Positions 1 through 38,431 of a DNA stretch of 38,431 nucleotides are shown here, in pieces. A program made the position numbers and the translations under genes. This DNA comes from Pseudomonas sp. (GTDB lineage: Bacteria; Pseudomonadota; Gammaproteobacteria; Pseudomonadales; Pseudomonadaceae). How positions within the stretch are numbered: the first letter of the stretch is position 1; each line of letters begins with the position of its first letter. The stretch covers positions 1 through 38,431 of the forward strand of contig JAUVYN010000027.1 in NCBI GenBank assembly GCA_030603065.1, in the 5' to 3' direction. The notes beneath the pieces are model-generated. The model was given only the letters and a program-made list of their open reading frames with translations. It was not told the DNA's origin and did no database searches.

Positions 1-354
1 CCGCCAAAGGCCGGCGCCGAGTCTTTCAATACGGGTTAGTCCGCTCCACCAGTTCGCCAGATAGAGCCCCATTGCGACCAGCAGCAGTCCGGCAAACACT
101 CGCAGAGCGATGTCCAGACCCAGATCCCTGAGAAGCCAGCCGAGACTCCCGAATAGCGCGCCGGCCAGGGTGTAGCTGGTCAGTCGGCCGATATTGTAGC
201 CAAGCAGGATTTTCCACAGGCGCCACCCGTGCCGCTGCTCTGGTGGAATGGCCAGCGACATGGCGCCCATCAGTCCGCCACACATGCCGATGCAATGGCC
301 TCCGCCGAGCAGGCCGAGGGCAAGGGCAGTGAGGAGCAAGGTCAGTATCTCCAT
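1..354 (-). CDS. TauE/SafE-like membrane protein (5' part)
   Basis: This is a partial gene that runs off the left edge; 118 codons are visible from an ATG at 354. The N-terminus has a hydrophobic segment with many Leu and a Gly-Gly-Gly-His-Cys-X-Gly-Met-Cys-Gly-Gly motif (about residues 17-27). That motif is typical of the sulfite exporter TauE/SafE-like (UreH/DsbD-like) membrane proteins found next to ccoS. Two further hydrophobic segments follow at about residues 60-75 and 85-102. It lies directly downstream of ccoS (2 bp gap), so it is probably the last gene of the ccoGHIS transcript. The paired Cys near the membrane suggest a role in metal (copper) or thiol handling during oxidase assembly, but that is inference. 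The family call is fairly sure; the substrate is unknown. Confidence 0.75.
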   Translation of the reverse strand, partial: MEILTLLLTALALGLLGGGHCIGMCGGLMGAMSLAIPPEQRHGWRLWKILLGYNIGRLTSYTLAGALFGSLGWLLRDLGLDIALRVFAGLLLVAMGLYLANWWSGLTRIERLGAGLWR

Positions 355-356
355 AC

Positions 357-638
357 TCAACTGCGTGGTGCTCCGCGGCCATTCTGGTCAGTGCCGTCGT
401 CACCGCTGCGGCCGGCGGAGTGGCCGGAACAGTCCTCGGTGGGCTGTGGCTCTGCGTCCTGGTCTTCGTCGCTGCGCTGAGCGGCAAGGTGAGCAGGATC
501 GTCATCGTCGAACAGGATGCTGTGGGCAGGGCCATCGAGATCGTCGTATTGCCCGCTGTTGACCGCCCAGGTGAATACCCAGATGGCGACGATGACCAGC
601 AAGACGGCAATGGGCACCAGGATGTACAGGACGGTCAT
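357..638 (-). CDS. ccoS: cbb3-type oxidase assembly protein CcoS
   Basis: CcoS is a small single-span membrane protein needed for insertion of cofactors (heme b and CuB) into the cbb3 oxidase. The 93-residue product has an N-terminal hydrophobic segment (about residues 4-26) with the family pattern [11 protein letters not shown], then a Phe-Trp-Ala-Val-X-X-Gly-Gln-Tyr-Asp-Asp-Leu-Asp-Gly-Pro block and an acidic FDDDD stretch, as in known CcoS proteins. The remaining ~45 residues are polar, rich in Asp, Glu, Gln and Gly, and look disordered; this tail is longer than in many family members. The start overlaps the end of ccoI by 4 bp, which implies translational coupling. Confidence 0.92.
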
Positions 639-3091
639 GCGTAACCCTCCAGAGCAGGCGCGCGCGTTGGCGGGCGCGGGTCGCCGGTTTTCAGTCGTGT
701 CAGGCGCAGCGCATTGAGCACTACCAGCAATGAGCTGGCGGACATGCCGAATGCCGCCCAGGCCGGAGTCACCATGCCCAGTGCGGCAAGAGGCAGGATA
801 CCGGCGTTGTACGCCGCCGCCCAGAACAGATTCTGCAGCATGATGCGGCGCGTGCGTGCTGCTCCGGTCAGGGCTGCGAGCAGTACGTTGAGGTGGCTAC
901 TGAGCAGTACCGCGTCTGCGTTGGTCTTGGCCAGGTCGGAGGCTTCACCCATGGCGATGGAAATGTCCGCGCTGGCCAGTACCGGTACGTCGTTCACTCC
1001 GTCGCCAAGCATCAGCACTACGGCGCCCTCGGCTTGCAGCTGCTGCACGCGGGCGAGCTTGTCATCCGGACTGGCATTGCCGATGGCTTCTTCGATCTGC
1101 AGTTCCGTCGCCATGCGCTGGACCACCGCATCATGATCGCCCGACAGCAGTATCACGCGTAGTCCGCGCGCCTTGAGCCCTTCGATAAGGCTATGGGCGT
1201 CAGTTCGTAGCCGGTCGTTGAGCACGAACCAGGCGATGGGCCCGGTCTCGTCACCGAGCATCAGCCACTGGCCGGGCTGGTCGGGAATTGCCGATGCCGG
1301 CTGCCGACTCAGTTCACAGACGAAGTCGGATTTGCCGATGCGCAGGCGCCGGCCATCGCAAACGCCTTCGAGGCCACGCCCCGGATAGCTCTGTACGTCC
1401 TCGGCATGGGTGACGGAGCGTCCGAAGGCGCGGGCGATGGGATGCTCGGAACGTGATTCGAGCATCCGTGCCCACTGCAGGGCCTGGTCCGGATCGTGTC
1501 CGTCGAACGGCTCTACTCGCTCGAGGGTCATGCGACCTTCGGTGAGCGTTCCGGTCTTGTCGAGAATGACGGTGTCGACCCTGTTCAGCCCCTCCAGCAC
1601 ATGACCGCGGGTAATCAGCAGGCCGAGCTTGTGGAAGGTGCCGGTGGCAGTGGTCAGCGCCGTTGGGGTGGCCAGCGACAATGCGCAAGGGCAGGTGGCG
1701 ACCAGTACCGCCAGTACGATCCAGAAAGCCGTCTCGCCGTTGACCGTCCACCACCAGACTGCTCCGACAATGGCTGCGCAACTGAGCACTATCAGCAGGA
1801 AATACTGTGCTACCTGATCAGCTATCTGGCCCAACCGTGGCTTGTCCGACTGAGCCCGCTCGAGCAGGCGAACTATGGCTGACAGCCGGGTCTGTTCGCC
1901 CACTGCGCTGACCTGAACGCGCAGCGGCCCTTCAACATTCAGCGTCCCCGCCACTACCTGATCGCCGGCGCGCTTGGCCAATGGCAGGTACTCGCCAGAG
2001 AGCGCGGACTCATCCACACTGCTGACCCCCTGCATGATGATGCCATCGGCGGGGATGCTTTCTCCTGGTTTGACTTCCAGCAGATCGCCAGGCCGCACTT
2101 CGTCGAGCAGCACGCGTTCGGCCTGTTCGCTGTCGTTCAGGCGCATGGCTGTAGGTGGCAGCAGATTGACCAGGCGAGCGGTGCTCTCGACGGTACGCTG
2201 CCTGGCACGGCGCTCCAGATAGCGGCCAGCGAGCAGAAAAAACGCGAACATGGTCACCGAATCGAAGTAAATTTCCCCGGTGTTGGTGACAGTGGCCCAG
2301 ATGCCCGCGAGGTAGGCGCCGCCAATCGCGAGGGAAACGGAAACGTCCATGGTCAGGCGGCGGTTGCGCAGATCGCGCACGGCCCCCTGGAAGAACGGCA
2401 CGCAACTGTAGAAGACTACGGGGGTGGTCATCAACAGGCTGACCCAGCGCAGCAGGATGAACATCTCTTCGCTGAGGTCCTGGTTGAACTCTTCCCAGAG
2501 TCCCATGGTGGCCATCATTACCTGCATGAACATCAGGCCTGCCAGGCCAAGACGTCGCAGGTAGAGGCGATTTTCTTCGGCTATGCGCTCGCTCGCCTTG
2601 TCTGACTCATAGGGGTGGGCGGCATACCCGATTCTTTTTAGTTCGCCGAGCAGAGTCGAGAGTCGGGTTTCATCAGGCGACCAGACCAGCGTCAGACGGT
2701 GATTGCCCAGATTCAGGGTAGCCTCCCTGACTCCGAGCATCTGCCCCAGCCGTTTCTCGATCAACCAGCCGCACGCCGCGCAGGTGATGCCCTCGACCAG
2801 TAGCTGGATCTGTTGAGCGTCGCCCCGGGTTTCGACGAAGCGCTGCTGCACATCGCTGCGGTCGAGCAGTTCCAGTTCGTCCTGCAATACTCGGGGTAGG
2901 GCTTCCGGGTTGGATGAGTTGTCCGTGCGGTGGCGATAATAGGATTCGAGACCGCCTGCGACGATGGCTTCTGCTACTGCCTCGCAGCCGGGGCAGCACA
3001 TGCTGCGTGCCTCCCCGAGGATGGTACAGGCCCAGGGCGCACCCGCAGGAACGGGCTCGCCACAATGAAAGCAAGGGGTGGGGCGGGCCAT
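635..3091 (-). CDS. ccoI: cbb3 oxidase maturation copper P1B-ATPase CcoI/FixI
   Basis: CcoI (FixI) is an inner-membrane P1B-type ATPase that exports copper for assembly of the cbb3 oxidase CuB site. The 818-residue protein has a Cys-rich N-terminus (CFHC at 7-10, CCPGC around 32-36), a heavy-metal-associated domain with GITCAACGW at 101-109, and a transmembrane region. It also has the ion-translocating CPC motif in [14 protein letters not shown], the phosphorylated Asp in DKTGTLTEG, and the hinge [11 protein letters not shown] near residue 720. Length and order match FixI/CcoI rather than CopA. It sits between ccoH (1 bp gap) and ccoS (4 bp overlap) in the ccoGHIS order. An internal frame on the same strand at 1314-1781 is a shadow. 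Confidence 0.95.
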
Positions 3092-3092
3092 C

Positions 3093-3614
3093 TCAGCGAT
3101 AGGATAGTTGCAGAGGTTCGCCCGGCACTATCTGCATTTCGTCGGTCAGGCGCCAGCCTTCGTCACCTGGCCGGGCGGGATCGCTCAGATCGACGTAGTG
3201 GCGGCCCTGGAGATTCTGTTCGAGCTGGCCGGCGTACTGGTTGCCGCGCAACTGCGTGAGCAACACTGTGCGGTCACGATCGGCGTGGCTGGGCGAAATC
3301 AGGTCGAGCTGCAAGGTGCGTGGCAAGGCGTCGAGGTTGCCCTGCAGCGCCAGACTGATCTCGCCGGTGACGTCGTCGATGATGAACTCGGCCGACAGCT
3401 GCAGATCCCTTGCGAGATGGTCGCGGCCAAGGTGCATATTGATGGCCCTACCTTCCTTGTAGTAGTTGTCCCTGACCATGCTGTCCTGGTTGGCGAGGGC
3501 GATGAACAGCAACCCAAGGCCGATCACCACGGCGAACACCAGGATACCCACCATGAACCAGGGCCAGAACTGCTTGTACCAGGGTGGTGGATTGTTCTCG
3601 TCAAATTCTCGCAT
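3093..3614 (-). CDS. ccoH: cbb3 oxidase assembly protein CcoH/FixH
   Basis: CcoH (FixH) is a small membrane-anchored protein that associates with the cbb3 oxidase during and after assembly. The 173-residue product begins [20 protein letters not shown] and has one strong hydrophobic segment (about residues 20-42), followed by a periplasmic domain with the family-type block [12 protein letters not shown]. The open frame extends 20 codons upstream, but those would overlap ccoG and do not resemble FixH, so the ATG at 3614 is preferred. It lies 4 bp after the ccoG stop and 1 bp before ccoI. Confidence 0.92.
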
Positions 3615-3618
3615 GGCT

Positions 3619-5031
3619 CTACCTGAGTGTTGGGCCCATGAAACGGCTTTCGGAAGTCGCGCTGATGCTGTCATCGTCGGTAGCGGTGACCCGGAAGCGG
3701 ATTGGCATGTTGGTCTCTTCCAGGAAAGCTGGGTCCAACTGTACGTTGACCGGCAGCTGCAATAGGGTGTTGGGCTGGATAGTCATGCGATTCGCCGGTA
3801 CTTCCAGAATCAGCTCCGGATGACCCTCAACGGACAAAGCGAAGGTGCGTTCATTCTGGGTCTTGTTGAAAACCTTGATGATATACACGTTCTCGATATT
3901 GCCTCCACGGACTTCTCGATACAGAACGTTACGATCCCTTTGTACGTCCAGCGTCACCTGGGCGAGGCTGCTGACCGTAAAGATGAACAGCCCGATCATG
4001 ATCAGAAGTGCTGCCCCATAGCCCAGCAGGCGGGGGCGCAGAATGTGGGTCTTTTCGCCCGACAGGTTGTGCTCGGTGGTGTAGCGGATCAGGCCGCGCG
4101 GATAGTTCATCTTGTCCATGACCTCGTCGCAGGCGTCAACGCATGCGGCGCAGCCTATGCACTCGTACTGCAGGCCGTCCCGAATATCGATCCCGGTAGG
4201 GCATACCTGCACGCAGATGTTGCAGTCGATGCAGTCCCCGAGTCCGACCGAGGCAGGTTCCACGCCCTTCTTGCGTGGGCCGCGGGTTTCACCACGGTTG
4301 GGATCGTAGGACACGATCAAGGTATCCTTGTCGAACATTACGCTCTGAAAGCGGGCATAGGGGCACATGTAAATGCATACCTGCTCACGCATCCAGCCAG
4401 CGTTGATGTAGGTCGCTGCGGTGAAGAAGAACACCCAGAACAGGGCCCACCCGGCCATCTGCAGCGTGAAAAGTTCGACGACCAGCTCACGAATGGGCGT
4501 GAAGTAACCTACGAAGGTCAGCGCAGTGGCTAGGGAAATCGCAAGCCAGATGCTGTGCTTGGCACTACGCCGCAAAAATTTGCCGGCGCTCATGGGCGCC
4601 TTGTCGAGCTTGATGCGCTGATTGCGTTCACCTTCGGTGATGCGCTCGGCCCACATGAATATCCAGGTCCAGACGGTTTGCGGGCAGGTATAACCGCACC
4701 ACACGCGTCCGGCAAAAACGGTGATGAAGAACAGACCGAAGGCACAGATGATCAGCAGGAACGATAGCAGGAAAAAGTCCTGCGGAGTGAAGGTCGCAGC
4801 GAAGATGTGGAACTGCCGGGCCGGCAGATCGAAGAGTACAGCCTGGCGGTCGCCCCAGTTCAACCAGGCCGTACCGAAGTACAGCACCATCAGGAAACCC
4901 ACGCCGATCAATCTGACGTTCTTGAAAAGCCCCTTGTAAGAACGGGTCTGGATCTTCTCGCGCTTGGCATAGAGGTCATAACTACGGACGGTACCAGAGG
5001 TTACGTCCTTGACGGGTATCTTCTCGGTCAT
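3619..5031 (-). CDS. ccoG: cbb3 oxidase accessory iron-sulfur protein CcoG
   Basis: CcoG is a membrane-bound ferredoxin-like protein reported to act as a cupric reductase supplying Cu(I) to the cbb3 assembly pathway. The 470-residue product has several transmembrane segments in the first half, including the polyferredoxin-like core around CGYTCPQTVWTWIF. A bacterial 2[4Fe-4S] ferredoxin domain follows, with CIDCNICVQVCP and CIGCAACVDAC near residues 255-300. The C-terminal periplasmic part is an Ig-like fold domain (FixG C-term). The open frame extends 33 codons upstream, but MTEKIPVKDV at 5031 gives the usual N-terminus and clears a GC-rich hairpin at 5059-5082. It is the first of the ccoGHIS genes. 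Confidence 0.94.
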   Translation of the reverse strand: MTEKIPVKDVTSGTVRSYDLYAKREKIQTRSYKGLFKNVRLIGVGFLMVLYFGTAWLNWGDRQAVLFDLPARQFHIFAATFTPQDFFLLSFLLIICAFGLFFITVFAGRVWCGYTCPQTVWTWIFMWAERITEGERNQRIKLDKAPMSAGKFLRRSAKHSIWLAISLATALTFVGYFTPIRELVVELFTLQMAGWALFWVFFFTAATYINAGWMREQVCIYMCPYARFQSVMFDKDTLIVSYDPNRGETRGPRKKGVEPASVGLGDCIDCNICVQVCPTGIDIRDGLQYECIGCAACVDACDEVMDKMNYPRGLIRYTTEHNLSGEKTHILRPRLLGYGAALLIMIGLFIFTVSSLAQVTLDVQRDRNVLYREVRGGNIENVYIIKVFNKTQNERTFALSVEGHPELILEVPANRMTIQPNTLLQLPVNVQLDPAFLEETNMPIRFRVTATDDDSISATSESRFMGPTLR

Positions 5032-5058
5032 GGCAGCCTGGGTCACCTGGGGGAGGGG

Positions 5059-5082
5059 GCCGGCCGGGAGGTCCCGGCCGGC
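5059..5082 (-). terminator. GC-rich hairpin between ccoP and ccoG
   Basis: A perfect inverted repeat with 11-bp arms (5059-5069 and 5072-5082) and a 2-bp centre lies between the ccoP stop and the ccoG start. There is no T-run after it on the minus strand, so it is not a classical intrinsic terminator. It could attenuate transcription or protect the 3' end of the ccoNOQP message, separating the abundant structural subunits from the assembly genes. The repeat is seen directly; its role is inferred. Confidence 0.5.
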
Positions 5083-5152
5083 GGTACTACAACGTGTTAC
5101 AGGATACTGCGAGGATCGTCGGCGATCCATGCGACCAAGGGTCGCGGCGGGC

Positions 5153-6076
5153 TCAATCGTTGCTGCGGTGGGCGCCCGTCTCGACGACCTGACCTTCTTC
5201 CTGGCTCAGGCTGTATACATAAGCGGTGAGCATATGGATCTTGTCATCACCCAGGTGAGCCTGTGCCGGCATATGACCGTTGCGGCCGTAGCGGAGCGTG
5301 TGCTGGATCTGCAGCATGCTGGAGCCGTACAGCCAGATGTCATTGGTCAGGTCGGGCGCGCCCAGCATCGGGTTACCCTTGCCTTCAGGTCCGTGGCAGG
5401 CCACGCAGTTGGTCTGGAATACCTGGCGACCTGCCTCGATGTCCACGTTGGGGGTTTCGATGCCGGACAGGTAGCGTACGAACCCGGCGGTATTGCGGAC
5501 GCCTTCTTCACCAATCACCGCCAGCCAGGCCGGCATTGCAGCCTGACGACCCTGCACCAGGCTGGTACGGATCTGTTCAGGGCTGCCGCCCCAAAGCCAA
5601 TCGTTATCGGTAAGGTTGGGGAAGCCGAAGGCGCCCCGCGCGTCCGATCCATGGCAGACCGAGCAGTTGGTTGCGAACAGACGCTGGCCAATACGCAGTG
5701 CCTCCGGGTCGCGTGCTACCTCCTCCACGGAGAGATTGGTGTAGCGCGCAAAGATCGGAGCGAACTGCTGTTCGGCGCGTGCCACTTCCTGCTCGTACTG
5801 GCCGACCTGCGACCAGTTGAGCAGGCCGGGCATGCGACCGAGACCGGGATAGAGGATCAGATAGACCACGCCGAACACGATGGTCGCCATGAACAGCACG
5901 AACCACCAGCGCGGCAAGGGGTTATCGTACTCTTCGATGCCGTCGAAGGAATGCCCCATGGTTTCTTCGGTCTGATCCGGACGCTGGCCCTTGCGGGTAG
6001 CGAACGCCAGCCACACGATCAGACCCAGGGTCACGAGCGACAACAGAATGATGTACCCGCTCCAGAACTTCGTCAT
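5153..6076 (-). CDS. ccoP: cbb3-type cytochrome c oxidase diheme subunit CcoP
   Basis: CcoP is the diheme c-type cytochrome subunit that passes electrons to CcoN/CcoO. The 307-residue protein has two N-terminal transmembrane segments (about 8-25 and 58-76) around the conserved DGIEEYDNPLPRWW block. Two cytochrome c domains follow, with heme motifs CSVCH at 138-142 and CVACH at 224-228. Candidate axial Met residues lie in AAMPAWL and GHMPAQ. Two membrane spans make it the long CcoP type usual in Pseudomonas. The start overlaps the ccoQ stop by 4 bp. Confidence 0.96.
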   Translation of the reverse strand: MTKFWSGYIILLSLVTLGLIVWLAFATRKGQRPDQTEETMGHSFDGIEEYDNPLPRWWFVLFMATIVFGVVYLILYPGLGRMPGLLNWSQVGQYEQEVARAEQQFAPIFARYTNLSVEEVARDPEALRIGQRLFATNCSVCHGSDARGAFGFPNLTDNDWLWGGSPEQIRTSLVQGRQAAMPAWLAVIGEEGVRNTAGFVRYLSGIETPNVDIEAGRQVFQTNCVACHGPEGKGNPMLGAPDLTNDIWLYGSSMLQIQHTLRYGRNGHMPAQAHLGDDKIHMLTAYVYSLSQEEGQVVETGAHRSND

Positions 6077-6270
6077 TTCTTGTTACTCCTAGCTTCAGCT
6101 TCTTTGCGCTCGCGGGCGGCTTTTTCAGCCTCGGTCTCGTCGGCGAAGGGCAACTGGGATGCCTCGTCGAAATCCTTCTTCTTGTACGAGCTGTAGGCCC
6201 ACATGGTGATGCCGATAAAGGCGATCATTACAAGAATCGTGGCGATACCACGGAGCGTATTGATATCCAT
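6073..6270 (-). CDS. ccoQ: cbb3-type oxidase small subunit CcoQ
   Basis: CcoQ is a small membrane subunit that stabilises the cbb3 oxidase and is dispensable for catalysis. The 65-residue product starts MDINTLRGIATILVMIAFIG and has one transmembrane helix (about 9-27), then a WAYSSYKKKDFDEA segment typical of CcoQ and a charged tail rich in Glu, Ala, Lys and Arg. It lies 6 bp after ccoO and overlaps ccoP by 4 bp, as expected in a ccoNOQP operon. Confidence 0.94.
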   Translation of the reverse strand: MDINTLRGIATILVMIAFIGITMWAYSSYKKKDFDEASQLPFADETEAEKAARERKEAEARSNKK

Positions 6271-6276
6271 GGGCCT

Positions 6277-6888
6277 TTACCTGCGATCCGACAGCACGGT
6301 ACCGAGGTGCTGGAGATAGGCGATGATGGCATCCATCTCGGAAACACCCTGTACCGCTGCCTGGGCACCGGCGATGTCCTCATCGGTGTAGGGCACGCCC
6401 AGGCGACGCAGTGCGGTCATCTTGCGGGCAGTGTCACGACCATCGAGTACGTTCTGCTGCAACCAGGGATAGGATGGCATCTTGGATTCCGGAACCACGT
6501 CACGCGGGTTGATCAGGTGAGCGCGGTGCCAGTCGTCGGAGTAGCGTCCGCCAACGCGGGCCAGATCCGGACCGGTACGCTTGGAGCCCCACAGGAACGG
6601 GTGTTCCCAGACGTGCTCACCGGCTACCGAGTAGTGACCGTAACGCTCGGTCTCGGCACGGAAGGGGCGAATCATCTGCGAGTGGCAACCAACGCAGCCC
6701 TCACGGATGTAGATGTCGCGTCCTTCGAGCTCGAGCGCGTTATAGGGGCGCAGGCCCTCGACCGGCTCCAGGATGTCCTGCTGGAAGAACAGCGGTACGA
6801 TCTGGGTCAGGCCACCGAAGCTGATGGCGATGACGATGAAGAACACCAGCAAGCCAAGGTTCTTTTCTACTATTTCATGCTGTCTCAT
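6277..6888 (-). CDS. ccoO: cbb3-type cytochrome c oxidase monoheme subunit CcoO
   Basis: CcoO is the membrane-anchored monoheme cytochrome c subunit next to CcoN. The 203-residue protein has an N-terminal anchor (about 12-32) and the heme-binding motif CVGCH at 65-69 inside the family signature [18 protein letters not shown]. It ends with the cytochrome fold containing SKMPSYPWL, whose Met is the likely axial ligand. The gene begins 11 bp after ccoN stops. Length and motifs are standard. Confidence 0.96.
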
Positions 6889-6899
6889 TTACTCGCTCC

Positions 6900-8327
<1,428 letters not shown>

Positions 8328-8375
8328 GCGAGATTCCACGGATAGCAATGGGTTGAGGGGTTCAAAACCGGCGCA

Positions 8376-8381
8376 AGTATG
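8376..8381 (-). promoter_or_regulatory. Possible ccoN -10 element
   Basis: On the minus strand this reads CATACT, 4 of 6 matches to TATAAT. It is placed so that the start point would fall near 8369, about 41 bp from the centre of the ANR/FNR-like box. That is the class II activator spacing expected for FNR-type control, and it would leave a leader of about 40 nt before the ccoN ATG. Confidence 0.4.
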
Positions 8382-8403
8382 AGGAAACACCGGTTGGTTT
8401 GCA

Positions 8404-8417
8404 ATGACGCAAGTCAA
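8404..8417 (-). promoter_or_regulatory. ANR/FNR-type box upstream of ccoN
   Basis: On the minus strand this reads TTGAC-TTGC-GTCAT, close to the ANR/FNR consensus TTGAT-N4-ATCAA (palindromic variant TTGAC-N4-GTCAA with one mismatch). It lies about 77-90 bp before the ccoN start with a -10-like element at the right distance, so ANR activation of ccoNOQP under low oxygen is likely. The remainder of the 357-bp gap between ccoN and the hydrolase (8328-8684) holds the opposing promoter region, and I see no gene in it. Confidence 0.6.
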
Positions 8418-8684
8418 TGGAAACAAGCAGTGCCGCCGCGCTGGCGTGCGCCTTTCAGCGCCGTCAATCCTGGGGCGAGGGGGTGTCGGCAGGCGGTTGA
8501 TCGTACACCCCGAAGGGGGTAGCGCCTGTCCCTCCCATGGACTGGTCGACTGCGCCCGGGCTTTATAGTCGTTATTGCAAATCGGAGTCCGGGCAGACCA
8601 AGGGTAGTATTCGACTCGGTGAATGTGAAGTTCGTTCCAGCCGAACGGCTGTGTCATCTTGTCGCAGAAGTGAAAGGGGGACCG

Positions 8685-9308
8685 ATGCAAGACGTATTTC
8701 TGATTGATGAGCCACCCACCGTACCATGGGCAACGCTGTTGCTGGCCCATGGTGCGGGCGCGCCGATGGACAGCACCTTCATGAACTCGCTGGCCGCTTC
8801 GGTGGCAGCTCACGGGGTGAGGGTAGCGCGTTTCGAGTTTCCCTATATGGCCAACCGACGGGAAACCGGCCGCAAGCGCCCTCCCGATCGGATGCCTGTA
8901 CTGGAACAGGCATTCCTTGATCTGGCTGCGGAGATTCCCGGACCGTTATGTATTGGCGGAAAATCGATGGGCGGACGTGTAGCGAGTCTGATCGCCGCCC
9001 GGTGCGATGCGATGGGGGTGATCTGCTTCGGCTATCCGTTCCACCCGCCGGGAAGACCGGAGCGCACACGCGTCGAGCATCTTCACGCGCTTGAGCTGCC
9101 CGGCCTGATCCTGCAGGGCACCCGGGATCCCTTTGGCAAGCCGGAGGAGGTCAGCGGTTACTCCCTCAGCCCGCAGGTCAGAGTGGTCTGGATCGACAGC
9201 GGGGACCACGACCTAAAGCCATTGAAGAAAAGCGGCGCGACGCAGGCGGTTCTCATGGAGGCGGCCGCTGCGGAAGCAGCGGCGTTCATGCGCGAGCAGT
9301 TGGGCTGA
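8685..9308 (+). CDS. alpha/beta hydrolase of the KANL3/Tex30 type
   Basis: This is a predicted cytoplasmic serine hydrolase of 207 residues. It shows [16 protein letters not shown] near the N-terminus (oxyanion region), the nucleophile elbow [11 protein letters not shown], an Asp in GTRDPFG and a His in DSGDHDL, so the Ser-Asp-His triad appears intact. This pattern matches the KANL3/Tex30 alpha/beta hydrolase-like family of bacterial proteins with unknown substrate. The frame is open upstream to 8619, but the ATG at 8685 has a strong ribosome binding site (AAAGGGGG) a few bases before it. It is divergent from ccoN and convergent with the chemoreceptor gene. Confidence 0.8.
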
Positions 9309-9314
9309 CGCCGT

Positions 9315-11021
9315 TCAGATACCCATTGCAGAGGGCATTACCGCAGCCGACATGGTGCCCCAGCGGCGGCCTTTGACCTCGATGGGCACGTAGAGTACGA
9401 ATACTACGACGCTGGTGCCGGGCATTACGAAGGTGCCCAGGTTGAGGTAGGTGCAACTGGCCATGATGCGCAGGTCGGTAGAATTGGTGACCGCGAAACG
9501 CTTGTAGTTGCTGCGCACCGCGTCCACCTTGGGGTCGCCGGTAGGTGGCTGCGAGGACGCGCTTCGGCTGGTAGGCAGGTAGCCCTTTTCGTTGACCGCA
9601 GCGGTGTAGACGATGCCGTCCTTGCCACCCTGGTCCCATTCGTCGAGCAGGGGGCGTATGGCGCGAATGAATGCATCGGCCCAGGTCACATCGTGTTTTG
9701 GCGGATTGGTATTGGCGATCGGCGTGTAGTGCTCGTCGAACAGGTTGACGCCGCTGTCGGCAAGCTCGGCGAGCCGACGCTCGATTTCCTGCCGCCGGGA
9801 CATCAGCAGCTCGGTGACCGCCTCCATCTGGCCTTCGCCGAGACGGAAGCCAGCCAGTGAGCGAAGGGTTATATTCGTGTTGTCGCGTAGCGAATCGGCC
9901 TGTGCAAAGGTGTCTTCCATACGCTTGCTGATGGTGACGCTCAGTTCCCGTATCTGCCCGCCATGGCGCAGGGTTTCGCTGTTGGTCGCGGTCAGCTCCT
10001 CCAGAGCGCTGCTGACCATGAGCAGATCGTCGTTGGCTTGCTGGAAATCCTCCACCATGGCGTCGAACTGGTCCGCTGCCAGGCTCACCGCCTCGCCGGT
10101 GGCTTCTGTCTGACCAAGCATGCCGCTGGTCTGCTGCTCGGCCGCCACCATCGCCTTGGTCATCTGCTCCATGAGTTGGCTGATCTGCTCTGCGGCGTTG
10201 CCAACCTTGAAAGACAGATTGCGCACCTCGTCTGCGACGACGGCAAAGCCCCGTCCCTGTTCTCCGGCGCGTGCCGCCTCGATTGCCGCGTTGAGGGCGA
10301 GCATGTTGGTCTGTGCAGAAAAGTCCTGCACGGTAGAGAGTATGTCGCGCACCTTCGCAGATGTGGCATTTAGTTCGTTGATATTGTCCTGGAAGCCGCT
10401 CATTGCGCCGCTGATCAGCTGCATCTTCTGCCTGGCGTCGGCCATTTGCTTCTTCGACGCGCTGGCCAGTTCCAGGTTGCGCGTATTCATGCCGCTAACC
10501 CCGTTGGCCCGTGCCGATACGTCCTGCAGGGCAGCAGTGGTCTGCTCGCTACCCTGAAAGATCAGCTCGGAGAGCTGCTGTTGCTGGGCTGCGTCTCGGG
10601 CCGCCTGTTCTGCAAGTAATCGACTGGTGGCCGAAGCGAGGGCGGTGCGCAGGCTATTGGCTTGCAGCTCTGCGATCACGTCGCGCAGGCGCTGGTTCAG
10701 CTCGTTGAAAAGTTGCTGACTCTCGTCGCCCTGGCTGCCTGCTTCGCGCACCCGCAGGTCGATCTGGCGAGAATTGACCTGCTTGATCCGTTCAGCCAGG
10801 CTGCCGCCTGTGCTGCGCCCTTTGACTGCCTGCCAGGCGAACATCAATGCCGCGGGTCCCAGTATCAGTGCAAGCAGGCGGACAAAACCTTCGCCTTGCC
10901 AGGCCAGGGCGCCTATCAGACTCACCAGACACAGAAACAGTGCTGCTGTACTGCCTACTCGGGATGGGTCGCGCTGTCCCGTTCCCTCTTCGGTCGCAAT
11001 AACGGATTCCCTGACGTTCAT
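9315..11021 (-). CDS. methyl-accepting chemotaxis protein with C-terminal Cache-like sensor
   Basis: This is a 568-residue chemoreceptor-like protein. Two adjacent hydrophobic segments (about 25-42 and 47-63) have no long periplasmic loop between them. A coiled coil and the MCP signalling hairpin follow, with [20 protein letters not shown] and [17 protein letters not shown] near residues 235-270. After the signalling domain comes a C-terminal domain (about 430-568) with [36 protein letters not shown] and [11 protein letters not shown] recognise these as the Cache-like sensor usually found C-terminal in cytosolic MCPs. The input would then be sensed in the cytoplasm or at the membrane face. 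No CheR-binding pentapeptide is seen at the C-terminus. A GAGGGA ribosome binding site precedes the start. Confidence 0.85.
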
Positions 11022-11131
11022 GTCTTCCCTCGCTCGGGCGGTAGAGCCTGTTTTAATTATGAGTATCTGCGCTTTTGCAGAGCGCTACCAAGGGTATCGG
11101 CCGGAACTGACGGAACCCTATAGGCGTATTC

Positions 11132-11156
11132 GGCCATTTTCGAGGTGAAAATGGCC
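11132..11156 (-). terminator. Hairpin downstream of dctM
   Basis: A perfect inverted repeat with 10-bp arms (GGCCATTTTC and its complement) and a 5-base loop lies between the dctM stop and the chemoreceptor start. It is not followed by a T-run, so it is a candidate 3' stabiliser or weak terminator for dctQM rather than a clear intrinsic terminator. Confidence 0.4.
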
Positions 11157-11174
11157 TGAAAAGCGAATCAGGGG

Positions 11175-12455
11175 TCAGGCGGCGAAGGAGGGCAGCCAGA
11201 GAGAAATCTGTGGGAACAATACCAGAATCAGAGTCGCCAGCAGGAGAATGAATATAAAGGGTGGCGTACCGCGAATGACATCCATGTACGGACGGCGAAA
11301 TACCGCCATCGCAGTGAAAATGTCGCAACCGAACGGCGGTGTCGCGGAGCCGATGGCGGCCTGCAGTGTGACTATGACCCCCACGTGCACAGGATCCAGC
11401 CCGGCGGCATCCACGGCCGGTTTGAAGAGCGGGGTGAGGATCAGGATCACGACGATCGGGTCGACGAACATGCAGCCAATGAAGAAGGAAACCGCAATCA
11501 GCAGAAGTACCAAGGCAGGGCTGTCACCGATCGTCTCGATGACTGGCCCGAGCAGGGCCTGGGGTATCCCCGCGAAGGAAATGACGTAGGTGAACGCAGT
11601 GCCGGCAGCTACCAGGATGAATACTACAGCGGTGATCAGACCGGTTGAGATCGCCACGTCCCAAAGCTCGGTAACCTTCACCGAGCGCAGGATCAGGATT
11701 TCCAGGATGATGGCATAGAGCACGGCTATAGCCGCGGCCTCCGTCGGGCTGAACATTCCTGCGTAAATCCCACCGACCACCACCAGCGGAAAGCCGAGCG
11801 GCAGCAGCGCCTTGCGTGCCTTGGCAAGGCGCTCGGACCAGGCTGCTTTCGGCTCGGGTGCGATGCCCATACGGACCGAGCCAATCCAGCAATAGATCGA
11901 GAACATCACGAGGATCAGCAGGCCCGGCAGAATTCCGGCGATGAACAGATCCCCGATCGAGGCGCCGGAGACCACGCCGTAGATGATCATGCCGATGCTC
12001 GGGGGTATCAGCAGAGCGATGTCACTGGCATTGATGATCAGAGCGATGCTGAAAGAGTCCGAATAGCCTTTTTCGAGCAGCTTGGGGCGCATTGGACCGC
12101 CCATGGCGACTACGGTGGCCTGGGTCGATCCGGACACTGCGCCGAACAGTGTGCAGCTAGCGGCAGTGGTGATGGGCAGCCCACCGCGGAGGTGGCCGAC
12201 GAAGCTCTGCACCAGATCCAGCAGCCGCTGGGAGGCATGGCCCCGGGTCATGAGGTCAGCCGCAAAGATGAATAGAGGTACCGCGGCCAGAGCCCATGAC
12301 TGGACGCCGCTGATCATCTGGCCCATGAGCAGCCCCACATTGCTCATCTCCAGCTCGAAAAAGAACAGGAAAAGGCTGGCGGCGAGCAGTGGCACCATCA
12401 TCGGGAAGCCCAGCAGCAAGAGGACCACCATGATCGTCAGGGTAAAAATGAGCAT
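11175..12455 (-). CDS. dctM: TRAP transporter large membrane subunit DctM
   Basis: DctM is the 12-span permease subunit of tripartite ATP-independent periplasmic transporters, which import organic acids using the sodium or proton gradient. The 426-residue product starts MLIFTLTIMVVLLLLGFPMM and keeps family blocks such as GSTQATVVAMGGPMRPKLLE, ALIINASDIALLIPPSIGMI and QAAIGSATPPFGCDIFTA. The open frame extends 61 codons upstream through dctQ, but that part is not DctM-like; the ATG at 12455 lies 14 bp after the dctQ stop. The substrate cannot be read from the sequence. It works with DctQ (same operon) and with the divergent DctP. Confidence 0.92.
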   Translation of the reverse strand: MLIFTLTIMVVLLLLGFPMMVPLLAASLFLFFFELEMSNVGLLMGQMISGVQSWALAAVPLFIFAADLMTRGHASQRLLDLVQSFVGHLRGGLPITTAASCTLFGAVSGSTQATVVAMGGPMRPKLLEKGYSDSFSIALIINASDIALLIPPSIGMIIYGVVSGASIGDLFIAGILPGLLILVMFSIYCWIGSVRMGIAPEPKAAWSERLAKARKALLPLGFPLVVVGGIYAGMFSPTEAAAIAVLYAIILEILILRSVKVTELWDVAISTGLITAVVFILVAAGTAFTYVISFAGIPQALLGPVIETIGDSPALVLLLIAVSFFIGCMFVDPIVVILILTPLFKPAVDAAGLDPVHVGVIVTLQAAIGSATPPFGCDIFTAMAVFRRPYMDVIRGTPPFIFILLLATLILVLFPQISLWLPSFAA

Positions 12456-12469
12456 TGGAAACGTCCTGT

Positions 12470-13075
12470 TCAGGGAGCGGGAGGCTGGGGGACCTCTGCG
12501 TCCGGCACTGTGTCGTATTCCTCCAGTTCGCTGAACGAGCGGTAGAGTTCGCGCGAGGTAAGGTTGCGCAGTACGGTCAGCAAGTACTGCAGCCCCGCCA
12601 GTGCGAACCCGATCGGGGCGCAGAGGTACGGAATCCACAGCGGGATCTGCAGCGCCGAGGAGGTTCTACCTCTGGCCTGAATGGCACTCACGTAGTCCCA
12701 GGCGTGCCAGGCCAGATAGAACATCAGCGCACCTGTCAGGCCATGAATCAACACCAGCATGGCTTTGCGAGCGAGTCCGCGAAGCTGGTCGTAGAAAGCC
12801 GACATGCAGATGTGGCGGGCACGTCGCACACCATACCCCAGGCCGGCGAAAGTCATGATGATCAGGCTCATCTGGGTCAGCTCGACCTGCCCGGTGACGC
12901 CGGTATTGAAAAGCTGGCGCCCAATCACGTGGGCGATGAGCAGACCGGCGAGAAACAGCACGCTCAAGGCCAGGACGGCCTTTTCCAGATGTTCGGCGAT
13001 CCGATCGAGCAGCCTCGGCACGGTCAGATACCAGCGCGATGGGGTGGTTCCCGCGGAGTGGGCGGGCTCGGACAT
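12470..13075 (-). CDS. dctQ: TRAP transporter small membrane subunit DctQ
   Basis: DctQ is the four-span small membrane subunit that pairs with DctM. The 201-residue product has hydrophobic segments near residues 30-50, 65-83, 98-118 and 140-165, and the typical GYGVRRARHICMSAFYDQL block. The N-terminal 20 residues and the C-terminal tail (acidic, Pro-rich end) are cytoplasmic and variable. An AGAGG ribosome binding site stands 8 bases before the ATG. It is first in the dctQM operon and divergent from dctP, with a 142-bp shared upstream region. Confidence 0.88.
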   Translation of the reverse strand: MSEPAHSAGTTPSRWYLTVPRLLDRIAEHLEKAVLALSVLFLAGLLIAHVIGRQLFNTGVTGQVELTQMSLIIMTFAGLGYGVRRARHICMSAFYDQLRGLARKAMLVLIHGLTGALMFYLAWHAWDYVSAIQARGRTSSALQIPLWIPYLCAPIGFALAGLQYLLTVLRNLTSRELYRSFSELEEYDTVPDAEVPQPPAP

Positions 13076-13217
13076 TCCTCTATCCTCTCGTGGCCTGTTG
13101 AGGCAATTCGCTATTCAGACCCTTGATCGGGGCTTTGGTTTTCGCACTCGGTGGCATTATCGAGGTCATATGTTATGGTTGTAAATGTTATTTAGAACAA
13201 TTGATAGGGAGCGTTCC

Positions 13218-14339
13218 ATGAACTGGCGTAATGGCGTGATAGGATGTGCAGCCTTTTTGCTGGCGGCCTGTGGTACCGAGCAGGACGAGGAAACTACCGT
13301 AGCGGCTGGTGCCGCCGGGCAACCGGAAACCGGTCAGGTTGAAATCTGGCGCTTCGGCCTCGAAGAAATTCAGGGCAGCGTTCAGTATGAATACGCACGC
13401 CGATTCGCCGACCTGGTCGCTCAGAAAACCGAGGGTGAAGTCGAGGTTCGCCTGTTTCCCTATGGTCAGCTCGGCGGTCTGACCGACATCTACGACCAGG
13501 CGCAGTCCGGCGCCATCGAACTGGCCTTTGGCTCGGGCTTCCTCGGTGGCACGGTTCCGGAATCGCAGCTGTTCAGCCTTAACTTCGTGCTGACTGACGA
13601 CGAGGAACTGAATGCGCGCATTCTCAACGACGAGGACTTCCGCAAGCACTCCGATCTGATCGGGGCGTTCACCGAGCGTGACCTTTACCCGCTGGCGATC
13701 GTACCGGAGGGCTGGCAGGTCTGGAGCGCTAACCGTGAGATCCGCACACCCGAGGATTTCCGTGGCCTGGCCATCCGTACGATGGACAATCGTCTGCTGC
13801 GTGAAACCTACGCGGCCTACGGCGCCGATCCGACCACCATGGAATATGGGGAGCTCTACAGCGGCCTCCAGCTCGGTCAGTTGGACGGCAACATCCAGCC
13901 GGTTTTCGCGCATCAGGAGATGGATTTCTATCAGGTGCAAAGCCATCTGATCTTTGCCAACCAGGCGCAGTTCATAGCAACCTTCATGGCAAACAACGAC
14001 TGGTACGAGAACCTCTCCGGTGACCGCCAGGACATGCTGGAAGAAATCGTGCAGGAGCTGGTGCCCTACATTCATGACGTTCAGACACGCCTTAACGCGG
14101 AGCGTCTGGAAACCATCACCGAAAACAGCGATATCCAGCTCGTCTATCTCACTGCTGAAGAGCGCGAGGCCTTTCGCGAGCTGAGCCTGCCGGTGCGGGA
14201 CGTATTCGTCGAGATGGTCGGAAGCCGTGGCGAGACACTGCTCGAGGTGCTGCTGGAAAAGGTCGAAGAAGCCCAGCAGGAGCGCGGCCAGCAGGCCGAC
14301 ACTGCCGAGGATGAACCGCAGGCTGCCGACGCGGCTTGA
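13218..14339 (+). CDS. dctP: TRAP transporter substrate-binding lipoprotein DctP
   Basis: This is the extracytoplasmic solute receptor of the TRAP transporter, 373 residues. The ATG at 13218 (GGGAG seven to eight bases upstream) gives a short lipoprotein signal with the lipobox LAAC near residue 18, so the protein is membrane-anchored instead of free in the periplasm. The frame is open back to 13185 but that would add 11 residues before the signal. DctP-family blocks are visible: YEYARRFADLVAQKTEGEVEV, GQLGGLTDIYDQ, and GLAIRTMDNRLL with the conserved Arg that binds the substrate carboxylate, then YGADPTTMEYGELYSGLQLG. The C-terminus ends in a Glu/Asp/Ala-rich tail. It is divergent from dctQM rather than first in one dctPQM operon. 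Confidence 0.9.
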   Translation: MNWRNGVIGCAAFLLAACGTEQDEETTVAAGAAGQPETGQVEIWRFGLEEIQGSVQYEYARRFADLVAQKTEGEVEVRLFPYGQLGGLTDIYDQAQSGAIELAFGSGFLGGTVPESQLFSLNFVLTDDEELNARILNDEDFRKHSDLIGAFTERDLYPLAIVPEGWQVWSANREIRTPEDFRGLAIRTMDNRLLRETYAAYGADPTTMEYGELYSGLQLGQLDGNIQPVFAHQEMDFYQVQSHLIFANQAQFIATFMANNDWYENLSGDRQDMLEEIVQELVPYIHDVQTRLNAERLETITENSDIQLVYLTAEEREAFRELSLPVRDVFVEMVGSRGETLLEVLLEKVEEAQQERGQQADTAEDEPQAADAA

Positions 14340-14344
14340 GGATC

Positions 14345-14439
14345 TGGCGGAGGGGAATAGGAGTCGAACCTACCGGACGCGCCTGGCGCATCCCACCGGG
14401 TTTGAAATCCGGGCGCTCCACCGGGAGCGATGCCCCTCC
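14345..14439 (-). tRNA. selC: tRNA-Sec (anticodon TCA)
   Basis: The minus strand folds as a 95-nt selenocysteine tRNA, the same length as E. coli selC, with CCA encoded. It has a long acceptor arm (GGAGGGG pairs with CCCCTCC plus an eighth C/T position), the Sec-specific 6-bp D stem CGCTCC/GGAGCG with loop CGGT, and the anticodon loop TTTCAAA with TCA. A long variable arm (GATGCGCC...GGCGCGTC) and a T loop TTCGACT follow. Two non-Watson-Crick positions (acceptor pair 8; anticodon pair 31-39, A/C) are notable. The cell should therefore also have selA, selB, selD and at least one selenoprotein, typically a formate dehydrogenase, outside this window. Confidence 0.93.
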
Positions 14440-14457
14440 GACACCAGCGCTAGGATG

Positions 14458-14473
14458 GCCGGCCTAAGCCGGC
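14458..14473. terminator. Small GC hairpin between selC and apbC
   Basis: A perfect hairpin with GCCGGC arms and a CTAA loop lies between the tRNA-Sec 5' end and apbC. Only two T residues follow on the plus strand, so a terminator role is weakly supported. Confidence 0.25.
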
Positions 14474-14568
14474 TTGTCCAACCCTTTATGTGGCGAGACC
14501 GGCCTTTCCCCGTCCGGCCGCCTTCAGTAGCATAGCCCCACTCAACACTCACCCAAGGGGAGCCCTTC

Positions 14569-15660
14569 ATGACCATCGACCGTTCCGCCGTCGAAGCAGC
14601 ACTCGCTCAGTACCGTGATCCCTATACCGGCAACGATCTGGTAACCGGCGGATGCCTTCGCGAGCTGGAGATCGAGCGCGGGCAAGTCAGAGCTCGGTTG
14701 GTGCTCGGCTATGCGGCGGGCAATCTGGTCAAAGGCATCGCCCAGATGCTGCAGATTGCCGTGGAAAGTGTCGAAGGCGTTGTCGGAGCGGATATCCAGG
14801 TCGATTGGGACGTCGTTCGGGCCCCCGCACAGGGCAGCGTTCCCGCGCTGGATCGGGTGCGCAACATCGTTGCGGTAGCTTCAGGAAAGGGCGGCGTGGG
14901 CAAATCCACTACTGCTGTCAATCTTGCCCTGGCTCTGTCTCGGGAAGGGGCGAAGGTCGGGGTGCTGGATGCGGATATCTATGGGCCGAGCATGGGCTTG
15001 ATGCTCGGGCTGCCCGAGGGAACGCGGCCGCAGGTCCACGAGCAGAAATGGTTCCTGCCGCCAGTGGCCCACGGAGTGGAGGTCATGTCCATGGCGTTCC
15101 TGGTGGATGACAACACGCCGATGGTCTGGCGTGGCCCGATGGTCTCGGGCGCACTCATGCAGTTGCTCACCCAGACGGCGTGGAGTGATCTTGACTATCT
15201 GATCGTCGATATGCCGCCCGGTACCGGTGATATCCAGTTGACTCTTGCGCAGAAAGTGCCAGTCACCGGCGCAGTGATCGTCACCACGCCCCAGGACCTG
15301 GCATTGCTGGATGCCCGCAAGGGCATCGAGATGTTCCGTAAGGTCCATATTCCCGTGCTCGGGGTGGTGGAAAACATGGCGGTGCACATCTGCTCGAACT
15401 GCGGGCACGCCGAGCATTTGTTTGGCGAAGGAGGCGGGGAGCGACTTGCCGAGCAGTATGGGGTCGATCTGCTGGCATCCATGCCCTTGTCGATGATGAT
15501 CCGACAGCAGGCCGACGGCGGTACTCCGACCGTGATCGCCGAGCCCGATTGCCAGATCAGCATGATCTACCAGGATATGGCCCGGCATGTCGGAGCGCGG
15601 ATCGCCGAGCAGGCACGCAGAGCACAGTCCGCACCGAGCATCAGTATCAGCGACGACTGA
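14569..15660 (+). CDS. apbC: iron-sulfur cluster carrier ATPase ApbC/Mrp
   Basis: ApbC (Mrp) is a cytoplasmic P-loop NTPase that carries and delivers Fe-S clusters to apoproteins. The 363-residue product has an N-terminal MIP18/DUF59-like domain (about 1-80) and the deviant Walker A motif SGKGGVGKSTT near residue 105. A DADIYGPSMG block, the DMPPGTGD segment and the C-terminal CXXC cluster ligand CSNCGHAEHLFGEGGG near residue 275 follow. An AAGGGGAG ribosome binding site precedes the ATG. The pairing apbC then dcd is the usual one in Pseudomonas. Confidence 0.95.
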   Translation: MTIDRSAVEAALAQYRDPYTGNDLVTGGCLRELEIERGQVRARLVLGYAAGNLVKGIAQMLQIAVESVEGVVGADIQVDWDVVRAPAQGSVPALDRVRNIVAVASGKGGVGKSTTAVNLALALSREGAKVGVLDADIYGPSMGLMLGLPEGTRPQVHEQKWFLPPVAHGVEVMSMAFLVDDNTPMVWRGPMVSGALMQLLTQTAWSDLDYLIVDMPPGTGDIQLTLAQKVPVTGAVIVTTPQDLALLDARKGIEMFRKVHIPVLGVVENMAVHICSNCGHAEHLFGEGGGERLAEQYGVDLLASMPLSMMIRQQADGGTPTVIAEPDCQISMIYQDMARHVGARIAEQARRAQSAPSISISDD

Positions 15661-15676
15661 GCCAGAGTCTGGACTT

Positions 15677-15706
15677 TTGTCGAAAGACGTTAACCGCTAA
15701 GATACT
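15677..15706 (+). promoter_or_regulatory. Possible dcd promoter
   Basis: TTGTCG (15677-15682) and GATACT (15701-15706) are separated by 18 bp; each matches 4 of 6 sigma-70 consensus positions. The start point would lie about 25 bp before the dcd ATG, which suggests dcd can be transcribed apart from apbC. Confidence 0.35.
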
Positions 15707-15736
15707 GCACCTAAATTTGCCAGCGCAGGAACACCC

Positions 15737-16303
15737 ATGAGCATCAAATCAGACGGCTGGATCCGCCGCATGTCCCTGGAGCACGGGATGATCGAGCCTT
15801 TCGTCGAGCGACAGATTCGCGGCGAAGAGGGCGATAGGGTCATTTCCTACGGGGTATCGAGTTACGGCTACGATGTTCGCTGCGCCGATGAATTCAAGGT
15901 TTTCACCAATATCCATTCGGCGACTGTCGACCCCAAGTATTTCGACGAAAAGAGCTTCGTCGACATCAAGAGCGACGTCTGCATCATTCCCCCGAACTCC
16001 TTTGCGCTGGCGCGGACCGTCGAATACTTCCGCATTCCGCGTAACGTCCTGACTATCTGCCTCGGCAAGAGTACTTACGCCCGCTGCGGAATCATCGTCA
16101 ACGTAACGCCGCTCGAGCCAGAGTGGGAAGGGCACGTCACCCTTGAGTTTTCCAACACCACCACGCTGCCGGCGAAGATTTATGCCAACGAGGGTGTGGC
16201 ACAGATGCTGTTCTTCGAATCCGACGAGCAGTGCGAAGTGTCCTATCGTGATCGTGGGGGCAAGTATCAGGGCCAGCGGGGCGTAACGTTGCCACGGGCC
16301 TGA
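15737..16303 (+). CDS. dcd: dCTP deaminase
   Basis: Dcd deaminates dCTP to dUTP, the main source of dUMP for thymidylate synthesis in gammaproteobacteria. The 188-residue protein has the usual length and conserved blocks: [63 protein letters not shown] (the catalytic Glu is in the PEWEGH segment) and [21 protein letters not shown]. It functions as a homotrimer in the cytoplasm. It lies 76 bp after apbC and ends just before a strong bidirectional terminator. Confidence 0.97.
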
Positions 16304-16337
16304 ATGAAAAAAGGCGCCGGTAGGCGCCTTTTTTCAT
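16304..16337. terminator. Bidirectional intrinsic terminator between dcd and the torF-like gene
   Basis: The arms 16304-16318 and 16323-16337 are perfect 15-base inverted repeats around a GGTA loop. The GC core is GGCGCC, flanked by A6 on one side and T6 on the other, so it should stop transcription from both convergent genes. Because of the symmetry, each strand also reads ATGAAAAAAGGCGCC, which creates false start codons. Confidence 0.9.
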
Positions 16338-16354
16338 GTTGGCAGGGCGACGAT

Positions 16355-17053
16355 TCAGAAGGTCTTCGACGCGGACACCGTCCAGTTGGAGCCGCAGGAA
16401 CGGCTGCTCACGTAACCGCAGTCGCTGCTGCCGATATCGGTGTCACTGTACATGAGTGCCAGATCCAGGCCCAGGACAGTCTTGCCTACGGTCACTGCCC
16501 AGTCAGCGTACTTGTCGTCACTTCTACGCGGGTCGGTCACACCGTAATGCAGACCGAGTCCGATCCCGTTATCGAACTCGAAGCCGTAGCCGGCGTGCAG
16601 GTAAAGTGAGCTGGAAGGCTCATAGGCATACTTCGCGCCCAGAGTGGCTCCGTAGAAACCCACGCTTCCCAGGACCTCATAGACGGTTTCGAATCCCTTC
16701 GGAAATTCGTACGCTGCCCAGCTCAGGTCATACGAAAAGTTGTCGGTGATTTCACCTGCGAAGCCGACGTAGTAGTCGATCTCGACACTTGCGCCTTCAA
16801 AATCCTCGGCATCGACATTCGAACCCCAGATCCCTGCATAAAGACCGGACTCGTGCCCGATATCCAGACTGGCCTGGACTGCGCCACGACCGTCGGTCTG
16901 GGACTGGCCGCGCCAGATGTATTGGGACGCGATGGTAGCGGTCATGCTGACGTCGAGCTCGCCAATGGGAGTGGCAAATGCTTCGGCCTGAGCCAGGCCG
17001 GCAAAGCCCAGAGTACTGGCGGTGGCGACGGCAGCTGCGATTTTCTTCATCAT
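16355..17053 (-). CDS. TorF family putative outer-membrane porin
   Basis: The 232-residue product has a clear Sec signal peptide (MMKKIAAAVATASTLGFAGLAQA, cut after AQA near residue 23). The mature protein has alternating hydrophobic/polar strands ending in Phe, as in outer-membrane beta-barrels. The pattern SMTATIASQYIWRGQSQTDG near the mature N-terminus is characteristic of the TorF/Gcw_chp (TIGR02001-like) family, whose transport substrate is not settled. Two Cys close to the C-terminus (SDCGYVSSRSCGS) may form a disulfide. A GGGGTAA ribosome binding site stands 9 bases before the first ATG; the second ATG is the next codon. The 207-bp upstream region is AT-rich and probably holds its promoter. 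Confidence 0.8.
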   Translation of the reverse strand: MMKKIAAAVATASTLGFAGLAQAEAFATPIGELDVSMTATIASQYIWRGQSQTDGRGAVQASLDIGHESGLYAGIWGSNVDAEDFEGASVEIDYYVGFAGEITDNFSYDLSWAAYEFPKGFETVYEVLGSVGFYGATLGAKYAYEPSSSLYLHAGYGFEFDNGIGLGLHYGVTDPRRSDDKYADWAVTVGKTVLGLDLALMYSDTDIGSSDCGYVSSRSCGSNWTVSASKTF

Positions 17054-17260
17054 TTTGTGTTACCCCATGTCGTGTGATTCGAATGTGAATTCGGTCGGCA
17101 GGGGTCACTTAGCATTTAGCTTGCCAATTTTTGATTCTGCTCTGATATCAAAGACTTATATCTTTTTGGCGCAGCCTGTGCCGGGGTTATGCGGCCTGAC
17201 TATATCGAGCTGCGCACCTTTTTTGTGCATGTCGCTTTGCTCGTGCACCTGGGTGAGGGC

Positions 17261-17677
17261 TTAGCCGCCACCATGCAGCATGGCAATCAATGGCTTCGAC
17301 TGCCGATAGCGAGCGAGACGCTCCGACAGGGCGGGGGGCAGTATCTCGCATCGGCAGTAGCCGGCACGTTGATAGAAAGACTCGAGCTCAGGATGACAGA
17401 AAAGCCAGATCGGACCCTCCGACATACGCCGTGCTTCCGCGAGCAGATGGCCTGCCCAGCCAAGGCCTCGGCGCTCGGGGGCAACCATCAGGTTGGTCAG
17501 CCAGTGGCCTTGCGCAGCGGGCTGGAGGCATAGCGCTGCGAAAATCGCGGCGTCGCGCAGCACTAGCACTCGATGATGCCCGCGGGCGCGCATGCGGCTG
17601 CGGTGAGTGCGATAGAACTGGTTGGCGAGGGGAAAGGCGACGGGTGCCAGTGGCACCGCAGGACATTGTTCGGACAT
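17261..17677 (-). CDS. GNAT family N-acetyltransferase
   Basis: This is a 138-residue acyl-CoA acetyltransferase of the GNAT fold. The motif A region, with LTNLMVAPERRGLGWAGHLL (near residues 60-80), contains the acetyl-CoA binding R-x-x-G-x-G/A pattern. The segment WLFCHPELESFYQRAGY is the usual beta-5/alpha-4 region, ending with FYxxAGY as in YhbS/PhnO-type enzymes. The ribosome binding site is weak. The substrate cannot be deduced, and no partner gene is adjacent. Confidence 0.8.
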   Translation of the reverse strand: MSEQCPAVPLAPVAFPLANQFYRTHRSRMRARGHHRVLVLRDAAIFAALCLQPAAQGHWLTNLMVAPERRGLGWAGHLLAEARRMSEGPIWLFCHPELESFYQRAGYCRCEILPPALSERLARYRQSKPLIAMLHGGG

Positions 17678-17807
17678 TGCTTGGTCGGCTGCCTATGGAG
17701 TTCACATGATAACCGGAGTGGAAGAAGTGCCACCACCCTGGGAACCGTGCAGGGTCTAATTCAATCTACTTGGTGTCCCGTTCCATACAAACCAGAGAGG
17801 AGTTTCC

Positions 17808-18056
17808 ATGGACACCCATAACAAAGACATGAGCACGCTGTTCGAGCAGCTTGGGCTCGATTCCGATGAATCCAGCATCGAGGCATTCATTGCCAGCCAC
17901 CGTCCCCTGCCGGACGACGTGAAGGTATCGGCCGCACCCTTCTGGAGCGAGTCGCAGGCAGCTTTTCTCAAGGAGGAGATCATGGCCGATGCAGACTGGG
18001 AGCCGATCATCGACGAGCTCAATGTTCGGCTACATGCGCATGATGCAGACGTGTGA
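17808..18056 (+). CDS. DUF2789 family small protein
   Basis: This is a cytoplasmic 82-residue acidic protein with the pattern MSTLFEQLGLDSDESSIEAF, SHRPLPDDV, APFWSESQAAFL and DADWEPIIDELN. I recognise this as the DUF2789 family of Pseudomonas and relatives, which has no known function. An AGAGAGGAG ribosome binding site precedes the ATG; an alternative in-frame Met occurs at residue 8 of the product. It sits before csbD, both preceded by good ribosome binding sites. Confidence 0.8.
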   Translation: MDTHNKDMSTLFEQLGLDSDESSIEAFIASHRPLPDDVKVSAAPFWSESQAAFLKEEIMADADWEPIIDELNVRLHAHDADV

Positions 18057-18132
18057 CCTTCCTTCCGCTTGAACTTCCGGGGTTTTTGGCAGGTCAACCG
18101 GGTACACGTATCGACCGCAAGAGGTGAATGCC

Positions 18133-18324
18133 ATGGGAAGTACTACGGACAAGATCAAGGGTGCAGCTAACGAGGCGCTTGGCAAGGGCAAGCAGGGCGT
18201 TGGCGAGGCCACCGACGACGACAGCATGAAGGGTGAAGGCAAGCTGCAGGAAACCAAGGGCAAGGGTCAGGAGCTCAAGGGCGACGTCAAGGACAGCATC
18301 AAGAGCGGCGTCGACAAGGCCTGA
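18133..18324 (+). CDS. CsbD family stress-response protein
   Basis: This is a 63-residue hydrophilic protein rich in Gly, Lys, Glu and Asp, with the family pattern DKIKGAANEALGKGKQGVGE and KGKGQELKGDVKDSIKSGV. CsbD-like proteins are abundant in stress and stationary phase and are thought to be disordered. The ATG at 18133 is chosen because AAGAGGTG lies six bases before it; a GTG at 18124 in the same frame would bury that site. A terminator follows at 18345-18366. Confidence 0.88.
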   Translation: MGSTTDKIKGAANEALGKGKQGVGEATDDDSMKGEGKLQETKGKGQELKGDVKDSIKSGVDKA

Positions 18325-18344
18325 CCCGGGATAGCAGGCGGACG

Positions 18345-18366
18345 GGCCGGCGCATGCCGGCCTTTT
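18345..18366 (+). terminator. Intrinsic terminator after csbD
   Basis: GGCCGGC and GCCGGCC arms with a GCAT loop are followed by TTTT, 20 bp after the CsbD stop codon. Confidence 0.8.
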
Positions 18367-18371
18367 GCTGT

Positions 18372-18587
18372 CTAGCGCTTGCCCATGGAACGTCGTGTAC
18401 CCCGAGGCTGCATTCCTACCCGCTTTTCGTGGTTCAGACGAGCCCCGCGCAGATGCCACGGCGTCGCGGAGCCTTCGGTAGTCCGGGGTCCGGCAGAGAA
18501 AAGGGCCCCCAGAGTAGTTTCCGCCTCTGCCCTGTCGGGTGTGGCGGAAACGGGCCTAGCGAGGATCTCGATATCTGCGGCTGTCAT
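18372..18587 (-). CDS. Small basic hypothetical protein
   Basis: This is a possible 71-codon gene that I do not recognise with certainty. It begins MTAADIEILARPVSATPD and ends in a strongly basic tail (HEKRVGMQPRGTRRSMGKR), which suggests nucleic-acid or ribosome contact, but that is a guess. Support for a real gene: a GGAG ribosome binding site seven bases before the ATG, no other gene in the 320-bp gap between csbD and the CAP-domain gene, and a start that faces the CAP gene across a short divergent spacer. Against: it is short, and GC-rich DNA gives many such frames. Confidence 0.45.
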   Translation of the reverse strand: MTAADIEILARPVSATPDRAEAETTLGALFSAGPRTTEGSATPWHLRGARLNHEKRVGMQPRGTRRSMGKR

Positions 18588-18643
18588 GTAGAAGCTCCAG
18601 AAGTGGGGCGGCGAGTATAGCGTTCAACCAAAGCGGTCACACC

Positions 18644-19537
18644 ATGCTCAACTCATTATTTTTCAACGGCAGGGCGGCGAATTTCAGCCGGACCGCCGTC
18701 GGTGTACTCGGCGCGGCAGCCCTGCATCTCGCGACCACATCGGTATTCGCCGACGAGGGGGGCGCGGAGCTGGTGCGGTTGCTGAATGAATACAGGCAAT
18801 CGGGTTCGGAGTGTGCCGGCCAAAGCGTATCCTCTCCGGGGCCTCTGGCTCCCAATGAACGGCTCAACGCGGCACGGCTAGACACCGGCGAGCGGCTCCT
18901 TAGCGCCCTGCAGTCAGCCGGTTACCGGGCGAGCCGTGCCCGAGCGATGGCAGTCAGCGGCCCACAGGAGGCTGAGGCGGCGTTGGGTGCTCTGGCTCGT
19001 CAATATTGTACCGAGCTGCTGAGCAATCGTTATGCAGAGGTGGGTGTCTCGCGAACTGCAAACCGTTGGCAGGTTGTTCTGGCCAAGCCACTGCTGTCAG
19101 ATGAACTGCGTGATTGGCAAGATGCGGGAAAGGCGATCCTGGAAAAGATAAATCAGGTGCGCAGCGAGGCTCAGAACTGCGGGCCCGAGTTCTTCGAGGC
19201 GGCGCGGCCGTTACGCTGGAGTGAAACTCTGGGCGCCTCGGCACTCGCACATAGCCGGGATATGGCCGACCAGGGTTACTTCAGTCACATCAGCCCGGAC
19301 GGCACCAATGTAGGCGACCGTGCAAGGCGTGATGGCTACAGGTGGAGCAGTATCGGAGAAAACATCGCAGCGGGGCAGAGCTCCCCAGAACAGGTCGTCT
19401 CGGGCTGGATGCAGAGCCCGGGTCACTGCAGCACCATAATGAACCCCGATTTCACTGAAATGGGTGCGGCCTATTCGGTAAATGAGGCAAGCCCCAGCGG
19501 GATTTACTGGACGCAGGTATTCGGGCGCCCGCGCTGA
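18644..19537 (+). CDS. CAP (SCP/PR-1) domain protein
   Basis: This is a secreted or periplasmic 297-residue protein. A signal peptide-like N-terminus ends near VFADEGG (residue ~37). A region of ~110 residues with no recognised domain follows, then a C-terminal CAP domain from about residue 165: LRWSETLGASALAHSRDMADQGYFSHISPDG, GENIAAGQSSPEQVVSGWMQSPGHCSTIMNPDFTEMGAAY in order. The conserved His of FSHISP and of SPGH and the Glu of GENIA and of TEMG form the CAP cavity. Bacterial CAP proteins have been linked to lipid or metal binding and peptidase activity; the function here is unknown. The ribosome binding site is weak. Confidence 0.85.
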   Translation: MLNSLFFNGRAANFSRTAVGVLGAAALHLATTSVFADEGGAELVRLLNEYRQSGSECAGQSVSSPGPLAPNERLNAARLDTGERLLSALQSAGYRASRARAMAVSGPQEAEAALGALARQYCTELLSNRYAEVGVSRTANRWQVVLAKPLLSDELRDWQDAGKAILEKINQVRSEAQNCGPEFFEAARPLRWSETLGASALAHSRDMADQGYFSHISPDGTNVGDRARRDGYRWSSIGENIAAGQSSPEQVVSGWMQSPGHCSTIMNPDFTEMGAAYSVNEASPSGIYWTQVFGRPR

Positions 19538-19571
19538 GAAGAACCCAGCGTGGGCAGCTTTGAATTGCTGA

Positions 19572-19853
19572 TCAATCCTGACGACTGGTCACTTCCACCA
19601 GGTGGTAGCCGAACTGGGTCTTGACCGGGCCCTGCACCACATTGACCGGTGCGCTGAACACGACCTGATCAAACTCCTTTACCATTTGACCCGGGCCGAA
19701 ACTGCCCAGGTCACCACCGCTGCGGCCTGAAGGGCAGGTGGAATTGTCGCGGGCCACCTTGGCGAAGTCGGCACCGCCTTCGATGGCTGCTTTCAGTTCA
19801 TTGCACTTGGCTTCGCTGTTTACCAGGATGTGGCGGGCAGTTGCGCGGGGCAT
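19572..19853 (-). CDS. ppiC: Parvulin-type peptidyl-prolyl cis-trans isomerase (PpiC-like)
   Basis: This is a cytoplasmic single-domain parvulin of 93 residues, the same length as E. coli PpiC. It shows the parvulin pattern ATARHILVNSEAKCNELKAAI, FAKVARDNSTCPSGRSGGDLG, FGPGQMVKEFDQVVF and GPVKTQFGYHLVEV. It catalyses proline isomerisation in folding. The frame is open 28 codons upstream, but those codons do not match the family and the MPRATARHIL start is typical. It lies 152 bp beyond nirD on the same strand, and no terminator is obvious between them. Confidence 0.92.
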   Translation of the reverse strand: MPRATARHILVNSEAKCNELKAAIEGGADFAKVARDNSTCPSGRSGGDLGSFGPGQMVKEFDQVVFSAPVNVVQGPVKTQFGYHLVEVTSRQD

Positions 19854-20004
19854 TGGACGTCTCCTTTGGGTTAAAGGCGAAGGGTAACCCGGGCCGGTCG
19901 ATGCGGGGAAGCCCGCGCATCGCCGCCAGTTCGTCATCTCTTGCCAGTTGCATCAGCTTTCCGGGCCTGGCCAGCCCTTGCCGGGGCTGCCGTGCACGGG
20001 CTGT

Positions 20005-20397
20005 TCAGCAGGAGGGTCCGATCTCTACCGCCTCTCCATTGATCCGAACCGGCCAGGTTGCCAGCTGCTGGTCCGGGTATTCGACGCAGCTGCCATCCTT
20101 CAGGCGAAAATGCTGCTTGTACAGTGGGGAGGCGATAACCAGATCGCCCTTCAGGTGGCCGATGATCCCGCGGCCAATGACATTGGCGCCAGACTTCGGA
20201 TCGCGGTTTTCCACCGCAAAGATCTGTTCTCCTTCTGGCGCATCCGGCAGGTAGAACAATGCGATCTGGGCGCCCTGATGCCAGGCTACTACGCCGGAAT
20301 TGGCGACCAAATCGGCTCGGCTGCAAAGAGGCTGCCAGGCAACGGGGTAGATGCTGGGCTTGAGTGCCACGGAACGCAGGGTGTTGAGCGGGCTCAT
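20005..20397 (-). CDS. nirD: Assimilatory nitrite reductase (NADH) small subunit NirD
   Basis: NirD is the Rieske-like small subunit of cytoplasmic NADH nitrite reductase. The 130-residue protein has the NirD fold pattern (VALFYLPD-like strand, IFAVENRDPKSGANVIGRGIIG, ASPLYKQHFRLKDGSCVEYPDQQLATWPVR). The two CxH/CxxH cluster motifs of true Rieske proteins are absent, as in other NirD proteins. The ATG at 20397 shares one base with the nirB stop (TGATG), so translation is coupled. The open frame continues upstream within nirB, but that part is a shadow. Confidence 0.94.
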   Translation of the reverse strand: MSPLNTLRSVALKPSIYPVAWQPLCSRADLVANSGVVAWHQGAQIALFYLPDAPEGEQIFAVENRDPKSGANVIGRGIIGHLKGDLVIASPLYKQHFRLKDGSCVEYPDQQLATWPVRINGEAVEIGPSC

Positions 20398-22955
20398 CAG
20401 AGTACCTCCTCGGTCACGGGAATCAGGTGAAGTTCGGATGCGCGGACCGGCCGCCGCTGGCCGCGCTCCTTGACGAAGTGAATGTCCGGATCGCCTCGCT
20501 CGTCGTTGACGAAGGTGCGGAAGCGCTTGAGTTTTTCCGGGTCCTTGAGCGCGTTGGCCCACTCGCATTCGTAGCGGTCGACTACCAATTGCATCTGCGC
20601 TTCGAGTTCGGCGCACAGGCCCAGGCTGTCTTCGATGATGACCTCCTTGAGATAGTCCAGGCCGCCTTCGAGGCTTTCGCGCCAGACCGACGTGCGTTGC
20701 AGCTTGTCCGCGGTACGTACGTAGAACATCAGCACCCGGTCGATATAGCGAACCAGCGTGGCATCATCCAGATCGGTGGCGAACAATTCGGCATGGCGTG
20801 GACGCATTCCACCGTTGCCGCAGATATAGAGGTTCCAGCCCTTGTCAGTGGCGATCACGCCGATATCCTTGCTTTGCGCCTCAGCGCACTCGCGGGTGCA
20901 GCCGCTGACCGCGAACTTGATCTTGTGCGGTGCGCGCAGGCCTTTGTAACGATCTTCCAGGGCGATTGCCATGCCGACGCTGTCCTGCACGCCGTAGCGG
21001 CACCAGGTGCTTCCCACACAGGATTTGACCGTGCGCAGGGACTTGCCGTAGGCGTGGCCGGTTTCGAAGCCGGCTTCGATCAGCTCTGCCCAAATATCCG
21101 GCAGTTGGTGCAGCTGTGCGCCGAACAGATCGATGCGCTGGCCCCCGGTGATCTTGGTATACAGATCGTATTTCTTGGCAACGGCGCCCAGGGTGATCAG
21201 CTTATCCGGCGTGATCTCGCCACCGGCGATGCGCGGCACGATGGAGTAGGTGCCGTTCTTCTGCATGTTCGCCATGAAGGTATCGTTGGTGTCCTGCAGA
21301 GGGACCAGCAGCGGATCGGTGATCGGCTGGTTCCAGCAGGAGGCCAGGATCGAGCCCACCGCAGGCTTGCAGATGTCGCAGCCCACGTGGCCCTTGCCAT
21401 GCTTGGCAAGCAGCTCCTCGAAGGTCTCGATACCTTCGACCCGGACGATGCCGTAGAGCTCCTGGCGGGTATAGGCGAAGTGTTCGCAAAGGCTCTTGTC
21501 GACTTCGACCCCGCGGGCGCTGAGCTCGTGCTCGAATACCTGCTTGACCAGCGCGGCGCATCCGCCGCAGCCACTTGCGGCCTTGGTCACCGCTTTCAGT
21601 TCGCCAAGATCGGTGATGCCGGCATCCACCTGGCAGCAAACGGCGCCCTTGCTTACGTTGTGACAGGAGCACAGCGTTGCGGTGTCAGGCAGAGCATCAG
21701 CGCCCAGCGTTGGTGCGCCGTCGGAAACCGGCAGGATCAGGGTCGATGGATCCGCCGGCAACTTGATGCCGTTCTGTGCGTACTGCAGCAGCGTGTCGTA
21801 ATAGCTGTTGTCCCCGACCAGCACCGCCCCGATCACGGTCTTCCCATCAGGGGAAACTACCAGGCGGCGGTAGCTGTTATTGGATTCATCGATAAAGCGA
21901 TAGCTCTTGGCGCCGGGTGTGGCGCCATGAGCATCGCCGATCGATCCGACATCCACACCCAGCAGCTTGAGCTTGGTGGACATATCGGCGCCGACGAAGG
22001 ACTCGTGATCCTCGCCGACCAGTTGCAGCGCGAGGTTGCGCGCCATGGTGTAACCGGGAGCCACCAGGCCGAAGCAGGTGCCGTTCCAGGCAGCGCATTC
22101 GCCGATGGCGTAAATGGTGGGATCGCTGGTACGGAAGTCACTGTCGATGACCACACCACCGCGCTCGCCGATTGCCAGGCCGGCCTGGCGGCCCAGTGCA
22201 TCCTGCGGACGGATGCCGGCAGAGAAGAGAATCAGATCGGTCTCGAGGAATTCGCCGTCGCTGAAGTTCATGCGGTAGGCGTAATCCGTGCCAGCGACGA
22301 TTTCCCTGGTTGCACGGGAGAGGTGTACTCCTACGCCGAGGGCCTCGATGCGGGCCCGCAAAGCGGCGCCCCCTTCATCATCCAGCTGCACCGGCATCAG
22401 CCGCGGGGCGAACTCCACCACATGGGCTTCCAGCCCAAGCGACTTGAGCGCATTGGCAGCCTCAAGGCCCAGCAGGCCGCCGCCGACCACGACGCCACGA
22501 CGAGCGTTGGTTGCCGCAGCGCGGATGCCGTCCAGATCTTCCAGCGTTCGATAGACCAGCCGCGAGTTGCCTTCAGCGCCGGGGATTGGGGGCACAAAGG
22601 GATAGGAGCCGGTCGCCAGCACCAGACGGTCATAGCGCTGGCGACCCTGTGTGGTAATGACTTCCCGGTTGTCGCGATCAATTTCCAGCACCTGTACGCC
22701 AAGGTGCAGGTGCACACCATGGCAGTCGTACAGGTCGGGTGCGCAAAGAGCCAGCGATTCGGCGTCACGGCCACCGAAATACTCGGAAAGGTGCACGCGG
22801 TCGTAGGCGCGCTGGCGCTCTTCGCCGAAAACATGCACATCATAGTGAGACAGGGCGCCGCGCTCGATGAGCTGCTCGACACAGTGATGACCGACCATGC
22901 CGTTGCCGATGATGACCAGCGTTTCGCTCTTGATCGGGTTGACGATGGAGTTCAT
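20397..22955 (-). CDS. nirB: Assimilatory nitrite reductase (NADH) large subunit NirB
   Basis: NirB reduces nitrite to ammonium with NADH in the cytoplasm. The 852-residue protein has an FAD/NAD(P)H domain at the N-terminus (IIGNGMVGHHC at about 16-26; second dinucleotide motif GVVVGGGLLGLEAA). BFD-like [2Fe-2S] ligands follow (CSCHNVSKGAVCCQ, then SGCGGCAALVKQ, around 430-475), then a C-terminal siroheme/[4Fe-4S] nitrite/sulfite reductase domain with SCVGSTWCRYGVQD, SGCTRECAEAQSKD and CGNGG (about 645-705). The start MNSIVNPIKSETLVIIGNG at 22955 has GAGGAAAGG just upstream. No nitrate reductase or nitrate transporter gene is adjacent in this window. Its 5' region has a sigma-54 promoter and an attenuator-like leader. 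Confidence 0.96.
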   Translation of the reverse strand: MNSIVNPIKSETLVIIGNGMVGHHCVEQLIERGALSHYDVHVFGEERQRAYDRVHLSEYFGGRDAESLALCAPDLYDCHGVHLHLGVQVLEIDRDNREVITTQGRQRYDRLVLATGSYPFVPPIPGAEGNSRLVYRTLEDLDGIRAAATNARRGVVVGGGLLGLEAANALKSLGLEAHVVEFAPRLMPVQLDDEGGAALRARIEALGVGVHLSRATREIVAGTDYAYRMNFSDGEFLETDLILFSAGIRPQDALGRQAGLAIGERGGVVIDSDFRTSDPTIYAIGECAAWNGTCFGLVAPGYTMARNLALQLVGEDHESFVGADMSTKLKLLGVDVGSIGDAHGATPGAKSYRFIDESNNSYRRLVVSPDGKTVIGAVLVGDNSYYDTLLQYAQNGIKLPADPSTLILPVSDGAPTLGADALPDTATLCSCHNVSKGAVCCQVDAGITDLGELKAVTKAASGCGGCAALVKQVFEHELSARGVEVDKSLCEHFAYTRQELYGIVRVEGIETFEELLAKHGKGHVGCDICKPAVGSILASCWNQPITDPLLVPLQDTNDTFMANMQKNGTYSIVPRIAGGEITPDKLITLGAVAKKYDLYTKITGGQRIDLFGAQLHQLPDIWAELIEAGFETGHAYGKSLRTVKSCVGSTWCRYGVQDSVGMAIALEDRYKGLRAPHKIKFAVSGCTRECAEAQSKDIGVIATDKGWNLYICGNGGMRPRHAELFATDLDDATLVRYIDRVLMFYVRTADKLQRTSVWRESLEGGLDYLKEVIIEDSLGLCAELEAQMQLVVDRYECEWANALKDPEKLKRFRTFVNDERGDPDIHFVKERGQRRPVRASELHLIPVTEEVL

Positions 22956-22971
22956 AGCCTTTCCTCTGTCG

Positions 22972-23013
22972 AAAAAAAAGGCGCCTGGAATCCGGGGGAC
23001 TCCAGGCGCCTTT
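22972..23013 (-). terminator. Leader (attenuator) terminator of nirBD
   Basis: On the minus strand AAAGGCGCCTGGA (23013-23001) pairs perfectly with TCCAGGCGCCTTT (22989-22977) around an 11-base loop, and a run of eight T ends at 22972. This is a strong intrinsic terminator placed 17 bp upstream of the nirB start codon, where it would block nirBD unless antitermination occurs. Confidence 0.85.
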
Positions 23014-23088
23014 GCCTGTATTCATGGGTATGTAGGAATGTCATCCGGCGGCACTGCCTGGCGCATTCCGTTCCGTGCCTCCTCAGGC

Positions 23089-23108
23089 AGCGGTCGCCTT
23101 TGACCGCT
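23089..23108 (-). promoter_or_regulatory. Hexaloop hairpin, ANTAR-type P1
   Basis: On the minus strand the stem AGCGGTC/GACCGCT (7 perfect pairs) closes the six-base loop AAAGGC, which has A at position 1 and G at position 4 as in the ANTAR-protein RNA target. A second partner hairpin is less clear. One option is the imperfect stem GGCACG/TGCGCC at 23079-23060, with loop GAACGGAA that may close to AACGGA (also A1, G4). Another is a short TGCC/GGCA stem with loop TGAGGA. Confidence 0.6.
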
Positions 23109-23148
23109 CGGAACATCCGGCGCATTCGCAACCGGACAATTTTCATAA

Positions 23149-23165
23149 AGCAAGGGGTGTGCCAG
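23149..23165 (-). promoter_or_regulatory. Sigma-54 (-24/-12) promoter of nirBD
   Basis: On the minus strand this reads CTGGCACACCCCTTGCT. It matches the RpoN consensus YTGGCAC-N5-TTGCW, with exactly ten bases between the GG and GC dinucleotides. The start point should fall near 23138. Together with the NtrC-like sites upstream, it places nirBD under nitrogen control. Confidence 0.85.
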
Positions 23166-23287
23166 TCGGTGCAGCGGCGCGTCGTGCTAGCAGGGAATGA
23201 TTTTGATAACAGCAGGATAGAGCGGTTTATTAAAGCTGCTGGATAACGCCGCAGCCGAATGCTCGCCATTTGCCGAGCGTGTGCGGC

Positions 23288-23304
23288 TGTCCTACGAAGG
23301 TGCA
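23288..23304 (-). promoter_or_regulatory. NtrC-like site 1
   Basis: This 17-bp sequence matches 10 of 14 fixed positions of the NtrC consensus TGCACCA-N3-TGGTGCA, with one complete GGTGCA half. Its centre is about 158 bp upstream of the predicted nirBD start and 30 bp from site 2, so both sites would face the same side of the helix. Confidence 0.5.
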
Positions 23305-23317
23305 TGTCAGAGCAGAC

Positions 23318-23334
23318 GGAACCAAGATGGTGCG
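23318..23334 (-). promoter_or_regulatory. NtrC-like site 2
   Basis: GGAACCA-AGA-TGGTGCG matches 11 of 14 fixed positions of the NtrC consensus. It is centred near -188 relative to the predicted nirBD start, a normal distance for a sigma-54 enhancer. The stretch between it and the promoter (23166-23287) is partly AT-rich, with an imperfect IHF-like sequence near 23196-23208. The site also lies only about 70 bp before the divergent gene at 23405. Confidence 0.55.
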
Positions 23335-23404
23335 ATACCCACCGGGCGCAATCGGTCGATGAAGATGCTACCCTGAGGACTGTCGAAGACCCGCACACGA
23401 CCCG

Positions 23405-24217
23405 ATGATCAGACGACTTTTCGAGCTATTCAGGCGCGCACCAGTGACCCAGGAAGAACTGCTTCTCGAATCCAGACGCGATGATTACGGCCAGCTGAGG
23501 GTAACCGAAGCGGCGGGCTACCGATTTCTGTATTTCGGTGAGCAGACCGAGCAGAGCTGCAGTTTCATCGCTGATCCGGCGTGGCTCGAATACGACTACA
23601 CTCGTGCCATGCTGCTCGGTCTGTACTGGCAGCAGCGTCCGTCGAGGGTGCTGGTGCTGGGCCTGGGGGGTGGCTCGCTCACCAACTGTCTGCTCGGTCA
23701 TTTCTCGCCAGAGCATGTCACCGCCATAGAACTGCGCCCCGCGGTGATTGAGCTTGCCAGTCGCTGGATGGGACTGGCAACCGATGATCGTCTGCAAATT
23801 GCTCCGGGCTGTGCCCAAGCGTATCTGCATGCAAGTCCCGCCAGCTGTGACCTGCTGTTCACCGACCTGTACATGGAGGGCGGAATATCGCGGCTTCAAC
23901 TGCAACGCGAATTCTTCCGGAGCTGCCATGCGGCTCTTCGCCCCGGTGGTCTGATGGTAATCAATCAGTGGCAGATGGGGGAGAGCGGCCAGCCTTACGC
24001 AGCCAGCCTTCTTGAAGACATGTTCGGGCAGGACTATCTGCAGGTAGTGGTGGAAGAGGGCAATATCCTGCTGTTCATACCGGCCGGCGGCCGTCTGCCG
24101 CTGGAGCGGGAGAACATGTTGGCGTGGGCCGATGCGCTCGAGTCAAGGCTCGGCTACACCTTGCGCCCCTATGTGCAACTGTTGCGGCACGCCGATCAGG
24201 CTCCACCGCTACTCTGA
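23405..24217 (+). CDS. Spermidine synthase-like SAM-dependent protein
   Basis: This is a 270-residue protein of the spermidine synthase (PABS) / SAM-methyltransferase fold. It shows the nucleotide-binding motif VLVLGLGGGSLTNCLL near residue 80, the acidic ExxP segment TAIELRPAVIELA and the Asp-rich segment CDLLFTDLYMEGG where the catalytic Asp of aminopropyltransferases would be. True SpeE has a DGxxF-type N-terminal barrel that is only loosely matched here (YGQLRVTEAAGYRFLYFGEQTEQSC), so it may use another amine or be a methyltransferase. It is divergent from nirBD and shares its 449-bp upstream region (22956-23404). Confidence 0.7.
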   Translation: MIRRLFELFRRAPVTQEELLLESRRDDYGQLRVTEAAGYRFLYFGEQTEQSCSFIADPAWLEYDYTRAMLLGLYWQQRPSRVLVLGLGGGSLTNCLLGHFSPEHVTAIELRPAVIELASRWMGLATDDRLQIAPGCAQAYLHASPASCDLLFTDLYMEGGISRLQLQREFFRSCHAALRPGGLMVINQWQMGESGQPYAASLLEDMFGQDYLQVVVEEGNILLFIPAGGRLPLERENMLAWADALESRLGYTLRPYVQLLRHADQAPPLL

Positions 24218-24223
24218 CAGGTC

Positions 24224-24715
24224 TCAGGCCACCCGGCGGTGACCGGTAAAGTGCAGCAGCGTGCCGCAACGCAGACACTGGTATCGGCGCCCCTTGCCGA
24301 CCCAGGCGTGACGCTGCGCAGTGAAGGGCACAGGTACCGGGCAGGCGCATTTGTACAAGTAACTGGTGCGTCGACGGGCATGAACCACAGGATAATCGTG
24401 ACAACGTTTGGCAGGCAGCCCGAACAGGCCGGTCATGAGCCTCTGCCACTCGGCCCCGTGTGGTCTGATCCGGCTGCCGTGCAGCGCATGGGCGAGCAGG
24501 TGTGCCACCTCATGGGGCACGGTTTCGCGAAGAAACTCCTCGCCATGCTCGCTGTACATCTGAGCGTTGAAGCGCAACAGGTTGCGATTCAGATAGGCCA
24601 CGCCCGCGCGCTGGCCCCGTAGATCAAGCGCGACGGCGGGGCGTGCGAATGAGCGGCCGAGGCGCTCCTCTGCCAGCTCATAACATCGCTCGACGCACGC
24701 CAAAAGTTCGTTCAT
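24224..24715 (-). CDS. sprT: SprT family zinc metalloprotease-like protein
   Basis: This is a 163-residue cytoplasmic SprT protein. It has the zinc-metalloprotease signature HEVAHLLAH at residues 68-76 with a third possible ligand His in HGAEWQ. A C-terminal zinc ribbon has CACP and CLRCG pairs. SprT-like domains occur in SPRTN/Wss1 proteases; the bacterial role is not established. The start MNELLACVERCYELAEERL at 24715 matches the family; the frame extends 46 codons further without similarity. It is convergent with the spermidine synthase-like gene (6 bp gap). Confidence 0.88.
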   Translation of the reverse strand: MNELLACVERCYELAEERLGRSFARPAVALDLRGQRAGVAYLNRNLLRFNAQMYSEHGEEFLRETVPHEVAHLLAHALHGSRIRPHGAEWQRLMTGLFGLPAKRCHDYPVVHARRRTSYLYKCACPVPVPFTAQRHAWVGKGRRYQCLRCGTLLHFTGHRRVA

Positions 24716-24770
24716 AAGGCCGAGTATAAGTCCGAAATGCCCATTCCAGAAGCCCCGCTGTGAAATCGGG

Positions 24771-25238
24771 CTAGATGATACCCGCTTCCAGCCCTGCCGC
24801 CATGAAAAGGCCAAGTTCCTCTGCCTGGGTGATAAATGCGTCCTGCCATTCACCCTTCATGATGAGCGGCGCCTGCACCCAGCTCCAGCGCAGGCCGGTG
24901 ACGATGCCCTCGATCGCACGGCGCGTGCCGGTTCCGTCGAGTCCGGCGCGGATGTAAAGCGCGCAGGGCATGCCCTGCTTGTGCTCCAGCACCGGGTAGT
25001 AGCAGCGATCAAAAAAATCCTTCAGCGCACCGCTCATGTAGCCGAGATTCTCGGTGGTACCGAGAATGATGGCGTCCGCCTGAAGCACGTCGTCCGGGGT
25101 GGCATGCAAGGGCTGGACCCAACGGGCCCTTACCGCGCCGACATCCGGGTGTTGGGCTCCGCGTAGAACCGCTTCAGCGAGGGCGCAGGTGTTGGGTGAT
25201 GGCGCGTGGGCAACAAGCAGTAGAACTTTCGTGGTCAA
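24771..25238 (-). CDS. Flavodoxin-like / NAD(P)H-dependent oxidoreductase
   Basis: This is a flavodoxin-fold protein of about 155 residues. It shows the FMN phosphate loop region VLLLVAHAPSPNTCALAEAV, the LQADAIILGTTENLGYMSGALKDFFDR segment near the isoalloxazine ring and a C-terminal helix. It resembles small flavodoxin/NADPH-dependent FMN reductase proteins. The chosen start is TTG at 25238 because AGGGGGGGA lies directly upstream and the first strand begins at once (TTKVLLLV). The nearest in-frame ATG lies 28 codons upstream inside the neighbouring gene. It is probably cotranscribed with the small membrane protein gene 10 bp upstream. Confidence 0.75.
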   Translation of the reverse strand: MTTKVLLLVAHAPSPNTCALAEAVLRGAQHPDVGAVRARWVQPLHATPDDVLQADAIILGTTENLGYMSGALKDFFDRCYYPVLEHKQGMPCALYIRAGLDGTGTRRAIEGIVTGLRWSWVQAPLIMKGEWQDAFITQAEELGLFMAAGLEAGII

Positions 25239-25248
25239 TAGTCCCCCC

Positions 25249-25536
25249 CTAGCGATTGCGCCAAAGCCGTGCGACAGCACGATCAGAGCCAAGCCAGGCG
25301 ACCAACATGCCCAATAGGCCAACCACGCAGAATACTGTCACCGGTATCAGAAACGCGGGATCGGTGCCTTCGGGAACGAAAAAGCCCAACCCTGCTCCGA
25401 GTGCAAGGAACAGGCCGCTCATGACCCACAGGATGAGCCGGCTTCGCGGTGAGTAGATGCATGGTTCATCGCCACCTTCGAGTCGATTCAACAGAGGAGA
25501 AAACAGTTTTCGAGCATTGTCTTTCAGGCTGGACAT
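25249..25536 (-). CDS. Small two-span membrane protein, unknown function
   Basis: The 95-residue protein has a basic, polar N-terminus (about 1-33) and two hydrophobic segments (about 34-54 and 62-82), and ends with the charged SDRAVARLWRNR, so both ends are likely cytoplasmic. I do not recognise a named family. It lies 10 bp upstream of the flavodoxin-like gene, which suggests cotranscription. An alternative function as a membrane partner of that protein is pure inference. Confidence 0.7.
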   Translation of the reverse strand: MSSLKDNARKLFSPLLNRLEGGDEPCIYSPRSRLILWVMSGLFLALGAGLGFFVPEGTDPAFLIPVTVFCVVGLLGMLVAWLGSDRAVARLWRNR

Positions 25537-25760
25537 ATAGGGAGACCGGGGTGCTTACGGGAAAGTTCAGCCCGAGTGTACCTGTTCAGACGCTATGACC
25601 AGAAGGCCTGACAACGCGGCACGGGTTGCCGCACGGGTGCGCGGGAGAGGTGGAAAGATCCGCTCACCTGCACTATGGTTCTTACAGCTAGAACTGATTT
25701 TGCCGGGATGCCGGCTATCGAACCGCAATTATTTCACTTTCCTGGGGGGAAGCCGGATCC

Positions 25761-27083
25761 ATGATCCCAATCTTGTTGCCCATTGGCGCGCTATTGACTG
25801 GAGCGGGCTTTCTCCTGCTCGGCGTCGGCCTTATGAACACCCTGCTCGCGTTGCGCGGCAGCGCGGAAGGTTTTACCGATCAGACTCTTGGTCTGCTGGG
25901 CTCGGCTTACTTCGCAGGTTTCATCCTGGGGACCTACATTTGCCCGCGGCTTATCCGGCGAATGGGTCATATACGTGCGTTCAGTTTCTTCGCCGCGGGA
26001 ACCGCCGCCTTCATCCTGCTGCACGCGCTGATAATAGACCCGGTGTTCTGGTTCGTTCTGCGGGTGTTGACGGGTGTCATGCTGGTCGGCATCTATACGG
26101 TCGTCGAAAGCTGGCTCAACACCCAGGCTCCCGGTGAGCGCCGTGGCCAGGTTTTTGCCGTCTACATGGTGGTCAATCTGGGTGCGCTCGCTCTGGCACA
26201 GCAGTTCCTGAGACTGGAAAGTCCCTTGCTGTTCACTCTGTTCGCGGTGTCAGCGATCTTTCTCATGCTGTCGATTCTTCCGGTCGCAGTAACCCGGCTC
26301 CCGCAACCACTTATCACCGATACCCCCGCCATGTCGATAAAGTCGCTCTGGCGCGCCGCGCCCGTCGCGGTGCTCGGCTCGCTGCTGGCCGGGACTGCGA
26401 TGGGTGGCTTCTGGGGACTAGGGGCCGTTTATGCCGCGAGGATGGGGATGGAGGCTGCGCAGATCGCCAGTTTTATCTCCGTCGCGATCATTGCTGGCGC
26501 GGTGATGCAGTGGCCGCTAGGTCTGCTCTCGGATCGGATCGACCGACGGCTGGCGTTGGCGATCATTGCCGGAATTTCGGCGGTGGGCGGTCTGCTGATG
26601 GCGATCCTCGGACCCTTCGGCTCCGGACTGGTTTTCGCTGCTGCGATCTTCGGTGCCGGCGCATTCGCTGTTTATCCGGTAATAGTGGCTCACCTGATAG
26701 ATCATTTACACCAGGAAGAAATTCTTTCCGGTAGCGCCGCCTTGCTGCTCCTGAACGGGATAGGGTCTGCCATCGGGCCGGCTCTGGCCGGTGTGCTTAT
26801 GGGCATGATCGGTGCTTACGCCTTGCCGCTGCTGTTCGCGGTGCTCTTCGCTGCCTGCGCTGGGTATGCGCTTGTGCAGTCTCGCAACACCAAGGACGAG
26901 ATCGTCGAAGAGCCCGGCCATTTCGTACCTATGGTGCGCACCTCTACCGCCATGCTGGAGATGGCGCTGGACGATCAAACGGGTCCTACAGAGTACCCGA
27001 CGGTCGAAGACGAAACGCTTTACACCCAGGACTCTGCCGTAGTCGATGCAGAACCCGCCGAACGCAGGCCAGCAGATGGATAG
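25761..27083 (+). CDS. MFS transporter (YcaD-like)
   Basis: This is a 440-residue major facilitator superfamily permease with about 12 hydrophobic segments. It has MFS motifs such as GFILGTYICPRLIRRMGHIRAF (motif A-like loop 2-3), WLNTQAPGERRGQVFAVYMV and the second-half equivalent QWPLGLLSDRIDRRLAL. The last ~50 residues form an acidic cytoplasmic tail rich in Glu, Asp and Thr. It resembles E. coli YcaD. It precedes ggpPS by 32 bp on the same strand. As I recall, a ycaD-like gene also precedes the fused ggpPS gene in Stenotrophomonas rhizophila. The pairing suggests a role in transport of glucosylglycerol or a precursor, which is unproven. Confidence 0.85.
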   Translation: MIPILLPIGALLTGAGFLLLGVGLMNTLLALRGSAEGFTDQTLGLLGSAYFAGFILGTYICPRLIRRMGHIRAFSFFAAGTAAFILLHALIIDPVFWFVLRVLTGVMLVGIYTVVESWLNTQAPGERRGQVFAVYMVVNLGALALAQQFLRLESPLLFTLFAVSAIFLMLSILPVAVTRLPQPLITDTPAMSIKSLWRAAPVAVLGSLLAGTAMGGFWGLGAVYAARMGMEAAQIASFISVAIIAGAVMQWPLGLLSDRIDRRLALAIIAGISAVGGLLMAILGPFGSGLVFAAAIFGAGAFAVYPVIVAHLIDHLHQEEILSGSAALLLLNGIGSAIGPALAGVLMGMIGAYALPLLFAVLFAACAGYALVQSRNTKDEIVEEPGHFVPMVRTSTAMLEMALDDQTGPTEYPTVEDETLYTQDSAVVDAEPAERRPADG

Positions 27084-27115
27084 GGCCGTTCGGCGCACAA
27101 AGGAGTGCGTACAAC

Positions 27116-29383
27116 ATGATTCTTGCAACCGATCTCGATGGTACCTTTCTGGCTGGCGACCCTGAAAATCGTCAGCGCCTCTATCAACTGATCAGCGCCC
27201 ACCCGGGCATCCAGCTGGTTTTCGTGACCGGCCGCGGGCTGGAGGTGGTCGTACCGCTTCTATCCGACCCCGCCATACCGCGCCCCGACTACATCATTTG
27301 TGACGTGGGGGCGAGCGTTCTCTGCGGCAAGACCCTCCAGGCCGTGTATCCCCTGCAAAGCGAGATCGAGGCCACATGGCCGGGCGAGCAGGTCATAATG
27401 CAGCACGTCGGTGGCCTTGCCGGGCTGGAGCGGCAGGACGTACCGCAGCAGCGCCGCTGCTCGTTCTTCTGCGAGCCGGCTGCGGTCACCGATGAGTTGC
27501 AGCGCAAGGCCGAGGCGCTTGGCTGCGATCTGTTGTTCTCCGCCAATATGTATCTGGATTTTTTACCCCGCGGAGTGAACAAGGGCAGCACCCTGCGTCG
27601 TTTGATCGAGCATCTGTCTGTTCCCGAGCAGGATGTTCTCGTCGCCGGCGACACGCTTAACGACCTGTCGATGTATGAGCAGGGATTCATGGGGGTTTGC
27701 GTCGGCGAATCGGAAGAGAGGTTGCTTGAGGCCACCGCTGATCGGGCGAAGGTCCTGCACGCGAAGCTGAGCGGCTGCGGTGGGATCCTGGAAGCGATAG
27801 CGCATTTCGGATTTCTCGGGCCGCTTGGAGTAGACAACGAGCTGCCAGACCTGAATATCAAGGGCAAATCCGATCTTGTCATGGTCTACCATCGGCTCCC
27901 GTACGAGGAGTACACGGAGGAGGGGCAGCTCAAGCGCCGTCCGCCGAGCTCGCCGAACGGCATCCTTCCAACGCTTCTGAGTTTCTTCGAGGCCGGGCAG
28001 ACCGGGTCCTGGGTGGCCTGGTCCACGCATGAACCGAGAGAAAACGGTGCCTTCGAGGTTCATACCAAGGTGGACCAAGAGCGTTTCCCTGGCCTGGTGG
28101 CAGCGCGGGTTGCGCTGACCAAGCACGACGTGGACATCTTTTACAAACGTTTTTCCAAGGAAGCGTTCTGGCCCACATTGCACACATTCTGGGAACGGGC
28201 GGTATTTCGGGAGGAGGACTGGCGAGTTTTTCTGAAGGTCAATCGATTGTTCGCGGAGCGGACCGCGGCGGAGGCCGCCGAAGGAGCTCTGGTGTGGATT
28301 CACGATTACAACCTATGGATGGTGCCTTCCTATCTACGCAAGCTGCGGCCGGACCTCAATATTGCATTCTTTCACCATACCTATTTTCCGTCGGCGGATG
28401 TGTTCAACGTACTGCCCTGGCGCCGCGAAATCATCGGCAGTCTTCTCCAGTGCGACTACATCGGCTTCCATATTCCCCGTCAGGCAGAGAACTTCGTCGA
28501 TGTAGTGAGAGGGGTCGCCCCGCTGGAGGTGATCGAAAGCCGTGGCTGTGCGCCACGATTCCTGAGTTTCGGTTGTGCTGTCGGCATCGAATCGATGGCC
28601 ACGGCGATCCGCGTTCACGGTCGGCGGATCGGGCTTGGCGCACATCCCGTAGGGCTGGACGTCAATCGGGTCAAGAGCGTGATGGACGAACCGGCCTGCC
28701 AGACACTCATGGAAGAGCTTCGCGGTACGCTGCGCGGCGTGCGGGTAGTGTTGTCGGTCGAGCGACTGGACTATACGAAGGGTATTCTTGCCAAACTGCT
28801 GGCATTCGAGGCGCTGCTGGAGGCCCGTCCAGAACTGCTTGGCAAGGTTACGCTGCTAAGCATCTGCGTCCCGGCCGCAAAGGAAATGACGGTGTACGAA
28901 GGCCTGCTGGCGCAGATCGAACAGGCCGTAGGTCGTATCAACGGACGCTACTCCCGGGTGGGCTGGGTGCCTGTGCAGTTCTTCTATCGCGCTTTCCCGT
29001 TTCGCGAACTCGTCCCCTACTATCTGATGGCGGACGTGATGTGGATCACTCCATTGCGAGACGGATTGAACCTGGTCGCGAAGGAGTATGTCGCCACCCA
29101 GGGGCTGTGCGGAGGGAAAGGTGTGCTGGTGCTGTCCGAGTTCGCGGGGGCGGCCGCAGAGCTGCACGGCGCACTCCTGACCAATCCGCACGACCCGCAC
29201 GATCTGCGCGATACGCTCTACCTTGGATTGACGCTGGGGGCGGCAGAGCGGGAGTCGCGCTTGCGCGAACTGTTCGCCGTCGTTTCCGGAAATGATATAT
29301 CCCGCTGGGGAGCGGACTTTCTCGAAGCAGCCAGGGAGGCATGCGCGACAGATAAGACGCAGTTGCTCGAAAGCGTGGCCTGA
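27116..29383 (+). CDS. ggpPS: Fused glucosylglycerol-phosphate phosphatase/synthase GgpPS
   Basis: This 755-residue fusion makes the compatible solute glucosylglycerol. The N-terminal HAD phosphatase (about 1-240) has ATDLDGTF (nucleophile Asp6, Asp8), FVTGRG, a Lys in NKGSTLRRL and GDTLNDLSMYEQ. The C-terminal GT20 synthase (about 255-745) resembles glucosylglycerol-phosphate synthase more than OtsA: it has HDYNLWMVPSYLRKLRPD, FFHHTYFPSADVFNVLPWR and CDYIGFHIPRQAENFVDVVRG, then the ADP-glucose site motifs SVERLDYTKGI and RDGLNLVAKEYVA. Trehalose phosphate synthases have FLHIPFP and GFQT in those positions. The phosphatase-first fusion is the type reported in Stenotrophomonas rhizophila and halotolerant Pseudomonas. 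AAAGGAG precedes the ATG. Trehalose-6-phosphate synthase is the main alternative. Confidence 0.85.
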   Translation: MILATDLDGTFLAGDPENRQRLYQLISAHPGIQLVFVTGRGLEVVVPLLSDPAIPRPDYIICDVGASVLCGKTLQAVYPLQSEIEATWPGEQVIMQHVGGLAGLERQDVPQQRRCSFFCEPAAVTDELQRKAEALGCDLLFSANMYLDFLPRGVNKGSTLRRLIEHLSVPEQDVLVAGDTLNDLSMYEQGFMGVCVGESEERLLEATADRAKVLHAKLSGCGGILEAIAHFGFLGPLGVDNELPDLNIKGKSDLVMVYHRLPYEEYTEEGQLKRRPPSSPNGILPTLLSFFEAGQTGSWVAWSTHEPRENGAFEVHTKVDQERFPGLVAARVALTKHDVDIFYKRFSKEAFWPTLHTFWERAVFREEDWRVFLKVNRLFAERTAAEAAEGALVWIHDYNLWMVPSYLRKLRPDLNIAFFHHTYFPSADVFNVLPWRREIIGSLLQCDYIGFHIPRQAENFVDVVRGVAPLEVIESRGCAPRFLSFGCAVGIESMATAIRVHGRRIGLGAHPVGLDVNRVKSVMDEPACQTLMEELRGTLRGVRVVLSVERLDYTKGILAKLLAFEALLEARPELLGKVTLLSICVPAAKEMTVYEGLLAQIEQAVGRINGRYSRVGWVPVQFFYRAFPFRELVPYYLMADVMWITPLRDGLNLVAKEYVATQGLCGGKGVLVLSEFAGAAAELHGALLTNPHDPHDLRDTLYLGLTLGAAERESRLRELFAVVSGNDISRWGADFLEAAREACATDKTQLLESVA

Positions 29384-29388
29384 CACGG

Positions 29389-29420
29389 CAGCGGCTCGCA
29401 GTGATGACTGCGAGCCGCTG
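29389..29420. terminator. Long hairpin between ggpPS and the choice-of-anchor I gene
   Basis: Fourteen perfect base pairs (29389-29402 with 29407-29420) close a GATG loop between two convergent genes. No T-run follows on either strand, so it may be a factor-assisted terminator or 3' stabiliser for both messages. Confidence 0.6.
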
Positions 29421-29449
29421 AGTTCAGCTCACTACCGGGACCGAGTCTA

Positions 29450-31348
29450 TCAGGGCTCGTACAGCGCCTCGATCTCGTATATCGAGGTCGTTCCGCTTAC
29501 CTCGTTTCCGATGATCAGCAGTGGCTTGCCGTTGGGGGAATCGGAGGCCGTTACGAAGTAAAGTCCTTCCGGCCCCAGATCACCGACGCTGGCAAGATTG
29601 CTCGCCGGGTCGCTGGTCCAATCTTCGCGAGTGTTGAGGTAGTCGACGAATCCAGGGGTGCGTGGGTCGGTTATATCGTAGACCATCACTCCGCCCATGC
29701 GCTCGAGTCCAACGAAGGCATAGGTCCGGCCATCCAGTTGGCCCAGCACCAACCCTTCCGGCTCAGGGCCCTTGTTGTCGCTACGGTTGTCGAAACTGTT
29801 TCGTGCGGAATGGTTTGCGTTGAACCAGTTGCTGCAGGGGGTATCACGCTCGGCGCCGGCGAGGCAGTCTTCGCTGGCCAAAAAACGTTCCATCTGGTCG
29901 CCCGAATCCCAAACCAGCTCGCCATCTGCATCCCAGATCGAGACCGAGCGTGAACCGAAGGTATATAGACGGTCATACATGATACGGTCCCCCGCGGGAT
30001 CCTCCTGGCCCGCGGTGTTGAACATCACTGGACTCCCATCTGGATTGGTACGGTACCCTTTCGTCCAGGTAACGGTGAGGCGGCCCAATTGGTCACTGGT
30101 GCTGCAGTTGCCCGGATCGCCGGCGGTCGCTCCGCAATAGCCGAAGACGTCGGGATTCAGCAGGGCACCGGCACCGAGGGCGCGAAGCTGCGGGGGCAAG
30201 TCGTTGCCGAGACGACGGTTGAACCCGTTACGATGCACCAGATGCGTTACCCGAAATTCCTCAACGAAGCCTAATGAGGCGTCTCCAGCGAAGTAGGCGG
30301 CATTGGTCTCGCCCCAGGCACGGGCGTCCCCTTCGTTTGCAGTGACTATATAGGTCCTGCTATCGCTCGCCTGATAACTGGCGATGCTGTCGGGCTGATA
30401 CATTCCAAACAAGCCGGGCCAGGCGCGGATGTCTATCCGGCCATCCGTATCGCTGACGTCTAGTCCATTCTCCGGCACGCCATGGTCCTTGTAGCCAAGC
30501 GGCATGATTGAAGTGATTTCAGCGCGCTCTACATCGAGGCGGGCCAGTGCATTGTTTTCCTGCAGCGCGATCCAGGCCGTTCGGCCATCTGCCGATACAG
30601 TGATGTATTCGGGCTCCAGATCCTGCGCGACCGTGGCATTGGGCCCGAAGATGCGAACCCCCTGAGCTATCAGCGCCTGCTTCTGGCTGTTGAACTGTCT
30701 GAACCCTGCAGTCCGTACCGAACCCAGTGCACCTATGCCGACCTGGATCACGCTTACCGAGCCTTCCGGGTCGGTCTGATAATCATCGCTTGGCTCACCT
30801 TCGTTGGCGACAAGCACGTACCGGCCGTCAGGCGTGAAGGTAAGCATGTCCGGTTGTGCGCCGACCTGTTTCACGTCGAGCAGAGTGAGGCTGGTGGCGT
30901 TGTACAAGGCCACATAGCCTGGATCAGTCTTGGGGCTAGACTCGATCGCAACGGCGATCAGCCCATCATGATAAGCGACGCTATTGACCACTGCTCCGGG
31001 AGCAATGTTCTCCACGGTCAGCGTCCGGACCTTGACCGGCGATCCGAGATCGGCCGCGTCGAGTACATCGATGGCCCCCAACTGCGCGTTGACCACGAAA
31101 ATCTGACGGTTGACCGGGTCGAAGACCGGAATTTCCGCTGCGCTCTGGTTGAACACGCCGGAGCTGTATCGGCCAACGAAGCCCAGGCGGATACCCTTGA
31201 GGCTGCCTTTCCCAGGCTCTCCCTCTACTGGTTCTGCCGGTTGCTCTGCGACCGGGGGTGGTGTGGGACGATCGCTACTATCACTGTTACAGCCCATAAG
31301 GCCGCTCAGGCAGAGTGCAATAGCCGCAATATGCATCCGGTTCTGCAT
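29450..31348 (-). CDS. Choice-of-anchor I family lipoprotein
   Basis: This is an exported 632-residue protein. The ATG at 31348 (AGGGA seven to eight bases upstream) gives a lipoprotein signal with lipobox LMGC near residue 20, then a Pro/Glu-rich linker. The body has repeated beta-propeller-like strands and the markers of the choice-of-anchor I family: DMLTFTPDGRYVLVANEGEPSDDY, AQDLEPEYITVSADGRTAWIALQENNALA, YIVTANEGDARAW, KGPEPEGLVLGQLDGRTYAFVGLERMGG and VGDLGPEGLYF. These proteins often occur near phosphatases and may bind or cleave phosphorylated compounds, but the activity is unproven. The frame extends 14 codons before the signal; the lipoprotein start is preferred. Confidence 0.85.
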   Translation of the reverse strand: MQNRMHIAAIALCLSGLMGCNSDSSDRPTPPPVAEQPAEPVEGEPGKGSLKGIRLGFVGRYSSGVFNQSAAEIPVFDPVNRQIFVVNAQLGAIDVLDAADLGSPVKVRTLTVENIAPGAVVNSVAYHDGLIAVAIESSPKTDPGYVALYNATSLTLLDVKQVGAQPDMLTFTPDGRYVLVANEGEPSDDYQTDPEGSVSVIQVGIGALGSVRTAGFRQFNSQKQALIAQGVRIFGPNATVAQDLEPEYITVSADGRTAWIALQENNALARLDVERAEITSIMPLGYKDHGVPENGLDVSDTDGRIDIRAWPGLFGMYQPDSIASYQASDSRTYIVTANEGDARAWGETNAAYFAGDASLGFVEEFRVTHLVHRNGFNRRLGNDLPPQLRALGAGALLNPDVFGYCGATAGDPGNCSTSDQLGRLTVTWTKGYRTNPDGSPVMFNTAGQEDPAGDRIMYDRLYTFGSRSVSIWDADGELVWDSGDQMERFLASEDCLAGAERDTPCSNWFNANHSARNSFDNRSDNKGPEPEGLVLGQLDGRTYAFVGLERMGGVMVYDITDPRTPGFVDYLNTREDWTSDPASNLASVGDLGPEGLYFVTASDSPNGKPLLIIGNEVSGTTSIYEIEALYEP

Positions 31349-31479
31349 GCAAGGTCCCTCTCGTTTGTCATGTTTGGAATGGAGGGACATAGATACCGAC
31401 TGAGCATGACCGCTGGTTTGCAGTGCCGTGGCATTTTTATGACATCGCCCGGCAGGCTGCTATCGCTTAGACTGGACCC

Positions 31480-32094
31480 ATGTCCGATTCGCAAGCTTCA
31501 AACCGTCTACCTCTGCCGCCTGGCTTTAGCGCAACCCTGCTTTCGATTGTGCAGGGCAGCCCAGAAGGGGTGAGCGAACATGCTGTTCTCAAGCAACTGG
31601 CCGAGCGATACCCAGAGTCGCCCTTCGCCGAGACCGATGCCCTGCGCGATCCTCTGAAGCTGTTTCGTGTGCACTTTCTGCTTTTCCACAGCTTATATCT
31701 GCTCTCGGACGAACTCCGAGCGGGGGGGCATCAACTCCACATAAATCCGCGCGGCATTCGTCTGGAACTTTTGCCCGTTGCCGAACCTGGCCTGGAGAGG
31801 GCCGACCCCCTGCGAAAGTACTACCTCGATCTTGAGCAATGGCGCACAACCCAGCGTGAGGACGTCGAAGCTCTGTTGGCGACGTTCTGGAGGGGCATCC
31901 AATTGCCCGACGCAGAGGTAGCTGAGGCCCATGAAGTGTTCGGTCTGAAGGCGCCAGTCGGGCCTTCCAGCGTGCGACGGCGCTATCGCGAGCTGGTTGC
32001 GCTGCATCATCCGGACCGGGGAGGCGTGACCGAAACGGCGCAAAGGATCAACGAGGCCTACATAATTCTGAAACGCTATTATGGCGAGTCCTGA
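31480..32094 (+). CDS. DnaJ-related protein with C-terminal J domain
   Basis: This is a 204-residue co-chaperone-like protein. The N-terminal ~150 residues match the DNA-J related domain found in gammaproteobacteria (LPPGFSATLLSIVQGSPEGVSEHAVLKQL, then DPLKLFRVHFLLFHSLYLLSDEL in two stretches). The C-terminal ~50 residues are a J domain with PSSVRRRYRELVALHHPDRGG, where HPD is the DnaK-stimulating motif, and helix IV ends the protein. It probably targets DnaK to specific clients in the cytoplasm. It is divergent from the choice-of-anchor I gene. Confidence 0.88.
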   Translation: MSDSQASNRLPLPPGFSATLLSIVQGSPEGVSEHAVLKQLAERYPESPFAETDALRDPLKLFRVHFLLFHSLYLLSDELRAGGHQLHINPRGIRLELLPVAEPGLERADPLRKYYLDLEQWRTTQREDVEALLATFWRGIQLPDAEVAEAHEVFGLKAPVGPSSVRRRYRELVALHHPDRGGVTETAQRINEAYIILKRYYGES

Positions 32095-32241
32095 AGTCGC
32101 CAAACACTCTAACCAGGCGGGTTTTCAGAATGCGACTTTCGACTATAGTCTTGGTCAAGGCCTGCGACATTCGGTCGCAGCTTTCCACCTGCTGCCGGTC
32201 TCCGACTGCGACAGCGGGATCGATAACAAGGAGTACTGACC

Positions 32242-32844
32242 ATGATCAACCACGTACTAGGTCTGTTCACCCACCCCGACCGCGAATGGCGGGACATCAA
32301 GGGTGAAGAGCGCAGCATCGGCCCGGTGTACCTGCTTCACGTGCTGGTACTCGCCGCCATTCCGGTCGTCTCGGCGTACATCGGCACCACCCAGGTCGGC
32401 TGGTCCATCGGTACCCAGGACGCCGTTCGGTTGACCCAGGAAAGCGCGCTGTACATGACTGCGCTGTCCTACATAGCCATGCTGGCGGGCGTCGTGGTAA
32501 TGGGGGCTTTCATTCACTGGATGGCGCGGACCTATGACTCGTCTCCCTCATTCACCGACTGCGTGATTTTCGCTGCCTATACCGCCACGCCACTGTTCAT
32601 CGCGGGCCTGTGCGCACTCTATCCGAACCTGTGGCTGGCCATGACAGTGGGCACCGCGGCCATCGCCTACACTACCTACCTGCTGTATCAGGGAATCCCG
32701 ATCTTCATGGATATTCCCACCGAAGAGGGTTTCCTGTTCTCCAGCTCCATTCTCGCTGTGGGCCTGGTGGTACTGGTCGGAATGATTGCGACCGCAGTGA
32801 TCTTCTGGGGTTTCGGCATAGGCCCGATCTATCTGCGTTACTGA
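32242..32844 (+). CDS. Yip1 family inner-membrane protein
   Basis: This is a 200-residue membrane protein with five or six hydrophobic segments. The N-terminal segment MINHVLGLFTHPDREWRDIKGEE matches the Yip1-domain pattern of bacterial proteins, and the first membrane span follows at about residue 32. The later YTATPLFIAGLCALYPNLW segment is also typical. The function in bacteria is unknown. AACAAGGAG precedes the ATG. A strong terminator follows the gene. Confidence 0.85.
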   Translation: MINHVLGLFTHPDREWRDIKGEERSIGPVYLLHVLVLAAIPVVSAYIGTTQVGWSIGTQDAVRLTQESALYMTALSYIAMLAGVVVMGAFIHWMARTYDSSPSFTDCVIFAAYTATPLFIAGLCALYPNLWLAMTVGTAAIAYTTYLLYQGIPIFMDIPTEEGFLFSSSILAVGLVVLVGMIATAVIFWGFGIGPIYLRY

Positions 32845-32863
32845 TCGCCAGGCGAGTGGTAGA

Positions 32864-32906
32864 CGCCCCTCGTCGGTCATCCGGCCGGCGGGGGGCGTTG
32901 TTTTTT
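32864..32906 (+). terminator. Intrinsic terminator after the Yip1 gene
   Basis: A 13-pair stem (32864-32876 with 32885-32897, two G-T pairs) with an 8-base loop is followed by TTGTTTTTT. It ends transcription of the Yip1 gene before ttcA. Confidence 0.85.
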
Positions 32907-32962
32907 CTGAAGCAGGTTAAGGGTAAACTTCGGCCCTTCGTTTTCTTCGGACCTTCCTTGCC

Positions 32963-33787
32963 ATGACCACCCTGAGCGTTAACCAGAACAAGCTGCAAAA
33001 GCGGCTTCGTCGCCTCACAGCCAACGCGGTAACCGATTACCGGATGATCGAAGAGGGCGACAGGATCATGGTCTGCCTGTCCGGTGGGAAGGATTCTTAC
33101 ACGCTGCTGGACATGCTGATGCACCTGCAGAAGGTAGCGCCGGTCAATTTTGAACTGGTAGCCGTGAACCTGGATCAGAAGCAGCCAGGTTTTCCGGAGG
33201 ACGTGCTGCCCGCTTACCTGGATCAGGTCGGGGTGCCCTATCACATCCTCGAGCGCGATACTTACTCGGTCGTAAAGGAAAAGGTCCCCGAAGGCAAGAC
33301 TACGTGCTCGCTGTGCTCCCGGCTTCGGCGCGGAAACCTGTATACCTTCGCCGATGAAATCGGTGCAACCAAGGTCGCTCTTGGTCATCACCGTGACGAC
33401 ATCGTCGAAACCTTCTTCCTGAACATGTTCTTTGGCGGGAGCCTCAAGGCCATGCCACCCAAGCTGCTATCGGATGATGGACGGAATGTCGTCATTCGCC
33501 CGCTCGCCTATTGCAACGAGAAGGACATAGCGGCATATGCCAGGCTGAAGGAGTTTCCAATCATTCCCTGTAATCTCTGCGGCTCGCAGGAAAACCTGCA
33601 GCGCAAGGTGGTCAAGGAGATGCTTGTCGACTGGGAGCGGAAATCCCCGGGCCGGGTCGACAACATCTTTCGGGCGCTTTGCCATGTGCATCCCTCCCAG
33701 TTGGCCGATCCCAAACTGTTCGATTTTGCGGGCCTGACAATCGACGATACGGCAGCGCCACGGCACCTGAACCTGATCAATCTCTGA
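32963..33787 (+). CDS. ttcA: tRNA 2-thiocytidine(32) synthetase TtcA
   Basis: TtcA thiolates cytidine 32 of certain tRNAs using ATP and an Fe-S cluster. The 274-residue protein has the PP-loop motif SGGKDS at residues 40-45, the CSLC pair around 113-118 and a further Cys pair in PCNLCG near residue 203. These supply the three Cys that hold the [4Fe-4S] cluster. The blocks [19 protein letters not shown] and [11 protein letters not shown] are standard. The start [18 protein letters not shown] fits the family. Confidence 0.96.
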
Positions 33788-33878
33788 GCCGGCCCCGGCA
33801 AACCGGCCCCGAATACTTGACCTGTCCACCCAGGCGAGGCATGTTAAGTTGACTGCGGTTCTTGAAAGGTGCTGTACG

Positions 33879-34385
33879 ATGCTGAAATTCGGGCCTTTAT
33901 TGTTTCTGATGGTGCTGGTGCTGGTGCTGGCCGGTTGTGCGAGTACGCCAAAGCCTGCCGCGGTTGCGCCGGTAAGTGTCGCGCCGCCCCCTCCCAGCGG
34001 GCAAATACACGACGAGGTCCTCTTCCACGCATTCAGCCTGATCGGTACCCCCTACCGCTATGGCGGCAGCTCCCCTGCGACAGGCTTCGACTGCAGTGGA
34101 CTCATTCAGTATGTTTTCCGTGAGTCGGTGGGGCTCAGCCTGCCCCGCACGACGGCCGAGCTCTTTGCCCTTGACGCGCCCCGGGGGGCCGCCCGGACAC
34201 CGCTGCAGCCTGGCGATCTGGTGCTCTTTGCCATGAGTGGACGTAGTGTCGATCATGCGGGAATCTATGTGGGCGATGGGCGCTTTCTGCATGCTCCCAG
34301 TACCGGTGGCCGGGTTCGGGTCGACAGCCTGCACGCCAATCACTGGCAACGGAGTTTCAAGGGATCGCGTCGGGTTCTCGACTGA
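33879..34385 (+). CDS. NlpC/P60 family lipoprotein (peptidoglycan endopeptidase-like)
   Basis: This is a 168-residue lipoprotein of the Spr/NlpC type that probably cuts peptide bonds in peptidoglycan. The ATG at 33879 (AAAGGTG upstream) gives a signal with lipobox LAGC. A Pro/Ala linker follows, then the NlpC/P60 domain with catalytic Cys in GFDCSGLIQY, His in VDHAGIYVGDG and a third polar residue in FLHAPSTGG. The frame is open ten codons earlier without a ribosome binding site. Its 3' end overlaps the convergent methyltransferase gene by 29 bp. Confidence 0.9.
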   Translation: MLKFGPLLFLMVLVLVLAGCASTPKPAAVAPVSVAPPPPSGQIHDEVLFHAFSLIGTPYRYGGSSPATGFDCSGLIQYVFRESVGLSLPRTTAELFALDAPRGAARTPLQPGDLVLFAMSGRSVDHAGIYVGDGRFLHAPSTGGRVRVDSLHANHWQRSFKGSRRVLD

Positions 34386-35025
34386 GCGGCTTGCGCAACA
34401 GCACTACGTCCGCACCTGCCGAGTGCAGTTCGGCGTTCCAGTGGTTTGCGAGCCAGGTAAAGGTCGCATCGCTGAAAAAACTGATGTGCGTCATGTCGTT
34501 CTTGTAGTGCCAGCGAGAAAATGCGTCCGTGTCAATTACCCGCTTGGTCATGATTCCCAACCAACCCCCGGGCCGCAGGCATTTCCAGAGACGCTCCAGT
34601 TCCTGACCGGGACGAGCCAGATGCTCCACGACCTCGGTAGCAGTGATGAAGTCCCAGCAGCGAGCGAACACGTTGGCATCGGGATGGTAATAAAGGTCGT
34701 AAAGGCTCACCTTCAGACCTTTCCTGCCCAGCATTGCTGCCAGTGCCGGAGCAGGGCCGCAGCCAAAATCGAGGCCTTCCGCTCCGGTAGGCACCCGCTC
34801 CGCCAGCGGCTCGGCCATGCGTGAGAGAAACCGCTGGTAGCCCGGATCCTCAAGCTGGTTTTCATGAAGGTCGTAGATGGCCCGTTCTGCGGAGGGAGGG
34901 AGGTGCCATGCGGGGGGAACCTGCACCAACAGGCATGTTTCACAGCGCCAGTACTCGCGCCGTCGATCACTGTGGAAGGGTCGGCAGGCCCCGCCACAGA
35001 GTTCGCAGACAAGGTTGGCTACCAC
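34357..35025 (-). CDS. Class I SAM-dependent methyltransferase with zinc-ribbon start
   Basis: This is a 222-residue cytoplasmic methyltransferase. The N-terminus carries two CXXC pairs (CELCGG and CETC, residues about 7-32), likely a zinc site. The Rossmann part has GLDFGCGPAPALAAML (SAM loop), the acidic residue after VSLYDLYYHPD, and FITATEVVEHLARPGQELERL with LRPGGWLGIMTKRV, typical of methyltransferase type 11/23. The substrate is unknown. The start overlaps the end of the CPBP gene by 7 bp, and the 3' end overlaps the NlpC/P60 gene by 29 bp on the other strand. Confidence 0.85.
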   Translation of the reverse strand: MVANLVCELCGGACRPFHSDRRREYWRCETCLLVQVPPAWHLPPSAERAIYDLHENQLEDPGYQRFLSRMAEPLAERVPTGAEGLDFGCGPAPALAAMLGRKGLKVSLYDLYYHPDANVFARCWDFITATEVVEHLARPGQELERLWKCLRPGGWLGIMTKRVIDTDAFSRWHYKNDMTHISFFSDATFTWLANHWNAELHSAGADVVLLRKPLSREPDAIP

Positions 35026-35765
35026 AGCGCGACCATCAGCAACGTCAGCCCGTTATACAGTGCGTGACAAAGCACGCAGGGCAGGAGCTGATCATAACGC
35101 CAGCGCAGCCACCCAAGAAACGCGCCAAGCAAGCCGATCACCAGAACCCCTCCAGGGCTATAGAAACTGTGAAGCAGGGCGAAGATGATGGTGGTCGAGG
35201 GCAGTGCCACCAGCAGACCGGGGCGGGTATGGGCCAGCCCTTTGAACAGCCAGCCGCGAAACACCAGCTCTTCGGCCAGGGGAATCCACAGGATGGCGAT
35301 AGCCAGACCGGCAACCAGTCGACCCCCTTTGAGTTCAAGGAGGGGTGCGACGCCGCGCGGAGGCTCCACCGGTTCTGGGAGGATCTCTTCGCGGCTTATG
35401 CGCAGGTCAAGCCAGCCAGCCAGCGGATCGGCGATTGCGACCATGACTGCGGCTCCAACAAGTGCAAGCAGTAGCACCCTGAGCCGGGAGGGCGTCGGCC
35501 CGAATAACCACCGCAGTGCTTCACCCGGTCGCAGCAGCCAGGCGATCAGCAGGCTGCCCAGAATGATGCCAGCACCAAAAATTGCATCCAGTAGCAGGAA
35601 CTGGGTGTCGATGTGAAGACTGCTGGCACCTCGACGCATCAACCAGGCGGCGAGGTAGTGGCTGCCCAGGCCAAGCAGCGCATAAAGCACGGCAAGGCGC
35701 AGTACGATCAGGCTGTCATCCAGAGCCGAGCGGCTTGAGCGAGGCAGGGCGAAGGGGTGTGGCAT
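35019..35765 (-). CDS. CPBP family intramembrane metalloprotease-like protein
   Basis: This is a 248-residue membrane protein of the CPBP (Rce1/CAAX protease-like) family with about seven hydrophobic segments. The three catalytic motifs are present: EELVFRGW (EExxxR), FALLH (FxxxH) and HALYNG (HxxxN). It may cleave membrane peptides or confer bacteriocin self-protection; the client is unknown. The start MPHPFALPRSSRSALDD at 35765 is preferred to a frame opening 43 codons upstream inside the patatin gene. It begins 7 bp after the patatin stop and overlaps the methyltransferase by 7 bp, so the genes from EAL to methyltransferase probably form one operon. Confidence 0.88.
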   Translation of the reverse strand: MPHPFALPRSSRSALDDSLIVLRLAVLYALLGLGSHYLAAWLMRRGASSLHIDTQFLLLDAIFGAGIILGSLLIAWLLRPGEALRWLFGPTPSRLRVLLLALVGAAVMVAIADPLAGWLDLRISREEILPEPVEPPRGVAPLLELKGGRLVAGLAIAILWIPLAEELVFRGWLFKGLAHTRPGLLVALPSTTIIFALLHSFYSPGGVLVIGLLGAFLGWLRWRYDQLLPCVLCHALYNGLTLLMVALW

Positions 35766-35772
35766 GAATACC

Positions 35773-36834
35773 CTAGAGCGGCTGCAGCCGCTCGGCGAGG
35801 CGTCCGCCATCGACCAGTTCGATGAACTCGTCACCCAGGCGCCGGCTTGCATCCATCGCCTTGCGCCAGTAGCGTTCGCGGCTCTCGTCATCATTCAGGA
35901 AGCGGGTGAAGTCCTTGCGATCCGGAAGTTTTCCGTAGGGCAGGGCGGCCAGGTACTCGCGCGACGGCGCCACCAGCAGCACGTCCTTCAACTGTTCGGG
36001 GCAGCCCTTGCGCCAGGGCAGGGTCTTGTCGAACCAGCCGGGCACCACGCGATCGATGAAGTGGGGGTAGAGCACCACCCCGGGTGCCTGGTAGGGCAGA
36101 TCCAGATGATAGTCGAGCAGTCCGCCATCGCGGTAGGCTCCACTGGCAGCGCCCGGAATATCACGCACGGCCTCCATGACCATTGGAATCGAGCCCGAAG
36201 CGAGCAGTGCGGGCCGAAGGTTGTCCGGACTGAGAGGTACGTGAGTGCTGGGGAAGTCCCGCAGGTCTCCGAGCTGTGGCTGGCAGCGAGGGTCGTGCAG
36301 GATGACTCTTTCGAAATAGCGTTTCAGGTGGCGGCGGCCAATAAGATTTGCACCTATGACCCCGCCCAGTCCAACGCCGAGACGCGAGGGCGCGTCATGC
36401 TGGAGAAGCCCGAGACTACGCACAACCATGACGTTCAGGCGGTAATTGGGGTTCGCCAGCATGTCAGCGAAGCGACCCTCCAGCAGGTCGTCGAGCATGG
36501 TGCCACAGCGCTGGCTGATTTCGGCCACGCTGATGCCCTTCGGGAAGCGTTGTGTCGTGTAGAGCTCACCTAAGCGCCGCAAACCTTCGACAGGATTCGG
36601 CAGGCAGGCGCTAGCGAAACGCCAGCTGCCGATGGAGGCGCCGATCAGGCTGCGCGGCTGCGGTGCTCGGGGCAGCCACTCCCCGAACAGCGCGAGGTCC
36701 AGACCCTGAATGCCGAGCGCCTTGGGCCCACCGGCGGCACCGGGTATCAGGTGCACATCGGCCGGTTTCAGACCGTTGTCGCGAATGTGCTGCAGCGCTC
36801 GGTGTCCGGCGCGCAAAGTTAGTGCGGCCGGCAT
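35773..36834 (-). CDS. Patatin-like phospholipase family protein
   Basis: This is a 353-residue hydrolase with the patatin Ser-Asp dyad: GAAGGPKALG near the start (oxyanion region), nucleophile Ser in IGASIGSWRF (GxSxG, about residue 66), and the Asp in YRDGGLLDYH (DGG, about residue 235). Patatin-like proteins hydrolyse acyl ester bonds in lipids; there is no signal peptide, so it is likely cytoplasmic. The ATG shares one base with the stop of the EAL gene (TGATG), which indicates coupled translation and may link lipid turnover to c-di-GMP, though that is inference. Confidence 0.9.
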   Translation of the reverse strand: MPAALTLRAGHRALQHIRDNGLKPADVHLIPGAAGGPKALGIQGLDLALFGEWLPRAPQPRSLIGASIGSWRFASACLPNPVEGLRRLGELYTTQRFPKGISVAEISQRCGTMLDDLLEGRFADMLANPNYRLNVMVVRSLGLLQHDAPSRLGVGLGGVIGANLIGRRHLKRYFERVILHDPRCQPQLGDLRDFPSTHVPLSPDNLRPALLASGSIPMVMEAVRDIPGAASGAYRDGGLLDYHLDLPYQAPGVVLYPHFIDRVVPGWFDKTLPWRKGCPEQLKDVLLVAPSREYLAALPYGKLPDRKDFTRFLNDDESRERYWRKAMDASRRLGDEFIELVDGGRLAERLQPL

Positions 36835-38048
36835 CAGGCCTCCGGTTCCCAGCTTTTCGGCAAGTTCACTCGGTCGCTTTTGCCGAGCAGTTCGGATACG
36901 TCGATATCGACCAGCAAAAGATGCCGACTGTCATCGATGAACAGGCCGGAGGTCATGCAGTACTGGTTGCTGGTTGCGTCCCGGTAACGATTGGACAATA
37001 TGACCCGGCTATCCTCGCCGCCTTCTGCAAGGATCTGATAGAAGTAGGGTCGCCATGACCAGTTGTGGTCAAGATAGCGCGGATCGGCTACCCACTGTTT
37101 GCCGGTCCATTCGTAGTTTGGGGAGATCTGGGTGCCGTGAGCGTCGCAGAGAAAACACCTGAGCAACCACGGATATTCCTTGGTGGAGGGCAGGTCAGCA
37201 GGCCTCCCGCCAGCGGTGAGCCAGGCACGCAGATCGCCGAAAAGCTTTGCCAGCGATGCGCGCAGGCCCGCCAGCTTGGCCCGCTCTGCCAGCTTGCCAC
37301 TCACATACTGATCGCGCACACGGGAGAACTGTTTCTGGACCGCTTCCGGGCTCAGGAAATTTTCTTCCGGCCTGGCGAACAGGTAGCCCTGTACGTAGCG
37401 GGCACCGCACTCCAGCGCGAAATGCAGTTCCTGCTCGGTTTCAACCCCCTCGGCGATGATCCAGCAGCCGCTTTTTTCGGCCATCAGGGCAAGCGCGCGT
37501 ATGAAATCGCCGCTACTGATGTTGCCGGCCGCCGCCTTGCGAAACAGCTGGATGTCCAACTTGAGGATATCCGGCTCCAGTGCCAGTACCCGGTCGAGCA
37601 TGGAATAACCTGCTCCGAAGTCGTCGATGGCAATTCGGATGCCCGCTTCGCGGTAACGCTGCACGGCGTCTCGCAACTGATGTATATCACCCTGCAGTTC
37701 GGTGATCTCGAACACCACCTGCTCTGGTGGAAGACCGATTTCCTCCAGCAGCAGCAGGCTGGGTAGCGGCTCGCCGGGCTGCAGACGGCTGACCCAGAGC
37801 GGAGAGATATTGAGGCTGATGAAGCCGCTTGGTGTATCGCGAAAACGTTCCAGTGCCAGGCGGCGAACGTCGCGATCCAGCTCGAGCAACTCTTCGGGGT
37901 CCATGCCAGGGTCGGTGAACAGCGGGCCGGCACTACGTACCGTTCCATCTTCATCTCTAAGCCGCGCCAGTGCTTCGTAACCCGCTATCTTTCCGGTAGC
38001 AGTGTCGATCAGCGGTTGATAGTACGGCAGCGGTTGGCCTTTGATCAC
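36834..38048 (-). CDS. EAL-domain c-di-GMP phosphodiesterase with YkuI-like C-terminus
   Basis: This is a 404-residue protein with an N-terminal EAL domain (about 5-250) that should hydrolyse c-di-GMP. Key residues are present: EALARL, Asn in ISLNISP, FEITE, the Asp pair in AIDDFGAGYS, Lys in ILKLDI, Glu in AEGVETEQE and Gln in YVQGYLF. The C-terminal domain (about 255-400) with FLCDAHGTQISPNYE, NWSWRPYFYQIL and DIDVSELL matches the YkuI C-terminal (PAS/Cache-like) domain. The start chosen is GTG at 38048, with CTGGAG seven bases upstream and a TATAAT before it. A GTG at 38117 in the same frame would lie upstream of that -10 element. It heads a probable operon with the patatin-like gene. Confidence 0.88.
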   Translation of the reverse strand: MIKGQPLPYYQPLIDTATGKIAGYEALARLRDEDGTVRSAGPLFTDPGMDPEELLELDRDVRRLALERFRDTPSGFISLNISPLWVSRLQPGEPLPSLLLLEEIGLPPEQVVFEITELQGDIHQLRDAVQRYREAGIRIAIDDFGAGYSMLDRVLALEPDILKLDIQLFRKAAAGNISSGDFIRALALMAEKSGCWIIAEGVETEQELHFALECGARYVQGYLFARPEENFLSPEAVQKQFSRVRDQYVSGKLAERAKLAGLRASLAKLFGDLRAWLTAGGRPADLPSTKEYPWLLRCFLCDAHGTQISPNYEWTGKQWVADPRYLDHNWSWRPYFYQILAEGGEDSRVILSNRYRDATSNQYCMTSGLFIDDSRHLLLVDIDVSELLGKSDRVNLPKSWEPEA

Positions 38049-38090
38049 ATTGGTCTCCAGGTAAACGGCAAAGCGGCAGCCCGATGCAAG

Positions 38091-38096
38091 ATTATA
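38091..38096 (-). promoter_or_regulatory. Possible -10 element of the EAL gene
   Basis: On the minus strand this reads TATAAT, a perfect -10 hexamer. A start point near 38084 would give a leader of about 36 nt to the GTG at 38048. No good -35 hexamer is seen 17 bp upstream. Confidence 0.45.
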
Positions 38097-38223
38097 GCCA
38101 ATGGGCAGCGGGCGCACCGTTTATACCGTATTGACGAGGCGGCTTTCCATCTTTCGCCACAAGCAAACGAGAGGTTGCTGCCAACGAGCACCGAAACGGT
38201 GCGTCGGCCTGTTTGCCTCGCAC

Positions 38224-38250
38224 AAAAAAGCCCGGGGCGGGCCCGGGCTT
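38224..38250 (-). terminator. Intrinsic terminator of the OprD-type porin gene
   Basis: On the minus strand AAGCCCGGG and CCCGGGCTT pair over nine bases around a five-base loop, followed by a run of six T (38229-38224, two of them in the stem). It lies 20 bp after the porin stop codon. Confidence 0.85.
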
Positions 38251-38269
38251 GGCGACAGATCGGCGGAGA

Positions 38270-38431
38270 TCAGCGAAGGGTAAAAGTATAGGCGAGGATC
38301 AGGCGATTCTCGTCAATGTCGCGGATCGCATCCGAGCGTACCATTGCGTTACGCCACTGCACCGACAGATTGCGCAGTGCACCGGTCTGAATGGTGTAAG
38401 TGATGTCGATGTCGCGCTCCCATTCCTTGCC
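38270..38431 (-). CDS. OprD-type outer-membrane porin (3' end)
   Basis: The last 53 codons of a gene run in from the right edge. They encode an alternating-strand sequence beginning GKEWERDIDITYTIQTG, then LRNLSVQWRNAMVRSD and DENRLILAYTFTLR, ending in a stop at 38270. The EWERD-D-I/Y, SGxLKxLS-type and DENRLIV patterns are those of the C-terminal strands of OprD-family substrate-specific porins. The terminal residue is Arg instead of the usual Phe, but aromatic residues lie just before it. The substrate cannot be told from this fragment. Confidence 0.75.
   Translation of the reverse strand, partial: GKEWERDIDITYTIQTGALRNLSVQWRNAMVRSDAIRDIDENRLILAYTFTLR

Follow-up and report, generated by a model that had tools for sequence, protein, structure and literature searches.

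Three A1/G4 hexaloops in a predicted NasT-type ANTAR attenuator upstream of nirBD in Pseudomonas

The nirBD operon and the fold of its leader

The window, by which we mean the whole stretch of 38,431 nucleotides that was analysed, comes from a Pseudomonas genome assembled in 171 contigs (3.59 Mb in total). On its minus strand lie nirB (20397..22955; 852 aa), encoding the large subunit of nitrite reductase, which scores 1249.7 bits against NF011565 and 1071.1 bits against TIGR02374, and nirD (20005..20397), encoding the small subunit, with 92.9 bits against TIGR02378; all three scores exceed the respective cut-offs, and the start codon of nirD overlaps the stop codon of nirB (ATGA). Directly before nirB is a leader of 183 nt (minus strand, 23138-22956), and upstream of this lies a sigma54-type -24/-12 element, TGGCACACCCCTTGCT (23149..23164, minus strand; TGGCAC-N5-TTGC at 23164-23150), found by sequence match. 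Exact matches to TGGCACNNNNNTTGC number one in the window, where 0.08 are expected, and at least one was present in 8 of 100 shuffles; comparable sigma54-type elements are also found upstream of nirB in members of the genus. Transcription from sigma54 promoters starts at a usual distance from the element, and on this spacing the start would be expected at about 23138. A loose pattern for NtrC sites gave 36 matches in the window against 26.8 expected, and we therefore propose none. Elsewhere in the window, a selenocysteine tRNA gene (14349-14439, minus strand; RF01852, 75.7 bits) is flanked by genes for a TRAP transporter and an ApbC-type protein.

The region 22956-23150 has a folding z-score of -6.6, and the leader contains three hairpins whose six-base loops have A at the first and G at the fourth position (A1/G4 hexaloops), each closed by a C:G pair. 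Three such loops on stems of at least 3 bp compare with a mean of 0.14 in dinucleotide shuffles of the 183-nt leader, where three or more were seen in 1 of 2000 shuffles; a single one on a stem of at least 7 bp occurred in 4 of 2000. The most upstream, P1 (AGCGGUC-AAAGGC-GACCGCU; 23089..23108, minus strand, loop 23101-23096), has the perfect 7-bp stem and A1/G4 loop that the initial annotation had described, and is the proposed recruitment hairpin for NasT. It sits in a three-way junction domain (23070..23114, minus strand) with a computed folding energy of -24.5 kcal/mol, in which helix J (GUUCCG, 23114-23109, paired with CGGAAC, 23075-23070) encloses P1 and a small hairpin, P1b (GCCU-GAGG-AGGC; 23077..23088, minus strand), which is seen in the computed fold and weakly supported by alignment. 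Between P1 and P2, upstream of P2, lies M (23035..23069, minus strand), which carries the hexaloop AGUGCC (23055-23050) on three contiguous pairs followed by a bulge; fold, alignment and covariation all place a hairpin here. The third, P2 (CAGGC-AAAGGC-GCCUG; 23003..23018, minus strand, loop 23013-23008), is the putative antiterminator hairpin found by scan and fold, and its loop is the same as that of P1.

The loop and 3' strand of P2 are also the beginning of the 5' arm of an intrinsic terminator (22972..23013, minus strand), which consists of a 17-pair hairpin with a 3-nt loop (23013-22977) followed by a T8 run (22979-22972) that ends 16 nt before the nirB ATG. The initial annotation had recognized a strong hairpin with T8 before nirB; its stem length of 13 pairs needed to be revised. 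Computed energies are -8.6 kcal/mol for P2, -14.2 for M and -31.4 for the terminator, and in computed folding P2 and the terminator exclude each other: when the RNA is folded as it grows, the P2 closing pair has a probability of 0.82-1.00 until the RNA end reaches 22985, and with the end at 22979 the terminator has a probability of 1.00 and P2 of 0.00. P1 (1.00) and the closing pair of M (0.94-0.98) are nearly constant across these folds. Rfam searches with the whole window and with just the leader brought no family to its cut-off on the leader. Matches below the cut-off, such as STnc40 (E 1.5), are at chance level.

Conservation and covariation among nirB leaders

Our comparison covered 103 nirB leaders, each with 170 nt or more of upstream sequence, drawn from loci L005-L028 and L035-L114; L029-L034 stood outside this initial comparison, and L058, with just 15 nt upstream, was left out. 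The set includes five repeats of loci from the genus of the window (L042, L046, L061, L066 and L073), and the 68 non-redundant leaders considered below are independent of these. P2 followed by a T run is found in 88 of the 103 leaders, and these 88 contain the 68. The remaining 15 comprise 11 members of the genus, two repeats of these, L063 and L106. The contig of L106 opens (1-172) with stretches of C and of A, which appears to reflect an error in sequencing or assembly and conceals the leader; P2 is absent there and NasT is present in the genome, and we counted this case as a sequencing artefact outside the typed genomes described below.

Under a strict rule, the 68 non-redundant leaders divide into 36 with a far P1 (more than 58 nt upstream), 16 with a near hairpin only (27 to 48 nt from loop to P2) and 16 with neither. 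From the P1 calls we discounted hexaloop-like matches produced by the sigma54 element (starting with tggc or gtggcAC); in five leaders from genomes with a NIT-ANTAR protein as their only ANTAR regulator, all upstream matches are of this sort. A middle C:G-closed A1/G4 hexaloop on a stem of at least 3 bp is present in 25 of the 36 far-P1 leaders, the window included, against a mean of 2.3 and a maximum of 7 in 300 shuffles. With at least 4 bp required it is present in 21 of the 36, and A1/G4 loops make up 21 of the 27 C:G-closed hexaloops there; M of the window, with its bulge after three pairs, is counted at the 3-bp threshold but not at 4 bp. A purely sequence-driven alignment places the AGUGCC loop on the M hairpin of the relatives, as do models built with and without the genus of the window.

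In an alignment of 24 leaders, 85.7% of cells are paired, compared with 29-45% when the structure is slid along it, and the covariation score of 0.261 exceeds that of shuffled alignments (0.155; reached in 0 of 500) and of slid ones (0.036-0.106). Changes on both sides of a pair are seen in 18 of 31 pairs and in every helix except P2; further pair types (36, against 33.8 in shuffles) are not in excess. A model free of the genus of the window, built from 18 leaders outside it, recovers the window with 81.4 bits (E 5e-17), and its 34 matches give 90.2% pairing, a score of 0.317 against 0.116 shuffled and both-side changes in 22 of 31 pairs, in an alignment that is fitted to the structure and thereby favours it, and in which one match was judged spurious. 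Helix J changes on both sides in five of five pairs in both alignments, and the P1 stem in four of seven pairs among the 24 leaders and five of seven among the 34 matches. The absence of covariation in this hexaloop stem had been named at the outset as grounds for discarding the reading; covariation is present among the aligned nirB leaders. The closing C:G pair of P1 and the adjacent U:A pair are invariant, as are the closing pairs of M and P2 in the 24-leader alignment and that of M in the 27 lettered rows of the 34-match alignment. P1b is paired in 56% of cells among the 24 leaders and in 92% in the 34-match alignment, where 12 of 34 rows have gaps.

A search with model R1, from which the window (L005), L029-L034 and the five repeats were left out, matched 83 of 99 sources, and three of the repeats match like their twins. 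The 83 matches comprise 31 with canonical P1, M and P2, 36 with P1 and P2, nine with M and P2, and seven with P2 alone; that P2 is canonical in all 83 is partly a matter of ascertainment, P2 having served to find the leaders. We obtained a covariance model of the leader where Rfam gave no match. Lost hexaloops often have G in place of A1 with G4 intact, and judging from these letters, some that we scored as lost may be weak rather than dead. Among six leaders of one further genus of the family (L123-L128), with genomes of 5.7-6.8 Mb, M is canonical in six and P1 in four. An order-wide search matched 6 of 194 genomes, three of them outside Pseudomonadaceae and weak, and we treat the architecture as a Pseudomonadaceae feature. 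We ascribe the second-best site of the model in the host genome (contig C151, E 0.07) to chance, as its alignment at P2 is poor. L139 carries two leaders that fit this model, 3 kb apart, and the upstream one (149-258, plus strand) precedes a transporter that, read by eye from its sequence, looks like a member of the formate/nitrite (FNT) family.

Regulator genes and the identity of the antiterminator

The host genome encodes two ANTAR proteins. One is a receiver-ANTAR protein (NasT), whose gene lies beside those for an NMT1-type binding protein (NasS) and an MFS transporter of NarK type (TIGR00886, 305 bits, just below the cut-off of 311.7). The other is an intact NIT-ANTAR protein of 443 aa (PF08376 and PF03861), adjoining an NrtA-like gene. 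Neither has an above-cut-off match in NCBIfam, and the names are taken from Pfam domains and gene order. The assignment of the leader to the ANTAR/NasT class in the initial annotation is supported: nasS-nasT and a NIT-ANTAR gene are present, the leader co-occurs with such genes and its stems covary; the lack of a nasT-type gene, which would have spoken against it, is not what we found. Hexaloops over terminators recur at other nitrate genes of this genome: the leader of the nasB-nasA operon has a P1 loop AAAGGC and a P2 loop AAAGGC over a terminator, that of the transporter gene after nasT has AACGGC and then AACGAC over a terminator (three pairs, read by eye), and that of nrtA has a P2-type AACGGC over a terminator, a P2-type hairpin being all that the strict scan detected. 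In the nasB-nasA leader (L004, 7669-7769, minus strand; G000, contig 108) three A1/G4 hexaloops lie close together (AAAGGC, AAAGAT and AAAGGC), the middle one closed by G:C, not C:G. Between the nitrate transporter and nas reductase genes of this locus lies a gene for a fused PP2C phosphatase and protein kinase (7870-9540, minus strand); at L139 a kinase-like gene also follows a transporter (read by eye).

Within the genus, an ANTAR gene is present in 13 of 13 genomes with a P2/terminator leader and in 0 of 11 with full-length nirB but no such leader; G029, with a partial nirB (L029), has neither leader nor ANTAR gene, nine other genomes have ANTAR genes without a close nirB, and three have neither. 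In the genus members that lack an ANTAR gene, L021-L029 (the partial nirB of L029 and eight full-length ones), a sigma54-type element lies 48-59 nt upstream of nirB at all nine loci, which leaves no space for an attenuator. Across 198 genomes of the family, 158 have an ANTAR gene, and the 94 with a model match all fall among these (0 of the 40 without one); under the strict filters, 64 of the 158 have no model match. L063, which was seen to lack the leader and then checked, has no ANTAR gene.

With full-length NasT and NIT-ANTAR queries we typed 48 genomes, which were not a random draw: 24 were the genus genomes with full-length nirB, and of the 24 others, 16 served as leader examples and eight were included because their leaders looked odd (in one case because it was missing), so that 23 of the 24 were chosen from leader carriers. 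NasT is encoded in 25 of the 48 (five of them with both regulators), NIT-ANTAR only in 11 and neither in 12, and a regulator is present in 36 of 36 genomes with a P2/terminator leader and in 0 of 12 without one. All 25 NasT genomes have a canonical P1 or M, compared with 2 of the 11 that have NIT-ANTAR only; for the genus, which was taken without selection, the figures are 7 of 7 and 1 of 6. The two NIT-ANTAR-only exceptions are L012, from a genome that is 79% complete, and L037. Five NIT-ANTAR-only leaders of the genus (L010, L011, L017, L018 and L019) share P2 and the terminator and differ in their upstream hairpins, two of them having upstream G1/G4 hexaloops.

These co-occurrence counts ignore descent, and on a tree of NirB proteins (97 rows, FastTree; L081 was relabelled by hand, its P1-type hairpin having been placed on M columns) the presence of the leader changes three times. 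Without the nine NIT-ANTAR-only rows, the state of P1 changes at least four times and that of M at least six times. Both are lost in 0 of 74 model-matched leaders outside the NIT-ANTAR-only set, most of these 74 genomes being untyped for NasT. An independent-pairs test of mutual replacement between P1 and M gave three supported pairs, too few for significance. NIT-ANTAR-only leaders without canonical P1 or M occupy five places in the tree, several of them at weakly supported forks.

These data bear directly on which protein would act at the leader. That the NIT-ANTAR protein of the same genome, which is NasR-like, regulates it in place of NasT is improbable in our estimate. Its gene is intact, NasR antiterminates the nasF leader of Klebsiella (PMC7496416), and 9 of the 11 NIT-ANTAR-only genomes keep the nirB P2 and terminator without canonical P1 or M, so that this class of regulator can evidently work with nirB leaders. 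Set against this, a canonical P1 or M tracks NasT and not NIT-ANTAR alone, and the leader of the window has both, which departs from the P2/terminator pattern without P1 and M that we infer for NIT-ANTAR-type nirB leaders; the NIT-ANTAR gene itself adjoins the nrtA-like gene whose leader has just the P2-type hairpin in the strict scan. NasT is very probably the regulator. A different doubt concerns M, which could be a spacer that brings P1 and P2 together, with NasT binding these two only and the A1/G4 loop of M incidental. We regard this as a serious though less favoured possibility: leaders of the P. putida and P. gingeri type have no M and a P1-type hairpin about 45 nt upstream of P2, so that P1 and P2 suffice there, the letters of the P1-type stem (GGUC/GAYC) are more conserved, and the M stem of the window is bulged. 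On the other side, M loops retain the C:G closure, A1 and G4 while the remaining loop letters and the stem vary, and leaders without canonical P1 often retain a canonical M (9 of 83, including L081, probably a misplaced P1-type hairpin, and the NIT-ANTAR-only L037). On balance, M is probably a working NasT site.

The terminator might instead be constitutive and yield mainly a stable small RNA, with unregulated read-through, and the leader of relatives has indeed been described as a named RNA, NalA (PMC12830290); this we consider very unlikely, given that leader and ANTAR genes are jointly missing at three positions of the NirB tree and that P2 is conserved wherever the leader is kept. Least credible of all is the arrangement in the initial annotation, in which the second hairpin had an AACGGA loop (23072-23067) and did not overlap the terminator. 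Positions 1 and 4 of that loop fit, but the hairpin requires, by inspection, a G-A closing pair and an A-C mismatch, and its bases sit inside the 3' strand of helix J and the 5' strand of M, so that it clashes with two covarying helices. The earlier model correctly identified P1, the terminator and the regulator class and overlooked P2, the M hexaloop and the sigma54-type element. Its misassigned second hairpin left protein binding without a direct connection to termination, which the true P2 supplies. An ANTAR attenuator with a P2/terminator switch is, in our judgement, almost certainly what the leader represents.

Comparison with known leaders and a model for the switch

In P. aeruginosa and P. 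putida, NasT is established as the antiterminator of nirBD, acting through the leader NalA (PMC12830290 and PMC7261876, with reference to Romeo 2012 and Nie 2024), and the leader of the window belongs to this known kind. It shares with NalA the gene, the bacterial family, a sigma54-dependent start (here by sequence match), a terminator before nirB and genes for NasS and NasT (PMC12830290; PMC7261876); the comparison is with NalA as the citing papers describe it, and M and the junction are seen here in the leader of the window. As an account of the whole, a nirBD leader of the NasS-NasT system is highly probable.

The second hairpin of the ANTAR attenuators studied overlaps the terminator (PMC3369931; PMC7496416). 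The eutP, eutG, eutS and eutA leaders of Enterococcus faecalis, which act with EutV, likewise have A1/G4 hexaloops and a P2 that overlaps the terminator (PMC3369931; PMC8934654). Unlike the leader described here, these have two hexaloops, 5-12 nt apart, whereas ours has three, a P1-P2 linker of about 70 nt (35 of them taken up by M) and a three-way junction around P1. In the eut leaders, lengthening the linker to 14 nt impairs function (PMC3369931). The long linker marks our leader as a variant and does not exclude it from the dual-hexaloop class, because the 2012 definition of the motif permits a variable linker (PMC3369931); across the leader family, P1-P2 linkers range from about 19 to 77 nt. 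The nasF leader of Klebsiella oxytoca with NasR resembles it in nitrate-responsive ANTAR attenuation, a two-hairpin motif and C:G-closed loops, a C:G pair also closing the loops recovered by SELEX with NasR (PMC7496416), but the regulator there is a NIT-ANTAR protein, whereas here the P1/M part tracks NasT. In Paracoccus denitrificans, nasA is likewise served by NasS-NasT and has two hairpins upstream, HI (137 bp) and HII (91 bp), of which HI is required for growth on nitrate (PMC5424462); the gene and the bacterial class differ from ours, and the available part of that report mentions no third hexaloop. The mycobacterial RNA bound by PdtaR has three predicted hairpins, and the available part of its description mentions neither hexaloops nor a terminator (PMC8131098). 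In the open-licence PubMed Central literature, we found no three-hexaloop ANTAR attenuator among the matches listed, and found neither a two-recruiter architecture nor its tie to the identity of the regulator. By its sequence, the leader appears to have three loops for protein binding, one more than usual.

We propose that transcription would start from the sigma54 promoter about 183 nt before nirB. When there is no nitrate, P2 would form first and then be replaced by the far more stable terminator, which uses the same GCCUG strand; from this computed overlap and folding, we infer that transcription would stop just before nirB. When nitrate is present, NasS releases NasT, as is established in relatives, and the released NasT would be captured by the upstream hexaloops of P1 and M, which are predicted to stay folded throughout. 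NasT would then pass to the emerging P2 and hold it, as in the model for EutV, so that the terminator would be blocked and nirBD read. P1 and M would act as interchangeable recruiters, of which some relatives keep both and some just one.

Work from 2012 describes the ANTAR protein as associating with a two-hairpin element (PMC3369931). The 2022 structure of EutV with RNA was used to argue that one dimer is unable to hold both hexaloops of one RNA, and a hand-off from a recruitment hairpin to the antitermination hairpin was proposed (PMC8934654). How an ANTAR dimer uses two hexaloops is debated, and this leader family bears on that question. Its composition, with a constant P2, one or two recruiters, and none where the regulator differs, would agree with a hand-off; simultaneous binding with M looped out is a possible alternative. 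We suggest, tentatively and as an idea that we do not yet favour, that the leader may be a modular ANTAR relay in which P2 and the terminator are shared and the recruiters P1 and M are specific to NasT and discarded on a switch to NIT-ANTAR. Such a relay, if true, would favour the successive hand-off of an ANTAR dimer over a simultaneous grip of two hexaloops. Leaders with two, one or no recruiters before the same P2, together with matched differences in regulator, form a natural test set. For these bacteria, nitrite assimilation is predicted to be tied to nitrate by a defined RNA switch.
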